Below, piece by piece: positions 1 to 64,000 of a DNA stretch of 64,000 nucleotides. Where the stretch lies: contig NZ_JAUNTO010000007.1 in assembly GCF_030538655.1 (NCBI RefSeq), positions 81,039 to 145,038 on the forward strand, given 5' to 3'. The DNA comes from Paracoccus sp. (in: a-proteobacteria). Its GTDB lineage: Bacteria; Pseudomonadota; Alphaproteobacteria; Rhodobacterales; Rhodobacteraceae. The notes under the pieces are model-generated. The model saw nothing but the letters and a program-made list of their open reading frames with translations. It was not told where the DNA came from and made no database searches. The first letter of the stretch is position 1. Every line of letters begins with the position of its first letter. The translations under genes were made by a program, and so were the position numbers.

Positions 1-1365
1 TTCTATAATGAAAAGGTCATGGCCGGGCTGGGGCGCGATATGGCCGCCACCGGCAGCCTGAACCCCGAGGGCATGGAGCGCGCCCTGGCCGCGCTGAAAC
101 GCTTTGCGGCATTGTCGCGCGATATGGGCATCCGCCCGCCCGTTTGCGTCGCCACCGCCGCCATGCGCGAGGCCAGTAACGGGCCAGCGTTTCGCAAAAA
201 GATCGAAAAGGCCACCGGCCTGAAAATTCATGTCATCGACGGTCAGGAAGAGGCGCGCCTGTCGGCACAGGGCGTGCTGCTTGGCTGGCCCGATGCGCGT
301 GGGCTGGTCTGTGACATCGGCGGCAACTCGATGGAACTGGCCGAGGTGGCCGATGGCCGGATCGGACGCCGCGCGACCTCGGCGCTTGGGCCGTTCCGCT
401 TGCAGCAGGTTAAATCGGGCCTGCGCAAGCACATCCGCGACATCATGGCCGGGCTGGTGCAAGAGGTCGGCACCGGGCATGAAAGGCTATATCTGGTTGG
501 CGGATCGTGGCGTGCCATCGGGCGGTTGGATATGGAGCGGCGCGGCTATCCGATGACCGTGCTGCACGAATACCGCATGACCCCGACCGATGTGTCCGCG
601 ACATTGAAATGGATCGCCGACAGCGACTTGTCTGATCTGCGCGCCCGTGTGGGCGTTTCGTCGTCGCGGATGGATCTGGTGCCGCTTGCCGCACAGGTGC
701 TGGACGAACTGGTTCAGATTTTTGCTCCCGCAGAGCTGGCGATCAGCAGCTACGGCATCCGCGAGGGGCTGTTATATGAGCAGATGTCCAACAGTCTGCG
801 CAAGCGCGATCCGCTGATCGAGGCGGCGCGGTTCACCGAACGACAGATGGCGCGGATGCCCGGTGCGGGCAAGCTGTTGTATCAATTCCTGCGCCCGTTG
901 TTTCCTGATGTGGCGCCCGAGCGTGACCGGCTGATCTATGCCGCCTGTCTGCTGCATGACACAAGCTGGCGCGCGCATCCCGATTATCGCGCCGAATCCT
1001 GTTTTGATAACGTCACCCGCGCCAATATGGCTGCGCTCAGCCACCCCGAGCGGGTGTTTATGGGCCTTGCGCTGCTATATCGTTACAAGAACAACCGCCA
1101 GAACAGCATGATGGCCGGGCTGTTCAATCTGCTGACCGATGCGGAACAGCGCGATGCGGAAATTCTGGGCAAGGCGATGCGCTTTGGTTCGATGTTCGCA
1201 GCCGGTGATCCCTCTGATGCGGGCATGCTGCGGATTTCGCCCAAAGGCGATGCGCTGGAACTGCGGCTGACTGACAAAGGGCGTGCCCTGATGGGCGAGG
1301 TGGCGCAATCCCGGTTCGAGTCGCTGTGCAAGGCAATGAATATCGCGTCGGTTGTTAAGGGGTAG
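1..1365 (+). CDS. ppx: Exopolyphosphatase, Ppx/GppA family (5' end outside window)
   Basis: Hydrolyses terminal phosphates of polyphosphate, or pppGpp in GppA-type relatives. The reading frame is open from base 1, so the gene starts to the left; roughly 40 N-terminal residues with the first actin-fold phosphate loop appear to be missing. Visible are the second phosphate motif (CDIGGNSMELAEV), the conserved YGIREGLLYEQM segment and a C-terminal all-helical region with a histidine-aspartate pair (AACLLHDTSW), as in the long, HD-like form of the family. A second, shorter Ppx/GppA protein is encoded at 26066-27187. Family assignment is firm; the choice between polyP and pppGpp as main substrate is not visible. 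In relatives this gene often follows ppk, which would lie outside the window. Confidence 0.9.
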   Translation, partial: FYNEKVMAGLGRDMAATGSLNPEGMERALAALKRFAALSRDMGIRPPVCVATAAMREASNGPAFRKKIEKATGLKIHVIDGQEEARLSAQGVLLGWPDARGLVCDIGGNSMELAEVADGRIGRRATSALGPFRLQQVKSGLRKHIRDIMAGLVQEVGTGHERLYLVGGSWRAIGRLDMERRGYPMTVLHEYRMTPTDVSATLKWIADSDLSDLRARVGVSSSRMDLVPLAAQVLDELVQIFAPAELAISSYGIREGLLYEQMSNSLRKRDPLIEAARFTERQMARMPGAGKLLYQFLRPLFPDVAPERDRLIYAACLLHDTSWRAHPDYRAESCFDNVTRANMAALSHPERVFMGLALLYRYKNNRQNSMMAGLFNLLTDAEQRDAEILGKAMRFGSMFAAGDPSDAGMLRISPKGDALELRLTDKGRALMGEVAQSRFESLCKAMNIASVVKG

Positions 1366-1442
1366 GGCGCATTAACCCCATGGTTTAACTGGATTTTGGG
1401 TTCAGTTTTTCACCTTTACTCACGCGGGCGTTACTGTCACTT

Positions 1443-1460
1443 CGTTAACAGGTGTTAACG
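1443..1460. promoter_or_regulatory. Perfect inverted repeat CGTTAACA-GG-TGTTAACG
   Basis: An 8-bp arm, 2-bp centre palindrome ends directly before the GAGGGG ribosome-binding site of the following gene. The position suits an operator or a 5'-UTR element. No regulator is encoded next to it, and its role is inferred only from symmetry and position. Confidence 0.45.
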
Positions 1461-1470
1461 GAGGGGTGTT

Positions 1471-1992
1471 ATGTTCCTGAAGGTTTTGGGCGCGGCGGCG
1501 GTCGCTTTGGGTTTGGCTGCACCGGCCAGTGCCGCGGTGGCGCAATATGAAGGTTGGTTCGACGACGGCTATATCTCTGGCTATTTCGTGGGCCTGGATG
1601 TGGACGGCAGTGGAACTGTAACCAAGGTGTCGGATTTCCATATCGCCTTTGACAACTACAACGGTAGTCCTGGCCAATATTATATTGAATCGGACACCGC
1701 TATTACGTTCAACTTTTTTGATCTTGGGCAAGGGTTGGGCAGATTGTATGGCACGGCCCTTGTCAGCTATTGGATAGCGCTCTGTGACGGCTGGAATACG
1801 CCGCCCTGTATGCCGGGCGATATGCCGGGATATGAACAGTTTGATTCCTGGTCTTTTCAGACAACTGCGGTGGACTTCATACGAACCGATCTTGCCCCCG
1901 CCCCTGTCCCCGTGCCCGGCACGTTGCCCTTGATCGCGGGTGGCATCGGTGCGCTGGCGGTGCTGCGACGTCGGCGCAAGGCGGCGGCCTGA
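1471..1992 (+). CDS. Secreted VPLPA-CTERM-like protein, degenerate EF-hand
   Basis: 173 aa. Residues 1-22 form a signal peptide (APASA cleavage region). The C-terminus has the three-part sorting tail of the VPLPA/PEP-CTERM class: a VPVPGTLPLIAGG motif, a hydrophobic stretch and a basic end (RRRRK). Such tails are cut by an exosortase; none is in the window. A DVDGSGTVTKVS stretch resembles an EF-hand loop but lacks the acidic residue at position 12. The mature part is similar throughout to the next gene (FDxGYIxGxFxGxD, DNxNGxPGQY, GQGxxxLxGT), so the two are tandem paralogues. The start is supported by GGAGGGG eight bases upstream. Function unknown; likely surface or envelope located. Confidence 0.75.
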   Translation: MFLKVLGAAAVALGLAAPASAAVAQYEGWFDDGYISGYFVGLDVDGSGTVTKVSDFHIAFDNYNGSPGQYYIESDTAITFNFFDLGQGLGRLYGTALVSYWIALCDGWNTPPCMPGDMPGYEQFDSWSFQTTAVDFIRTDLAPAPVPVPGTLPLIAGGIGALAVLRRRRKAAA

Positions 1993-1997
1993 CCAAT

Positions 1998-2031
1998 AAA
2001 AGGTTACGCGGCATATCACCGCGTAACCTTT
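1998..2031 (+). terminator. Intrinsic terminator
   Basis: Perfect 13-bp stem AAAGGTTACGCGG/CCGCGTAACCTTT with a 7-nt loop, six bases after the stop codon of the preceding gene. Confidence 0.8.
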
Positions 2032-2112
2032 CTTAAAATTTGGTTAAGATTCTTCTGGCCAGATGGCTTGCATTTTGTATGCTCAATTCACGAATCTGTG
2101 TTGAGGTGCGAC

Positions 2113-2700
2113 ATGCTGACTGTCTGGTTCAATAAATTTCCGCGTTGCTTGCCATTCGCGATTGCCTTGCTGGCGCTGCCTGCCACGGCATATGCTGCAA
2201 CGTATAGTGGCCAATTTGATGAAGGCTATATCTGGGGCAGCTTTACCGGAATCGACCGTAACGGCGATTCCCGGATCACGCCTGATGAACTGACCAGCTT
2301 TTCCGCCACATTGGACAATATGAACGGTGGGCCGGGGCAGTATCGCGTCGAAAGCAAACGCATTTCAAATTTTCTGTTTGTGGATGCAGGGCAGGGGAAG
2401 GCCACCCTTAGCGGAACCGTTTCGTTTTGGTTCAAGCAGGCTGATTGTCATTACTGCTGGGATGATCCCGTCGGACCTTATGTCGGCTATGCCGCGACAG
2501 GCTTTGAGGCGATGATGGCGCGCAGCCTTTATTCCTATGGCTATGAGGTAAAGGAAACGCTGAATACCAGCAGCGTGACCTATAATCTTACCCCTGCCGC
2601 CGTGCCCCTGCCTGCGGGTGGGGCCTTGCTGGCTGGTGGATTGGCGCTGATGGGGGTAATTGCCACACACCGCCGGAAAAAGGTTGCGGCACAAATATGA
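2113..2700 (+). CDS. Secreted VPLPA-CTERM protein with canonical EF-hand
   Basis: 195 aa. I chose the ATG at 2113 because GAGGTGCGAC sits directly before it; an in-frame upstream start at 2068 lacks this. A signal peptide is followed by a mature region homologous to the preceding gene. It contains a complete EF-hand loop (DRNGDSRITPDE), predicting calcium binding, and two closely spaced cysteines (CHYC). The tail is a near-perfect VPLPAGG motif, a hydrophobic segment and HRRKK. The pair probably arose by tandem duplication, with calcium ligands kept in one copy only. The role is unknown; relatives with such tails are usually exopolysaccharide-associated envelope proteins. Confidence 0.75.
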   Translation: MLTVWFNKFPRCLPFAIALLALPATAYAATYSGQFDEGYIWGSFTGIDRNGDSRITPDELTSFSATLDNMNGGPGQYRVESKRISNFLFVDAGQGKATLSGTVSFWFKQADCHYCWDDPVGPYVGYAATGFEAMMARSLYSYGYEVKETLNTSSVTYNLTPAAVPLPAGGALLAGGLALMGVIATHRRKKVAAQI

Positions 2701-2717
2701 TAAGCGCGTGTGATAGG

Positions 2718-2735
2718 GCTGATCTATAGATCAGC
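2718..2735. repeat. 18-bp perfect palindrome
   Basis: GCTGATCTATAGATCAGC reads identically on both strands. It lies 17 bases after a stop codon and just before the bidirectional terminator, so it may add a stem to the transcript end or be a protein-binding site. Confidence 0.5.
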
Positions 2736-2742
2736 ACAGAAA

Positions 2743-2760
2743 CCCACCCTTTGGGGTGGG
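2743..2760. terminator. Bidirectional intrinsic terminator
   Basis: CCCACCC-TTTG-GGGTGGG hairpin followed on the plus strand by CTTCCTTTT. It separates two convergent genes and can serve both. Confidence 0.7.
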
Positions 2761-2777
2761 CTTCCTTTTGCGATGCG

Positions 2778-4220
2778 TTATTCCGTGCCGTTATAGGTAT
2801 AGGCCAGAATCGCCCCTGGATTGGCGGGCTGGTTCGATACGCCGCCTGCCACGGGTTCAAAGTTCCCGGCGCTGTCGGTGGCGATCCAGATCGTCTTGCC
2901 ATCGGGCGAGATTTCCGTATCGCGCAGCCGGTTGTCGCTGTGGAAATGGCGGGTGAAGGGTTCGGTTACGCCACCCTGACCATCCAGCGGGATCACATAA
3001 AGCGAGCCGCGTTTCAGCGTCGGGATCAGCAGGCTGTTTGCGAATTGCGGGATCGCATCGCCCGCATAGACCTGAACCGAGGCGGGCGCGACGGTCGGCC
3101 AGCAGATATAGACCATATCGCCGCAAACCGAGGTGTCGGCGAAATCATAGCCGGTTTCTACCGTGAACATGGTGGCAATCGGGTCGTGATAGTTTTCCGG
3201 CTGGCGATAGGCCGATTCCGCGACTTGCGGCACCACATCCGGGATCTCCAGATCCGAGAAGGTCAGGTCCGCGCAAGGCGTGGTGGCATTGGCCCAGCTT
3301 GCCCAGACATAAGCCTTGTCATCCTGAAAGCCCGCCAGATCCGGCCAGCCGTAATTGCCGCCCGCTTGCAGCACGTTCAGCTCATCATCGGTTTTTGGCC
3401 CCTGTTCGGATGAATACAGCCTGCCATCGGGTGCGAAATCAATGCCTTGGGGGTTGCGGTGGCCATAGGTAAAGACATGGCTGCGCACGCCGCCCAGTTC
3501 GGGGTTGTCATCAGGGATTGCGCCATCGGGCGCGAAACGCAGCGATTTGCCGACATAGGCCGCGTAATCGCCCACCGCGATTTCCGAGGCCGAGGGCAGG
3601 CGCTGCGCCTCATTCTTGCGGCAGGCCATCGCCAGTTGGTTATGCCCCTGATCGCCCAGCGTCAGATGCAGCATCCCGTCAGGCGCGAACTTTAGCCGGC
3701 CCGCAACATGGTCGCTGTTGGCGGGCAGGCCGTCAAGGATCGTGGTCGGGTTTTCCAGCGCCTCGCCGGTCCAGTCGTAGCGCGCGACCTTCAGGAACAC
3801 ATGGCGCATCGCGTCGCCTTCTGGTGCGGTCAGATCGGTGCGGGTCGGGTCTTCGTAACTGTAAACGACGAAAATCTGCTCGCTGCCCTTGCCGAAATCG
3901 GGATGCAGCGCCAGGCCAAGGACGCCGGACTGGCCGAAATCTTCGCCATAGGCGGCGTCCTCGATGGTCAGAACCGGGGTCACGGTGCCATCTGCGGTGT
4001 TGACGCGGGTAATGCGTTTCGCGGTGCGTTCCGTCACCCACAGAAACCCGTCGGGGTCCAGCGTGATCTCGAACGGGTTTTCCAGCCCGCTGGCCAGCGT
4101 GGTCATGGTGAATGGGCTGTCGTCACCGGCCTGAACGCTGTCGGGGGCGGTTTGGGCGTTTGCAGGCAGGGCAAGCGCCAGCGCAGTGGTCAGGGCAAGC
4201 AGGGAGGTTCTGGTCTGCAT
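2778..4220 (-). CDS. PQQ-dependent sugar dehydrogenase family (glucose/sorbosone dehydrogenase)
   Basis: 480 aa periplasmic beta-propeller enzyme of the soluble glucose/sorbosone dehydrogenase family, which oxidises aldose sugars using pyrroloquinoline quinone. The signal peptide (LLALTTALALALPANA) follows an ATG with AAGGAA upstream; an extension to 4244 is not needed. Typical segments are visible: GLENPFEITLDPDGFLWVTE, GVLGLALHPDF, KFAPDGMLHLTLGD, GHRNPQGIDFAPDG and SEQGPKTDDELN. Cysteines late in the protein may form disulfides. The substrate cannot be read from sequence. No PQQ biosynthesis genes are nearby. It stands alone, convergent with the VPLPA-CTERM pair. Confidence 0.85.
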   Translation of the reverse strand: MQTRTSLLALTTALALALPANAQTAPDSVQAGDDSPFTMTTLASGLENPFEITLDPDGFLWVTERTAKRITRVNTADGTVTPVLTIEDAAYGEDFGQSGVLGLALHPDFGKGSEQIFVVYSYEDPTRTDLTAPEGDAMRHVFLKVARYDWTGEALENPTTILDGLPANSDHVAGRLKFAPDGMLHLTLGDQGHNQLAMACRKNEAQRLPSASEIAVGDYAAYVGKSLRFAPDGAIPDDNPELGGVRSHVFTYGHRNPQGIDFAPDGRLYSSEQGPKTDDELNVLQAGGNYGWPDLAGFQDDKAYVWASWANATTPCADLTFSDLEIPDVVPQVAESAYRQPENYHDPIATMFTVETGYDFADTSVCGDMVYICWPTVAPASVQVYAGDAIPQFANSLLIPTLKRGSLYVIPLDGQGGVTEPFTRHFHSDNRLRDTEISPDGKTIWIATDSAGNFEPVAGGVSNQPANPGAILAYTYNGTE

Positions 4221-4324
4221 GGGTGATTCCTTATGATAGAACAAGGACTAACGATGCCTGATGGCAAATAGTCCAGCACAACTAGCAGGGGCGCGATTGG
4301 TTCCGCAACAGCTTAACATTCAGC

Positions 4325-4353
4325 AAAAAGGCCACCCCAAAGCGGCGGCCTTT
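4325..4353 (-). terminator. Intrinsic terminator of the small membrane protein gene
   Basis: AAAGGCC/GGCCTTT stem; read on the minus strand it is followed by a TTTTT run. It lies about 135 bases beyond the stop codon at 4489. Confidence 0.55.
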
Positions 4354-4488
4354 CCTGTGCCATAGCGGCGCGGCTGAGCCTATGCCGTCAGCCGGGGCGG
4401 TGGTTTGGGTCAGCTTGGCAACAAACAAAAGCCCGACGCAAGGTATCAGCTATCGCGATGCGCCCTTTTTCAGTGGGGGGCGCGTCGT

Positions 4489-4956
4489 TCATACGGCGGC
4501 TTTTCTGGCCTCGTCGTCGACAAGTTTCTGGAAATAGGCGATAAACTGTGCCTCATGCCCCTTTAGCAGTTCAGGCAGGTTCCGGGCGAAATCTTCGCGG
4601 CGGCACCAATCGCGCATATAGTTTTCCCACGACGCCCACCGCCGCGCATCGCGGACTGTCATGTCTGGATACCACGACAACAGCCAGGCGCGTTCGAACA
4701 AAGACACCAGCAGGCCGAATATCACTGTCAGCCGCTCTTGTTGTTCCGCGTTTAAGTTTTTGGTGCTGTCATGCGTCCAGATTTTCAGATCGGCATGGTC
4801 CAGCAGCAGGATAAGAAATTCGTTGTAGTCTGATGTAATTCTTTCATAAATCTCCCGCTCATCATTCTCGCGATCGCGCCTGCGGCCAAGCCAATAGACC
4901 AGAATGGCAAAGGGCAGACCAAGGGCGGTGACGATGTGGCTGAGCGTTTCGATCAT
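4489..4956 (-). CDS. Hypothetical small membrane protein
   Basis: 155 aa. One N-terminal hydrophobic segment (ALGLPFAILVYWLG, about residues 11-24) is followed by a charged, tryptophan-rich cytoplasmic part (RRRDRENDEREIYERI, then WASWENYMRDW). It resembles small uncharacterised membrane proteins with an N-terminal anchor; I do not recognise a named domain. It is a monocistronic gene downstream of groEL on the same strand but separated from it by the groEL terminator. Confidence 0.65.
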   Translation of the reverse strand: MIETLSHIVTALGLPFAILVYWLGRRRDRENDEREIYERITSDYNEFLILLLDHADLKIWTHDSTKNLNAEQQERLTVIFGLLVSLFERAWLLSWYPDMTVRDARRWASWENYMRDWCRREDFARNLPELLKGHEAQFIAYFQKLVDDEARKAAV

Positions 4957-5001
4957 CCGGCGCGACCTTTCCGTGACGTTTCCCCGGATATAGCCAAAGA
5001 A

Positions 5002-5026
5002 AAACCCGCCCGAAAAGGGCGGGTTT
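5002..5026 (-). terminator. groESL operon terminator
   Basis: 10-bp stem AAACCCGCCC/GGGCGGGTTT with 5-nt loop, followed on the minus strand by TTCTTT. Confidence 0.85.
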
Positions 5027-5053
5027 CCTGTGCCGCAGGGGCAAGAGGGGTGA

Positions 5054-6715
<1,662 letters not shown>

Positions 6716-6735
6716 TTAGTTGGAAGGATCGACGA

Positions 6736-7023
6736 TCAGGCCAGAATGCCCAGAATGTCGCTTTCCTTCATGATGAGCAGTTCCTCACCATCGACCGTCA
6801 CTTCGGTTCCTGACCATTTGCCGAACAGCACGCGGTCACCCGCCTTGACCGCCGGAGCGATCAGTTCGCCCGAATCCTTGCGCGCACCTTCGCCCACGGC
6901 GATGATTTCGCCTTCAGCGGGCTTTTCTTTGGCGGAATCAGGGATAATCAGCCCGCCCTTGGTCTTTTCTTCCGATTCGACGCGGCGAACCAGCACGCGG
7001 TCGTGCAGCGGTTTGAATGCCAT
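6736..7023 (-). CDS. groS: Co-chaperonin GroES (10 kDa)
   Basis: 95 aa, the usual length. Forms the seven-membered lid of GroEL. The sequence begins [14 protein letters not shown] and keeps the mobile loop around [18 protein letters not shown]. The ATG at 7023 has GGAG eight bases upstream; an in-frame GTG at 7032 is less likely. First gene of the heat-shock operon. Confidence 0.98.
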
Positions 7024-7057
7024 AGTGAACACTCCGTTTCAGGTTTCAGTGTTTCTG

Positions 7058-7084
7058 TTGGCACTCACATGGGGTGAGTGCCAG
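7058..7084. promoter_or_regulatory. CIRCE operator (HrcA site)
   Basis: TTGGCACTC-N9-GAGTGCCAG matches the controlling inverted repeat of chaperone expression (TTAGCACTC-N9-GAGTGCTAA) with the exact 9-bp spacer. It lies between the promoter and groES, so HrcA repression and release on heat shock is expected. hrcA is not in the window. Confidence 0.93.
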
Positions 7085-7091
7085 TAACGCT

Positions 7092-7120
7092 GATCTAGGG
7101 GGCATGACAGGCGCTGTCAA
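7092..7120 (-). promoter_or_regulatory. groESL promoter
   Basis: On the minus strand a perfect -35 TTGACA (7115-7120), 17-bp spacer and -10 TAGATC (7092-7097), ending a few bases before CIRCE. Confidence 0.8.
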
Positions 7121-7243
7121 CAGATGTCCCGCGATTTTGCATCAGCCCCAGATTGAGTGAAATTGATTATAATCCCTGTATTGACCTGCTGTGGCGTTTT
7201 TTACATAGTCTCAATATCTTAGGTTGTTGCTCTGGCGCGTGAT

Positions 7244-7960
7244 ATGTCTTCCCCCCCGGCGCGTATTGGTGATAGCTGAGGCTGCGAATCCCGAATGGGT
7301 ATCGGTGCCGCTGGTCGGGTGGTCCATTGCAACTGCACTGCGCAATGTGGCGGACGTGCATCTGGTCACGCAGATCCGCAACCGCGAAGCCATCTTGCGC
7401 GCCGGTCTGGTCGAGGGGCGCGATTTTACCGCCATTGACAGCGAGGCGGTGGCCGCGCCGCTGCTGCGCGACGGGCGGATGCGGCTGGACATCATCGGTG
7501 ACGGCCCGCAACGGCCCGAGCTTGAGGCGCTGGTCGCGCGTGAAGGGCTGGGCGAGGTTGTCACCTTCCACGGCTGGAGCACCGCGATGTGCAGCGGGTC
7601 GCGGCGGGCTGCCATCTGATGACCTTCCCTTCGATCCGTGAATTCGGTGGCGGCGCCGTGCTTGAGGCAATGGCGCTTGGCGTGGTGCCGATTGTGGTTG
7701 ATTACGGTGGGCCGGGCGAATTGGTTACGGCTGAAACGGGGTTCAAGGTGGCGATTAATCCGCGCAACCAGATAATTACTGACCTGAGTGTCTTGCTGGA
7801 ACGGATCGCGGCGGACCCCTCGGTTCTGCCAAGGATGGCGGCGGCGGCGCGGTCGCGGGTTCAGGCCGATTTCACCTGGTCGGCCAAGGCGCGCCAGATC
7901 GAGCAAGTCTGGCGCGCGGTCCTGACGGGCGCTGCCTCCTTGCCGCCGGTTGTTCGTTAG
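7244..7960 (+). pseudogene. Degraded GT4-type glycosyltransferase
   Basis: Two frames together encode pieces of a glycosyltransferase family 1/GT4 protein. The first frame carries the N-terminal strand ([20 protein letters not shown]) and jumps at about 7453-7470 straight to the sugar-nucleotide domain (DIIGDGPQR). The second frame, from about 7586, carries the conserved FPSIREFGGGAVLEAMALG and DYGGPGELV motifs. Lesions: an internal in-frame deletion that I estimate at over 100 codons; loss of one G at 7586, where GCGAT replaces an expected GCGGAT; and a C7 tract at 7251-7257 that puts the natural ATG at 7244 out of frame, whereas six C would restore it. Total coding length is about 240 codons against roughly 380 in intact relatives. 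Confidence 0.85.
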
Positions 7961-7964
7961 GCGA

Positions 7965-8678
7965 TCAACCCAGTCGCTCGATCAACGATGTCAGCGTCGG
8001 GGCATTCAACCCCATCTGCGCCAGCACAGCCGACATTTCCGCGCCCAAGGCTGCACGGCGCGCGAACAATGTCGCCTGCGATTGCAGGATCGGTGGTTCC
8101 TGTAATATTTTCAAGTGATTGGCGCGCAGTGTCTCGCCGCTGCTGGTGATGTCGGCGATGGCCTCGGCGGTCTGGTTCGCCACCGTGCCTTCGGTCGCGC
8201 CCTGACTGTCAACCAGTTGATAGTCGGCCACTTCATGCGCGGCCAGCCATGCCCGGACAAGCCGATGATATTTCGTCGCAATACGCAGGCGGAACCCATG
8301 CGCGGCGCGGAAATCGCGGGCGATGGAGGCCAGATCGTCCAGCGTCTCGCAATCACGCCAGCAGGCGGGCACGGCCAAGATCAGATCGGCATGGCCAAAG
8401 CCCATCGGCGTGATCTCTACCACGTCCGAGGCCCAACCGGGCAGCTTTTCCCGCACCAGATCAGTGCCGGTTACGCCCAGCTCTATGCGCCCGGCGGTCA
8501 GTTCGCGCGGGATCTCGCCCGCCGACAGCAGCACCAGTGCCAGCCCCTCGACCCCTTCGACCCGGCCCGCATATTCGCGATCAGATCCGGCCCGCGACAG
8601 CCGCGCGCCGCGATCTGCGAACCAGTCGAAGGTCTGTTCCATCAGCCGCCCCTTGGACGGCACGCCAAGGCGGATCAT
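7965..8678 (-). CDS. hisG: ATP phosphoribosyltransferase, short form catalytic subunit
   Basis: 237 aa. Catalyses the first step of histidine synthesis, ATP + PRPP to phosphoribosyl-ATP. The length and the lack of the C-terminal histidine-binding domain mark the short HisG_S form that needs HisZ. Visible motifs: [25 protein letters not shown] and the PRPP loop region DITSSGETLRAN. Start overlaps the hisZ stop by 4 bp (ATGA), indicating translational coupling. Last gene of hisS-hisZ-hisG and convergent with the glycosyltransferase remnant, which ends only 4 bp away. Confidence 0.96.
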   Translation of the reverse strand: MIRLGVPSKGRLMEQTFDWFADRGARLSRAGSDREYAGRVEGVEGLALVLLSAGEIPRELTAGRIELGVTGTDLVREKLPGWASDVVEITPMGFGHADLILAVPACWRDCETLDDLASIARDFRAAHGFRLRIATKYHRLVRAWLAAHEVADYQLVDSQGATEGTVANQTAEAIADITSSGETLRANHLKILQEPPILQSQATLFARRAALGAEMSAVLAQMGLNAPTLTSLIERLG

Positions 8679-9736
8679 GCGCGCTCCAATTCTGCGATCA
8701 GGCCGGGGCGGATGATGCCGCCGACGGCGGGGATCGCGCGGCCCTTGCCCAGAACGGTGGTCAGCGCGTCATAGCGCCCACCCGAGGCGACCGGCGGCCA
8801 GCCGTTGCGATCGGGGGCGGTGAAAGTAAAGGTGAAACCGTCGTAATATTCCATAGTGCTGCGCCCGTGACTGGCGTCAAAGATCAGGCTGGCCGGGTCG
8901 ATGCCATGCGCGGCGATGGTATCCAGCCGCGCCGCCAGCCGGTCGGTGGCGGTGGCGATGGCGGGCATGTCGCGGGCCAGATCGCGCAGCGTCGCGAGGG
9001 CCTGCGGGGCCGGGGCGCGCAGGGCCATCAGACGGGCCAGCCGGTCTTGCCATTCGGGCGCCAGCGGGGCCTGCGTCATGTCGGCCTGCATCCGGGCGAT
9101 GCGCGCCGCCATCTCATCCGGGCGGCGCAGCCCGTTCCATGGGGCATCGCTGGTGGGGAAATCGCGCGGCGTGGCGGGGGCGGAAAACCGCTCCAGCAAC
9201 CGTTGAAACCGCCCCGGTCGCCAGATGTGATGCAGCAAGGCCGCCCGCCGCGCATCCGGCAAGGGCAAGCCGCCGACCGCATCCAGCACCAGCGCCATAT
9301 CCCCGGTTTCCGCCGCCAGACCATAGGGCGCCAGCAGCCGGTGAAACAGCGCGAACACCTCGGCATCGGCCGCCGGATCGCGGCTGAACAGCTCGAACCC
9401 CGCCTGCAAATATTCGGAATCGCGTAGGGTTTCGGGGCGGGTGTCGCCCATGTCCTGCTTGCGGAACACCTCGCCCAAGTAACAATATCGCGCCGGTTCC
9501 GCGCCGTTTTCCATATGCGCCTGCACCACCGGCACGGTGAAATCGGGGCGCAGCATCATCTCGCCCCGGATCGGGTCGGCGGTGACATAGGCGCGGGCGC
9601 GGATGTCCTCGCCATAAAGGTCCAGCAGGGTTTCAGCAGGCAACAGGATGTCGGGCGCGATCTCCACTGCCCCCGCCGCGCGAAAGGCAGCCAGCAGGTG
9701 CTGCCCGACCGCCTGCTTGTCGCGTTTCGGGATCAT
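8675..9736 (-). CDS. hisZ: ATP phosphoribosyltransferase regulatory subunit
   Basis: 353 aa HisRS-like paralogue that lacks tRNA-charging activity and forms the regulatory part of the HisZ-HisG hetero-octamer sensing histidine. The ATG at 9736 overlaps the hisS stop (ATGA). Class II synthetase-like segments are visible ([35 protein letters not shown]), but the hisS anticodon-binding domain is absent. Sits between hisS and hisG, an arrangement seen in many Rhodobacterales. Confidence 0.94.
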
Positions 9737-11214
9737 CCGAGAATCCGGCGCACTTCGGCGACCAGATCGGCGCGCGGCACCTCGGTCTGGGCGGGCTGGG
9801 ATTTCCATTCGTCATGCGTCGCCTCGGCGGCGATGCGGGCGCCAAGGATCAGGTCTTTCACCTGCACAACGCCCCGCGCCGCCTCGTCCGCGCCTTGGAT
9901 GATTGCCACGGGAGAGGCGCGTTTGTCGGCATATTTCAATTGGTTGCCGAAATTTTTGGGATTGCCCAGATAAACCTCGGCCCGGATGCCGGCGGCGCGC
10001 AGTTCCGCCGCCATCGCCTGATAATCGCCCATCCGGTCGCGGTCCATGACCGTCACCACAACAGGACCAGCCGCCTCGACCCCACCCAGCCCCTTGGCGC
10101 GCAGGGCCGCCAGCAGCCGGTCAACGCCGATGGATACGCCCGTGGCAGGCACCTTTTGGCCGGTAAACCGTTCCACCAAGCCATCATAACGCCCGCCCCC
10201 CGCGACGGACCCAAACTGCCGCTTGCGCCCCTTTTCATCAAGGATTTCAAAGGTCAGTTCAGCCTCGAACACGGGGCCGGTGTAATAGCCAAGGCCACGC
10301 ACGACCGAGGGGTCAACCGCCGCCCGATCTGCCCCGACGCCCATCGCATCCAGCATCGCGGCGATCTGTGCCAATTCGTCCACGCCCTCGGCCCCGATCA
10401 CGGACCCGCCGACGGCGGCCCGCAGGTTCGCCAAAGTCGCCGCATTATCCGCGCCTTTGCTGGTCAGAAACGCCAGCACCGGCGCGGCCTGATCTGGCGA
10501 CAGACCCACGCCGTCGATCATCGCGCCGCTGTCATCCTTGCGCCCCACGGTCAGCAGGGCCAGCACGCCATCCCGGCCCACCTTGTCGAATTTGTCGATC
10601 TGGCGCAGCACGTCATCGGCCTGATCCTCGCGCACCTCGGCCGCCTCCAGCACACCGTTCAGCACTTTGCGGTTGTTGATCCGCACGATGTAATCGCCGC
10701 GCGCGATCCCCACCGATTCCAGCGCATCCGCCAGCATGGCGCAGATTTCCGCATCCGCCGCCACCGAGGCCGACCCCACCGTATCCGCATCGCATTGATA
10801 AAACTGCCGGAAACGCCCCGGCCCCGGCTTTTCATTGCGCCAGACCGGACCCATCGCATAGCGCCGGTAGGGGGACGGCAGGTCGTTGCGGAACTGCGCC
10901 GCCACCCGCGCCAAGGGGGCCGTCAGGTCATAGCGCAGCGCCAGCCAGTCGCCCGCGCCGCCGCCCGGCACCTCGGCCTCTTGCCAGGCAAACACCCCGG
11001 CGTTCGGGCGGTCCACATCGGGCAGGAATTTTCCCAAAGCCTCGACCGTCTCGACCGCGCTGGTTTCCAAGGGGTCAAAGCCGTGGCGGTGGTAAACTTC
11101 GGCGATCCGGTCCAGCATCGCCTTGCGTTCCGTCACATCCGCGCCAAAATAGTCGCGAAAGCCCTTGGGCGTGTCTGCCTTGGGACGGGGCTGTTTCTTT
11201 TGATCTTTTGCCAT
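9733..11214 (-). CDS. hisS: Histidyl-tRNA synthetase
   Basis: 493 aa class II aminoacyl-tRNA synthetase, somewhat longer than the about 425-aa E. coli enzyme as usual in this clade. Motif 2 ([20 protein letters not shown]), the histidine motif [12 protein letters not shown], and [12 protein letters not shown] with motif 3 ([13 protein letters not shown]) are present. First gene of the hisS-hisZ-hisG operon with ATGA coupling to hisZ. Starts with a lysine-rich leader ([12 protein letters not shown]). Confidence 0.97.
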
Positions 11215-11264
11215 GATCGCTGCCTTTCGGGCCGGTTGGGCGCGGTCTAACGGATGGGGATGGG

Positions 11265-11471
11265 ATGGACAAGCGGCTGCACCAGCTTGAGGAAACCGTG
11301 GCGCATCTGACCCGTGTGGTCGATGATCTGTCCGAGGTCGCCGCCCGGCAGGACCGTGACATCACCCGCCTGACCGCCCGCGTCGAATCGCTGATGCGGG
11401 CCGAGGCGGAACGCATCGCCGACACCGGCGGCACGATCCCGCTGGCGGATCAGCGCCCGCCGCATTGGTGA
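11265..11471 (+). CDS. slyX: SlyX family protein
   Basis: 68 aa coiled-coil protein of the SlyX family; function unknown. It has the typical heptad region ([20 protein letters not shown], then [13 protein letters not shown]) and the conserved proline-rich end QRPPHW. Divergent from hisS and convergent with the MgtC-like gene, whose stop is 4 bp away. Confidence 0.85.
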
Positions 11472-11474
11472 CGC

Positions 11475-11975
11475 TCAATCGTCGCGTATCTTTTGGGCGA
11501 CGGGTTTCACCAGCACCCGCATCAGCCACAGCACGATCAGCGCCAGCGCGGTCGCCATGACAGCCAGCACGGCATCGCCCGTCCCGCAGGCCAGCCCGAC
11601 CGCGCCAGCCAGCCACATCGACGCGCCGGTGGTGATTCCCTTGACGTTGCCGCCCTGCACGATGATTGATCCCGCCGCCAGAAAGGCCACGCCCGATGTC
11701 ACGGCCTCGATCAGTCGCAGCGGGTCGATGCGGATGGCATCCGCTTGCGTGACATTGCCGTCAAAATAGGTCAGTTCCATCGCGATAACGGTGAACAGCG
11801 CGGCGGCCAGCGCGATCAGCATATGCGTGCGCAGCCCGGCGGGATGGGCGCCCACCTCTCGTTCCCAGCCGATCAGCGCGCCCAAAAACAGCGCCAGCGA
11901 CATCCGCGCCAGCGCGGTGGCCAGCGACATCGACTGAAGCGGATCAAAGAACAGGGCGGTGATCTGGTCAAACAT
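11475..11975 (-). CDS. MgtC/SapB family membrane protein
   Basis: 166 aa inner-membrane protein with four to five hydrophobic segments. The family signature is clear: ALFLGALIGWEREVGAHPAG, LRTHMLIALAAALF and FLAAGSIIVQGGNVKGITTG. MgtC proteins are linked to growth at low magnesium and to F-type ATPase control in pathogens; short members such as this lack the C-terminal ACT-like domain and are mostly uncharacterised. No magnesium riboswitch is evident upstream. Confidence 0.88.
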   Translation of the reverse strand: MFDQITALFFDPLQSMSLATALARMSLALFLGALIGWEREVGAHPAGLRTHMLIALAAALFTVIAMELTYFDGNVTQADAIRIDPLRLIEAVTSGVAFLAAGSIIVQGGNVKGITTGASMWLAGAVGLACGTGDAVLAVMATALALIVLWLMRVLVKPVAQKIRDD

Positions 11976-12038
11976 GGCTGTCTTGTGTCATTTTCATGAC
12001 GCTATCAGCCGCTGCTTGTTGTCTCAATGTGATATAGT

Positions 12039-12950
12039 TTAGCCGCCCCGGCCAAAGTTGGGTGCGGCGGTATCTTGCCCGGCTTCGATGATCCCGCGGC
12101 GGATGGCGCGAGTGCGGGTGAAGTAATCGTGCAGCAACTGCCCGTCGCCCATGCGGATGGCGCGCTGCAATACGAACAGCTCCTCGGTAAAGCGGCCAAG
12201 AATGTCCAGCGTCGCCTCGCGGTTATGCAGAAAGACGTCGCGCCACATGGTCGGATCACTGGCGGCGATCCGGGTGAAATCACGGAAACCGGCGGCGGAA
12301 TATTTGATGACCTCTTCATCCGTGACCCGCCGCAGGTGGTCGGCGACGCCCACCATCGTATAGGCGATCAGGTGCGGGGTGTGGCTGGTGACGGCCAGAA
12401 CCAGATCGTGGTGAATCGGGTCCATATCCTCGACCAGCGCACCCATGCCCAGGATCAGGTCGGTCAGCCGCTGTTTCGCCGCCGCATCGGTGTCGGGCAG
12501 GGGGGTCAGCAGCCACCAGCGGTTCACGAACAGCGTGGCAAAGCCGGATCGCGGCCCCGATTGCTCGGTCCCGGCCAGCGGGTGGCCGGGAATGAAATGG
12601 ACGCCTGCGGGCAGATGCGGGGCGACCGCCTCGATCACCGCCTGCTTGACGGAACCCACATCCGTCACCACCGCACCGGGTTTCAGATGCGGCGCGATTT
12701 CGGCGGCAATCGCGCCCATGGCACCGACCGGCACGGCCAGCACCACCAGATCGGCATCTGTCACCGCATCGGCGGCACTGCCATGCACACTGTCACACAG
12801 CCCGATTTCGGTGGCCACAGCCCGCGTTTCCGCGCTGCGGGCATAGCCGGTGATATGCCGCACCAGCCCACGATCACGCATGGCATGGGCCATGGACCCG
12901 GCGATCAGCCCCAGCCCGATCAGGGCCACACGGTCGAAAATCACGCTCAT
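12039..12950 (-). CDS. tyrC: Prephenate/arogenate dehydrogenase family protein
   Basis: 303 aa, tyrosine biosynthesis; oxidative decarboxylation of prephenate or arogenate with NAD(P). N-terminal Rossmann fold (ALIGLGLIAGSMAHAM) and family motifs VTDVGSVKQAV, FIPGHPLAGTEQSGP and AAGFRDFTRIAASDP. The ATG at 12950 overlaps the hisC stop (ATGA), so the aminotransferase and dehydrogenase are made together, fitting an aromatic transamination plus oxidation route. Prephenate versus arogenate preference is not decided by sequence. Confidence 0.92.
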   Translation of the reverse strand: MSVIFDRVALIGLGLIAGSMAHAMRDRGLVRHITGYARSAETRAVATEIGLCDSVHGSAADAVTDADLVVLAVPVGAMGAIAAEIAPHLKPGAVVTDVGSVKQAVIEAVAPHLPAGVHFIPGHPLAGTEQSGPRSGFATLFVNRWWLLTPLPDTDAAAKQRLTDLILGMGALVEDMDPIHHDLVLAVTSHTPHLIAYTMVGVADHLRRVTDEEVIKYSAAGFRDFTRIAASDPTMWRDVFLHNREATLDILGRFTEELFVLQRAIRMGDGQLLHDYFTRTRAIRRGIIEAGQDTAAPNFGRGG

Positions 12951-14050
12951 TCCGCGCCCCTTTCGTGGGCCATAAAGCCGCTGATGACGTCGATCAGGCG
13001 GCGGCAATCATCCTCGGTGCCGACGGTGATGCGCAGACAGTCGGGCAGGTGATAGCCATCGACGCGGCGCACCAGAATACCGGCGGCGCGCAGGACCGCA
13101 TCACAGCCACGCGCCTGTTCCGGGCTGGCAAAGCGGGCCAGCACAAAGTTCGCGTGGCTTTCATCGCAGCCAATGCCCATCTGCACCAGCGACTGACGCA
13201 GGAAATCGCGCAACCGGGCGTTTTCATCCCGGCAAAAGGTGGTGAAGTCGCGGTCCAGAATGGCGGCCTGCGCCGTGTCCATCTGCGCATTCGACAGGTT
13301 GAAGGGCTGGCGGATGCGCGCCAGCACCTCGATCAGCGACCGCTGCGCATAGCCCCAGCCGATCCGCAGCCCGCCAAGACCGTAAATCTTGGAAAACGTC
13401 CGCGTGGCCAGCACGTTGGGGTAAGCGTCGGCCAAAGCGATGCCAGGATCATCGCAACCGGCGAACTCGATATAGGCGCCATCATGGATCAGCAGAACAT
13501 GCGGCGGCAGCGCGGCCACCAGCCGCTCGATCTCGGCCGGGTCCAGCATGGTGCCGGTGGGGTTGCCGGGATTGGTGACGAACACCACCCGCGTGCGATC
13601 CGTGACAGCCGCCAGAATCGCGTCCACATCCACGTGCCGGTCACGTTCTTCCACGATCACCGGCACCGCCCCCACGGCGCGGGCCAAAATCGGATACATG
13701 GAAAAGCCATGGCGGGTGATGATCGCCTCATCCCCCACGCCGACAAAGGCCAGCATCGCGAATTGCAACACTTCGTCTGATCCGACGCCGCAGATGATCC
13801 GGTCGGGGTCCAGCCCGTGAACCTGCCCGATGGCACCGCGCAGTGGCGCATGATCGGTGGCCGGATAGCGGTTCAGCCCGCCCGCTGCCGCCTGAAAGGC
13901 CGCCCGTGCCGCCGGGCTGCACCCATACGGGTTTTCATTCGCCGACAGCTTCAGCACATGGCCATGCCCGGCAATCTTCGCCTCGCCGCTGATATACAGC
14001 GCGATGTCCATGATGCCGGGCTTGGGCACAAGGGCGGATTGTTCTGACAT
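12947..14050 (-). CDS. hisC: Histidinol-phosphate (or aromatic) aminotransferase
   Basis: 367 aa PLP-dependent class I/II aminotransferase. Motifs: KLSANENPYGCSP, ICGVGSDEVLQ, VTNPGNPTGTML and the Schiff-base lysine in TRTFSKIYGLGGLRIGWGYA. HisC homologues beside tyrC often serve tyrosine and phenylalanine transamination as well as histidine synthesis, so the physiological substrate is open. Start at 14050; longer upstream frames lack support. An 8-bp inverted repeat (TGCCCCCT/AGGGGGCA, 14074-14101) lies in the short leader and might act as an attenuating or terminating hairpin after the GNAT gene. Confidence 0.93.
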   Translation of the reverse strand: MSEQSALVPKPGIMDIALYISGEAKIAGHGHVLKLSANENPYGCSPAARAAFQAAAGGLNRYPATDHAPLRGAIGQVHGLDPDRIICGVGSDEVLQFAMLAFVGVGDEAIITRHGFSMYPILARAVGAVPVIVEERDRHVDVDAILAAVTDRTRVVFVTNPGNPTGTMLDPAEIERLVAALPPHVLLIHDGAYIEFAGCDDPGIALADAYPNVLATRTFSKIYGLGGLRIGWGYAQRSLIEVLARIRQPFNLSNAQMDTAQAAILDRDFTTFCRDENARLRDFLRQSLVQMGIGCDESHANFVLARFASPEQARGCDAVLRAAGILVRRVDGYHLPDCLRITVGTEDDCRRLIDVISGFMAHERGAE

Positions 14051-14114
14051 GAGACACGCCTTTCCTGACAGAATGCCCCCTTTAACGGCGCGCAGGGGGC
14101 AACCGCAAGCGCCG

Positions 14115-14552
14115 TCAGCCGGGCCGTATATAACGGATAAACGGCGTGCGCTGCCCCACCCGGTCATACAACATCCGCCCGGCGTAATTATCCTCGGCGG
14201 TCAGCCAATAGACCGTTGGAACCCCCGCTGCATCCGCGGCCCGATACACCGCCTCGATCAGCGCCCGCCCCACGCCCTTGCCGCGCGCATCCGGCGCAGT
14301 AAACAGGTCTTGCAGGTAACACACCCCCTCGGGGCGCCACAGGTTCGGGTGGTAAACGTAATGCACCAGACCCAGCAGATGCCCGGCCTCCTCGGCCACA
14401 AGCCCATGAAAATCGCCGCCCGTCAGACGCACAAACGCCTGATCGTAAAACGGCTTGGCCAAGCCCGCGCGCTGATAAAACGCGTGATAGCCCGCATACA
14501 GCCGCTGCCATGCCGCGCGATCCGCTGTCGCAATCGACCGAACCTGAACCAT
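14115..14552 (-). CDS. GNAT family N-acetyltransferase
   Basis: 145 aa. The acetyl-CoA binding loop is explicit (FTAPDARGKGVGRALIEAVY), preceded by strands GLVHYVYHP and CYLQDLF. Substrate unknown. It lies 64 bp upstream of hisC on the same strand and could be co-transcribed with hisC-tyrC. Confidence 0.88.
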   Translation of the reverse strand: MVQVRSIATADRAAWQRLYAGYHAFYQRAGLAKPFYDQAFVRLTGGDFHGLVAEEAGHLLGLVHYVYHPNLWRPEGVCYLQDLFTAPDARGKGVGRALIEAVYRAADAAGVPTVYWLTAEDNYAGRMLYDRVGQRTPFIRYIRPG

Positions 14553-14560
14553 GCCGCCCC

Positions 14561-14606
14561 GTCTTTCGTTTGAAAATATCCCGGGGGTCCGGGGGCTGGC
14601 CCCCGG
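14561..14606. repeat. Dispersed repeat, copy 1 (conserved arm plus GC hairpin)
   Basis: A 22-nt segment (14561-14582, beginning GTCTTTCGTTTGAAAATATC) is identical to 20183-20204. In both places it is followed by a GC-rich hairpin, here CCGGGGGC-TG-GCCCCCGG at 14589-14606. Read on the minus strand the hairpin is followed by GATATTTT, so it can terminate the moxR transcript. Similar hairpin-plus-ATATTTT elements are, from memory, widespread in Rhodobacterales. Confidence 0.75.
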
Positions 14607-14618
14607 TCCGGCCTTGCC

Positions 14619-15461
14619 TTACCGCCCCTGACGCCGCGCCATGAACGCCAACCGTTCGAACAGCGCCACATCCTGTTCGTTCTTCAACAGCGCGCCATGC
14701 AGACGCGGTAATATTTGCGCCGGGTCGCGCTTCAGATCCTCGGGCGCCAGATCTTCGGCCAGAATCAGCTTGAGCCAATCCAGAAATTCGCTGGTCGAGG
14801 GCTTTTTCTTCAGCCCCGGCACCTCGCGCAGTTCGATGAACTGGCGCAGCGCCTCGTCCAGCAGGCGCGGCTTCAGGCCGGGATAATGCACCGCCACGAT
14901 CTGTTTCAGCGTCTCGGGGTCGGGAAAGCGGATATAGTGGAAAAAGCACCGGCGCAGAAACGCATCGGGCAATTCCTTTTCATTGTTCGATGTGATGATG
15001 ACCACGGGACGCTGGCGGGCGCGGATGGTTTCGCCGGTCTCGTAAACGTGAAACTCCATCCGGTCCAGTTCCTGCAACAGATCGTTCGGAAACTCGATAT
15101 CGGCCTTGTCGATCTCGTCGATCAGCAGAACCACGCGACTTTCTGCCTCGAATGCCTGCCACAGCTTGCCGCGCCGGATATAGTTGGACACATCATGAAC
15201 CCGAGCGTCGCCCAGCTGGCTGTCGCGCAGCCGCGATACGGCGTCGTATTCATACAGGCCCTGCTGCGCCTTGGTGGTTGATTTCACGTGCCATTCCAGA
15301 ATCGGCAGCCCCATGGCGTCGGCCACCTGACGGGCCAGTTCGGTCTTGCCGGTGCCGGGTTCGCCCTTGACCAGCAGCGGGCGTTCCAATGTGACGGCGG
15401 CGTTCACCGCGACGGCAAGATCTGGCGGAGCAACGTAATTTTCGGTTCCTTCAAAGCGCAC
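14619..15461 (-). CDS. MoxR-family AAA+ ATPase
   Basis: 280 aa. Walker A (VKGEPGTGKTEL, about residues 31-42), Walker B (VVLLIDEIDKAD), sensor 1 (VVIITSNNEKELPDAF) and arginine finger (LRRCFFHY) are all present. MoxR ATPases act as chaperones for maturation of metalloenzymes and usually work with a von Willebrand A protein encoded next door. No such partner gene is adjacent here: upstream is divergent dksA and downstream is a repeat and a GNAT gene. The start is a GTG with AAAGGGG seven bases upstream. Confidence 0.92.
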   Translation of the reverse strand: MRFEGTENYVAPPDLAVAVNAAVTLERPLLVKGEPGTGKTELARQVADAMGLPILEWHVKSTTKAQQGLYEYDAVSRLRDSQLGDARVHDVSNYIRRGKLWQAFEAESRVVLLIDEIDKADIEFPNDLLQELDRMEFHVYETGETIRARQRPVVIITSNNEKELPDAFLRRCFFHYIRFPDPETLKQIVAVHYPGLKPRLLDEALRQFIELREVPGLKKKPSTSEFLDWLKLILAEDLAPEDLKRDPAQILPRLHGALLKNEQDVALFERLAFMARRQGR

Positions 15462-15627
15462 CAGCAGCCCCTTTCTTGCCTTGTGACGCGGCGAAACCTA
15501 GCCGGACGTTGCGCCCCCCGCAACCTTCGCGCAAAGGTCAGGGCAATTGACCCGTGACAAGCGGTGATCCATCCGTTAAGCGGGCGGCGGAAACGCGGAC
15601 CAGTGCACGGCATCAGCCGGAGGTGTT

Positions 15628-16050
15628 ATGAAAGCCCAGACCTTCCTGCCGCAGGATTACCGTCCCGCCGAGGACGAGCCGTTCATGAATGATCGGCAGC
15701 TTGAATATTTTCGTCGCAAGTTGCAGGCGTGGAAGCAGGAACTGCTGGATCAGTCCGCCGAGACGCTGGAAGGTTTGCAAGACAGCGCCCGCAATGTCCC
15801 CGACCTTGCTGACCGCGCGTCCGAGGAAACCGACCGCGCCATCGAGTTGCGCACCCGCGACCGTCAGCGCAAACTGGTGTCGAAAATCGACGCCGCCCTG
15901 CGCCGGATCGACAATGGCGAATACGGTTATTGTGAAATGACCGGGGAACCGATCAGCCTGAAACGCCTTGATGCGCGCCCCATCGCCACCATGACGCTTG
16001 AGGCGCAGGAACGTCACGAACGGCGCGAGCGGGTTCATCGCGACGACTGA
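15628..16050 (+). CDS. dksA: RNA polymerase-binding transcription factor DksA
   Basis: 140 aa. Binds the RNA polymerase secondary channel and, with ppGpp, reprograms transcription. The coiled-coil tip motif DxxDxA is intact (PDLADRASEE). In the C-terminal globular domain only one of the four classical zinc cysteines remains (YCEMTGEPI, then LDARPIATMTLEAQ), so zinc is probably not bound, as in other alphaproteobacterial DksA proteins. A 7-bp hairpin (CAGCCAT/ATGGCTG, 16051-16069) follows the stop directly. Confidence 0.95.
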   Translation: MKAQTFLPQDYRPAEDEPFMNDRQLEYFRRKLQAWKQELLDQSAETLEGLQDSARNVPDLADRASEETDRAIELRTRDRQRKLVSKIDAALRRIDNGEYGYCEMTGEPISLKRLDARPIATMTLEAQERHERRERVHRDD

Positions 16051-16128
16051 CAGCCATGGCAAATGGCTGCCAGTTTGGACGCTGCTGCCGCAGGCATCGG
16101 GCGGCCCCTGCAAAATACGCGCCCGCCG

Positions 16129-16221
16129 TTGACATGGCTCCGATAGAGGCAATCTTTGGGCTGTGCTGATGTGACGCAGGGGTGCTGCGATCATGGCGCA
16201 GTATTCTGCACCCGATTTTTT
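16129..16221 (+). ncRNA. Candidate small RNA or long 3' UTR with intrinsic terminator
   Basis: The 316-bp gap between dksA and the next gene has a perfect -35 hexamer (TTGACA, 16129-16134), no convincing -10, and about 50 bases later a nested hairpin: outer GGGTG/CACCC (16180-16184 with 16209-16213), inner CTGCG/CGCAG, followed by GATTTTTTA. That is a good factor-independent terminator. It could end dksA mRNA or a separate transcript of about 65 nt. Terminator fairly sure; a separate RNA gene is only a suggestion. Confidence 0.4.
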
Positions 16222-16366
16222 ACAATAATCAGAGCAGCCGCGATTGCGCTGGCGACCTTGCGGCGCTGATCCCGGCTTTTCTGTTGACGTTGGCGGCATG
16301 GGCCGGATTGAATGTTCGCATCGCCATGCTTTTGGGCTGCGGCTAACAAAGGGGGCATGCAAAACC

Positions 16367-16933
16367 ATGATTCACTCCGTTCTCATCATCCTGACGCAAG
16401 GCTATGCCGATTGGGAAACGCCGCTGATTTCGGCCATCGGGGGCAGCTTTTTTGATGTGCCGGTGCGCCACGCAACACCAGGAGGCGGTGCCGTTACCTC
16501 GATAGCCGGGCTGCACGTTACCGGACTGCCCGACATCGCCGCTGCGGATGACGACGTGATCGTGTTATGCGGCGGGCGGGCATGGACCAGCGACAATCCG
16601 CCTGCGGTCGAGGATATGCTACGCGCCGCCCATGCGCGCGGGCAGACGGTCGCCGGAATCTGCGCCGCCACGCTGGCTTTGGGGCGGGCAGGGCTGTTTG
16701 CGGGGGCCGCCCACACCTCGAACGGCCTGCCGTTCATAGATGAGCACCTGCCCGGCTATGTGGGCCGTGACCGTTATCGCGACGTGCCCCATGCTGTTGC
16801 GGACAATCGCGTCATCAGCGCCCCCGGCTCGGCTCCGCTCAGCTTTGCGGTTCAGGTGCTTCGTGCGGCAGGGGTGGGCGAGGATGACTTGTCGCAAATG
16901 CAGCAGATGCTGTTGCGAGAGCGGGCCGGATGA
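16367..16933 (+). CDS. DJ-1/PfpI family protein
   Basis: 188 aa, class I glutamine-amidotransferase-like fold. The nucleophile elbow is AGICAATLALGRAG (conserved Cys), preceded by DDVIVLCGGRAW and followed by AHTSNG. Members include glyoxalase III-like and stress proteins; the exact activity is unknown. I start at the ATG at 16367; the frame is open further upstream but without a ribosome site. It overlaps the next gene by 4 bp (ATGA), suggesting coupled expression with an FAD monooxygenase. Confidence 0.85.
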   Translation: MIHSVLIILTQGYADWETPLISAIGGSFFDVPVRHATPGGGAVTSIAGLHVTGLPDIAAADDDVIVLCGGRAWTSDNPPAVEDMLRAAHARGQTVAGICAATLALGRAGLFAGAAHTSNGLPFIDEHLPGYVGRDRYRDVPHAVADNRVISAPGSAPLSFAVQVLRAAGVGEDDLSQMQQMLLRERAG

Positions 16934-18054
16934 CTGGTGCGCTGCGAAACCGCCCCGTCACCATCATCGGTGCAGGTGTGGCCGGGTTGACCGCAGCCAC
17001 CGCCCTGGCCCAACGGGGCGCGCGGGTGACAGTGCTGGAACAGGCCGATGCCCTGCGCGAAGTCGGCGCGGGGCTGCAAATCTCGCCCAATGCCGGGCGG
17101 GGGCTGGCGGCGCTTGGGCTGGCCGATGCGGCGGACGCGGTTTCGCTGCGCAGCCACGGTGTGCGGATGCACAGCGCCGCCGGGCGGCTGCTGGCGCAGC
17201 TTGACCTGCCTGCACGCCAGCCTGACGCACCGTTCCGGCTGTTCTACCGCGCCCGGCTGGTCGAGGTGCTGGAACAAGGCGCGCGTGATGCAGGGGCCGA
17301 GATTCGGCTGAACACCCCCATCACTGACCTGCCCGATGCGCCGCTGCTGATCGGTGCCGACGGGCTGCGCAGCATGGTGCGGGCGGCGCTGAATGGCCCG
17401 GCGCGGCCCTATTACACCGGGCAGACGGCATGGCGTATGCTGATCCCCGACGATGGCAGCGCCCCATGGGCTGACCTGTTCATGGGGCCGGGCCGACATC
17501 TGGTCAGCTATCCCTTGGCCGGGGGCTTGCGCAATATCGTTGCCGTTCTGGCGCGCCCGCATTGGAAGGCCGAGGGCTGGTCCTATGCCGACAGCCCGGC
17601 CAACCTGCGCCGTGCGTTTGCGGGCTTTGGCGGGCCGGTGCCGGACTGGCTGGCGCAGGTGCAGGAAACCGGAGTCTGGGGTCTGTTCCGTCACGATGTC
17701 GCGCCGTTCTGGCACGACGACAGCCGCGTCATCATCGGCGACGCCGCCCATCCGACGCTGCCCTTCATGGCGCAAGGTGCGGCGATGGCGATCGAAGACG
17801 GCTGGCTGCTGGCCGCCTGTCTGGACGCCGACCCCGATCAGGCCGCCGCGCTGGCCCGGTTTCAGGCGTTGCGGCAGGACCGCTGCACCCGTATCGTCGC
17901 CACCGCCAGCCGCAACGCCACCGCCTATCACCTGCAAGGCCCCGCCGCGCTGGCCGCCCGCATCGGGTTGCGGGGCATCGGCGCCCTTGCCCCCGAACGC
18001 CTGACCGCGCAATTCGACTGGATCTACGGCTATGATCCGCGCGCGGCGGTCTGA
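16930..18054 (+). CDS. FAD-dependent aromatic-ring monooxygenase (salicylate hydroxylase-like)
   Basis: 374 aa group A flavoprotein monooxygenase. FAD-binding GxGxxG (VTIIGAGVAGLTAATALAQR, residues 10-29), DG motif (LIGADGLRSMVRAAL) and GD motif (VIIGDAAHPTLPFMAQGA) are all visible. Relatives hydroxylate salicylate or 3-hydroxybenzoate, but many paralogues are uncharacterised; no aromatic catabolic genes are adjacent. Translationally coupled to the PfpI-like gene. Confidence 0.88.
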   Translation: MTGALRNRPVTIIGAGVAGLTAATALAQRGARVTVLEQADALREVGAGLQISPNAGRGLAALGLADAADAVSLRSHGVRMHSAAGRLLAQLDLPARQPDAPFRLFYRARLVEVLEQGARDAGAEIRLNTPITDLPDAPLLIGADGLRSMVRAALNGPARPYYTGQTAWRMLIPDDGSAPWADLFMGPGRHLVSYPLAGGLRNIVAVLARPHWKAEGWSYADSPANLRRAFAGFGGPVPDWLAQVQETGVWGLFRHDVAPFWHDDSRVIIGDAAHPTLPFMAQGAAMAIEDGWLLAACLDADPDQAAALARFQALRQDRCTRIVATASRNATAYHLQGPAALAARIGLRGIGALAPERLTAQFDWIYGYDPRAAV

Positions 18055-18166
18055 CGGCTTGCTGTTCGCGTAAATACGCAAAACTGGCCCGTGCCGCACG
18101 GTCCCTTGCCCGCGCCCTTTGCACAGGCTATCACCCCGAACCAATCCGACCCAAAGGCACGAACCC

Positions 18167-19294
18167 ATGCGCGCAGAAACTCAGGCCACCATTGATGCGA
18201 TCCGCAAATCGCTGACCCTGCTTGCCCAACGCATGGATTGGGACACGGCGCCGCACCGGCTGGAAGAAATGAACGCCATGATCGAGGATGGCGACCTGTG
18301 GTCCGACCCGGCCCGCGCGCAGAAACTGATGCGCGACCGGCAGGCGCTGTCGGATGCCGTCGAAACCTATCGTCGGTTAAGCCAAGACCTTGATGACAAT
18401 GCCGAATTGATCGAACTGGGCGAGGCCGAGGGCGATGATGAAGTCGTGGCCGAGGCCGAAGCCGCGCTGAAATCCCTGCGTGAAACCGCCGCGCAGAAGG
18501 AACTGGAAGCCCTGCTGAATGGCGAGGCCGACGCCAACGACACTTTCCTTGAAATCAACGCAGGCGCGGGCGGCACGGAAAGCTGCGACTGGGCCTCGAT
18601 GCTGGCGCGGATGTATGTCCGCTGGGCGGAAAAGCGCGGCTATCAGGTTGAATTGATTTCGGAAAGTGCCGGGGACGAAGCGGGTATCCGTTCGGCGGCC
18701 TATAAGATCAGCGGCCATAACGCCTATGGCTGGCTGAAATCCGAAAGCGGCGTGCACCGGCTGGTCCGCATCAGCCCCTATGACAGCGCGGCGCGGCGGC
18801 ATACCTCGTTTTCGTCGGTCTGGGTCTATCCTGTGGTGGATGATAACATCGAAATCACCATTCCCGACAATGAGATACGGATCGACACCTATCGGTCGTC
18901 CGGTGCGGGCGGGCAGCACGTCAACACCACCGACTCGGCTGTGCGGATCACTCACCTGCCGACCGGGATCGTCGTGACATCCTCGATGAAATCGCAGCAC
19001 CAGAACCGCGAGGCGGCGATGAACGCCCTGCGCTCGCGTCTGTATCAGGTCGAGCTGGACCGTCGCAACGCCGCCATCAACGCCCAGCACGACGCCAAGG
19101 GCGATGCCGGCTGGGGCAACCAGATCCGCAGCTATGTGCTGCACCCCTATCAGATGGTCAAAGACCTGCGCACCTCCGAGGAAACCAGCGATACGCAGGG
19201 CGTGCTGGACGGCGATCTGGACGCATTTATGGCGGCGACGCTGGCGATGGATGTAGCGGGCAAGAGCCGGGCCGAGGCGAACGCCGAAGATTGA
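18167..19294 (+). CDS. prfB: Peptide chain release factor 2
   Basis: 375 aa. Recognises UGA/UAA and triggers peptide release. The GGQ motif is in [14 protein letters not shown] (near residue 248). The RF2 codon-recognition tripeptide region reads [14 protein letters not shown], that is SPY rather than the E. coli SPF. The frame is continuous, so the programmed +1 frameshift found in many bacteria is absent. The ATG at 18167 gives the normal N-terminus; upstream extension is unlikely. Followed by intergenic element A. Confidence 0.97.
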
Positions 19295-19348
19295 TTCTGC
19301 CCCGCACGGGACGTTTGACGTTCTGACAATGCGGATGCAAAAATGGTG

Positions 19349-19481
19349 CGCAACGGCTGCGGACGTTGCGTTGTGGCCGCCTGCGCAACATGGCACCGTT
19401 TCAGCCAGCATTTGCCGGGTTTTCGGCTGCACAACCCGTGCACCACCTGTGCACAGGCTGTACACAAGCTGTACACAGCCC
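19349..19481 (+). repeat. Intergenic element A: hairpin plus five 11-bp direct units
   Basis: Layout: hairpin CGCAACG-N8-CGTTGCG (19349-19370), a spacer with CAGCC...GGCTG arms (about 19402-19429), then five contiguous 11-bp units from 19427: CTGCACAACCC, GTGCACCACCT, GTGCACAGGCT, GTACACAAGCT, GTACACAGCCC. Element B at 37142-37274 has the same 133-bp length, same 78-bp offset to the array and same unit order. It sits between convergent prfB and the lysE-type gene. Function unknown. Confidence 0.8.
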
Positions 19482-19501
19482 CGCGCAACGTACGCTGCTT
19501 T

Positions 19502-20131
19502 TCAGCGCCGTTCCGCCGCCAGTTTCAGCGCCAGCGCGGCCAGCACGGTTCCCATCAGCCAGCGCTGCACCACCGCCCAGCCGGGGTGTCGGGTCAGAAA
19601 CAGCGCCACCGATCCGGCGCCCAGTGCGATCATCGCGTTCACCGTTACGCTGATGGCGATCTGCACCCCGCCCAGAGCCAGCGACTGCGCCAGCACCGAT
19701 CCATGCCCCGGTTGAATGAACTGCGGCAGCAGCGACAGATACATCACCGCGATTTTCGGGTTCAGCAGATTGGTGACAAAGCCCATCAGAAACAGCCGAC
19801 GCGGGCTGTCATGCGGCAGATCTCGCGCCCGAAACGCGCCGCGTGCGCCGGGCCGCACCGCCTGCCATGCCAGCCACAGCAGATACCCCGCCCCGGCCAG
19901 CCGCAGCGCGTCATAGGCCCAGGGCACCATCATCACCAATGCCGTAATCCCAAAGGCCGCGCACAACATATAGAACACGAACCCCATGGCCACCCCGCCC
20001 AGCGAGATCAGCCCCGCGCGCGGCCCCTGCGTGATCGAGCGCGACACCAGATAGATCATGTTCGGCCCCGGCGTCAGCACCATGCCAAGCGAGATCAGGG
20101 CAAAAGCCATCAGATGGGCGGAATCGGGCAT
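19502..20131 (-). CDS. LysE family translocator
   Basis: 209 aa inner-membrane exporter with about six hydrophobic segments. Family features: LTPGPNMIYLVSRSITQGPR near the N-terminus and FLMGFVTNLLNPKIAVMYLS in the middle. Relatives export amino acids such as lysine, homoserine or threonine; substrate not predictable. The ATG at 20131 has GAGG at the right distance. Convergent with prfB. Confidence 0.9.
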   Translation of the reverse strand: MPDSAHLMAFALISLGMVLTPGPNMIYLVSRSITQGPRAGLISLGGVAMGFVFYMLCAAFGITALVMMVPWAYDALRLAGAGYLLWLAWQAVRPGARGAFRARDLPHDSPRRLFLMGFVTNLLNPKIAVMYLSLLPQFIQPGHGSVLAQSLALGGVQIAISVTVNAMIALGAGSVALFLTRHPGWAVVQRWLMGTVLAALALKLAAERR

Positions 20132-20182
20132 CGGGCACCTCTGACCCATCTGTCATGAATTCCGAATGCCGCCGCAAGTCTC

Positions 20183-20230
20183 GTCTTTCGTTTGAAAATA
20201 TCCCACGGGGTCCGGGGTGTGAAACCCCGG
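20183..20230. repeat. Dispersed repeat, copy 2 (conserved arm plus GC hairpin)
   Basis: 22 nt at 20183-20204 identical to 14561-14582, followed by hairpin CCGGGGT-GTGAA-ACCCCGG (20212-20230). Here it lies between two divergently transcribed genes, so termination is not the obvious role for this copy. Confidence 0.75.
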
Positions 20231-20370
20231 CTTTGGGCGTGTCGGTGTCTCTGGTTGCGGCACCTGTCATTGACCAGACAGCAGGCGCTCCGGCGGGCGT
20301 GCCGCCATTTCCGGCTGCGCTGCGATGCAGCATATGATATTCTGCAAAGGAAAATCACCGGAGACCGCCC

Positions 20371-21486
20371 GTGAAAGACAAATATATCAATCTGGCATTG
20401 CAGGGTGGCGGGGCGCATGGGGCCTTTACCTGGGGTGTGATCGACCGCCTGCTGGATGAGGACTGGTTGCATATCGAGGGAATCACCGGCACTTCGGCGG
20501 GGGCGATGAATGGCGCCGCGCTCAAGGCCGGGCTGGTGGCGGGGTCCGGGGCAGGGCGGCGGGCGGCGCGGGTCAATCTTGCGCATCTGTGGTCCGAGGT
20601 CGGGCAGGCCAGTGACAACCGGGTGGTGCGCTGGATTCATTCGATGTTTCCGGTTCCACGGCAGTTCGAACGCCTGGCCGAGATGTTTTCGCCCTTTGCC
20701 TGGATGGACAATCTGACGCGGGTCATCAGCCCCTATGATTACGGGCCGTTCTATGTAAACCCGCTGGGGTCGATCCTGAAAACGCTGCCTTACCCGGATT
20801 TCAGCAGCAACAAGGGGCCGCGGTTTTTTGTGACGGCCACCAATGTCCGCACGGGCCGCGTCAAGATTTTCACCGGCGATCAGGCGACGCCTGAGGCGGT
20901 GATGGCATCGGCCTGTCTACCGACGCTGTTTCGCGCGGTTGAAATCACCGACCCCAAAACCGGCATTTCTGAAGCCTATTGGGACGGTGGCTATTCCGGC
21001 AACCCGGCGCTGTTTCCCTTGTATACGCCGGATCTGCCGCGTGACATCGTGATCGTGAACATCAACCCGATGCGACGCGACAGCCTGCCCAAGACACCGG
21101 CGGCGATTCATGACCGGCTGAACGAGGTCAGCTTTAACGCTGCGCTGTTGTCGGAACTGCGGGCGATCAGCTTTGTCAAACGGCTGTTCGAGGAACGGCG
21201 CACGGCCAGCCGCCGGATTGACGAGCTGAAGCTGTTCGAGATGCTGAACGGTCTGTTTGACGAAAAGCGGCTGGCAAACCAGCAGATGAAAGACGTTCTG
21301 GTTCACATGATTCTGGACGACGAGTTGATGACGAACCTGACTGCGCGCACCAAGATCATGCCCGCCCCCGGCCTGTTGGAGCAGATGATGTCCTGCGGCC
21401 AGGATGCCGCCGACCGCTGGCTGGATCAAAACGCTGATGCGCTGAATCACCGCGATACGGTTGATTTGCGGGCGCTGTTTTCCTGA
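20371..21486 (+). CDS. Patatin-like phospholipase family protein
   Basis: 371 aa serine acyl hydrolase. Oxyanion loop LALQGGGAHGAF (residues 8-19), nucleophile Ser42 in GTSAGAMNG, and catalytic Asp in YWDGGYSGNPAL form the patatin Ser-Asp dyad. No signal peptide, so cytoplasmic or membrane-associated. Relatives act on phospholipids; one subgroup has been linked to polyhydroxyalkanoate granules, which cannot be judged here. GTG start with GGAG upstream. Confidence 0.9.
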   Translation: MKDKYINLALQGGGAHGAFTWGVIDRLLDEDWLHIEGITGTSAGAMNGAALKAGLVAGSGAGRRAARVNLAHLWSEVGQASDNRVVRWIHSMFPVPRQFERLAEMFSPFAWMDNLTRVISPYDYGPFYVNPLGSILKTLPYPDFSSNKGPRFFVTATNVRTGRVKIFTGDQATPEAVMASACLPTLFRAVEITDPKTGISEAYWDGGYSGNPALFPLYTPDLPRDIVIVNINPMRRDSLPKTPAAIHDRLNEVSFNAALLSELRAISFVKRLFEERRTASRRIDELKLFEMLNGLFDEKRLANQQMKDVLVHMILDDELMTNLTARTKIMPAPGLLEQMMSCGQDAADRWLDQNADALNHRDTVDLRALFS

Positions 21487-21489
21487 ACC

Positions 21490-22044
21490 GGCGGGGGCGC
21501 TTGGCGGGGTCGGGATCATCGGCTTGGCCGTGTCCTTGCTGCTTGTGTCCCGAAACGCATGTTGCTGGCGGGAACATTCGCAGAAAGAGGGTGGCCGGGT
21601 TTGGGGTAGTCGGCATGACCGGCGCCAGCATCGGTTGATTGTCCGGCGCGGTGATGTCGCCTTTGGCTGGGTCTGACAAGGGCCAGATTCCTCCCTTTGT
21701 GCGGATATTCGACCACGCCGGCGCGGTCAAAACGTGCCTAGGATGGGGCTGAATGGTTTCCGCGATCTGCGTTCACCCGCATAGACGGATCGCAGGATGG
21801 GCATCCGGTCCACGATCCGCCTGCCGGTGCGGCTCAGGTTGCGCCCGGCCTTGGCCAGCCAGCGGATCAGCATGGCAAAGGCGCAGCACGCCGACGCCGC
21901 GCAGCGGGATGCCGCTGTCATGTTCGGGCCGTCAGCGGTTGGGGCAGCAGTCGTCGATTTCAGGGGCCAGATGCTGATGCCGGTGGGGGCGAGCACGCTC
22001 CGCCCGGCCAGAAAGGACGCCTTGCCCTTTTGCTGCGGGCGCAT
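21490..22044 (-). pseudogene. Decayed DUF502 family membrane protein
   Basis: Fragments of one DUF502 protein appear in order on the minus strand but in changing frames: KASFLAGRSVLAPTGISIW (N-terminus), then GIPLRGVGVL, then RTGRRIVDRMPILRSVYAG, TQIAETI, FDRAGVVEYPHKG and GIWPLSDPAKGDI through MPTTPNP. Frame changes fall near 21870, 21775, 21700 and 21560, and a stop lies in one segment. The recognisable order and spacing match intact homologues of about 220 aa that I know from Rhodobacterales. No intact gene exists in this 675-bp interval. Confidence 0.8.
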
Positions 22045-22132
22045 GGGACGGCGGCGGAGGGGTCGCTGTCGCGCACCGCGGGTCTTTGGGGGCCAAGGCT
22101 GGGGCGTCGTCGCGGGGCAGGGGGCAACGAAA

Positions 22133-22158
22133 AACGGCGGCCTTTTCGGGCCGCCGTT
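22133..22158 (-). terminator. ahcY-metK operon terminator
   Basis: 10-bp stem AACGGCGGCC/GGCCGCCGTT with a 6-nt loop; on the minus strand followed by TTTCG after GTT. It lies directly beyond the metK stop. Confidence 0.85.
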
Positions 22159-22161
22159 GCG

Positions 22162-23340
22162 TCAGGTCAGCGCCGCGTTCAGCGCCTCGGCCTTGTCGGT
22201 GCGTTCCCAACTGAAGGCAGTCGCCCCGTTCAGCGCATAGGGCTGGCGCCCGAAATGGCCATAGCTGGCGGTGGGGCGATAGATCGGGTGCAGCAGGTCC
22301 AGATCGCGGATGATCGCAAAGGGGCGCAGGTCGAACACTTCGCGCACGGCGGCCACGATGCGGCTATCCGCCACGCGGCCGGTGCCAAAGCTGTTGAGCG
22401 AAATCGAGGTCGGCTGCGCCTCGCCGATGGCATAGCTGACCTGAATTTCACAGCGCTTCGCCAGACCGGCGGCGACGATGTTCTTGGCGATCCAGCGCCC
22501 GGCATAGGCGGCGGAACGGTCCACCTTGGACGGGTCTTTGCCGGAAAACGCCCCGCCACCGTGGCGGGCCATGCCGCCATAGCTGTCCACGATGATCTTG
22601 CGCCCGGTCAGCCCGCAGTCCCCCACCGGGCCGCCGATGACAAAGGTGCCGGTCGGGTTGATGAAATACTTGGTCCGATCCGACAGCCACTCGGCGGGCA
22701 GCACGGGGCGGATGATATGTTCCATCACCGCCTCGCGCAGATCGGCCAGGGTGATGTCGGGGTTGTGCTGAGTGGACAGCACCACGGCATCCACGCCAGC
22801 GGGACGGCCCTGATCGTCATAGTGGAACGTCACCTGCGATTTCGCATCCGGGCGCAGCCAGGGCAGGGTGCCGTCGCGGCGCGCCTGTGACTGACGCTCG
22901 ACCAGGCGGTGGGCATAGGTGATCGGGGCGGGCATCAGCACATCGGTTTCGTCCGAGGCATAGCCGAACATCAGCCCCTGATCGCCCGCGCCCTGTTCTT
23001 CAAGGCTGGCGCGGTCCACGCCCTGATTGATGTCGGGCGACTGTTTGCCGATGATGTTGATGACGGAACAGGTATTGCCGTCGAACCCCACATCCGACGA
23101 GGTATAGCCGATGTCGTTGATGACGCCGCGCACGATGCTTTCCAGATCGACCCATGCGGATGTGGTGATTTCGCCCGAGATGATCGCGACCCCGGTTTTC
23201 ACCATGGTTTCGCAGGCGACACGCGCGCGCGGGTCTTCGGCGATGATGGCATCCAGAACGGCGTCGCTGATCTGATCGGCGATCTTGTCGGGATGACCTT
23301 CCGAGACGGATTCGGATGTGAACAGGGAATATTCGGTCAT
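22162..23340 (-). CDS. metK: S-adenosylmethionine synthetase
   Basis: 392 aa. Makes SAM from methionine and ATP. Signature segments: [36 protein letters not shown] and the P-loop [19 protein letters not shown]. Separated from the ahcY stop by a single base, so the two are one translational unit: MetK makes SAM and AhcY removes the SAH left after methyl transfer. No riboswitch can precede metK because there is no leader. Confidence 0.98.
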
Positions 23341-23341
23341 G

Positions 23342-24730
23342 TCAGTAACGATAATGGTCTGATTTGAAGGGGCCTTGCGGCGTGACGCCGATATAGTCGG
23401 CCTGTTCGGGCGACAGTTCGGTCAGCTTGACGCCGATGCGGTCCAGATGCAGGCGCGCGACCTTTTCGTCCAGCGCCTTGGGCAGAATATAGACGCCGGG
23501 GGCGTAGTCGTCGCCCTTGGTCCACAGCTCGATCTGCGCCAGCACCTGGTTCGTAAACGACGCCGACATCACAAAGGACGGGTGGCCGGTCGCATTGCCA
23601 AGGTTCAGCAGGCGGCCCTGGGACAGCAGAATGATGCGGTTGCCCGAGGGCATTTCGATCATGTCCACCTGATCCTTGATATTGGTCCATTTGTGGTTTC
23701 GCAGGCTGGCGACCTGAATTTCGTTGTCGAAATGGCCGATGTTGCCGACGATGGCCATGTCTTTCATCTGCCGCATATGTTCGATGCGGATCACGTCGCG
23801 GTTGCCGGTGGTGGTGACGAAAATGTCGGCGGTGGCGGCGACGTCTTCCAGCAGCACGACCTCGAACCCGTCCATCGCGGCTTGCAGGGCGCAGATCGGG
23901 TCAACCTCGGTCACTTTGACCCGCGCGCCCGCGCCTGCGAGGCTGGCGGCGCTGCCCTTGCCGACGTCGCCATAGCCGCAGACGACGGCGACCTTGCCTG
24001 CCATCATCACGTCGGTCGCGCGGCGGATGCCATCGACCAGCGATTCCTTGCAGCCGTATTTGTTGTCGAATTTCGACTTGGTTACGCTGTCGTTAACGTT
24101 AATGGCCGGGAAGGGCAGCAGGCCGCGCTTGTGCAGGTCATACAGGCGATGCACCCCGGTTGTGGTTTCCTCGGACACGCCCTGAATGGCGTCGCGCTGT
24201 GCGGTGAACCAGCCGGGGCTGGTGGCAAGGCGGCGTTTGATCTGCGCGAACAGGGCCTCTTCTTCCTCGGAGGTGGGCGTTTCGATCAGGCCGGTTTCGC
24301 CCGCCTCGACCCGCGCGCCCAGCAGAATATACATGGTCGCATCGCCGCCATCGTCCAGAATCATGTTGGCATGGCCGTCGAACTGGAAAATCTGGTCGGT
24401 ATAGGACCAGTATTCCGCCAGCGTTTCGCCCTTGATCGCAAAGACCGGCACGCCCGAGGCCGCAATCGCCGCCGCCGCGTGATCTTGGGTCGAATAAATA
24501 TTGCACGACGCCCAACGCACCTGCGCCCCAAGGGCCACCAGCGTTTCGATCAGCACGGCGGTCTGGATCGTCATATGCAGGCTGCCCGCGATCCGCGCGC
24601 CCTTGAGCGGCTGTGCGTCACCGTATTCCGCCCGCAACGCCATCAGGCCCGGCATCTCGGTTTCCGCAATGTCCAGTTCCTTGCGGCCAAACTCGGCCAG
24701 GCTGATGTCGCGGATAATATGGTCGGTCAC
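23342..24730 (-). CDS. ahcY: Adenosylhomocysteinase
   Basis: 462 aa NAD-dependent enzyme that splits S-adenosylhomocysteine to adenosine and homocysteine. Typical regions: [30 protein letters not shown]-like stretch ([13 protein letters not shown]), NAD loop [15 protein letters not shown] and [10 protein letters not shown]. The start is a GTG at 24730 with AGGAG six bases upstream; the frame is open further but the GTG gives the family N-terminus ([17 protein letters not shown]). Its long leader holds two symmetric sequence elements. Confidence 0.97.
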
Positions 24731-24849
24731 AGAAGGCTCCTGTCCTGTCGGATCATTCGCGCAGGGCATAGCCCAACAGGCCCGCAACCGAAAGAGGTAA
24801 TGGCCAGCCGCCCCTTTTGTGCAGTGTAATCTGCGCGAAATGCAATATA

Positions 24850-24863
24850 TGTCCAATTGGACA
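24850..24863. promoter_or_regulatory. 14-bp palindrome in the ahcY-metK upstream region
   Basis: TGTCCAATTGGACA is a perfect palindrome, with a further TTGGAC half-site directly next to it (24866-24871). On the coding strand it is followed by TATATT, a possible -10. Likely an operator for a methyl-cycle regulator; no regulator gene is adjacent. Confidence 0.5.
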
Positions 24864-24898
24864 GGTTGGACGGTGTAAGATTTCTCGTTATACGGGCG

Positions 24899-25008
24899 AT
24901 GTGACGGGGAATAAGCGCAGTATCTGCTAACGTCAGCCCCACGAATACCGGCGTTTGCCCAGATTCGTTTTCAAGTTCTCAAAATTTTTGCTTGTTTTCC
25001 CGTCACAT
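24899..25008. repeat. Spaced inverted repeat in the ahcY upstream region
   Basis: ATGTGACGGGGAA (24899-24911) is repeated in inverse orientation as TTCCCGTCACAT (24997-25008), differing by one base. A short hairpin TTTGCGC-ATA-GCGCAAA follows at 25018-25034. The 336-bp gap 24731-25066 contains no gene; it is locally AT-rich and appears to be regulatory. I found no match to SAH or SAM/SAH riboswitch cores. Confidence 0.45.
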
Positions 25009-25066
25009 AACAACATTTTTGCGCATAGCGCAAATGACAGCCCAAAACATCCTGTATTGTGCGCAC

Positions 25067-25324
25067 TTATGGCTGCGCAGGGCGATCAAAGCGTGACTGG
25101 CCGAGAATCTCGCCCACATCGTTGACCGTCAGCCGACATACGCGCGATCCATACTGAAACAGCAATCGCCAGCGACCGACATCCGCCCCCTCGCCGCGTT
25201 CGCAACGTGTGGCAATTTGTCCGGCGCGCATCAGATCGCGGAATTCGGTTTGCGTCAGGTCAAAGGCGGCGGCGGGAATGGCCGCGTCTACGGTAAAGGG
25301 GGGCAGGTCAGGTTGCGTCGTCAT
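25067..25324 (-). CDS. DUF6522-like small protein
   Basis: 85 aa. Begins [20 protein letters not shown] and contains the pattern [20 protein letters not shown]...[20 protein letters not shown], which I recall from the DUF6522 family. Function unknown. It overlaps the end of rlmE by 17 bp in another frame, so it is probably the last gene of a ppx-rlmE-DUF6522 operon. Confidence 0.7.
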
Positions 25325-26066
25325 CGTTTTCGTCCTTGCCACGGCCGCGGAATCCGGTGGCGACCACGAATTTTTCGCTGGAATCGCTGCGGCTGGCCGG
25401 GGGTTTGACGTTGGCAACCTTGTCAAAGTTGCGTTTCAGAATGGCCTGCATCTCGGTTTCCGCCCCGCCTGACAGCACCTTGGCGATAAAGGTGCCGCCC
25501 GGTTCCAGCACGTCAAAGGCCAGTTGTGCCGCCGCCTCGACCAAGGCCACGATGCGCAGATGGTCGGTGCCCTTGTGCCCGGAACTGGCCGCCGCCATGT
25601 CGGACATGACCACATCGGCGCGCCCGCCCAGCCACGCCTTGACCTTATCGTCGGCGCCATCTTCCAGAAAATCGAGTTGGTGAATCTCGGCCCCGGCGAT
25701 CGGGTCCACCTCTTGCAGATCGACGCCCAGAACGGTGCCGCGCGGCTTGCCGGATTTTTCGCCCAGGGCATTCACGCGGGCCACGGCCACCTGACACCAG
25801 CCGCCGGGCGCGCAGCCCAGATCGACCACCCGCGCGCCGGGTTTCAGAAAGCCGTATTTGTCATCCAGTTCCAGTATCTTGAAGGCCGCGCGTCCGCGAT
25901 AGCCCTCGCGCTTTGCCCGCACCACATAGGGGTCGTTCAACTGCCGTTCCAGCCACAGTTTCGACGACAGCTTGCGCCCCTTGGCGGTTTTTACCCGCAC
26001 CCGCAGGTCACGCTGCCCGCGCCCGGATGATTTGCCCGTGCGGCTGCCCTTGCCGGTTGTCGTCAT
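25308..26066 (-). CDS. rlmE: 23S rRNA (uridine2552-2'-O)-methyltransferase
   Basis: 252 aa SAM-dependent FtsJ/RrmJ family enzyme. SAM site [16 protein letters not shown], then [18 protein letters not shown] and the catalytic lysine in [12 protein letters not shown] basic N-terminal extension ([20 protein letters not shown]) is typical of alphaproteobacterial forms. Its start overlaps the stop of the Ppx gene (TGATG), so the two are coupled, a conserved pairing in the group. Confidence 0.96.
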
Positions 26067-27187
26067 CAGCCTGTTCCCTCTATTCCGTCCGTTGTCAGCA
26101 CGCCATCATGTGCCATCTGGGCGTAAAGCAACCCTTCGCGCAGGCCGCGGTCGGCGACCGACAGCCGCGTGGTGGGCCAGATGCGCATCAGGGTTTGCAG
26201 GATCGCCGCGCCCGACATAATCAGCGCGTGACGTTCGCGCCCGATGCGCGGGTCCGTGCGGCGGCCTTCTGGGCCAAGCGTCAGGTAAGAGCGGATCACC
26301 TTGTCGATCTGATCGCTGGTCATGCTGAGACCATCCACCTTGTTGCGGTCATAGCGGCGCAGGCCCAGATGGCTGGCGGCCACCGTCGTCACCGTGCCGG
26401 ATGTGCCGATGATCTGAAACGCGGGCGACGGGGTGTCATAGGCATAGGGCGCAAAGCCGGACAGCATTTCCTCGAAATACCAGCTCATCAGGGCAAAGCG
26501 GCCCTGATCGTCCTCGACATCGGCGAACTGGTCGCGCAGCGTCGCCACGCCCAAGGGCACGCTGATCCAGTCCACCACCCGCGCGCCGCCGGGCTGCGGC
26601 TTGTCGAACCCGTCGGCCAGCGCCAGAATGGCGCGGGATCGGCGCACCGGGTCCACGTCTTCAAGGTCGATCCAGACCAGTTCGGTTGACCCGCCGCCAA
26701 TATCCACGACCAGCAGTTGTTCCGTCTGACGGCTGACCAGCGGCGCGCAGGAAATGACGGCCAGCCGCGCCTCTTCCTCGGCCTCGATGATTTCGACCGG
26801 CAGGCCGGTTTCGCGGCGGATCATGCGCAGAAAGTCGCGGCTGTTATGGGCGCGGCGACAGGCCTCGGTCGCGACCAGCCGCATCTTTCTGACGCCATGG
26901 GTTTCCAGCTTGCGGCGGCAGACCTGAAGTGCGTGAACGGTGCGCGCCATCGAACTGCGGGACAGACGCCCCGAAGCCTCCAGCCCATGACCAAGCTGCA
27001 CGGGCTTGGAAAAGCTGTCCACAACCTGAAACTGATTGCCACGCGGTCGCGCAATCAGCATCCGGCACGAATTTGTTCCAAGGTCCAGCGCAGCATAAAG
27101 CTGCCCGTCCTCGGGGTTGCGGGTGCCAGAAGGCTCGACCGTGGATTTCGGGAACGCGTCCGCACCCGCGGGACGCCTGGGCGCCAT
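26066..27187 (-). CDS. Ppx/GppA phosphatase family protein
   Basis: 373 aa, short form without the C-terminal HD-like domain. Phosphate loops [17 protein letters not shown] and [16 protein letters not shown] are intact, and the segment [16 protein letters not shown] ends the core. Likely hydrolyses polyphosphate or pppGpp; the operon with rlmE suggests a link to ribosome biogenesis or stringent control (inference). The start at 27187 has an AGGG site; a longer N-terminus to 27283 is possible but unsupported. Confidence 0.92.
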
Positions 27188-27416
27188 CGCAACGCCCTCC
27201 GATCTCAAGTTGATGAAAACGTAGCGGCTGGCGGGGCGGCCTTCAAGGGCGTGCGGTTCAACAAAGTGATGAAAAGGTTTCATGGCCGGGGCGGTTGCGG
27301 GTCTGCGGCAAAAACGTCAGAACGGCGGCGCAGGTCGCAAATTCCCCGCCATGGTCGCAACTGACACGCAGGGCCGCGCGGCAGCCGATTAGGTGGGGGG
27401 CACAAGGGGGAACCGC

Positions 27417-27698
27417 ATGTCCGAACTGACGCTGGTATTTTGGCGCGACATTCCTGCTCAGGTCACTCTGGGCAAAGGGCGGTCGGCGCAGCGCGTCATT
27501 CTGGCCGAACGGTTCGAAAAGGCCATCGACCGCGCGGCCATGAAGGCGGGTCTGTCCGGCAGCGACGCGTATCTGAACGAATGGCGTCGCGTGACTGTGC
27601 CGGGCGACGACCCGCAGGCCGAAGCCGCCCGGATCGAGGCAGATTACGACGATGACCGTCTGCGGGCGCTGATTGCCCGCGACGGATTTGCCACCTGA
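27417..27698 (+). CDS. Virulence factor family small protein
   Basis: 93 aa, the Pfam Virulence_fact type (SELTLVFWRDIPAQV, then RGRSAQRV-like GKGRSAQRVILAERFEKAIDRAA). Function unknown despite the name. Good ribosome site (AAGGGGG). It starts a plus-strand run with the MetF-like and methyltransferase genes, with 19 bp to the next start, a conserved trio in Rhodobacterales as far as I recall. Confidence 0.8.
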   Translation: MSELTLVFWRDIPAQVTLGKGRSAQRVILAERFEKAIDRAAMKAGLSGSDAYLNEWRRVTVPGDDPQAEAARIEADYDDDRLRALIARDGFAT

Positions 27699-27717
27699 TC
27701 CGAAAGGCCCGTTAAGG

Positions 27718-28599
27718 ATGTCGCTGATGCCATTCCGAGTAACTTCCCGCGCCGATGTGCCGCTGGCTGATTTTCTGCAAGGTGCCTCGATCGAGGTGAT
27801 GCCGCGCACGGCTGCCGGCGTGGCTGATTTCCGCGCCATCCTGCCCGCAGGCACGCAGGTGTTCGTCGCGCATATCGATGGCACCGCCCCGGCGGATATG
27901 CAGGCCACCGTGGCCCGGCTGGCGGCCGAGGGCATGGCCCCGGTGCCGCATATCCCGGCGCGGATCGTGCCGGATCGCCCCGCGCTGGCCGATTGGGTCG
28001 CCGCCTATCGCGATGCCGGGGCCGATCAGGTGCTGTTGCTGGGCGGCGGTCTGGGTGCCCCGCGCGGCGCATTCGCCGATTCGATGCAATTGCTGGACAC
28101 CGGCCTGTTTGGCGACTTCAAGACGCTGTTCGTCGCCGGCCACCCCGAGGGCAACCGCGACATCGACCCCGCTGGCGGCGAGGCCGAGGTGATGCGCGCC
28201 CTGCGCTGGAAGGCCGATTTCGCCGAACGCACCGGCGCGGATATGCAGATCGTCACGCAATTCTGTTTCGAGGCGCAGCCGGTGATCGACTGGGCCGCAC
28301 GGTTGCAGGCCGCGGGGCTGAACATGCCGATCCGCATCGGCGTCGCTGGCCCGGCCAAGCTGCAAACCATGCTGAAATTCGCCATCATGTGCGGTGTCGG
28401 CCCGTCTTTGCGGGTGTTGCAACGCCGCGCCCGCGACGTGACCAAGCTGCTGACCCCTTATGAGCCGACCGATTTCGTCACCGCGCTGGCCCGGCACAAG
28501 GCCGCGAACCCGGATTTCCCGGTGATCGCCGCGCATATCTTCCCCTTGGGCGGGATTACCGCCAGCACCGACTGGCTGGCCCGCGCCAGCGCCGATTGA
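27718..28599 (+). CDS. Methylenetetrahydrofolate reductase-like protein
   Basis: 293 aa TIM-barrel protein of the MetF superfamily, divergent from E. coli MetF. Recognisable: FLQGASIEVMPRTAAGVADF, HIPARIV, DQVLLLGGGLGAPRGAF, FVAGHPEGNRDIDP and QIVTQFCFEAQPVIDW. Predicted to reduce methylene-THF to methyl-THF for methionine synthesis. Two close in-frame starts (27718 and 27727); AAGG lies at a suitable distance for the second. Followed by the methyl-THF methyltransferase gene 10 bp later, so product and user of methyl-THF are adjacent. Confidence 0.85.
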   Translation: MSLMPFRVTSRADVPLADFLQGASIEVMPRTAAGVADFRAILPAGTQVFVAHIDGTAPADMQATVARLAAEGMAPVPHIPARIVPDRPALADWVAAYRDAGADQVLLLGGGLGAPRGAFADSMQLLDTGLFGDFKTLFVAGHPEGNRDIDPAGGEAEVMRALRWKADFAERTGADMQIVTQFCFEAQPVIDWAARLQAAGLNMPIRIGVAGPAKLQTMLKFAIMCGVGPSLRVLQRRARDVTKLLTPYEPTDFVTALARHKAANPDFPVIAAHIFPLGGITASTDWLARASAD

Positions 28600-28609
28600 A
28601 AGGAGCATC

Positions 28610-29566
28610 ATGACCCGCACCGTTTTGGAATCCGCCACGAAAACCGTCACCATCGGCTTTGACGAGCCGTTCTGCGTTATCGGCGAACGCATCAACCCCA
28701 CGGGCCGCAAAAAGCTGGCGGCCGAGTTGGAGGCCGGGGATTTTTCCACCGTCGAAAAGGACGCGCTGGAACAGGTCGCCTGCGGCGCGGCGGTGCTGGA
28801 TATAAACGCGGGCGTCGTTTACAACAGCAACCCCAATCCGAACGAAACCGAACCGCCGCTGATGCGCCAGATGATCGAACTGGTGCAGGGGTTGGTCGAT
28901 GTGCCTTTGTGCATCGATTCCAGTGTGCCCGGCGCGCTTGAGGCCGGGCTGGCCGTCGCCAGGGGCCGTCCGCTGGTCAACAGCGTCACCGGCGAGGAGG
29001 ACCGGCTGGAACTGGTTCTGCCGCTGATCAAGAAATACAATGTGCCGGTGGTGGCGATTTCCAACGATGACACCGGCATCAGCGAAGACCCGGACGTGCG
29101 CTTTGCCGTGGCGAAAAAGATCGTCGAACGCGCCGCTGACTTTGGTATCCCGGCGCATGACATCGTGGTTGATCCGCTGGTGATGCCGGTGGGCGCGATG
29201 GCGACGGCGGGGCAGCAGGTGTTCGCGCTGGTGCGCCGCCTGCGCGACGAACTGGGCGTGAACACCACCTGCGGCGCGTCGAACATCAGCTTTGGCCTGC
29301 CCAATCGGCACGGGATCAACGCCGCCTTTCTGCCGATGGCCATTGGCGCGGGCATGACCAGCGCCATCATGAACCCGGTCCGCCCCGCCGAGATGGAGGC
29401 GATCAAGGCCGCCAACATGCTGATGAACCACGACCCGAACGGCGGCGACTGGATCAGATTCTCGCGCGTGATCGAGGCGGTCCACGCTGGCACCCCCTTT
29501 GCCGAGGCCGCGCAGGCGGCATCCCCCGCCAGTGCGGGCCGTCGCGGCGGGCGTCGTCGGGGCTGA
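28610..29566 (+). CDS. Methyltetrahydrofolate:corrinoid methyltransferase (pterin-binding)
   Basis: 318 aa pterin-binding domain protein, corresponding to the methyl-THF domain of MetH but as a separate polypeptide. Key parts: FCVIGERINPTGRKKL, GAAVLDINAGVV, PLCIDSSVPGALEAGL, LVNSVTGEED and NTTCGASNISFGLPNR. Rhodobacterales are known for split, multi-protein methionine synthase, and this would be one piece; the cobalamin and homocysteine parts are not in the window. Ends in a Gly/Arg-rich tail. Strong AAGGAG site. Confidence 0.9.
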   Translation: MTRTVLESATKTVTIGFDEPFCVIGERINPTGRKKLAAELEAGDFSTVEKDALEQVACGAAVLDINAGVVYNSNPNPNETEPPLMRQMIELVQGLVDVPLCIDSSVPGALEAGLAVARGRPLVNSVTGEEDRLELVLPLIKKYNVPVVAISNDDTGISEDPDVRFAVAKKIVERAADFGIPAHDIVVDPLVMPVGAMATAGQQVFALVRRLRDELGVNTTCGASNISFGLPNRHGINAAFLPMAIGAGMTSAIMNPVRPAEMEAIKAANMLMNHDPNGGDWIRFSRVIEAVHAGTPFAEAAQAASPASAGRRGGRRRG

Positions 29567-29602
29567 GTGATGGGGGGCTGACCCGTTGAGCCGATATGCT
29601 GG

Positions 29603-29633
29603 GGGCGGTCATCCTTGGGTGGCCGCCCTTTTT
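29603..29633 (+). terminator. Intrinsic terminator
   Basis: 9-bp stem GGGCGGTCA/TGGCCGCCC (one wobble pair) followed by TTTTT, ending the methyl-THF gene run. Confidence 0.85.
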
Positions 29634-29659
29634 GCGGGGCGCGCGGTTTGGGTGCCGGG

Positions 29660-30769
29660 TTAGCCCGCGCTGTCCGGTTCCGCGTCGGGCCTGCGGAAAC
29701 TGTGGGGCAGGCGCCCTGTGCGCGCGACAAAAGCGCGGGTGAAATGGGCCAGTCCGGTATAGCCCAGATCCCTGGAAATTTCTGTCAGAGGTTGGCGCGT
29801 GTCGCGCAGCAGGTGAACGGCGGTTTCGTGGCGCAGATCGTGGATCAGCTCGATCGCCCGCCGCCCGCGTGTCTGACGGCAGGCGCGATCCAGCGTGGCA
29901 GTGCTGACGCCAAGGGCATCGGCCAGCTCCCCGATGGTTCGCCCGCCGCCCAGTTCACCGGCGGCCAGTTGCATAAAACGATCCACCAGCGGCAAATTCG
30001 GCAGGCTGTGTGTCAGTGCCGCAGGCTGACGGGCAGGCGGGTCCAGCCGTGACAGCCGCACCGCCAGCAGGCCCAGATGGCAGGTCACGGCGGCACGGGC
30101 ATCCGCCGTGTCGCGGGCCGTTTCCACCGCCAGATCCGACAGCGTGACCTGCAAGGCATGGGCTTCGTCACCAATGCTGCCCAGAACCGGGTGGCTTGGC
30201 AGGGCAGGTGTCAGGTCGGTGCACAGATCAGCCCCGAACAACAGCACATGGCCCCGCGCCTGACCCAAGGGCAGCGTGGCAAAGCCGGTGCCGGCCGGCA
30301 GAAACTGCACCGAGCCGGGACCAAGGATCAGGCGGCGGCGCGGGAAATCCAGTTGCAGCGCGCCGCCCGTCACCCAGATCAGCACATGATCGACACGGGT
30401 GCGCGGCTGCGGCGGCGTGCTGCGCGCGCCCCAGATGAACCCCTCAAGCGGCAGCAGGCGCAGCCCGTTCAGGCGTGGCACCGGATGCTGCGCAAGGGGG
30501 CGGTCCTGCACCGGCAAAACCGCCGCCATGCTGTCGTGATCGGCGTTTGTTTCGGGCGGCACCACGGCGGCAGGCACGGCGCGCGGATAGAGCGCCCGCC
30601 CCTCGGGGATGTAACCGGCGGTAATGTTGGCACGTGCAAGCCTGCCACTGCCGACCTGTTCGGCGGGCAGGCTGACACCGGATTGGGTCAGCCCTTTGAA
30701 CCGGCTGGGGGTAAAGGGCCACCCACCGCCGGAAAAGATGCGACCTGCGCCGGGTGTATGCATGGCCAT
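29660..30769 (-). CDS. AraC family transcriptional regulator
   Basis: 369 aa from the ATG at 30769. An N-terminal cupin-like sensing region (DHVLIWVTGGALQLDF, LGPGSVQFLPAGTGF) is followed by the double helix-turn-helix DNA-binding domain: IGELADALGVSTATLDRACR and LTEISRDLGYTGLAHFTRAF. The start is uncertain: the first 79 residues are proline/glycine-rich without a known domain, and an ATG at 30532 would give a standard 290-aa protein. Codon use in the extra part still looks coding. Target genes unknown. Confidence 0.85.
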   Translation of the reverse strand: MAMHTPGAGRIFSGGGWPFTPSRFKGLTQSGVSLPAEQVGSGRLARANITAGYIPEGRALYPRAVPAAVVPPETNADHDSMAAVLPVQDRPLAQHPVPRLNGLRLLPLEGFIWGARSTPPQPRTRVDHVLIWVTGGALQLDFPRRRLILGPGSVQFLPAGTGFATLPLGQARGHVLLFGADLCTDLTPALPSHPVLGSIGDEAHALQVTLSDLAVETARDTADARAAVTCHLGLLAVRLSRLDPPARQPAALTHSLPNLPLVDRFMQLAAGELGGGRTIGELADALGVSTATLDRACRQTRGRRAIELIHDLRHETAVHLLRDTRQPLTEISRDLGYTGLAHFTRAFVARTGRLPHSFRRPDAEPDSAG

Positions 30770-30896
30770 TGACAACCTGTGATTGCACCGTCTTCGGCGG
30801 ATTATTGCCGATCAAATGCGGATCACAAAGTATTAGTTGCAGAAAATGTCAATGATTTTGGGGCTGTTGCCTTCCTGACGCAGTGGGAACCTTGCG

Positions 30897-31778
30897 TCAT
30901 CCGACCGGCCAGTCCTGCCAACCCTTCATTCGCGCCCGAAACCAGCTTCGCTGCGATTTGGCGTATTGACGGGTGGCGATGATCGCGCGCTCGGTTGCTT
31001 GGGGCAGCGTCAGTTCGCCACGCAGATGCGCGATCAGCTCGGGCGCGCCGATGGCCCGCGCCCATTGCGCGCGCTGATCCCAAAGCGGCAGCATGGCCCG
31101 CGCTTCGTCCAGCGCGCCAGTGGCCATCATGGTGTGGAACCGCCGCTCGATCCGATCCGCCAGCCAGTCGCGATCCGCCTGCAAGACAAGGCGCGTGGCG
31201 GCATCCGGCCCGATCAGCGGCGGCGGCGTGTCGGCCTGCCATTCCGCCAGACCGCGCCCGGTGGCCTGCAATACCTCCCACGCGCGCTGGACGCGGGCCG
31301 GGTTCAGGCAGTCGATCCGCCCGCGCGTCAGCGGGTCCAGCGCGGCGACCATGGCGGCCAGCCCGCCGTCGCCCGCCAGCAGGGCATCACCTGCCGCGCG
31401 AATCTGGGGCGGCACCGGCGGCACCCAGGCCAGCCCCTCGGTCAGCGCGGTCAGATACAGGCCGGTGCCGCCGACCACGATCAGCCGCTGCCCGTCCGCG
31501 ACCAGCGCACGCACATCGGCCAGCCAGTCGCCCACCGAATAGGCCCGCCCCGGCGCGACATGCCCATACAGCCGATGCGGCGCCTGCATTTCCTCGGCAG
31601 GCGAGGGGCGCGCGGTCAGCACCCGCCAGCAGGCCCAGATCTGCAAGGCGTCGGCATTCACGATCACCCCGCCCTGCGCCTGCGCGACCGCCAGGGCCAG
31701 CGCCGACTTGCCGCTGGCCGTCGGACCGGCGATCAGCAGGTGCCTGTCGGACGGGATTTGGGGAAACTGTTGCGTCAT
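30897..31778 (-). CDS. miaA: tRNA dimethylallyltransferase
   Basis: 293 aa. Adds dimethylallyl to A37 of tRNAs reading UNN codons. P-loop [17 protein letters not shown] (residues 14-30), [18 protein letters not shown] and C-terminal [12 protein letters not shown]. Divergent from pyrH with a shared 76-bp control region. Nothing odd. Confidence 0.95.
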
Positions 31779-31854
31779 GTCACCTTGCGCCCGGTTGAAC
31801 CCGCGCCGGTTTTGCGACATTTTCCCGCCCAAGGAAACACAGGGGGCCAGAAAG

Positions 31855-32589
31855 ATGACAGATTCCAACGGGGCACGGCCCACCAGCTATAACCGCGTCA
31901 TGCTGAAGATTTCCGGCGAGGCGCTGATGGGCGATCAGGGCTTTGGCCTGCATCCGCCCACCGTCGCCCGCATCGCCAACGAGGTCGAATCGGTCGCCAA
32001 GATGGGGGTCGAGGTGTGTATGGTCATCGGCGGCGGCAACATCTTCCGCGGCCTTCAGGGCAGCGCGCAGGGGATGGAGCGCACCACCGCCGACTATATG
32101 GGGATGCTGGCTACCGTCATGAACGCGCTGGCCATGCAATCCGCGCTAGAGGCCAAGGGCCTGCACTGCCGGGTGATTTCCGCCATCCGCATGGATGAGG
32201 TCTGCGAACCCTACATCCGCCGCCGCGCCGTCCGGCATCTGGAAAAGAAACGGATCATCATCTTTGCCGCCGGCACCGGCAACCCATATTTTACCACCGA
32301 CACCGCCGCCACGCTGCGCGCCAATGAAATGGGCTGCGAGGCGATCTTCAAGGGCACCAAGGTCGATGGCGTTTATGACAAAGACCCCAAGAAATTCCCC
32401 GATGCCAAACGCTATGACGACGTGACCTATGACGAGGTGCTGCAAAAGCATCTGGGGGTGATGGACGCATCCGCCATCGCGCTGGCCCGCGACAACCGCC
32501 TGCCGATCATCGTGTTTTCGCTGGACGAACCGGGCGGCTTCCGCTCGATCCTGTCGGGGCAGGGCACCTATACCCGCGTGCATATCTGA
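31855..32589 (+). CDS. pyrH: Uridylate kinase
   Basis: 244 aa amino-acid-kinase-fold UMP kinase, hexameric, pyrimidine nucleotide synthesis. Motifs: [31 protein letters not shown] and [17 protein letters not shown]. The ATG at 31855 gives the usual start. Frr, its common partner, is not downstream; instead an ion channel gene begins 3 bp after the stop. Confidence 0.97.
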
Positions 32590-32592
32590 CAG

Positions 32593-33378
32593 ATGGGCTT
32601 GCGCGACCGTATCGGCCAGATCATTTATGGCAAAGCTGCGCAGATGTTCATCACCTGCGTAATCCTGTTCAACGCGCTGGTGCTGGGGCTGGAAACCTCG
32701 GGCACGATCATGGCACAGGCGGGGCCGCTGATTCTGGCGCTGGATATGCTGTGCCTGACGATCTTTGTGGCTGAAATCGCAGCCAAGATGTTCGCCAGCG
32801 GCTGGCGCTTTTTCCGCGATGGCTGGAACCTGTTCGATTTCGTCGTGGTCGGCATTGCCCTGATGCCTGCCACGCAGGGCTTGTCTGTCCTGCGCGCCTT
32901 GCGGGTGCTGCGATTGTTGCGGGTCGTTTCGGTCACACCGCGCCTGCGCCGCGTGGTCGAAGGCTTTCTGGCCGCGCTGCCCGGCATGGCTAGCGTTTTC
33001 CTGCTGATGGGGATCATTTTCTACGTCGGCGCCGTCATCGCGACCAAGCTGTTTGCCACCGCCTTTCCTGAATGGTTCGGCGATCTGGGCAATTCAGCCT
33101 ATACGCTGTTTCAGGTCATGACGCTGGAAAGCTGGTCGATGGGCATCGTCCGTCCGGTGATGGAAAGCTATCCCTATGCCTGGCTGTTCTTTGTGCCCTT
33201 CATCCTTGTGACCACCTTCGCGGTGATGAACCTTGTCGTGGGTCTTATCGTGAACTCCATGCAAGAGGCGCATCAGGAAGAAGAAAGCGAAGCGACCGAA
33301 GCTTATCGCGATCAGGTTCTGGCCCGGCTGACCGCGATCGAAAAACAGCTTGCCCGGCGCGATCAATCACCCGACTGA
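32593..33378 (+). CDS. Voltage-gated sodium channel, BacNav type
   Basis: 261 aa, a single six-helix channel subunit that forms homotetramers. S4 voltage sensor with arginines every third residue (LRALRVLRLLRVVSVTPRLR) and the pore selectivity filter TLESWSMG, the same as in well-known bacterial Nav channels such as NavAb. A charged C-terminal segment (EAHQEEESEATEAYRDQVLA) fits the neck and coiled coil of that family. Starts 3 bp after pyrH, so likely co-transcribed. Sodium selectivity is inferred from the filter. Confidence 0.9.
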   Translation: MGLRDRIGQIIYGKAAQMFITCVILFNALVLGLETSGTIMAQAGPLILALDMLCLTIFVAEIAAKMFASGWRFFRDGWNLFDFVVVGIALMPATQGLSVLRALRVLRLLRVVSVTPRLRRVVEGFLAALPGMASVFLLMGIIFYVGAVIATKLFATAFPEWFGDLGNSAYTLFQVMTLESWSMGIVRPVMESYPYAWLFFVPFILVTTFAVMNLVVGLIVNSMQEAHQEEESEATEAYRDQVLARLTAIEKQLARRDQSPD

Positions 33379-33522
33379 CGGTCCCGGTTTCTTGTCTGGG
33401 GTAAGACCCTTCGGTGATCGTCTGGTGATCTGCCCGGCGCATGGAGCCGTCGCCGGGCTTGCCCCCGGATGCGGGCGGCGTGTAATCAGGGGCGAAACGC
33501 CATTAACAAAGGTCACCCCACC

Positions 33523-34554
33523 ATGCGCATCTGTCAGGATCTTGCCGCCGCCATCGGAAACACGCCGCTGATCCGGCTGAAACGCGCCAGCGAGGAAACC
33601 GGGTGCGAGATTTTGGGCAAGGCCGAATTCATGAACCCCGGCCAGTCGATCAAGGACCGCGCCGCATTGTATATCATCCGCGACGCGGTGGCGCGCGGTG
33701 CGCTGAAGCCCGGTGGCACCATTGTCGAGGGCACGGCGGGTAACACCGGCATCGGGCTGGCGCTGGTGGGGGCCTCGATGGGGTTCAAATCGGTGATCGT
33801 CATTCCTGAAACCCAAAGTCAGGAAAAGAAAGACATGCTGCGGCTGGCGGGGGCAATCCTGGTCGAAGTGCCTGCCGCGCCTTATAAAAACCCGAACAAT
33901 TATGTCCGCTATTCCGGCCGCTTGGCCGAGGCGCTGGCGAAAACCGAACCTAATGGCGTTATCTGGGCCAATCAGTTCGACAATGTGGCCAACCGTCAGG
34001 CGCATCTGGAAACCACCGGGCCAGAGATCTGGGAACAGACCGGCGGCAAGGTGGATGGTTTCGTCTGCGCCGTCGGCTCGGGCGGGACGCTGGCCGGGGT
34101 TGGGATGGCCTTGCAGCCCAAGGGGGTGAAGATCGGCCTTGCCGACCCCGAGGGCGCGGCGCTGTATTCCTTTTATACCACGGGCGCATTTGACGCGCCG
34201 GGCACCTCGATCACCGAAGGCATCGGCCAGTCGCGCATCACCGCCAATCTTGAAGGCTTTACCCCTGATTTCAACTGGCGGATCAGCGATGCCGAGGCGC
34301 TGCCAATCCTGTTTGATATGGCCGAACACGAAGGGCTGAACCTTGGCGGATCGTCGGGCATCAACGTCGCTGGTGCGATCCGCATGGCGCGCGAGATGGG
34401 GCCGGGCCACACCATCGTGACGGTGCTGTGCGATTCCGGCTCACGCTATCAGAGCAAGCTGTATAACCCGGAATTTCTGCGCGCCAAAGGATTGCCGGTG
34501 CCGGAATGGCTGGTCGCTGAAAAGCCCGTGATGCCCGAAGTTTACGAGGACTGA
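33523..34554 (+). CDS. cysK: Cysteine synthase A (O-acetylserine sulfhydrylase)
   Basis: 343 aa PLP enzyme of fold type II. PLP lysine in NPGQSIKDRAALYI, substrate loop EGTAGNTGIGLA, and GGSSGINVAGA. Produces cysteine from O-acetylserine and sulfide. The 144-bp upstream gap contains an 8-bp stem (GCCCGGCG/CGCCGGGC, 33432-33458) that could end the channel transcript or act as a leader hairpin. Followed six bases later by the mechanosensitive channel gene. Confidence 0.93.
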   Translation: MRICQDLAAAIGNTPLIRLKRASEETGCEILGKAEFMNPGQSIKDRAALYIIRDAVARGALKPGGTIVEGTAGNTGIGLALVGASMGFKSVIVIPETQSQEKKDMLRLAGAILVEVPAAPYKNPNNYVRYSGRLAEALAKTEPNGVIWANQFDNVANRQAHLETTGPEIWEQTGGKVDGFVCAVGSGGTLAGVGMALQPKGVKIGLADPEGAALYSFYTTGAFDAPGTSITEGIGQSRITANLEGFTPDFNWRISDAEALPILFDMAEHEGLNLGGSSGINVAGAIRMAREMGPGHTIVTVLCDSGSRYQSKLYNPEFLRAKGLPVPEWLVAEKPVMPEVYED

Positions 34555-34560
34555 TCCCGC

Positions 34561-37074
34561 ATGTTCCGCCACGCCTTTTCCGTCTTTCTGACGGTTCTTT
34601 TGCTTTGGTCCGGTGCGGCGCTGGCGCAGCAGGCGCCCGAGACGCCTCAGATCGACTATAACGCGTGGAACCAGTTTGCCGAACAGGCCGAAGATACGGT
34701 TGCGGCGGGCACGGCGACCAACGCGGAACTGGCCGATCTGCGGGCGCGTCTTGTCGAATGGCGCGAACAGTTCGCCGCGGGCCAGAACCTCAATGCCAGC
34801 CGCATCGCGACGGTGCGCGACCAGATCGAGGCGCTTGGCCCCGCCCCCGCCGAAGGCGCAACCGAAGACGAAGAGATTGCCACCCGCCGCACCACACTGA
34901 ACACACAACTGTCGGAATTGCAGGCCCCGCGCGTGGCCGCCAACGAAGCCTACAGCCGGGCCGATGCCATCGTGCGCTCGATCGACACGCTCAGCGCGCT
35001 GCGGCAGGCAGGCGAACTGGCCCGCGCCTCGCCCAGCCCACTGAACCCGGTAAACTGGCCGGATGCGTGGTCGGAAACAGTCCGGCTGGTCACGACCATT
35101 GCGTCGGACATGCAGGCGCGGGCGCAGGCGCGCGGCGGCTGGGGTAATTTTCAGGGAAATCTGCCCAATGTGCTGGGTTATCTGATTGCGGCGGTCATTC
35201 TGCTGGGGGCGGGGCGGCGCTGGATCGATTCCCTGCCGTCGCGGTTGTCCGCACAAACCTCGGTGCATTCGCGGGCGGTGATCGGGTTTGTGGTTTCGCT
35301 GGGGCAGATCGCCATCCCGCTGATCGGCATCGTGCTGGGCATTGCGGCGCTGAATGCCACTGGAATATTCGGTGATTATACCACGCCGATTCTGCAAAGC
35401 GTGCCAATGGCCGGGATGATCCTGTTTGGCGGGCGCTGGATCGTGAGGCAGGCATTTTCGCACACACCCATCGCCTATGCCACGCTGACCCTGCCCGACA
35501 AGGAACGCGACGCCGTGCGCGTTACGGCCACGATCCTTGCCACGCTGACGGCACTGCACCATATCGCGGCATCGTCTATTCTGCCGCTGTCGGGCTTTAA
35601 TGACGGAAGCGAAGCATCCGGTCGCATTCCCTTTGAGATCGACGAATCCGCTGCGGGTGTCCTGCATTTCATCCTGATCCTTCCGGCGGCGCTGCTGTTG
35701 TTCCGGCTGGGCAATATCCTGCGCAATCTGGTCATGTGGGACGGAACCGAGCAACCGCCCTATCGCGCGCGCATCCTGACGATGGCCGGGGGGCTGTCGC
35801 GGCTGATCGCGGTGGTTGCGGTGGTCGCTGCGGCGGCGGGACTGATCACCGGGGCCAATGCGCTGCTGTGGCCGTGGATCATATCGCTGGCGCTGATCTG
35901 CCTGCTGATTCTGTTGCAGGATTTCAGCGCCGACCTGTTCGAGATGTTCACCCGCGGACGCGAGGGCGCGCGCGACGGGCTTGGCCCGGTGCTGATCGGC
36001 TTTGCGCTGATCCTGCTGTCCACGCCCATCTTTGCGCTGATCTGGGGCGCGCGCCGCTCTGATCTGTCCGAGTGGTGGACGCGCATCGGGCAGGGGGTGT
36101 CGCTGGGCGGTATATCACTGTCGCCGGGCGCGGTGCTGACCTTTTTAATCGTCTTTGCCATCGGCTATTCCGGCACCCGGTTTGTTCAGGGCGTGTTTCG
36201 CAATACGATCCTGCCCAAAACGCGGCTGGATGCCGGCGGACAGAATGCGATGGTGTCGGGTATCGGCTATATCGGGATATTTCTGGCAGCACTGCTGGCG
36301 ATCACCTCGGCCGGGATTGACCTGTCATCGCTGGCCATCGTGGCCGGGGCGCTGTCGGTCGGTGTCGGTTTCGGGATGCAGAACATCGTGTCGAACTTTG
36401 TGTCCGGCATCATTCTGCTGATCGAACGGCCGATCAGCGTCGGCGACTGGATCAGCGTTGGCAACGATCAAGGCATCGTGCGGCGTATCTCGGTGCGGTC
36501 AACCGAGGTGGAAACCTTTGATCGCACGCAGGTCATCGTTCCCAACAGCAACCTTATCAGCCAGCCGGTTACGAACTGGACGCGGGGCAGTCAGGCCGGG
36601 CGGATCATCATTCCTATCGGCGTCGGCTATAACAGCGATACCCGCAAGGTCGCGGCGATTTTGCGCGAAATTATCGAGGATCAGCCGACAGTTACCATCG
36701 ACCCGCCGCCTGCCGTGGTGCTGCGCAGTCTGGGGGCGGACAGCCTGAATTTCGAAATCCGCGCGATCCTGTCAGATGTCAGCGGGGGTGTCGGCGTCAC
36801 GTCAGAGGTGCTGCATCAGGTGGTCGCGCGTTTTGCCAAGGAAGGGATCGAGATCCCCTTTGCGCAGCGCGACATCTGGCTGCGCAACCCGGAAACGCTG
36901 ACCGGGGCGATCACAGGGACAGGGCAGGCCGCCGCCACGCCAGAGGCGCCAAAACCGCCGCCCGCGCCAGAAGATGCGCCCGCCGCCGAACCGCAGGTCA
37001 TCGACCCGAGGCTGGACGATCCGCCGTTGACGGGGGACGGTGAGTCCGCCGGTGACGGGAGCGAGGGGCGCTAG
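34561..37074 (+). CDS. Large MscS/MscK-type mechanosensitive channel with DUF3772 domain
   Basis: 837 aa. Signal peptide (residues 1-22, ending AALAQ), a periplasmic helical DUF3772-like domain (about 30-170), many membrane helices (about 200-560), then the MscS core: GVGFGMQNIVSNFVSGIIL, ERPISVGDWI and VPNSNLISQPVTNWT. The C-terminal tail is proline/acid-rich (PPPAPEDAPAAEPQ). It should open under membrane tension to release solutes. Closely follows cysK but a functional link is not evident. Confidence 0.9.
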   Translation: MFRHAFSVFLTVLLLWSGAALAQQAPETPQIDYNAWNQFAEQAEDTVAAGTATNAELADLRARLVEWREQFAAGQNLNASRIATVRDQIEALGPAPAEGATEDEEIATRRTTLNTQLSELQAPRVAANEAYSRADAIVRSIDTLSALRQAGELARASPSPLNPVNWPDAWSETVRLVTTIASDMQARAQARGGWGNFQGNLPNVLGYLIAAVILLGAGRRWIDSLPSRLSAQTSVHSRAVIGFVVSLGQIAIPLIGIVLGIAALNATGIFGDYTTPILQSVPMAGMILFGGRWIVRQAFSHTPIAYATLTLPDKERDAVRVTATILATLTALHHIAASSILPLSGFNDGSEASGRIPFEIDESAAGVLHFILILPAALLLFRLGNILRNLVMWDGTEQPPYRARILTMAGGLSRLIAVVAVVAAAAGLITGANALLWPWIISLALICLLILLQDFSADLFEMFTRGREGARDGLGPVLIGFALILLSTPIFALIWGARRSDLSEWWTRIGQGVSLGGISLSPGAVLTFLIVFAIGYSGTRFVQGVFRNTILPKTRLDAGGQNAMVSGIGYIGIFLAALLAITSAGIDLSSLAIVAGALSVGVGFGMQNIVSNFVSGIILLIERPISVGDWISVGNDQGIVRRISVRSTEVETFDRTQVIVPNSNLISQPVTNWTRGSQAGRIIIPIGVGYNSDTRKVAAILREIIEDQPTVTIDPPPAVVLRSLGADSLNFEIRAILSDVSGGVGVTSEVLHQVVARFAKEGIEIPFAQRDIWLRNPETLTGAITGTGQAAATPEAPKPPPAPEDAPAAEPQVIDPRLDDPPLTGDGESAGDGSEGR

Positions 37075-37088
37075 ATCCAAGAGCGACG

Positions 37089-37116
37089 GTGGCACCTGCA
37101 CAAAGGCAGGTGCCAC
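37089..37116 (+). terminator. Strong hairpin after the MscS-type gene
   Basis: Perfect 11-bp stem GTGGCACCTGC/GCAGGTGCCAC with 6-nt loop, 14 bases after the stop. No T-run follows, so its role as a terminator is probable but not certain. An 18-bp perfect palindrome (CCCGTTGCG/CGCAACGGG) lies just downstream at 37133-37150. Confidence 0.55.
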
Positions 37117-37141
37117 GACACCCGACAGGCCGCCCGTTGCG

Positions 37142-37274
37142 CGCAACGGGGGCGTGCGTTGCGCTGTGATCCGGGCAACGGAGGGATCGCGAAACGGCCA
37201 ACTTTTGCTGGGAAATCGGCTGCACCACCTGTGCACAACCCGTGCACAGGCCGTACACAACCTGTACACAGGCC
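37142..37274 (+). repeat. Intergenic element B: hairpin plus five 11-bp direct units
   Basis: Same architecture as 19349-19481: hairpin CGCAACG-N8-CGTTGCG (37142-37163), then from 37220 the units CTGCACCACCT, GTGCACAACCC, GTGCACAGGCC, GTACACAACCT, GTACACAGGCC. By gapless comparison the array matches element A at 48 of 55 positions, and the order CTGCAC, GTGCAC, GTGCAC, GTACAC, GTACAC is the same. It lies between convergent genes. A GC hairpin AGGCCGC/GCGGCCT (37270-37290) closes it. Confidence 0.8.
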
Positions 37275-37298
37275 GCGCGCGTTGCGGCCTGTCTTTGG

Positions 37299-38402
37299 TC
37301 AGGTGGGCTGGCGGGGTTGGTCAGCGTCAGCTTGGGGTGGGGTGTCGTTGGCGGTTTCCTCGGGCAGACCTTCGCGTGACAACAGGATGGCCAACGGGCG
37401 CAGCCAGTCGATATGGGCGCAGATAATCATTAGCGCCACCATGATCGGCACTGCCAGAAACATCCCCGGAATCCCCCAGAGCGACCCCCAGAAGGCCAGC
37501 GAAATGATGATGCCGAAACTGGACAGGCGCAGCGTCTGGCCCAGCAGCATCGGGTCGAGGATGTTGCCGATGACGAATTGCAGCCCGGTGCAGGCCGCCC
37601 CGACGATCAGCGCCAGCGCGATGTCGCCTGACAAGACGAAGGCCAGCAGAAAGGCGATGACCGTCGCCACGATGGACCCGACCGAAGGAATGAAGTTGAA
37701 CACAAAGGTCAGGATCGCAATCGGCATGGCCAGATCGAGGCCCGCCATTTTGAACACGCCCCAGATGGCAAAGCCGGTCACGGCGCTGACGGCGGTTTTC
37801 ACCACCAGATAGCGGTTCACCTTGTGCATGATCGTGGAAATGATCTTGCCCACCTGCCGCGCCTGCACCGGATCGCCGGTCAGCCGTTCCAGCTTGGTCT
37901 GGAAAAACATCCGTTCCGCGAACATAAAGCCGACGAACAGGATAATCAGGATACTGCCCGACAACAGATCGCCCGCCTGACCGGCCATGGTGCGCATCCA
38001 GCCGGCGATGTTGATGCCCCGGATGGCGGACAGCAGGGAATCCTGCATCCCCACACCCAGCCATTCGGTGAGATCAGGCAGGGCGGCCTGCGCGCGTTCC
38101 GTATAGGAGACCGCGATCTGAACCACCGCATTCACCTGCGCCACGATACTGGTGGAAATGCCGATCAGCAGCGCGGCGATCAGGGTAAAGGCCAGGGTCG
38201 TCGCCAGCCAACGCGCCACCCCCTGCCGGGCGATGGCGTTGATCGCGTCGGTGGTCAGCGAAAACAGGATGATCGCTATCGCCAGCGAAATCAGCATGAA
38301 CCGCGCCTGCACCATCATGAACAGCAGGATCGCAAAGGCGATGATCCCCAGAAAGCCGGTTTGCAGCCGTTGCCGCAGGATGGTTGCGCGCGCTTCTTCC
38401 AA
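37299..38402 (-). CDS. AI-2E family transporter (TqsA/PerM-like permease)
   Basis: 367 aa integral membrane protein with about eight hydrophobic segments. Characteristic late region: FNFIPSVGSIVATVIAFLLA, then FVIGNILDPMLLGQTLRLS and FWGSLWGIPGMFLAVPIMV. Members export small molecules such as autoinducer 2 or act as sodium/proton antiporters; the actual role here is unknown. TTG start preceded by AGGGGGA. A hairpin GGGCCGGG/CCCGGCCC (38424-38444) separates it from gyrA upstream. Confidence 0.9.
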   Translation of the reverse strand: MEEARATILRQRLQTGFLGIIAFAILLFMMVQARFMLISLAIAIILFSLTTDAINAIARQGVARWLATTLAFTLIAALLIGISTSIVAQVNAVVQIAVSYTERAQAALPDLTEWLGVGMQDSLLSAIRGINIAGWMRTMAGQAGDLLSGSILIILFVGFMFAERMFFQTKLERLTGDPVQARQVGKIISTIMHKVNRYLVVKTAVSAVTGFAIWGVFKMAGLDLAMPIAILTFVFNFIPSVGSIVATVIAFLLAFVLSGDIALALIVGAACTGLQFVIGNILDPMLLGQTLRLSSFGIIISLAFWGSLWGIPGMFLAVPIMVALMIICAHIDWLRPLAILLSREGLPEETANDTPPQADADQPRQPT

Positions 38403-38451
38403 TGTTTCCCCCTGAAATGTGGTGGGCCGGGATGATCCCGGCCCTTATCCC

Positions 38452-41202
38452 TCAGTTTTCGGTTCCGGTTCCGGCATCCTCGCCCTGCTCGGCGATCCGC
38501 GCAACAGAAACGACCACCTCGCCCGGTGCGGTGTTGAAGACCCGCACCCCGCCCGCGCTGCGCGAACGGAAGCTGATGCCATCGACCGGCACCCGGATCG
38601 ACTGCCCGGTCGAGGTCGCCAGCATGATCTGATCATCCACCTCCACCGGGAAGCTGGCCACCAGCGCGCCGCCGCGCATCGCCTTGTCCATCGCCATCAC
38701 GCCCTGACCGCCGCGCCCGCGCACCGGGTAGCCGTGGCTGGACGAAATCTTGCCCGCGCCTGCGGCGGTGATGGTCAGGATCAGATCCTCGGCGGCCGAC
38801 ATTTCGGCATAGCGTTCCTGGGTGATGCTGCCTTCAACGGTGTCGTCATCCTCGTCGGGTTCGGCCCCGTCATCCAGCGCACCCGCAACCGCGCGGCGCA
38901 TTTTCAGATAGGCGGCGCGTTCGGCCGGGTCGGCCTCGAAATGGCGGATGACGGACATGCTGACCACGGTATCGCCAGCGGCCAGACGGATGCCGCGCAC
39001 CCCGGTCGAATCGCGGCCCTTGAACACCCGCACATCGGTCGAGGGGAAGCGGATCGCCCGGCCCATCGCCGTCACTAGCATCACGTCATCATCGGCGGTG
39101 GCCATGCGCACGCCGATCAGCGAGGTGCCGTCGGGCAGTTTCATCGCGATCTTGCCGTTCGATTTCACCTGCGCAAAGTCGGACAGTGCGTTGCGGCGCA
39201 CATCGCCGTCAGAGGTGGCGAACACGACCTGATAGCTGTCCCATTCGGTTTCAGGGGCATCCACCGGCATCAGCGCGGCGATGGAAACGCCGGGCTGAAT
39301 CGGCAGGATATTGACGATCGCCTTGCCCTTGGCCGTGCGTCCGCCCACCGGCAAGCGCCATGTTTTCAGCCGGTAAGCCATGCCGTCGGTGGTAAAGAAC
39401 AACAGCTCGGTATGGGTGTTGGCGACGAACAGGGTCGTCACCACGTCGTCTTCTTTGGTGGCCATGCCCGACAGACCCTTGCCGCCGCGCCGCTGGCTGC
39501 GAAATTCGGCCAGCGCGGTGCGCTTGATATAGCCGCCCGAGGTGATGGTGACGACCATATCCTCGCGCTCGATCAGGTCTTCGTCGTCCATATCGCCGGA
39601 CCACTCGGTGATCTCGGTGCGGCGGGGGACGGCATAGGCGTCGCGCACCTCGCGCAGTTCGTCGCTGATGATCGCCATGATGCGGTCGCGACTGGCGAGG
39701 ATGGCCAGATAGTCGCGGATGGAATCGGCCAGTTGTTTCAGCTCGTCCGTGACCTCTTGCACACCCAGTTGGGTCAGGCGTTGCAGGCGCAGATCCAGAA
39801 TGGCGCGGGCCTGCGTTTCCGACAGGTTATAGGTGCCGTCGTCATTGACCGGATGCAGCGGATCGTCGATCAGTTTCAGATATTCGAGGATGTCATGCGC
39901 GGGCCAGCGGCGTTCCATCAGCCGTTCACGCGCCTCGGCGGCGTCGGCGCTGGCGCGGATGGTGGCGACGACCTCATCGACATTGCTGACCGCGACGGCC
40001 AGACCGCAGAGGATATGGCTGCGTTCGCGCGCCTTGCGCAGTTCAAAGGCGGTGCGGCGGGCGACCACCTCTTCGCGGAAGCTGATGAAATAGGTCAGGA
40101 AGTCGCGCAGCGCCAGTTGTTCGGGGCGACCGCCGTTCAGCGCCAGCATGTTGCAGGCAAAGTTGGTCTGCATGGCGGTGAAACGGAACAATTGGTTCAG
40201 CACCACATCGGGGGTGGCGTCGCGTTTCAGCTCGATCACCACGCGGACACCCTGACGGTCGGATTCGTCCTGCACGTTGGCGATGCCCTCGACCCGCTTT
40301 TCCTTGGCCAGATCGGCGATGCGTTCCTGAAGGCTGGCCTTGTTCACCTGATAGGGGATTTCGTCGATGACGATGGCCCAACGGTCCTTGCGGATTTCCT
40401 CGAAATGGGTTTTCGCGCGGATGATGACGCTGCCGCGCCCCTCAAGATAGGCCTTGCGCGCGCCGGATCGGCCAAGGATCAGCGCGCCGGTGGGGAAGTC
40501 GGGGCCGGGGATGATTTCCAGCAACCGTTCGGTCGGCAGGTCGGGGTTGGCGATCAGTTCCAGCGTGGCATCAACGACTTCGCCCAGGTTATGCGGCGGA
40601 ATGTTGGTCGCCATGCCGACAGCGATGCCGCCCGCGCCATTGACCAGCATATTCGGGAAACGCGCGGGCAGGACGGTTGGTTCGCGGTCCTTGCCGTCGT
40701 AGTTATCCTGAAAATCAACGGTATCCTTGTCGATGTCCATCAGCAGGAAATCGGCGGGCTTGGCCATGCGCACTTCGGTATAGCGCATCGCCGCGGGCGG
40801 GTCGCCGTCCATGGACCCAAAGTTGCCCTGCCCGTCCAGCAAGGGCAGCGACATGGAAAAATCCTGCGCCATCCGCACCAGCGCGTCATAGATCGCGGCG
40901 TCGCCGTGCGGGTGATACTTACCCATCACATCGCCAACCGGGCGGGCCGATTTGCGGTAGGGTTTATCGTGCGTGTTGCCGGATTCATCCATCGCATAGA
41001 GGATGCGGCGATGCACGGGTTTCAGCCCGTCGCGCAGATCGGGGATGGCGCGGCTGACGATGACCGACATGGCATAGTCAAGATACGATGTCCGCATCTC
41101 GGCCGCGATGTCGATGACCGGGCCATCATGTGCCATGACAGCGCGGGCGGGACGGTCGTTTTCCTCGCCTTCCGGCAGGTCGTTATCGGGGGTGTCAGCC
41201 AC
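38452..41202 (-). CDS. gyrA: DNA gyrase subunit A
   Basis: 916 aa. Breakage-reunion subunit that introduces negative supercoils. N-terminal region [20 protein letters not shown], catalytic tyrosine in AMRYTEVRM, and a GyrA box QRRGGKG in the C-terminal beta-pinwheel, which separates it from ParC. The quinolone region reads [13 protein letters not shown], that is alanine at the E. coli Ser83 position, common in alphaproteobacteria. An acidic insert (GAEPDEDDD) lies between blades of the pinwheel. Confidence 0.97.
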
Positions 41203-41305
41203 GGAATTTCCTCAAGATATTGTTGCCCACGGGTCTATCCCATACCGGCCTTGGGTGCAATCTTGCGCGGGCAGGATTATGCGTATTTGGGCAAACAGGA
41301 AGCTG

Positions 41306-41998
41306 TCAGAGGCCCCAATATGCGCCGCAATCGGGCAAAGGCGCGTCGGGGCTATAGCTGGCGGTCGCGACGTCCCAGTGGAACGTGCGGGTGAAGGTGC
41401 AGGTCGGGTCTGTGGCGGGTTCCGCGTCTGAAGGGACGGGCAGGGCGGAGTTATCCTCGTCCAGCCGGATGCCGGGCGGGAAGGTGGTGGCGCGGGCGTT
41501 ATAGCGCAGGCTGGGCGGTGTGCCGGTATCGGGCAGTGGGGTCAGTTCGGCGTCGTAATCATAAAGGTCGGCGCAATGTTGGTTGCGATCGGCGATGTCT
41601 GCCTCGGAAAAGCAGGCGCGGATGGTTTTGGATGCGCCAAGGGGCAAGGACAGCACCACCCTCAGCCCATCCGGGCCAATGTGCAGCAGGATCATGTGAT
41701 CGACCAAAGCGCCGCCGCCTGAATAGCCGGTCGTTTCGGTCCGGGTCAGGGCGATCAGGCGGTGGTCATGCCACCAACGCGGCGCGTCTTGGGCGAGGGT
41801 CAGCAGTGGGTCCGGGTGGTCGGTTTCGGGCAGTTCCGGCAGGTCCATAAGCCACGGGCCTTGCGTCGAGGGCAGTTGCACCTGCGTTTGCCCCACCAGC
41901 GACAGACAGCGCGGATGGCCGGGGCAGTGGATCAGCGGCAGCGGATCGGCGCAGGCAGTCCCCGCGACCCCGGCGAGCGCCAGCGCGAGCGCCCTCAT
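41306..41998 (-). CDS. Hypothetical secreted protein
   Basis: 230 aa with a signal peptide (MRALALALAGVAGTACA). The mature part has several cysteines (IHCPGHPRC, RACFSE, QHCADL, TCTFT, DCGAY) that could form disulfides, and no domain I recognise. Its start overlaps the dsbB stop (ATGA), so it may depend on, or at least be made with, the disulfide oxidase. Longer upstream frames are shadows of dsbB. Confidence 0.7.
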   Translation of the reverse strand: MRALALALAGVAGTACADPLPLIHCPGHPRCLSLVGQTQVQLPSTQGPWLMDLPELPETDHPDPLLTLAQDAPRWWHDHRLIALTRTETTGYSGGGALVDHMILLHIGPDGLRVVLSLPLGASKTIRACFSEADIADRNQHCADLYDYDAELTPLPDTGTPPSLRYNARATTFPPGIRLDEDNSALPVPSDAEPATDPTCTFTRTFHWDVATASYSPDAPLPDCGAYWGL

Positions 41999-42471
41999 GC
42001 CCGGATGCGGTTGCGGGCCGAGGCCAGCCAGATGCCGGTCAGCATGGCCGAGAAGATCGCGTTCCAGCCAGCCATCGAGATGCCCAGCAGGCTCCACGCC
42101 ACTTCGTCGCAGCGCACGACGGGGGCGGCTTGCAGGCGGTTCATCAGGTCGGCGGCGGACAGGGCGGCCAGATCGCCAACGCCGCCGGTGCAGGCGGTGA
42201 CGCCCTGAAAGATGCCCAGCTCGATCCCGGCGTGCCAGATGGCCAGACCCGTCGCCACCGCAGCGGCCAGAACCCCCAGCCACGCCAGCCCGCGCGACCA
42301 GCCGCGCCGCCAGATCACCACGCCGATGACGATGGCGGCGGCATGGGGCCAGCGTTGCCAGATGCACATCTCGCAGGGCGCGTAACCGGCAAGCTGAAAG
42401 CCGAAGGCCCCCAGCAATAGCGCGGCGGAACCGGCAGCGGCCAGCAGGGCAAGGGTGGTTCTGTCCCGCAT
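41995..42471 (-). CDS. dsbB: Disulfide bond formation protein B family
   Basis: 158 aa with four hydrophobic segments. First cysteine pair in APCEMCIWQRWPH; a second periplasmic pair in VTACTGGVGD and VVRCDEVAW. DsbB reoxidises DsbA by passing electrons to quinone. Coupled upstream to the YqaA-like gene (TGATG overlap) and downstream to a cysteine-rich secreted protein, a plausible small oxidative-folding unit. Confidence 0.92.
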   Translation of the reverse strand: MRDRTTLALLAAAGSAALLLGAFGFQLAGYAPCEMCIWQRWPHAAAIVIGVVIWRRGWSRGLAWLGVLAAAVATGLAIWHAGIELGIFQGVTACTGGVGDLAALSAADLMNRLQAAPVVRCDEVAWSLLGISMAGWNAIFSAMLTGIWLASARNRIRA

Positions 42472-43049
42472 CACAGATACCTGACTGCGACAAAGCCGCC
42501 GATCAGGCAGACCATGAACACGGTGAACACCAGCCCCAGCCGACGTTCGATAAAGTCGCGGATCGGCTCGCCGAATTTCCACAGCAGGCCGCAGACGATG
42601 AAGAACCGTCCAGCGCGCCCGATGATCGAGGTCAGGATGAACAGCGGCAGCGACAGCCCCACCGCCCCGGCAAAGATGGTGATGACCTTGAACGGAAACG
42701 GCGTCAGCGCCGCGAACAGCACGGCCCAGCCGCCGTATTCGGCAAAGCGGGCGGCCAGATCCTGATAGGCCTGTTCCTTGCCATAGACGGTCAGCACCCA
42801 TTGGCCGACCGAATCCATCAGCACCGCGCCGATGACATAGCCCAACAGCGCCCCCAATACCGATCCGGCGGTGGCGATCGTGGCGATCAGCCATGCCTTG
42901 GTCCGCTGTGCCAGCACCATCGGGATCATCAGCACATCGGGCGGAATCGGGAAAAAGCTGCTTTCGACAAAGCTGACCCCGAACAGGGCCGCCATCGAGT
43001 GCCGGTGCGCCGCCAGCCCCATCGTCCAGTCGTAAAGCCGTCTTATCAT
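42471..43049 (-). CDS. YqaA family (SNARE-associated/DedA-like) membrane protein
   Basis: 192 aa. Features: FGVSFVESSFFPIPPDVLMIPMVLA... with the conserved E-S-S-F-F-P-I-P-P-D core, then LFAALTPFPFKVITIFAGA. DedA-superfamily proteins act in lipid flipping and envelope integrity. The ATG at 43049 has GAGG upstream. First gene of the unit with dsbB. Confidence 0.88.
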   Translation of the reverse strand: MIRRLYDWTMGLAAHRHSMAALFGVSFVESSFFPIPPDVLMIPMVLAQRTKAWLIATIATAGSVLGALLGYVIGAVLMDSVGQWVLTVYGKEQAYQDLAARFAEYGGWAVLFAALTPFPFKVITIFAGAVGLSLPLFILTSIIGRAGRFFIVCGLLWKFGEPIRDFIERRLGLVFTVFMVCLIGGFVAVRYL

Positions 43050-43256
43050 CGTAACCCTCATCACGCGTGCTGCTGGTCTGTTGCCCGTCTGCGCCGTCGC
43101 GTCAAGCGGCGAACGCATCGGTCGCGCGGGCGTGATGGGGCTTGGCAGAGGGGCGGATTTCGCCGATGCTGTCGGACAAAGGCGCCCGGAACCACAGGCG
43201 TTGTCAGGGCGTTACAGCGGGCCGGGTGACGGCGGGATCACGAAAGGAATGCCAGC

Positions 43257-44102
43257 ATGGAATGGCGTGGACGGCGGGGCAGCCGCAATATCGAGGATCG
43301 GCGCGGCATGGGCGCCACTGGCGCGGGCGGCATTGGCGTTGTCGGGATGCTGGCCGTTCTGGCCTTTGGCTATTTCTTTGGTATCGACATCAGCCCGGTG
43401 GTGCAGGGGATCGAGGGGCAGGGCCAGTCTCAGCCGCGCGAACTGACCGAACGCGACCGCCAGTATGGCGAGTTTCTGTCGGTGGTTCTGGCCGATACCG
43501 AAGAGGTCTGGGGCCAGGTTCTGCCCGAACAGGCGAATACGGCCTATCGCGATCCGACCCTGGTTCTGTTCAGCGGGGCGGTGCAATCGGCCTGCGGCGG
43601 CGCGACGGCCGCGATGGGGCCGTTTTACTGCCCCGGCGATCAAAGGCTGTATCTGGACACCGATTTCTTTGACGTGATGGCGCAGCGCATGGGGGCGAGC
43701 GGGGATTTCGCCGCTGCCTATGTCGTCGCGCACGAGGTGGGCCATCACGTGCAGAATCTGCTGGGCATTTTGCCGCAGGTCACGCGGATGCGGCAGCAGG
43801 TTTCCTCGGCTGATTCGAATTATCTGTCGGTGCTGACCGAATTGCAGGCCGATTGCTTTGCCGGCATCTGGGCGCGGCAGGCCAGCGAGCAGTTCGGCAC
43901 CATCGACCAGCAAGATCTGCGCGAAGCACAAAACGCCGCCCGTGCGGTGGGGGACGATGTGTTGCAGGCCAACGCCGGGCGCACGCCGATGCCCGACAGC
44001 TTTACCCATGGCAGCGCCGAACAGCGTCAGGAATGGCTGATGCGCGGGTTCAACTCGGGTCAGGTGGCGCAGTGCAACACCTTTGCCGAGGCGGGGCTGT
44101 AA
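43257..44102 (+). CDS. Neutral zinc metallopeptidase, YpfJ family
   Basis: 281 aa. One N-terminal membrane segment (GIGVVGMLAVLAFGYFFG), then a periplasmic protease domain with zinc motif VVAHEVGHHVQ and the downstream glutamate in LTELQADCFAGIWA. Two cysteines (SACGG and YCPGD) are typical. Substrate unknown. AAAGGA eight bases before the start. Confidence 0.92.
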   Translation: MEWRGRRGSRNIEDRRGMGATGAGGIGVVGMLAVLAFGYFFGIDISPVVQGIEGQGQSQPRELTERDRQYGEFLSVVLADTEEVWGQVLPEQANTAYRDPTLVLFSGAVQSACGGATAAMGPFYCPGDQRLYLDTDFFDVMAQRMGASGDFAAAYVVAHEVGHHVQNLLGILPQVTRMRQQVSSADSNYLSVLTELQADCFAGIWARQASEQFGTIDQQDLREAQNAARAVGDDVLQANAGRTPMPDSFTHGSAEQRQEWLMRGFNSGQVAQCNTFAEAGL

Positions 44103-44105
44103 CGG

Positions 44106-44288
44106 TCAGCGCGGGATGCGGATGCCGCCCGGCTGCATCCGCGCCCAATCGGGCCACAGCCCCAGCCATTCGGCCAGCACGATGGCGATGCAGATGGCGA
44201 TGACGCTTAGCACCAGCACGACCTGACGGGTCGAGGGGGGACGCTGCGCCCATTTCCGTGCGCGCATCAGCCAGACAAGCAGGTTCAT
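44106..44288 (-). CDS. Small hypothetical membrane protein
   Basis: 60 aa: a basic start (NLLVWLMRARKWAQRPP), one membrane segment (VVLVLSVIAICIAIVLAEWLG) and a short tail. I recall similar short proteins in Rhodobacterales genomes. Convergent with the metallopeptidase gene, with only 3 bases between stops. Confidence 0.65.
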   Translation of the reverse strand: MNLLVWLMRARKWAQRPPSTRQVVLVLSVIAICIAIVLAEWLGLWPDWARMQPGGIRIPR

Positions 44289-44357
44289 CGCAACAGACCT
44301 TTCACACCGCAGCCGCCAACGATATAGGCAGGGCGCAGCAAAAGTCACGGGGTTCCC

Positions 44358-44837
44358 TTGCCGCATCATCAGGACAGCCGCGTTCTGCCATATTCGGCGC
44401 AGCAGATGTTCGATCTGGTCGCCGATGTGGCGCGTTACCCCGAATTCCTGCCGTGGAACAGCGCCGCGCGCATCCGGTCGCGCAGGCCGCAGCCCGACGG
44501 GGCCGAGGTGATCGAGGCGGATCTGGTCATCAGCTTCAAGGTGTTCCGCGAACGCTTTGGCAGCCGGGTGGTGCTGCATCCCGCCGATGAACAGGGTGTG
44601 CTGCGAATCGACACCGATTATCTGGACGGCCCGTTCCGGCATCTGCATTCCGGCTGGCGTTTTCAGGATGTGCCGGGGCAGGCTGCGCGGCAGTGCCGGG
44701 TCGAGTTCTTTGTGGATTTCGAATTCCGCAACGCCATCCTGCAAAAGCTGATCGGCGTGGTGTTCGGCGAGGCGATGGCCCGGATCGTTCGCGCCTTTGA
44801 AGATCGCGCGAAAGTGCTGTATGGGGCTGGCGCCTGA
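44358..44837 (+). CDS. Coq10/RatA family START-domain protein
   Basis: 159 aa. Typical RVLPYSAQQMFDLVADVARY followed by PEFLPWNSAARI, and the conserved VEFFVDFEFRNAILQKLIG. In alphaproteobacteria this is the Coq10-like ubiquinone-binding lipid carrier; RatA-type ribosome activity is the alternative name in databases. TTG start, chosen because the family N-terminus begins there. Confidence 0.88.
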   Translation: MPHHQDSRVLPYSAQQMFDLVADVARYPEFLPWNSAARIRSRRPQPDGAEVIEADLVISFKVFRERFGSRVVLHPADEQGVLRIDTDYLDGPFRHLHSGWRFQDVPGQAARQCRVEFFVDFEFRNAILQKLIGVVFGEAMARIVRAFEDRAKVLYGAGA

Positions 44838-44865
44838 CGCGCGACCGTTCTACAAGGCGCGCCGG

Positions 44866-44941
44866 GGGCGGTTAGCTCAGTTGGTAGAGCGTCTCGTTTA
44901 CACCGAGAATGTCGGGGGTTCGAGTCCCTCACCGCCCACCA
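44866..44941 (+). tRNA. tRNA-Val (TAC)
   Basis: Acceptor GGGCGGT/ACCGCCC, D-loop AGCTCAGTTGGTAGAGC, anticodon stem CTCG-TTTACAC-CGAG with anticodon TAC, T-loop GGTTCGAGTCC. The CCA end is encoded (44939-44941). Confidence 0.97.
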
Positions 44942-44989
44942 TTTCCCCATCCGTTCAGGGTTGCCCAAGGGCGCAAAATCGCGTGATGC

Positions 44990-45922
44990 TTATCCCTGAA
45001 AAATGCCCTGCGCCACGGCGGTCAGGGTCAGCATGATTGCCAGAACACCCATCGCCCGCCGATACAGGCGCAAGCCGCGCCACAGGTCGCGCGCATCCGG
45101 GTCGGGCGCGGCGGCGTTCAGCCATGGCTCATCCGCGATCCGGTCGGCATAGACGCGCGGGCCGGACAGGCGCACGTTCAGCGCCCCGGCCATGGCTGAT
45201 TCCGGCCAGCCGGCATTAGGTGAGCGGTGGTGCCGCGCGTCGGTGCGGGCGCAAGCCAGCGCCGCCCTGCCGCGCCGCCATCCCGCCGCCAGCGCGATCA
45301 ACAGCGCGCTCAGACGGGCGGCGGGCCAGTTGGCCGCGTCATCCAGCCGGGCGGCGAATTTGCCAAAAGCCTCGTGGCGCGGGGTGCGGTGGCCGATCAT
45401 GGAATCCAGCGTGTTGATGGCCTTGTAAGCCGCAATGCCGGGTAAACCCGCGACCGCCAGCCAGAACACCGGGGCTACCACGCCGTCGCTGGCATTTTCG
45501 GCAAGGCTTTCCAGCGCCGCGCGCGACAGCGCCGGGGCGTCGGCGGTGGTCACGTCGCGGCCCACGATCATCGCGGTGGCCTGCCGCGCGCCCGGCAGAT
45601 CGCCTGCCACCAGAGGGCGCGCCACCGCCGCGACATGATCCCATAACGACCGCGAGGCGATCAGCGGCCAGCCCAGCAGCACGGACCACGGACCGAGAAG
45701 CCACACCAGAATGCAGGCGGGCAGGGTGGCGGCGGCGATCACCAGCAGGCTGGCCAATGTGCCGCGTGCGACACGGGCGCGGCCCCGATTCATGCGCCGG
45801 TCCAGCAGGGAAATCAGCCCCCCCAACCATGTGACCGGATGGCCGATGCGCCGAAACAGCGCGTCGGGCCAGCCAATCAGCGCATCCAGCGCCATCGCAC
45901 ATACGGTCAGCAGTGCGGTCAT
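44990..45922 (-). CDS. cobD: Adenosylcobinamide-phosphate synthase
   Basis: 310 aa CbiB/CobD membrane protein of cobalamin synthesis; attaches aminopropanol phosphate to adenosylcobyric acid. Family marks: DALIGWPDALFRRIGHPVTW near the start, SLAENASDGVVAPVFW, and KAINTLDSMIGHRTPRHEAF. Overlaps the phosphatase gene upstream by ATGA. No cobalamin riboswitch is evident. Confidence 0.94.
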   Translation of the reverse strand: MTALLTVCAMALDALIGWPDALFRRIGHPVTWLGGLISLLDRRMNRGRARVARGTLASLLVIAAATLPACILVWLLGPWSVLLGWPLIASRSLWDHVAAVARPLVAGDLPGARQATAMIVGRDVTTADAPALSRAALESLAENASDGVVAPVFWLAVAGLPGIAAYKAINTLDSMIGHRTPRHEAFGKFAARLDDAANWPAARLSALLIALAAGWRRGRAALACARTDARHHRSPNAGWPESAMAGALNVRLSGPRVYADRIADEPWLNAAAPDPDARDLWRGLRLYRRAMGVLAIMLTLTAVAQGIFQG

Positions 45923-46455
45923 GGCTGACGGTTCACATAGCTGACGGCCCAATGACGGCCCGCATGGGTAATCTCGGTCAGCGACAGCGGTTCTATTGCA
46001 AAGGACAGCGCCGCATCGCCCACCACCAAAGACAGCGCCGCGCGAACGGTTCCGGCATGGGCGATGATCACCACCTCATCGCGGGCCAGTTGCAGAACCG
46101 GGTGAACGCGCGCGGCCATATCGGCAAAGCTTTCACCGCCAGGGGGGCGCAGCGCGGCCAGTTGCCCTGTATCAAGATCGCCGGGATCGGGCAGGTCGGT
46201 GTAGGGTTCACCTTCCCACGCGCCGAAATCCTGCTCCCACAACGCGGGCCGGGTTTCGCCGGTCAGACCAAGCGCCACTGCCGTTTGCTGACAGCGCAGC
46301 GCCGGGCTGATCCAGACTGTCGCGGCTGCCGGAAGGGCGGCCCTGACCCGCGCCAGTGCCGCGCCATTGCTGCAATCGGCGGGCACATCGCGCCGCCCGG
46401 CCAGCCGACCGCCGGTGATCGCGGGGGCATGACGGATCAGCAGCAGGCGGGTCAT
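45919..46455 (-). CDS. Histidine phosphatase family protein (CobC-like)
   Basis: 178 aa. Catalytic RHG-type motif LLLIRHAP at the N-terminus and second histidine in IIAHAGTVRAAL; also PPGGESFADMAARV, typical for alpha-ribazole phosphatase/phosphoglycerate-mutase-like enzymes. Its coupling to cobD by ATGA argues for a cobalamin role (alpha-ribazole phosphatase), but this is inference from context. Strong AAAGGAG site. Confidence 0.85.
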   Translation of the reverse strand: MTRLLLIRHAPAITGGRLAGRRDVPADCSNGAALARVRAALPAAATVWISPALRCQQTAVALGLTGETRPALWEQDFGAWEGEPYTDLPDPGDLDTGQLAALRPPGGESFADMAARVHPVLQLARDEVVIIAHAGTVRAALSLVVGDAALSFAIEPLSLTEITHAGRHWAVSYVNRQP

Positions 46456-46559
46456 CGCGGCTCCTTTGAGGATATGGGGCGCGCCTGTTTCGCCGCAAAC
46501 CGCCGCCAAAGGCAAGATACGGGTTGAGTCGATCACTTTGCCGCAGTGCAGCGTCGGTT

Positions 46560-46590
46560 TGTGATCACGCGACCGGGAAATGTGATCACG
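46560..46590. promoter_or_regulatory. Direct repeat of TGTGATCACG upstream of sdhC
   Basis: Two identical TGTGATCACG sites (46560-46569 and 46581-46590), each with the palindromic core GTGATCAC, start 21 bp apart, about two helical turns. A TAGAAT at 46606-46611 could be the -10; with a 17-bp spacer the -35 region would fall on the second site. This looks like a cooperative operator controlling the sdh operon. Confidence 0.6.
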
Positions 46591-46736
46591 AAGCCGCCAA
46601 ATTGTTAGAATTGCAGCGAAGGGCTGGCAAAGTGCGGTGACAGATGGCAGAAGGATGACGAAAAGCAAGCGATAACGCCAGCCCGGACGGCCCGTCACGC
46701 CATGACCGCCGCCCGGCCACGATGGAGGGCCGATAC

Positions 46737-47132
46737 ATGGCAGCAGACGTAAACCGGGGCAACCGGCCGCTTTCCCCCCATATTCAGGTCTACAAGCTGC
46801 CGATAGCAGCCAAGACCTCGATCCTGAACCGTGCCACGGGTCATGCGATGGTGGCGGGTATCCTGCTGCTGGCATGGTGGCTGGTCGCCGCCGCCACGGG
46901 GCCGGGTGCATTCGCCTGCGCCGATTGGGTGGTGCGGTCGTGGATCGGCTTTATCGTGCTGACCGGCGCGGCATGGTCGCTGTGGTTCCATGCGCTGGCT
47001 GGCGTGCGGCACATGTTCTATGACGCCGGGATGCTGATGGAAATCGACCAGGCCAGGCAATCCAGCTGGTGGATCATCATCGGTTCGGTCGCGCTGACAG
47101 TGATGTCGCTGCTGCTGTTCTTTATCGCGTAA
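46737..47132 (+). CDS. sdhC: Succinate dehydrogenase cytochrome b556 subunit
   Basis: 131 aa membrane anchor of complex II with three hydrophobic segments. Starts NRPLSPHIQVYKLP as usual; heme ligand histidine in WFHALAGVRHMFYD. GAGGG before the ATG at 46737. First gene of the sdh operon. Confidence 0.95.
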   Translation: MAADVNRGNRPLSPHIQVYKLPIAAKTSILNRATGHAMVAGILLLAWWLVAAATGPGAFACADWVVRSWIGFIVLTGAAWSLWFHALAGVRHMFYDAGMLMEIDQARQSSWWIIIGSVALTVMSLLLFFIA

Positions 47133-47143
47133 GGAGGCTAGGG

Positions 47144-47521
47144 ATGCGTTTCATCACCCCGCTGAAGGCCGCCAACGGTCTGGGTGCCAGCCATACGGGC
47201 ACCGAAAATCACTGGCAGCTGACCGTGACATCGGTTGCGTTGCTGATTCTGACGCCGGCTTTCCTGCTGGTTGTGGGCAGCGCCATCGGCCTGCCGCGCG
47301 AAGCCCTGATCGCCTATTTCGGGCGTCCCTATCCGGCGCTGGTGACGGCGCTGTTCGTGTCGGTCGGCATGGTGCATTTCATGCGCGGCACGCGGATCAT
47401 GATCGACGACTATTTTCAGCATACCGCCCGCAAAGTGGCGCTGATCGTTTCGGTCATCTTTGGCTGGGGCGTGATCGCGGCGACGCTGTTCGCGCTGGCA
47501 AAAATGGCTCTCGCGGGCTGA
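47144..47521 (+). CDS. sdhD: Succinate dehydrogenase hydrophobic membrane anchor subunit
   Basis: 125 aa, three hydrophobic segments. Family start LKAANGLGASHTGTENHW and the quinone/heme region VGMVHFMRGTRIMIDDYFQH. AAGGAGG site upstream; 11 bp after sdhC. Confidence 0.94.
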   Translation: MRFITPLKAANGLGASHTGTENHWQLTVTSVALLILTPAFLLVVGSAIGLPREALIAYFGRPYPALVTALFVSVGMVHFMRGTRIMIDDYFQHTARKVALIVSVIFGWGVIAATLFALAKMALAG

Positions 47522-47542
47522 GAAGGGACAAGGCAGACGATC

Positions 47543-49345
47543 ATGGCAGCTTATGAATATCAGACGCATGATTACGATGTGGTCGTGGTGGGGGCCGGTG
47601 GCGCCGGTCTGCGCGCCACTTTGGGCATGGCTGAACAGGGCCTGCGCACGGCCTGCGTGACCAAGGTTTTCCCGACCCGTTCGCACACTGTTGCGGCGCA
47701 GGGCGGCATCGCCGCCAGCCTGTCGAACATGGGGCCGGACAACTGGCAGTGGCATATGTATGACACCGTGAAGGGGTCCGACTGGCTGGGCGACACCGAC
47801 GCGATGGAATACCTTGCGCGCGAGGCGCCAAAGGCGGTTTACGAACTGGAACATTACGGCGTTCCGTTCAGCCGGACCGAGGAAGGCAAGATCTATCAGC
47901 GCCCGTTTGGCGGCCATACGACCGAGTTCGGCGAAGGCCCGCCGGTGCAGCGCACCTGCGCCGCCGCCGACCGCACGGGCCATGCGATCCTGCACACGCT
48001 TTACGGCCAGTCGCTGAAGGAAAAAGCCGAATTCTTCATCGAATATTTCGCGCTGGATCTGATTATCACCGATGGCCGTTGCACCGGCGTCGTCTGCTGG
48101 AAGCTGGATGACGGCACGATCCATGTGTTCAACGCGAAAATGGTCGTTCTGGCGACCGGCGGCTATGGCCGCGCCTATTTCAGCGCGACTTCGGCCCACA
48201 CCTGCACCGGCGACGGCGGCGGCATGGTGGCCCGCGCGGGTCTGCCCTTGCAGGATATGGAGTTCGTGCAGTTCCACCCGACCGGCATCTATGGCTCGGG
48301 CTGTCTGATTACCGAAGGCGCGCGGGGCGAGGGCGGTTATCTGACGAATAGTGAGGGCGAGCGGTTCATGGAGCGCTATGCCCCCACCTACAAGGATCTG
48401 GCGTCGCGCGACGTGGTGTCGCGCTGCATCACCATCGAGATCCGCGAAGGCCGTGGCGTAGGCGAACATAAAGACCATATGTTCCTGAATTTGCAGCATC
48501 TTCCGCCCGAGGCGCTGCATGAACGTCTGCCTGGCATTTCGGAATCGGCCAAGATTTTCGCCGGCGTCGATGTCACCAAGGAGCCGATCCCGATCCTGCC
48601 GACGGTTCACTATAACATGGGTGGTATTCCGACCAATTACTGGGGCGAGGTGCTGAACCCGTCCGAGGATAACCCCGACCGCATTTTCCCCGGCCTGATG
48701 GCTGTGGGCGAGGCAGGTTGTGCCTCGGTTCATGGTGCGAACCGGCTTGGCTCGAACTCGCTGATTGACCTTGTGGTCTTTGGTCGGGCTGCCGCGATCC
48801 GTGCGGGGCAGGTGGTGGAACGCGGCACTCCGATTCCGCCGACCAATGTGGAACAGGTCGAAAAGGCGCTGGACCGCTTTGACGCGCTGCGCAACGCCGA
48901 CGGCTCGATCTCGACTGCCGATCTGCGGCTGGAGATGCAAAAGACCATGCAGGCCGATGCGGCGGTGTTCCGCACCGACAAAACGCTGGCCGAGGGTGTC
49001 GAGAAAATGCAGGCCATCGCGGCCAAGATGGGCGACCTGAAGGTGACGGATCGCAGTCTGATCTGGAACAGCGACCTGATGGAGACGCTGGAACTGGCCA
49101 ACCTGATGCCCAACGCGATGGCAACCATCGTCGCGGCCGAGGCGCGCAAGGAAAGCCGTGGCGCCCACGCCCACGAAGACTGGCCCGAGCGGGATGATGC
49201 CAACTGGCGCAAACACTCTCTTGCATGGGTGAACGGCCCGGATGTTAAACTGGCCTATCGCCCCGTGCATCTTGAGCCGCTGACCAAGGCTGAAGACGGC
49301 GGGATCGACCTGAAAAAGATCGCACCCAAAGCGAGGGTTTATTGA
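47543..49345 (+). CDS. sdhA: Succinate dehydrogenase flavoprotein subunit
   Basis: 600 aa. FAD-binding [17 protein letters not shown], covalent FAD histidine in [11 protein letters not shown], and active-site/C-terminal [19 protein letters not shown]. Oxidises succinate to fumarate in the TCA cycle. The stop codon overlaps the start of a lipoprotein gene (TGATG). Confidence 0.98.
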
Positions 49346-49731
49346 TGCGTCTCTCCTCTCCCTTGATCCTGGGCGCTGCGGCGCTGGCCCTGTCGGGCTG
49401 TGTCGTCGCAACGCCGTTTCCGGCACCCGTGCCGACCGCGCCGGTGACGACAGCTCCGACGGCGCCTGTCGCCACCACGCCGACAACGCTGGATGCGGCC
49501 TCGCGCGCGGCGGCGCAGGCTGCCATCACCACGGCCATGCAGGCCAGCCTGCCGGGCACCAACGCGACGCCCTACACCAATTGCGTCATGCAAAACGCCA
49601 CCACGGCCGAACTGATCGACATCGCCCAGATGTCGCGGGCGAATGTGCCCGGCGTGGCGGACAGTGTGGCGGCGATCGTGCGTCGTCCGGCGACGACCGC
49701 GTGCATTTCCGCTGCGGCGCGGACCGCATAA
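49345..49731 (+). CDS. Hypothetical lipoprotein within the sdh operon
   Basis: 128 aa. Signal peptide with lipobox LALSGCVVA, then a Pro/Thr/Ala-rich linker (PVPTAPVTTAPTAPV) and a conserved-looking C-terminal part with two cysteines (TNCVMQN, TACISAA). Its start overlaps the sdhA stop by one base, so it is translated with sdhA. Function unknown; an open reading frame between sdhA and sdhB is known in relatives. Confidence 0.75.
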   Translation: MRLSSPLILGAAALALSGCVVATPFPAPVPTAPVTTAPTAPVATTPTTLDAASRAAAQAAITTAMQASLPGTNATPYTNCVMQNATTAELIDIAQMSRANVPGVADSVAAIVRRPATTACISAAARTA

Positions 49732-49732
49732 G

Positions 49733-50062
49733 ATGCGGCACGGGGCAGCATATGTCCTGAAAATCGCGGCGCCGCTGGCTTTTGTGCTGGCGGCGGCTGC
49801 CTGTGCGCCGGTGACGGTCGATCAGGCCGAACAAAGCTGCCTGCGCGATGCGCAGCTGGCGCAACGCCCACGCAGTGAAGTGTCGGTTGGGATCGGCGCC
49901 TCGCGCGGCGACATCCGGCCCTATGCCTCGGTGCGGATGGATGTTTCGGCCGATTACATCCGGGGGCGCGATCCGGCTGACGCCTATAACCGCTGCGTCC
50001 TGAACCGCTCGGGCCAGTTTCCGACCCGATCGCTTTACGATCAGCCCGGCTGGCGGGGCTGA
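49733..50062 (+). CDS. Hypothetical lipoprotein
   Basis: 109 aa. Lipobox-like VLAAAACAPV, then a short domain with two cysteines (EQSCLRDAQ, NRCVLNRSG). Only one base separates it from the previous stop. No domain recognised; the paired cysteines suggest a periplasmic disulfide. Confidence 0.7.
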   Translation: MRHGAAYVLKIAAPLAFVLAAAACAPVTVDQAEQSCLRDAQLAQRPRSEVSVGIGASRGDIRPYASVRMDVSADYIRGRDPADAYNRCVLNRSGQFPTRSLYDQPGWRG

Positions 50063-50064
50063 CA

Positions 50065-50928
50065 GTGCGGCAGATGACCACATCCGGGCCGCGCCGTCCG
50101 TTGACGATCCATATCGGGCTGCAAAAGACCGGCTCGACATCGTTACACCATCATCTGCAACTGAACGCTGATGTGCTGGAACGGCGCATGGTTTTGCGGA
50201 TGCCGGTTGAGGGCACGCCGATGCGTCCTCTGGGGCGTGCGGCGGTGGAATTCAGCCTCAATCCCGATGATATGCGCCGCGCGACACTGGATCAGGCGAT
50301 CCGCGTGGTGCGCGAGGGTTTGCCGGATAACGGCCTGCCGGTTCTGATAAGCCATGAAAATCTGGCTGGTGCCATGCCCGGAACGGGGGATGAGCGGCGG
50401 CTCTATCCTCTGCTGCCTCGGATCATGGCGTCGCTGGATGCAGGATTTCATGACTTTTCAGTTGATTATGTGATATATCTGCGAAGTCAGGTGAACTGGC
50501 TACCCTCGGTCTGGGCGCAGGCGGTGCGCACCGATGGCTATACCGGCACATGGGCCGATTATGATGCCGAGGCTGTCAACCTGCCCGAATGGCCCGACTT
50601 GATTGGGCGGCTGACCGATGCGATTGGCGCTGATCGGCTGACCGTGTTTCACCTTGAAGACGAAACTGACCCGGCCCATCCCGGTAGCCAGCTTTTGAGC
50701 CATATGGGGCTGAGCGATCAGGACATCGCCGCCCTGCGCCCGCTTGAACGGCGTGCGATGGAGCGGTTGTCGCCTGCCTCTACCGAATTCATGCGTCGGC
50801 TGAATGGCTTGTCGCTGAATCCTCATGCCCGCACCCGTGTCGCCGATCTGGTCGCGCGGACGCAGCACCTGTTTAACGCTGATTATCGGCCAAGTATCAA
50901 TTATGTTTCCGCCGAAGGAAAAAGGTAA
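50065..50928 (+). CDS. Sulfotransferase-like protein
   Basis: 287 aa. N-terminal strand-loop IHIGLQKTGSTSLHHHLQ matches the 5'-phosphosulfate-binding loop of PAPS-dependent sulfotransferases and of related polysaccharide-modifying proteins; DYVIYLRSQVNWLPSVWAQ fits the second region (YxxRxxxxWxxS). Start is either GTG 50065 or ATG 50074. It lies inside the sdh operon and is joined to the next gene by TAATG. Probable role: modification of a surface glycan. Confidence 0.7.
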   Translation: MRQMTTSGPRRPLTIHIGLQKTGSTSLHHHLQLNADVLERRMVLRMPVEGTPMRPLGRAAVEFSLNPDDMRRATLDQAIRVVREGLPDNGLPVLISHENLAGAMPGTGDERRLYPLLPRIMASLDAGFHDFSVDYVIYLRSQVNWLPSVWAQAVRTDGYTGTWADYDAEAVNLPEWPDLIGRLTDAIGADRLTVFHLEDETDPAHPGSQLLSHMGLSDQDIAALRPLERRAMERLSPASTEFMRRLNGLSLNPHARTRVADLVARTQHLFNADYRPSINYVSAEGKR

Positions 50929-51818
50929 TGAGTAACTCGTCGGCTTTGCATTCAGAACCGGCACGCCGCAGATTGACGCCGGCGCAATATTATCACAAGC
51001 CCGCACGCTTGACCCGGTTGCTGATGCGGACCGGCCTGTTGGAACGTGATCAGATGTTCTGGTGGTGGCCAGACCAGAAAATAAACTTTGGTGATTGGGT
51101 CGGACCGCTTATTTATGAATGGCGCACGGGGCGCCGTCCTCTTTATTGCAACAGCGCGGGCAGCGCGCGGGGGCAATATTATCTGACTGCGGGCAGTATC
51201 CTGTCATTCAACCATCAGCCTGATCGGGCGGTTGTCTGGGGCAGCGGCGTTATTTCGGATCAGGTTCCGATTTCGCGGCCCAAACAGATTCATGCAGTGC
51301 GCGGCCCGATGACACGACAGCGTTATCTGGATGAAGGGTTTGATTGCCCCGATGTTTACGGCGATCCAGGCATTCTGGTGCCCCATGTTTTGGAACTGGA
51401 TGGTATTTCGCCGAATTTCCGTCTGGGAATCATCCCGCATTTTTCCGAGGCGCATATGGTGCCGGAATTGGTGCGTGCAAACCCGGATATAAAGATTATT
51501 GATGTTCTGTCCGATGTCGAGACTGTATCCCGACAAATTGCGGATTGTGCGCATATTTGTTCCAGCTCACTGCATGGTTTGATTATCACTCATGCTTTGA
51601 ACCGCCCTGCTGCATGGATCCGTTTTTCCGAGGGCACGCATATAGATGGCTGGAAATTTCAGGATTATTATCGTTCGGGCCGGATTGAAGATCTGTCTGG
51701 CCCAAGCTGGATTAATGCAGAGGTGACGCCTGATGATTTGATTGATCTGGCCCGCCGCGCACCGCGACCTGATACCGAGAGACTTATGAACCCGCTTCTC
51801 CAAGCGTGTCCCTTCTAG
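50928..51818 (+). CDS. Polysaccharide pyruvyltransferase-like protein
   Basis: 296 aa. Motifs of the CsaB/ExoV family: NFGDWVGPLIYEW, AVVWGSGV, HAVRGPMTRQRYL, DVYGDPGILVP and CSSSLHGLIITHAL. Such enzymes transfer ketal pyruvate to sugars of exopolysaccharides. The 3' half is clearly poorer in GC than neighbours (25 of 60 bases at 51481-51540), hinting at acquisition from outside. It sits 22 bp before sdhB. Confidence 0.8.
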   Translation: MSNSSALHSEPARRRLTPAQYYHKPARLTRLLMRTGLLERDQMFWWWPDQKINFGDWVGPLIYEWRTGRRPLYCNSAGSARGQYYLTAGSILSFNHQPDRAVVWGSGVISDQVPISRPKQIHAVRGPMTRQRYLDEGFDCPDVYGDPGILVPHVLELDGISPNFRLGIIPHFSEAHMVPELVRANPDIKIIDVLSDVETVSRQIADCAHICSSSLHGLIITHALNRPAAWIRFSEGTHIDGWKFQDYYRSGRIEDLSGPSWINAEVTPDDLIDLARRAPRPDTERLMNPLLQACPF

Positions 51819-51840
51819 GCAAAAAGAGTAGGAAATCCCG

Positions 51841-52620
51841 ATGGTCCAGTTCACCCTGCCCAAGAACAGCCAGATCCGCGTCGGCAAGACCTGGCCCAAG
51901 CCCGAGGGCGCAACAAACCTCCGCAAATTCAAGATCTACCGCTGGGACCCCGATACTGGCGAAAACCCGCGCCTGGACACTTACTTCGTCGATCTGGACA
52001 AATGCGGCCCGATGATTCTGGACGCGCTTATCAAGATCAAGAACGAAATCGACCCGACGCTGACATTCCGCCGTTCCTGCCGCGAGGGGATTTGCGGTTC
52101 CTGCGCCATGAATATTGATGGCGGTAACCATTTGGCCTGCATCTATGGTATGGATGAGGTGGATGGCGACATCAGCATTTACCCGCTGCCGCATATGGCG
52201 GTGGTCAAGGATCTGGTGCCGGACCTGACGCATTTCTATGCGCAGCATGCCAGCGTGAACCCTTATCTGATTACCAAATCGCCAACGCCGGGCAAGGAAT
52301 GGAAGCAGTCCATCGAAGACCGTAAAAAACTGGACGGCTTGTATGAGTGCATTCTGTGCGCGTCCTGTTCTACCTCGTGCCCGTCGTATTGGTGGAACGG
52401 CGACCGCTATCTTGGCCCGGCCGCGCTGCTGCATGCTTATCGCTGGATCATCGATTCACGCGACGAAGCTACGGGTGAGCGTCTGGACGAGTTGGAAGAT
52501 CCGTTCAAGCTGTATCGCTGCCACACCATTATGAACTGCACCAACACCTGCCCCAAGGGGCTGAACCCGGCCAAGGCGATTGCGTCGATCAAGCATATGA
52601 TGGTGGATCGGATCGTCTGA
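51841..52620 (+). CDS. sdhB: Succinate dehydrogenase iron-sulfur subunit
   Basis: 259 aa. [2Fe-2S] cysteines in [20 protein letters not shown] plus a following Cys; [4Fe-4S]/[3Fe-4S] cysteines in [16 protein letters not shown] and [11 protein letters not shown]. Carries electrons from FAD to quinone. AGGAAATCCCG precedes the ATG. Last gene of the operon, followed by a strong terminator. Confidence 0.98.
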
Positions 52621-52643
52621 TCTTGGTCGCATTACATTGCAAT

Positions 52644-52672
52644 AAAAAACCCGGCTTTTGCTGGGTTTTTTT
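52644..52672 (+). terminator. sdh operon terminator
   Basis: AAAAAACCCGGC-TTTT-GCTGGGTTTTTT hairpin with T7 run, 24 bases after the sdhB stop. Confidence 0.9.
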
Positions 52673-52743
52673 ATGTGTGCGGCGGGATTGAAACGGTTGT
52701 CAGGATTGCTGCGCCGACCTGAAAATGTATTTAGCCAAAAAAG

Positions 52744-52775
52744 AAACCCGGCCGTTGTTTCCCGCCGCCGGGTTT
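52744..52775 (-). terminator. glyS terminator
   Basis: Stem AAACCCGGC/GCCGGGTTT; on the minus strand followed by CTTTTTT. It is located about 50 bases beyond the glyS stop and back-to-back with the sdh terminator. Confidence 0.8.
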
Positions 52776-52824
52776 TCTGTTTGTCTCAATGCGCAGGCCA
52801 AAGGCGTCCGGCGGTGAAGCCGGA

Positions 52825-55038
52825 TCAGCCCTCGACCTTGCTGAAATCGGCGATGCCGGCACCTGCGGCACGGATACGGTGCAGCAAGTTCAGGCGGTTG
52901 CGGCGCACGATGCTGTTGTCAGTATTCACCTGAACGGCGGTGAAAAAAGCGTCGATGGGCGTGCGCAGGGCGGCGATAGCGGCCATGGCCGCCGGGAAAT
53001 CCTCGACCTTGATGGCAGATTGGATCGCTGGTTCGGCGGTGTCGAGCGCGGCAAACAGCGCGCGTTCGGCATTGGTTTCGGCGAATTTCGGGTCGGCGCC
53101 GAAGGAATATTCGACGCCATCCGCCGCCTCGGCCTGACCGAGAATATTGGCGGCGCGTTTCAGCCCTTGCAGCAGGTTTTCGCCATCGGGGGTTTTCAGC
53201 ATGTCGTTCAACGCCGTGGCACGGCGGGTGACAAGCGTCAGGTCGTCATTGCCGGGCAGGGCGAGGACGGCGTCGATGACGTCATGGCGGATGCCCTGTT
53301 CGCGCAGGTGGACCTTGAGGCGGTCGTGGAGGAAGGTGAGGAGGTCGGAGGTGGTGGTGAATGCCTTCTGCCGATCCTTTTGCGATATAATAGGAGTAAC
53401 GGGTTTTTCATCCTGAGCAGCTTGGCCAAGTTCTATCCAGTCAGACCTGAAGCTCTCTTTTATCAAGCTATAGTTTCCAGCGACATTGAGTCGGCCATCA
53501 AGCCTTGCCTGATGGAGTGCGACTTCCAGCGCCAGGATAGGCAAGAGTCCAACCCGCACCCCATTCGCCAACACCAGCCGAATAACCCCCAACGCCGCTC
53601 GCCGCAGCGCATAGGGATCCTTGCTCCCGGTTGGCTTCTCATCAATCGCCCAGAAGCCCGTCAGCGTGTCGATCTTATCCGCCAACGCCACTGCCACCGA
53701 AACCGGGGCGCTTGGCACCGCATCGCTTGGCCCCAAGGGCGAATAATGGTCGCGGGCGGCATCGGCGACCGCCTCGGGCAGCCCCGCCTCAAGCGCATAA
53801 TACCTCCCCATCACGCCTTGCAGTTCGGGGAATTCGCCGACCATCGCAGAACGCAAATCCAGCTTGGCCACCTTTGCCGCCTGTTCGGCCTGGTCCGCGT
53901 CGGCCCCGACCATCGGGGCGATCTCGCGCGCCAGTGCGGCCACGCGGGCCACGCGGTCGGCTTGCGAACCCAGCTTGGCGTGGAAGGTCACGGCCTTTAG
54001 CCCGTTGGCCCAATCGTCCATCCCGGCCTTGGCCACGCGCAGGTCGTTTTCCCAAAAGAACGCTGCATCCGACAGGCGCGCCGCCAGAACCCGTTGATTT
54101 CCAGCCAGAATTGCCGCGCCGTCATCTGCCGTTTCGATGTTGGCGACGGTGACATAACCCTCGATCCGGCCGGTTTTCGGGTTGCGGGCCGAAAAGAACT
54201 TCTGATGTTCCTTCATCGAGGTTTGCAGCACCTCGGGCGGCAGGGACAGGAAGCGATCCTCGATCACGCCCATCAGCGGCACCGGCCATTCGACAAGGCC
54301 CGCGACCTCGGTCAGCAAACCGTCATCTGCCACAATCTCCCAGCCACGTGCGAAGGCCAGATTTTCCGCGCCGGTGCGGATCGCCTGCGCGCGCTCATCA
54401 GCGTCCAGCATCACGCGGGCGCGGCGCAGCTTGGCGGCATAATCGTCAAAGCCGGTGACGGAGAACGTATTGGGGGCCATAAAGCGATGCCCGCGCGTCG
54501 TGTCGCTGGCCGTGATGCCATCCACGTCCAGCGGCACGACCTGCCCGCCGGATTCGTCGGTCAACAGGCAGATGATCGAATGCAGCGGGCGCACCCAACG
54601 CAAGCTGCCCGCCCCCCAGCGCATTGATTTCGGCCATGGAAAATTGCGGATTACGGATTCCAGCACCTCGGCCACAATGGCAGCGGCAGGGCGCCCCTCA
54701 ACCGTCAGGGTGGCGAACCAGACCTGACCTTTCTTGTCGTCCCGCGCCTCTAGCTGGTCGCGGGTCAGGCCGGTGCTGCGCAGGAACCCCTCCAGCGCCT
54801 TTTCGGGGGCGTCTGTGCGCGGGCCTTTGCGTTCCTCGCGCGTGGTGGGGCTGTGGGCGGACAGGCCCTCGACCGTCAGAGTCAGGCGGCGCGGGGTCGA
54901 AAACGCGCCGGCGCTGGCATAGGTCAGGCCGGCGTTGACCAGCCCGTCCGTGACCAGACGGCGCAGATCCTCGCGCGCGCGGGGCTGCATCCGGGCGGGG
55001 ATTTCTTCGGAAAAGAGTTCGATCAGCAGGTCGGGCAT
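52825..55038 (-). CDS. glyS: Glycyl-tRNA synthetase beta subunit
   Basis: 737 aa, beta chain of the tetrameric bacterial glycyl-tRNA synthetase. Begins PDLLIELFSEEIPARMQPRA; also GGQVVPLDVDGITAS and LLTFLHDRLKVHLREQGIRHD. Residues about 515-565 (NYSLIKESFRSDW through QKDRQKAF) are encoded by an AT-rich patch: 43 G/C in the 100 bases 53381-53480, much below the flanks. The protein is about 45 residues longer than the E. coli subunit, consistent with an insertion there. Overlaps the upstream small-protein gene by one base. Confidence 0.96.
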   Translation of the reverse strand: MPDLLIELFSEEIPARMQPRAREDLRRLVTDGLVNAGLTYASAGAFSTPRRLTLTVEGLSAHSPTTREERKGPRTDAPEKALEGFLRSTGLTRDQLEARDDKKGQVWFATLTVEGRPAAAIVAEVLESVIRNFPWPKSMRWGAGSLRWVRPLHSIICLLTDESGGQVVPLDVDGITASDTTRGHRFMAPNTFSVTGFDDYAAKLRRARVMLDADERAQAIRTGAENLAFARGWEIVADDGLLTEVAGLVEWPVPLMGVIEDRFLSLPPEVLQTSMKEHQKFFSARNPKTGRIEGYVTVANIETADDGAAILAGNQRVLAARLSDAAFFWENDLRVAKAGMDDWANGLKAVTFHAKLGSQADRVARVAALAREIAPMVGADADQAEQAAKVAKLDLRSAMVGEFPELQGVMGRYYALEAGLPEAVADAARDHYSPLGPSDAVPSAPVSVAVALADKIDTLTGFWAIDEKPTGSKDPYALRRAALGVIRLVLANGVRVGLLPILALEVALHQARLDGRLNVAGNYSLIKESFRSDWIELGQAAQDEKPVTPIISQKDRQKAFTTTSDLLTFLHDRLKVHLREQGIRHDVIDAVLALPGNDDLTLVTRRATALNDMLKTPDGENLLQGLKRAANILGQAEAADGVEYSFGADPKFAETNAERALFAALDTAEPAIQSAIKVEDFPAAMAAIAALRTPIDAFFTAVQVNTDNSIVRRNRLNLLHRIRAAGAGIADFSKVEG

Positions 55039-55517
55039 TATTCGATAAGCCTTTGTTCTTCGGCCTCGTCATTCAGCTGATGCCAGCCAAAGGCACGTCC
55101 GTCGGGATAGATGGCGATAACCCGGTCAATGCCGGTGCGGATATTGTGCTGCGACAGAACCGCGCGCACCGCGCCCGATTCCAGATCGCCGGTGATGCCG
55201 CGCGCGGAATAGCAGCGGAACCAGTTTGGCCCGACCAGCGGCGTCGGGTTCGGATAGGGCTGCGCATTGGCGGGCGCGGCGTCCAGCGTAAAGCAGGCGC
55301 GCCAGCCCAGCGGTGAACTGTCCTTGTCGATGCCGTGAAAGTCGCTGACCGACAGCGGTTGCAGGTTGCCATCGGTGGTTGTCACGACCAGCGATTCGGT
55401 GCCCAGCGTCTGATCCACCTCGTCGTAATAGCCGAACATCTGCATGTAATAGACCAGCGCCCCGGTCAGGACGGCGGCACCCAGCAGCATGATAACGGCG
55501 ATTTTTCCGGCGTTCAT
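55038..55517 (-). CDS. DUF6446-like small membrane protein
   Basis: 159 aa. One N-terminal membrane segment ([20 protein letters not shown]) and a periplasmic domain with two cysteines (RACFTL and FRCYSARG). It lies between glyQ and glyS with ATGA and TAATG overlaps, so it is translated with the synthetase subunits; this position is typical of Rhodobacterales. Function unknown. Confidence 0.75.
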
Positions 55518-56431
55518 GGCTGCGCGGCCTCGGTGGTGACGAACAGATCGGCGCAGGATTTCGCCAACGCGCGGACGCGACCGATATAAGCCTGCCGTTC
55601 GGTGACGGAAATCACGCCGCGCGCGTCCAGCAGGTTGAACAGGTGGCTGGCCTTGATCGCCTGATCGTAGGCCGGATGCGCCATCGGGATACGGCGGCCC
55701 GCGCTGTCGGTGTCGTCAGCGGCAAGGATGCGGGCGCATTCTGCCTCGGCGTCCTTGAAATGCTGGAACAGCATATCGGTATCGGCCTGCTCAAAATTCC
55801 AGCGGCTGTATTCGCGTTCTGTCTGGCGAAACACGTCGCCATAGGTCAGCGGGATCGGGCTGTCCGGGTCGTTGAAGGGCATATCCATGACATGTTCGAC
55901 GCCCAGCACATACATGGCCAGCCGCTCTAACCCATAGGTCAGCTCGCCCGAAACGGGGCGGCAGTCATGCCCGCCGACCTGCTGGAAATAGGTGAACTGG
56001 CTGACCTCCATCCCGTCGCACCAGACCTCCCAGCCCAGCCCCCACGCGCCAAGGGTCGGCGATTCCCAGTCGTCTTCGACAAAGCGCACGTCATGGGCCA
56101 GCGGGTCCAGACCGATGGCGCGCAGGCTGCCAAGATACAGGTCTTGCAGGTCCGGCGGGCTGGGTTTGATGATGACCTGATATTGATAATAATGCTGCAA
56201 GCGGTTCGGGTTTTCCCCGTAGCGCCCATCGGTCGGACGGCGCGACGGTTGAACATAGGCTGCCGCCCAGGGGCGCGACCCCAGCGAACGCAGGGTGGTG
56301 GCTGGATGGAATGTGCCTGCCCCCACCTCCATATCATAGGGTTGCAGCACGGCGCAGCCTTTGGCGGCCCAATAGTTTTGCAGCCTCAGGATTACCTCTT
56401 GAAAGGAGCGGGGCTTGTCGGGGCTGGTCAT
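55514..56431 (-). CDS. glyQ: Glycyl-tRNA synthetase alpha subunit
   Basis: 305 aa catalytic class II chain. Conserved: [34 protein letters not shown] and [20 protein letters not shown]. The ATG at 56431 has AAGGA upstream. First gene of the glyQ-DUF6446-glyS operon, divergent from the peptidoglycan-binding gene. Confidence 0.97.
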
Positions 56432-56518
56432 CGGGGCGTCCTTTTGCCAAAAAGCGGGATGGCGATTGCGCGCGTGTTTAGGCGCGGGCGGTGGCAGGGT
56501 CAATTGCGAGGGCAAGGA

Positions 56519-57877
56519 ATGCGGCGCTTTGGATGGGTCATCGTGGCGGGTCTGGCAATGCCGGGGACGGCTTGGGCGGAACAGGTGGTGATCCGTATCG
56601 AGGCCAAACGCGGCCAGACAGCAGCGGCGCAGGCGGCGCAAGGCTGGGGTGCGCAGTTCGGCGATGTGGTGACGTTTCCGGTGCCGGGCGGCTGGACCGC
56701 CATCGGCCTTGGCCCGATGGAGCGGGCCGCCGCCGAAGCGCGGCTGACCGAACTGAAAGCGGCGCGGCAGGTGCCCGCCGACAGCTTTATCGCACCCGCG
56801 CCTGCCGGGGTTGCGGTGGCGGAACCTGTCGTCGTGACAGAACCGGCTGATGTGGCAGAAGTGGCTTCGCAGCCCGAGGCTGAGCCTGCTGCCCCCGCCG
56901 ATCCCTATACCCATGTCATCCGGCTGGAAACCGTGACCGACCGGGCCGAGGCGGATGCCGCGCTGACCCGCTGGCGCGAAACCTTCCCCGAGGCGGGAAT
57001 GTGGGAACTGTCCAACGGTCGCTTTGCGATCGCCACCGGGCCGCTGGAACCTGCCGTGGCAGGCGCGTGGCTGGACGCCTTCAAGGCTGCGGGGCAGGCC
57101 CCGCGCGATGCGTTTCTGAGCGATGTGGCCGAAATGGGGCAGGTGGCGGTTGCGGGCACCCGGCCCGATCTGCCGGCCCCGCCGGCCGCTGCCGCAGACC
57201 TGCCGCCGGTCGAGGATATTCAGCGCGCGCTGCGGTGGGCCGGGCATTATGATGGCCCGATTGACGGCCAAAGCGGCCCCAAAACGCGCGAGGCGATCAC
57301 CCGCGAAATGGCGGCGCAGCGCCTGTCGCCTGATCCCGGCACCGCGATGCAGATGCTGATCGCCCGGCGCGCGGAATGGCGCAATCAGGTCGGGTTGGCG
57401 GAACTGGCTGATGCCCATACCGGGCTGGCCGTGATCGCGCCGCTGGACCGGCTGGCCTTTGACCGCAGCGAACGGGCGCTGTCAATCTATGGTCCCAAGG
57501 ACGGATCTGGCGCGGCGCTGATCCTGTTCAGCCAACCGGGTGGCCAGCAAGAGATGCTTGATCTGGGTGGGCTGGTGACGGCGCTTGGCTGGGTTCCGGC
57601 ACCGGCGCGTGACATCTCGTCCGGGCGGATGGTTCTGGATGGGCGCAATGATACCCATATCGGCTATGCTGAAGGCCGGGTCCGTGATGGCCGGGCCGAA
57701 GGCTATGTGCTGATCTGGCCACTGGCGGACGAGGATGACCAGCGCCGGATCATGGCCGAGATTTCCGATTCCTTCACGCGCACCGGGCCAGGCCAGAACG
57801 AAGGCACGCCGCCGCAACCGCAACTGACCGAAACGCCCGGCAGCGATAGCGTGAATGATCCGCTGCCAAGGGAATAG
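56519..57877 (+). CDS. Secreted SPOR-like/peptidoglycan-binding protein
   Basis: 452 aa. Signal peptide ([15 protein letters not shown]), two SPOR-like repeats ([19 protein letters not shown] and [19 protein letters not shown], each followed by a GxWxxAIGLGP/GRFAIATGP-type strand), a PG_binding_1 domain ([20 protein letters not shown]) and a C-terminal domain of about 150 residues without a name. Likely periplasmic and bound to the cell wall. It may be involved in division or envelope stress. Divergent from glyQ. Confidence 0.8.
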
Positions 57878-57934
57878 GCGGGGCAGCAGGCCGCGTCGTA
57901 TAATCAGGTTAATCATTCATGGAAGGACGGCATA

Positions 57935-58168
57935 ATGAAAGCGACCACCACCACTGCCATTCTGGCCATGGCCATGCTGATGGGCTGTGATTCCGCCGAT
58001 GATAAGGCCCCGGCTGTCGGTATGGCCAACCCCGCATCGGAATATTGCGTCAGTATCGGCGGGCGGCTGGAAATCCGCCGTGGTCCTGATGGTGAGGCGG
58101 GCTATTGCCACCTGCCGGACGGGCGTGCTGTCGAGGAATGGGAATTATTCCGCGCGCAGGCCAAATAA
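57935..58168 (+). CDS. DUF333 lipoprotein
   Basis: 77 aa. Lipobox AMLMGCDS, then a complete DUF333 unit: NPASEYCVSIGGRLEIR followed by GEAGYCHLPDGRAVEEWELF. The two cysteines probably form a disulfide. Relatives are small envelope proteins, some studied as heat-shock-like or inhibitor proteins; function here unknown. AAGGA eight bases upstream. Confidence 0.88.
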   Translation: MKATTTTAILAMAMLMGCDSADDKAPAVGMANPASEYCVSIGGRLEIRRGPDGEAGYCHLPDGRAVEEWELFRAQAK

Positions 58169-58229
58169 GGCCGGGTGCTGGATCGGTGTTCTGCGCGGTA
58201 TATAGGCCTGTCATCTGCGGCGGCTGCGC

Positions 58230-59720
58230 CTATCCCCGCCAGAACCGCGGCAGCAGCAGCACCAGAACCGAGATCAGTTCCAGCCGCCCCAGATACATCC
58301 CCAGAATCATCAGCCATTTCGCGCTGTCCGGAAAGTCGCTGACGGCCCCGGTGCGGCTGACCTCTGGCCCCCAGACCGGGCCGATATTGGCGATCGAGCT
58401 CCAGGCGGCGGTCAGCGCGGTTTTCGGATGCAGCCCGGTCAGCGCCAGCCCGACGATCAGCAGGCCAAAGGTCAGCATGAACAGGGTAAAGAACGCCATG
58501 ACCGAATCGACCACCTCTTGCGACAGCGGCTGACCGCCAAGGCGCAGCGGATAGACCCGATGCGGCGAATGCATCCGCCGGATCTGCGCCTTGACCGCGC
58601 GGATCAGCACCAGATAGCGGAACACCTTGACCGAACAGGCCGTCGATCCGGTGCATCCGCCGATCAGCCCGATCACGATCAGCATCGTAAACGGCAGATG
58701 CCCCCAAGCCGTCACATCGGTCGAGGCAAAGCCGGTGCCGGAACTGATCGTGGTGACGTTGAACAGCGTTTCGCGCAGCATATCCAGCGGGTGCGCTTCT
58801 TGCCCCGGTTGCAGCAGGCGCCAGGCCATGATGATGGCGCAGGTATAGCCGATCCAGCGCAGATAGGCGCGCACCTGCACATCCTGCCACAACGGCTGCA
58901 CGTTCCCGCGCGTCGCCTGAATCATGCGGATGAACGGCACCGAGGCCAGCACCATGAACACCGACGCCGCCCATTGCGGCGCACCCAGATAGACGCCGAA
59001 ACTGGCGTCAAAGTTGGAAAACCCGCCGGTGGAACAGGTGGTCAGTGCGTGAACCAGCGCGTCGAATCCGTTCATGCCCAGCATGATATAGGCCACCATG
59101 CAGGCCAGGGTGATGAAGATATACACCATGGTCATCTCGGCCGCGATCTCGCCCGCGCGGGGCAGGATCTTGCCCATGGTGTCGAACCCTTCCGAGCGGA
59201 AAAACTGCATCCCGCCGACTTTCATCACCGGCAGAAACACCATGGCGACCACGACGATCCCCAGCCCGCCAGCCCATTGCGTGATCGCGCGCCACAGATG
59301 CGTGCCGTGCGGCAATTCGTCCAGATGCGGAAAAACCGTGGTGCCAGTGGTGGTAAAACCTGACATCGCCTCGAAATAGGCATCGGTCAGGCTGGCGCCG
59401 GGCTGCCCCAGCACGAAAGGAATCGCGCTGACGACAGGCAGAATTGCCCACAGGCCAGAGGTCAGAATAAACGCCTGCTGGATTGTCAGGCTGTGAATGG
59501 GGCGATGCGTGGCTACTGTGGTCAACACCCCCAGCAGGATGGCGATAGCCGCTGATTCCAGAAAGACCTGCCAGTGCGGGTCGCCGTGCCACCAGTCCAC
59601 CAGCATCGGAAACAGCATTGCCACCCCGATGACGGTCACGATCTTGCCGATGGCATGGGCGACCGGCCCGATCTCGGGCAGCGAGCCGCCGCGTCGCCGC
59701 ACATTCAGCGCCGCCGTCAT
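58230..59720 (-). CDS. trkH: TrkH family potassium uptake protein
   Basis: 496 aa membrane subunit with four pore repeats: AMSGFTTTGTTVF, TTCSTGGFSNFDASF, NVTTISSGTGFASTD and SSIANIGPVWGPEV, each with the selectivity-filter glycine. Works with a TrkA ring that binds NAD(H); trkA is not in the window. Its start overlaps the stop of the DUF1989 gene (ATGA), so the two are translationally coupled. Confidence 0.93.
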   Translation of the reverse strand: MTAALNVRRRGGSLPEIGPVAHAIGKIVTVIGVAMLFPMLVDWWHGDPHWQVFLESAAIAILLGVLTTVATHRPIHSLTIQQAFILTSGLWAILPVVSAIPFVLGQPGASLTDAYFEAMSGFTTTGTTVFPHLDELPHGTHLWRAITQWAGGLGIVVVAMVFLPVMKVGGMQFFRSEGFDTMGKILPRAGEIAAEMTMVYIFITLACMVAYIMLGMNGFDALVHALTTCSTGGFSNFDASFGVYLGAPQWAASVFMVLASVPFIRMIQATRGNVQPLWQDVQVRAYLRWIGYTCAIIMAWRLLQPGQEAHPLDMLRETLFNVTTISSGTGFASTDVTAWGHLPFTMLIVIGLIGGCTGSTACSVKVFRYLVLIRAVKAQIRRMHSPHRVYPLRLGGQPLSQEVVDSVMAFFTLFMLTFGLLIVGLALTGLHPKTALTAAWSSIANIGPVWGPEVSRTGAVSDFPDSAKWLMILGMYLGRLELISVLVLLLPRFWRG

Positions 59721-60559
59721 GGCCAGCGATAGCCGCTCGGTGTGGGGGGCGACCAGTCGGCGGGCGGGGCATCCGGTGCATAGATCTGCACCAGCAGCGG
59801 ATAACAGGCCGCCACATCAGACGAATGCTGCGCCCCGCAATCGCCGCCGGGGCAGGCCGACAGCCCGCCGATCAGGTCGATTTCGGCAAAAAACTCCAGC
59901 CTGTCGCCGGGGCGCACGGGGCTGGCTTTCATGAAATACTGCCCGGTGTCGCGGGTGAAGCCGGTGCACATGAAGACGTTCAGCACGTCATGGACCAAGG
60001 GTTCGGCCTCGGACTTTGGGATGTTCAGGTGGTCCGCCAGCGCGCGGGTCAGGTTGGAATGGCAGCAGTGATGATAATCGCCGCCCGACAACAGCCGGTG
60101 TGTGTAGGGATCGCAGCGCGTGCCGATCACATCATGGACCGAGCCGCCGTAGTCGTCTTTGCCATACCAGCCAAGGCTGTCGTGGATGATTGTCGCCATC
60201 GGGCGCAGATAGGGAAAGCCGGACCACATGCAATGCCCGGTGGTCAGATGCGTGCCGTGCAGGGCGCGGGTCTTGCCGGAATAGAACCTCTCGCGCGGGT
60301 CCGCCGCCGACCACAGGTTCAGATCACCGACCTGCGGCCCCTCGACGCTGACAATGCTGAAGAAATGCCCGGCCGGCACGGTAAAGCACCGTCCTTCACG
60401 CGGTGGGACCAGCGTTTCCGACACCAGCCGCGCCCCATCCCGCGCCTGGCGCAATGCCGCCAGCCCCGGATCGGGTAACGTGGCCGGATCATAGCAGATC
60501 ACCGGACGGATGGCGCGGCGATCATTGGCATCGGGCGGGGCGTTGTGTTCGGTGCTCAT
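59717..60559 (-). CDS. DUF1989 (urea carboxylase-associated) family protein
   Basis: 280 aa. Family pattern: REGRCFTVPAGHFFSIVSVEGPQVGDLNLW, split in sequence as VPAGHFFSIV and GPQVGDLNLW, plus HCCHSNLTRALA and a cluster of cysteines (CMWSG, CDPYTH, CPGGDCGAQHSSD) that may bind metal. DUF1989 proteins accompany urea carboxylase or act in guanidine/carboxyguanidine breakdown; no such genes are adjacent. The ATG at 60559 follows GAGGT with no spacer, which is unusual. Confidence 0.82.
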   Translation of the reverse strand: MSTEHNAPPDANDRRAIRPVICYDPATLPDPGLAALRQARDGARLVSETLVPPREGRCFTVPAGHFFSIVSVEGPQVGDLNLWSAADPRERFYSGKTRALHGTHLTTGHCMWSGFPYLRPMATIIHDSLGWYGKDDYGGSVHDVIGTRCDPYTHRLLSGGDYHHCCHSNLTRALADHLNIPKSEAEPLVHDVLNVFMCTGFTRDTGQYFMKASPVRPGDRLEFFAEIDLIGGLSACPGGDCGAQHSSDVAACYPLLVQIYAPDAPPADWSPPTPSGYRWP

Positions 60560-60693
60560 ACCTCGGACAACAGCATGACCGACCGCCAAAGGAAAGAGGG
60601 GAGACTCGGCTTGTTCGATGCTGGCTGTGTTCGCTGCTGATCTGTTGGAAATAGTGTGACGGTGCGGGACGCTATGTGCGCCCCGCCCGTGAG

Positions 60694-60715
60694 GATCGGT
60701 TAATTTTAACCGATC
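60694..60715 (-). terminator. Inverted repeat across the tyrS stop codon
   Basis: GATCGGTTAA-TT-TTAACCGATC: 10-bp arms with 2-bp centre. The tyrS stop TAA lies inside one arm. It may be the transcript-ending stem-loop of tyrS although no T-run follows. Confidence 0.5.
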
Positions 60716-61944
60716 TGCACCATCCGATGTTTTTTCTTGCCGACCGAGACCTTCAGCCCCTCGCCGATCAGCGCCTGATCCACCGTCATCTGCGGGTCGG
60801 ATACGGGATCGTTGTTCAGCCGCAGCCCGCCTTCGGCAACCAGACGCTTGGCCTCTTTGCCCGAAGAGACGATGCCGGTCTGCACCAGCAATTGCGCGAC
60901 CGGCAGGGGCAGCGCATTGCCCGGCACCGTCACCACCTCAAGATCGCCGCCCGCGCCGCCTTGTTCAAAGACCTCACGCGCGGTGGTTTCGGCGGATGCC
61001 GCCGCATCGGCACCGTGCAGCAGCGTGGTGACGTGGTTGGCCAGAATGACCTTGGCTTCGTTGATTTCCGACCCGGCCAGTGCGCCCAGACGGTCGCATT
61101 CCTCGACCGGCAGTTCGGTATACAGTTTCAGGAACCGGCCCACATCGGCGTCGGTGGTATTGCGCCAGAACTGCCAGAATTCGTAGGGCGACAGCATCTC
61201 GGCGTTCAGCCAGGTCGCCCCGCCCGCCGATTTGCCCATCTTGCGTCCGTCCGAGGTGGTCAGCAGCGGCGTGGTCAGGCCCCAGACCTCGCGGTCAAGG
61301 ACGCGGCGTGTCAGGTCGATGCCGTTGACGATATTACCCCATTGATCCGACCCGCCCATTTGCAGCGTCACGCCGTGACGGCGGTAAAGCTCCATAAAGT
61401 CATAGGCTTGCAGGATCATATAGTTGAATTCAAGGAAAGACAGTGACTGTTCCCGGTCCAGCCGCGATTTCACCGATTCAAACGACAGCATCCGGTTGAC
61501 GCTGAAATGCCGCCCGATGTCGCGCAGGAAATCGAGGTAGTTCAGTCCGACCAGCCAGTCGGCGTTGTTCAGCATCTGCGCGCGGCCGTCCCCATAATCG
61601 AGAAAGCGCGCGAACACCTGCTGCATCCCGTCGATATTGCGCTGAATGGCGGCATCGTCCAGCAAGGGGCGCTCGTCGCTGCGGAACGACGGATCGCCCA
61701 CCTTGGTCGTCCCGCCCCCCATCAGCGTCACCGGCTTGTGTCCGGTTTTCTGGAACCAGCGCAGCAGCATAATATTCAGCAGGTGGCCGACATGCAGCGA
61801 CGCCGCCGTGGCGTCATAGCCAATATATGCCGTCACCGGCCCTTGCGTCAGGGTTTCATCCAGCGCCTGAAGATCGGTGCAGTCAGCCAGAAAGCCGCGC
61901 TGCATGATGACGTTCAGGAAATCCGATTTGGCACGATATGTCAT
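60706..61944 (-). CDS. tyrS: Tyrosyl-tRNA synthetase
   Basis: 412 aa class I synthetase. HIGH-type motif in [19 protein letters not shown]-type motif as [16 protein letters not shown], and a C-terminal S4 RNA-binding region ([20 protein letters not shown]). The ATG at 61944 has AAAGGAA upstream. Divergent from anmK. Confidence 0.97.
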
Positions 61945-62000
61945 GTCTGTTTCCTTTCCAGTATGGCGCGTATACCGGCGCAAAGAACAAAGGAAAAGCG

Positions 62001-63119
62001 ATGATCCGGGCTTTGGGGATGATGTCGGGCACCTCGCTGGACGGGGTGGATGCGGCGCTGATCGACACGGATGGGGTGCGAATCGGCGGTTTTGGCCGGT
62101 CGGATTATCGCGCCTATTCCGGGAACGAGGCGGGCGCGCTGCACGCGGCGCTTGGGCAATGGCCTGGCGACGAGGGGGTAACGGATGCCGCAGAGATCAC
62201 GCTGGCCAGTCATGCCGATCTGGCGGCGAATTTTACCGAAGCGCAGGTGATCGGCTTTCACGGCCAAACGCTGGCGCATGATCCGGGCGGTCGCGGCACC
62301 CATCAGGCCGGTGATGGTGCGGCGCTGGCCCGTGCCACAGGGCGCCCGATCGTCTGGGATTTCCGCAGCGAAGACGTGCGTCAAGGCGGGCAGGGCGCGC
62401 CGCTGGCGCCGTTCTTTCACTGGGCCTGCGCCGATTGGGCGGCGGGGCAGGGGCTGATTGACCGCGCGCCGGTCGCCTTTCTGAACCTCGGCGGGGTGGG
62501 CAATGTCACATGGGTTGATCCCACGGCAGACACGCCTGAATCGCAGGGGGCCTGCCTTGCCTTTGACACCGGCCCGGCCAATGCGCCGCTGAACGATCTG
62601 ATGCGCGCGCGCGGTCTTGGCACGCGGGATGAGGGTGGGCGACTGGCCGCATCAGGCCGGGCGGATGCGGGCGTTGTGGCCGATTTCCTGCGCCACCCGT
62701 TTTTTGACGCACCGCCGCCCAAATCGCTGGACCGTGACGCCTTTACCGGGCTGGCGGCGTCGGTGGCAGGGCTGACGGATGCCGACGCGGCGGCCACTCT
62801 GGTCGCGGCGCTGGCGGGCGCGGTGGCCGCAGGCTGGCGCTGGATGCCGCAGCCCCCCGCGCAGATGCTGATCTGCGGCGGCGGCCGTCATAACGCGGCA
62901 ATCATGGCGGCGCTGTCGGCGGCGCTGCCCTGCACTGTGGCCCCGGTCGAAGCCGCCGGGCTGGATGGTGACATGCTGGAGGCGCAGGCGTTCGGCTGGC
63001 TGGCTGTGCGGGTGTTGCGCGGTTTGCCGACATCCGGCCCCGGCACCACCGGCGCGCCCGGCCCGGTCTGCGGCGGACGTATCAGCCACCCGCACGTTCA
63101 TTCCCCCAAGGGGTGTTAA
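62001..63119 (+). CDS. anmK: Anhydro-N-acetylmuramic acid kinase
   Basis: 372 aa. Recycles cell-wall anhydroMurNAc to MurNAc-6-phosphate. N-terminal [22 protein letters not shown]-type ATP loop ([16 protein letters not shown]), [44 protein letters not shown] and [27 protein letters not shown] before the start. Confidence 0.95.
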
Positions 63120-63212
63120 TAAAGATCAAAGGAACGGCGATCCAGGCCACACGTTGAGGCTGTGATGCAGATGAAGCTGCTGACAACAAGCTTTGAGAAT
63201 GAGGAGTCTCAG

Positions 63213-63803
63213 ATGAAAAAGCTCATGATCGCCGCCGCAACCGTTGCCCTGACCGCCCCGGCCTTTGCGCAGGACCAGCCCGACGCCACGACCACCGATC
63301 CGGCCGCTGTGCCGACCGAGGAAACCACCACCGCGCCGGGGCTGGAGCCGACCGGCGTTCTCGATCCGGCTGCCCAGCCTGCGACTGATCCGGTCATGAC
63401 CACACCGACTGCTGATCCTGCCATGACCGTAACCGACCATGCCTCGGCGACAGTGACTGCGGCCCAGCCGGGCGTCACCGCATCGTGGCTGACCAGCCGT
63501 TCGATCTGGACCACCAATCAGCCGTCAAGCACAGCCTGGGTTGATGTGACCGTGAGCGAACGTCCGTCGGAATGGGAACAGATCGCCGACGTGTCGGATC
63601 TGGTGCTGACCGACGATGGCCATCTGGTCGGCTATACCGCTGACATCGGTGGTTTCTTGGGGATGGGCGTCCATACCGTCTTGCTGGACCGCGACACGCT
63701 GCACGTCGTCCGCTTTGGCGACGATGCCTATCTGGTGACGAACTACACCAGAGAAGAGCTTGAGGCGATGCCCGAATTCGACACCGAATTGGTGCATGAT
63801 TAA
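63213..63803 (+). CDS. Secreted PRC-barrel-like protein
   Basis: 196 aa. Signal peptide (MKKLMIAAATVALTAPAFAQ), a Thr/Pro/Ala/Asp-rich linker to about residue 95, and a C-terminal domain (EQIADVSDLVLTDDGHLVGY, TADIGGFLGMGVHTVLLDRD) typical of PRC-barrel proteins. Often several copies occur in alphaproteobacteria; the role is unknown. AGGAG seven bases upstream. Followed by a strong terminator. Confidence 0.8.
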   Translation: MKKLMIAAATVALTAPAFAQDQPDATTTDPAAVPTEETTTAPGLEPTGVLDPAAQPATDPVMTTPTADPAMTVTDHASATVTAAQPGVTASWLTSRSIWTTNQPSSTAWVDVTVSERPSEWEQIADVSDLVLTDDGHLVGYTADIGGFLGMGVHTVLLDRDTLHVVRFGDDAYLVTNYTREELEAMPEFDTELVHD

Positions 63804-63826
63804 GGTGTTATCCGGTGTTCCCGGGG

Positions 63827-63856
63827 AAAGGGGCGCAACTGCGCCCCTTTTTCTTT
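63827..63856 (+). terminator. Intrinsic terminator
   Basis: 10-bp stem AAAGGGGCGC-AACT-GCGCCCCTTT followed by TTCTTT, 24 bases after the PRC-barrel gene. Confidence 0.92.
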
Positions 63857-63877
63857 GCGGATTTGGCAAACCCGCCC

Positions 63878-63906
63878 TTGACGTGCCCGGCGGGTTTCCG
63901 TAAATC
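63878..63906 (+). promoter_or_regulatory. Likely tRNA-Asp promoter
   Basis: TTGACG (63878-63883), 17-bp spacer, TAAATC (63901-63906), about 40 bases before the tRNA. The spacer region overlaps a hairpin AAACCCGCC/GGCGGGTTT (63868-63897), and a second stem CCCCGGC/GCCGGGG (63915-63937) lies between promoter and tRNA. Confidence 0.6.
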
Positions 63907-63945
63907 CCCATCCACCCCGGCGGGCGATCAGCCGGGGATGAGTGG

Positions 63946-64000
63946 GCGGTTGTAGCTCAGTTGGTTAGAGTACCGGCCTGTCACGCCGGGGGTCGCGGGT
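63946..64000 (+). tRNA. tRNA-Asp (GTC), truncated by window end
   Basis: Acceptor arm GCGGTTG, D-arm AGCTCAGTTGGTTAGAGT, anticodon stem CCGGC-CTGTCAC-GCCGG with anticodon GTC. The T-arm and 3' acceptor strand lie beyond the window. Confidence 0.95.

Follow-up and report, generated by a model that had tools for sequence, protein, structure and literature searches.

In Saccharolobus/Sulfolobus, the ribbon-helix-helix (RHH) protein SegB has 39 peaks and 46 motif sites, and it compacts and loops DNA (PMC12284271). In Myxococcus xanthus, the RHH protein CdbA has 569 peaks, is weakly specific, binds c-di-GMP, and is essential, with little transcriptional effect (PMC7156744). The Paracoccus system described below resembles SegB in that it pairs an RHH protein with putative chromosomal sites that are dispersed and number in the tens, one of them 5' of the protein's own gene; SegB, too, has sites upstream of its own operon. 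The two differ in that SegB has a partner, SegA, recognizes a 13-bp palindrome rather than a phased array, has most of its sites inside genes, and keeps a core that is nearly invariant across genera (PMC12284271). CdbA is likewise a chromosomal RHH protein, with a direct-repeat site in which two binding regions lie one helical turn apart, and it binds its own upstream region; however, its sites do not form arrays of four to five units (PMC7156744). The likeness considered here is one of description.

Two further systems are similar in part. In type II plasmid partition, the RHH protein ParR binds tandem parC repeats next to its own promoter, with one dimer per repeat; each plasmid has a single such locus, accompanied by a gene for the ParM motor (PMC5016525). 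The Paracoccus system, in contrast, has tens of chromosomal arrays and no conserved neighboring motor gene in 50 loci. The repeat unit of R1 parC is 11 bp. The antitoxin BrnA of BrnTA shares the PF14384 domain and also controls its own promoter (PMC11980606). The Paracoccus-type RHH protein differs from BrnA in its N- and C-terminal extensions, its dispersed arrays, and the lack of a conserved small BrnT-like neighbor (50 loci).

In the present study, we analyzed two elements, A and B, in a 64,000-nucleotide stretch of DNA from Paracoccus sp. (the window). Judged from sequence, they probably belong to a set of about 26 multimeric sites, dispersed over the genome, to which one RHH protein binds.

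Elements A and B

The first-pass annotation had described A and B as identical in layout, and direct checking of layout and coordinates confirmed this. The features are as follows.

18167 to 19294, plus strand: prfB, left neighbor of A (gene calls and prfB search; named by eye, context only)
19349 to 19370, plus strand: A, 5' GC-rich hairpin, CGCAACG-8 nt-CGTTGCG (arms 19349-19355 and 19364-19370)
19405 to 19422, plus strand: A, terminator-like hairpin CCAGCATTTGCCGG, then GTTTT (hairpin proper 19405-19418)
19427 to 19481, plus strand: A, phased array of five 11-bp units, CTGCAC/GTGCAC/GTGCAC/GTACAC/GTACAC
19482 to 19490, plus strand: A, tail CGCGCAACG, inverted relative to the tail of B
37142 to 37163, plus strand: B, 5' GC-rich hairpin (arms 37142-37148 and 37157-37163)
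37198 to 37211, plus strand: B, decayed terminator-like hairpin CCAACTTTTGCTGG, without a T run
37220 to 37274, plus strand: B, phased array of five 11-bp units
37275 to 37286, plus strand: B, tail GCGCGCGTTGCG
37299 to 38402, minus strand: AI-2E-type permease, right neighbor of B (named by eye, context only)

The two arrays are identical at 48 of 55 positions, and the preceding 78 bp at 45 of 78. The five-unit pattern occurs in the window at A and B only and was absent from 200 mononucleotide shuffles; the CGCAACG/CGTTGCG hairpin pattern has four matches (A and B, both strands each) against 0.49 expected. The terminator-like second hairpin before array A, present in decayed form before B, had been overlooked earlier. 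An Rfam search of the window gave no match besides two tRNAs.

A different, 36-nt intergenic repeat is present in the window at 14560-14595 and 20182-20217 (CGTCTTTCGTTTGAAAATATCCC..GGGGTCCGGGG; 86% identical, both near gene ends), and similar ATATTT..CCCCGGG strings lie 3' of prfB in a relative (L222). This is perhaps a second dispersed repeat, of a terminator-like kind.

Copies in the source genome

The profile search for many copies that had been proposed at the outset yielded 26 distinct full-length copies in the source genome, A and B included (E <= 2e-11), not two. The profile was built from 17 of 21 aligned own copies, and the four irregular copies omitted from it were recovered by the later search. 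With a three-unit pattern and up to three mismatches, 88 + 92 overlapping matches were obtained, against 5 + 4 for the reversed pattern. The copies have a whole layout of about 150 bp in common. Simple regex and mismatch rules found the 5' hairpin at 18 of the 26 copies, an undercount because the rule misses A itself, and a regex found the GTTGC-type tail at nine (A not counted). The terminator-like hairpin (up to three mismatches) precedes 21 of the 26 arrays, with TTTT in 12 of those 21. Since 14 of the 15 CGCAACG-type hairpin matches in the genome sit at arrays, a separate REP hairpin was rejected.

All 26 arrays are intergenic according to our own codon-score gene caller. The flanking genes are convergent at 10, in the same direction at 11, and divergent at five, and 57 further intergenic gaps (100 bp or longer) comprise 12 convergent (6101 of 17407 bp), 28 same-direction, and 17 divergent ones. 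No orientation is thus clearly preferred; the prediction that copies would lie mostly between convergent genes failed, and an element specific to convergent genes was discarded. The neighbors, inspected by eye, are varied and without a common theme, and many are housekeeping-like. Regular spacing of the arrays was also rejected (gap CV 1.27), as was a KOPS- or Ter-like replication polarity: in G434, each GC-skew arm carried arrays on either strand (12+/18- and 10+/13-; hand tally of 53 arrays among the matches listed). A region of about 490 kb in the same genome (G434:C1, 2.12-2.61 Mb), near the GC-skew switch, has no array among the matches listed, which may be chance.

Occurrence and conservation in relatives

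When 84,980 species genomes were scanned for the exact four-unit pattern, at least 112 stretches were obtained; among the matches listed, 95 were Rhodobacteraceae by name (Paracoccus, Pontivivens, Planktomarina, Yoonia, Tateyamaria, Sulfitobacter, Palleronia, Nioella, Leisingera, and others) and 17 were not. Seven loci from other phyla among L101-L180 resemble plain tandem repeats by eye and were omitted from the locus comparison, which used 73 of these 80 loci. At L291, a locus outside this set, the script missed the array. The arrays anticipated in other Rhodobacterales were found in 52 of 125 Paracoccus genomes (up to three mismatches; one control match) and in 22 of 294 sampled Rhodobacteraceae genera (up to two mismatches; two control matches), and the exact three-unit pattern was absent from 40 genomes of other families of the class. 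In other genera, the sequence beside the arrays often contains GTTAAC (L101-L180).

Arrays recur at the same places across species, with orientation unchanged and little difference in distance: 9-14 bp after gltD in the source genome, G025, G047, G009, and a Planktomarina MAG, and 25-37 bp from lpd in Palleronia, Yoonia, and MAG SKW120 (genes named by eye). When 30 of the 71 regions 3' of prfB were examined, arrays were found in G014, G015, and G044 and a remnant in G396, and most others had none; the array in G015 is the orthologue of array A. For L213, which is the source genome and does have element A at this place, the gene end was set wrongly by the script. In 27 chosen orthologous pairs, the cores were kept at 634 of 726 positions (87%), the spacers at 353 of 605 (58%), and the flanks at 1041 of 2430 (43%).

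Both array and 5' hairpin had been thought to be conserved. This holds for the array, with its cores 87% kept, and not for the hairpin, which accompanies most copies in the source genome but by eye is lacking at the majority of arrays elsewhere; the array outside Paracoccus is mostly without the hairpins, and within Paracoccus it is often paired with the terminator-like one. The conserved part is four to five tandem 11-bp units (GTRCAC + 5 bp), and the hairpins are additions mainly in Paracoccus. Arrays lie inside called genes at six of 60 relative loci (G025, G047, G009; L287 is doubtful), which argues that the element acts as DNA. At L269, L285, and L301, and at L275 and L298, arrays inside coding genes occupy the same codons across species and are translated into protein. 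In G406, arrays on separate contigs are near-identical, spacers included (GTACACCGCGC GTACACAGGCT GTACACAACCT GTACAC), and other species differ; this near-identity suggests concerted evolution or recent copying within one genome.

An RHH protein associated with the arrays

One copy in the source genome (C13:13161-13309) lies 5' of a gene (C13:12577-13101, minus strand) for a 175-aa RHH protein with a BrnA_antitoxin domain. The protein scored 49.0 bits against the BrnA-like PF14384 profile (cutoff 26.1), which matched all eight aligned family members scanned. The array stands 66-86 bp 5' of the gene in the source genome, G025, and G009, and in the latter two at 66-74 bp, with a left neighbor of the gene that differs from that in the source genome. 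The same arrangement was found in G383 and G355 (91 and 113 bp) and in two uncultured Rhodobacteraceae (L121 and L170), whose loci had been chosen by array pattern alone and whose RHH proteins are 28-29% identical to that of the source genome. A CCGRCAACGC...GTTAAC-like tail follows many of the arrays at RHH promoters and is possibly the promoter.

The RHH protein was matched in 48 of the 125 Paracoccus genomes, 45 of which were counted as strong; the weak matches in G059, G050, and G007 were scored as absent in the co-occurrence counts, and genera with a single array match as array-free. Genomes with and without the protein numbered 35 and 5 among array-bearing Paracoccus (either core, at least 10 matches) and 10 and 75 among the rest (Fisher p 9.5e-17, uncorrected for ancestry). 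With GTRCAC only and at least five matches, the counts were 32/9 against 13/71 (p 1e-11, likewise uncorrected). Among 293 other genera (arrays, at least two matches), they were 12/5 against 60/216 at E <= 1e-15 (p 4.7e-5, uncorrected for ancestry), and the association was not significant at E <= 1e-30 (4/13 against 32/244, p 0.14). In a prfB tree of 30 genomes, seven independent RHH contrasts gave four concordant cases, two with arrays in both, one with arrays in neither, and none reversed; thus, all four informative pairs of the seven in Paracoccus were concordant.

Fifty RHH loci were compared. No BrnT-like toxin gene was seen by eye in the 14 largest clusters of shared neighbors, and the small called genes within 200 bp of the RHH gene (seven in the 50 loci) were all different, which speaks against a BrnTA module; a type II ParMRC partition module is likewise disfavored, as a conserved ParM-type motor gene was lacking beside the RHH gene. 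The sole conserved neighbor, named by eye, is a carB fragment about 2-3 kb away in 12 of the 50 loci, from several genera. This position is therefore taken as ancestral, which argues for vertical inheritance of the RHH gene. L320, L322, L362, L369, L376, and L387 are among the carB-linked loci. Plasmid carriage of the protein was discarded, since PLSDB gave no match, although the P. albicereus copy (L199) is on a scaffold labeled as plasmid. A defense system was discarded as well, PADLOC having given no match. By sequence, the PDB contained no relative except an implausible TyrRS match, and AlphaFold2 with a three-sequence alignment gave a mean pLDDT of 50. A literature search of titles and abstracts, with preprints and most subscription papers outside its scope, returned no description of the arrays or of the protein; given this partial coverage, the result is not proof of novelty.

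The association has exceptions. At least five array matches and no RHH match at E <= 0.01 (profile) were found in G396, G427, G437, G453, G238, G246, G339, and G348, and G427 has 65 array matches despite the lack of an RHH match. Only weak BrnA-like matches were found in the array-bearing G028, G413, G006, G407, and G023. The completeness of G246 is 73% and that of G028 is 84%. Conversely, five RHH-bearing Paracoccus genomes (G049, G013, G043, G036, G039) have no genome-wide array of either core, and G015, though rich in arrays, lacks a canonical one upstream of the RHH gene. Every G396 array match listed carries a mismatch, and G398 has RHH gene fragments (C155:124654-124954) and few ATGCAC matches; these two fit loss of the RHH protein followed by decay of the arrays, of which G398 is a possible case. 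G427, G339, and G348 are left over as counter-cases to loss and decay.

Core sequence and strand residue

In Paracoccus genomes without GTRCAC arrays, the region upstream of the RHH gene often shows the same 11-bp phasing with a core of ATGCA or ATGCAC (a few gene starts in this comparison, e.g., in G450 and G037, are doubtful). This phasing led to the prediction of genome-wide ATGCAC arrays, and 15, 18, and 18 matches were found in G032, G019, and G448, respectively, and none in G013, G043, G039, G036, or G049; 16 of the 125 Paracoccus genomes have any match, and the control gave none. Among 30 family loci, the phased array 5' of the RHH gene was significant at p <= 0.005 in 20 and at p <= 0.05 in three more, and significant phasing was absent at seven. 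The cores at family loci, read by eye, are GTRCAC, ATGCAC, GTCTGGC, GTCTTC, GTATGAC, and GTACAT.

In RHH proteins in general, the strand enters the major groove of DNA. In the strand [VI]T[IL]x[LVI] of the present family, x is Arg at 29 of 29 loci with GTRCA pairs and Ala, Ser, Cys, Gly, or Met at 11 of 11 loci with ATGCA pairs. These 40 are the informative loci among 74; at six the residue was not parsed, and 28 have neither core in an 11-bp pair. With Paracoccus removed, the table reads 6/0 against 0/5 (p about 0.002, hand count).

The core at the RHH gene correctly foretold genome-wide arrays in three tests (the three Paracoccus genomes above and two other genera). G274, from another genus and without GTRCAC arrays, has a GTCTGGC core at its RHH gene. 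A search for a four-unit GTCTGG pattern covered 0.8 of the 4.16 Mb, as 40 stretches outside the RHH gene. It gave 21 matches with the units at period 11, against none with periods of 8-10 or 12-15; the 21 correspond to 10 distinct arrays at up to 4/24 mismatches and 11 at up to five; 40 permuted cores gave a mean of 0.125 matches (maximum 4), and five other family cores gave none. In G331, from a further genus with ATGCAC at the RHH gene, there were 12 matches at period 11 and none at other periods (six distinct arrays in 0.4 Mb), and 40 permuted and five other cores gave none. Part of the patchiness of GTRCAC is therefore a change of code, not absence of arrays.

Discussion

We consider it highly probable that the RHH protein binds the arrays. 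The putative sites, deduced from sequence, are many and chromosomal, and one of them lies 5' of the RHH gene. The earlier suggestion of a protein on successive helical turns is the best reading. A 6-bp core once per helical turn would allow RHH dimers to line up side by side along one face of the DNA, and the array at its own gene would let the protein act on its own promoter; we infer cooperative assembly and autoregulation. By analogy with SegB and CdbA, such assemblies could have a chromosome-structuring role in nucleoid organization or segregation, condensing or bridging the chromosome rather than controlling neighboring genes, a role that we propose tentatively, as slightly short of an even chance.

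The same RHH protein might instead be an ordinary transcription factor; the arrays, about 26 in all, would then serve its regulon as operators or insulators. That all 26 own arrays are intergenic, unlike SegB sites, would also be accounted for by a regulon, and the array 5' of the RHH gene itself and the terminator-like hairpin beside many Paracoccus arrays agree with it. However, at 10 of the 26 arrays the adjacent genes converge, a setting in which a flanking promoter would not be expected, the neighbors seen by eye have no common theme, and some arrays of relatives are inside genes (six of 60, L287 doubtful); we regard a regulon as rather unlikely. We consider it less probable still that the element is a dispersed, once-mobile MITE- or REP-like repeat whose array is a by-product that the RHH protein (perhaps a former antitoxin) binds by chance or once helped to mobilize. 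Within a genome the copies do share the whole layout of about 150 bp, those of G406 are near-identical, which points to copying or gene conversion, and the hairpins look REP-like. Decaying insertions, however, would not keep position, orientation, and distance between species, nor would their cores be expected to outlast spacers and flanks, and the core here follows the RHH residue across genera.

With a 9-mer that has CACA at its end and recurs every 11 bp, the arrays recall tandem DnaA boxes, and the terminator-like hairpin before 21 of the 26 own arrays could belong to a structured 3' RNA or terminator; a likeness to DnaA boxes and a structured 3' RNA had been raised in the first-pass annotation, and we now give these readings hardly any weight. 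DnaA is near universal, and TTWTNCACA-like boxes would be expected wherever it occurs, whereas GTRCAC arrays are patchy (22 of 294 genera). Moreover, the cores differ by genus and track another protein, and GTCTGGC or GTCTTC, read by eye, is unlike a DnaA box; the DnaA reading is therefore disfavored. As for RNA, none of 22 predicted pairs had changed on both sides among 17 copies (the covariance model R1 was used merely as a profile), no Rfam family matched, and there is no orientation rule.

If the RHH protein does bind the arrays, a broader reading is conceivable, though we hold it with somewhat less assurance than the chromosome-structuring role: the protein and its tens of phased arrays may form a recognition code that co-evolves across the family. 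A change of the strand residue would be accompanied by a genome-wide rewriting of the sites (GTRCAC, ATGCAC, GTCTGG, and others), and homogenization of arrays within a genome might help this rewriting.

Conclusions

The RHH protein is a candidate chromosome organizer, so far unstudied, in Paracoccus and its relatives; if this is true, the arrays would mark loci for a dedicated structural protein that has been lost in some lineages. A DNA-binding protein that serves dozens of chromosomal sites would normally hold on to its specificity, since a new one would require every site to change as well. Within this single family of bacteria, such joint changes seem to have happened several times, and one residue of the protein tracks them. 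If the co-evolving code is real, the system would be the bacterial equivalent of rapidly evolving centromere or hotspot systems, and its variants would form a natural series in which to follow the rewriting of protein-DNA codes.
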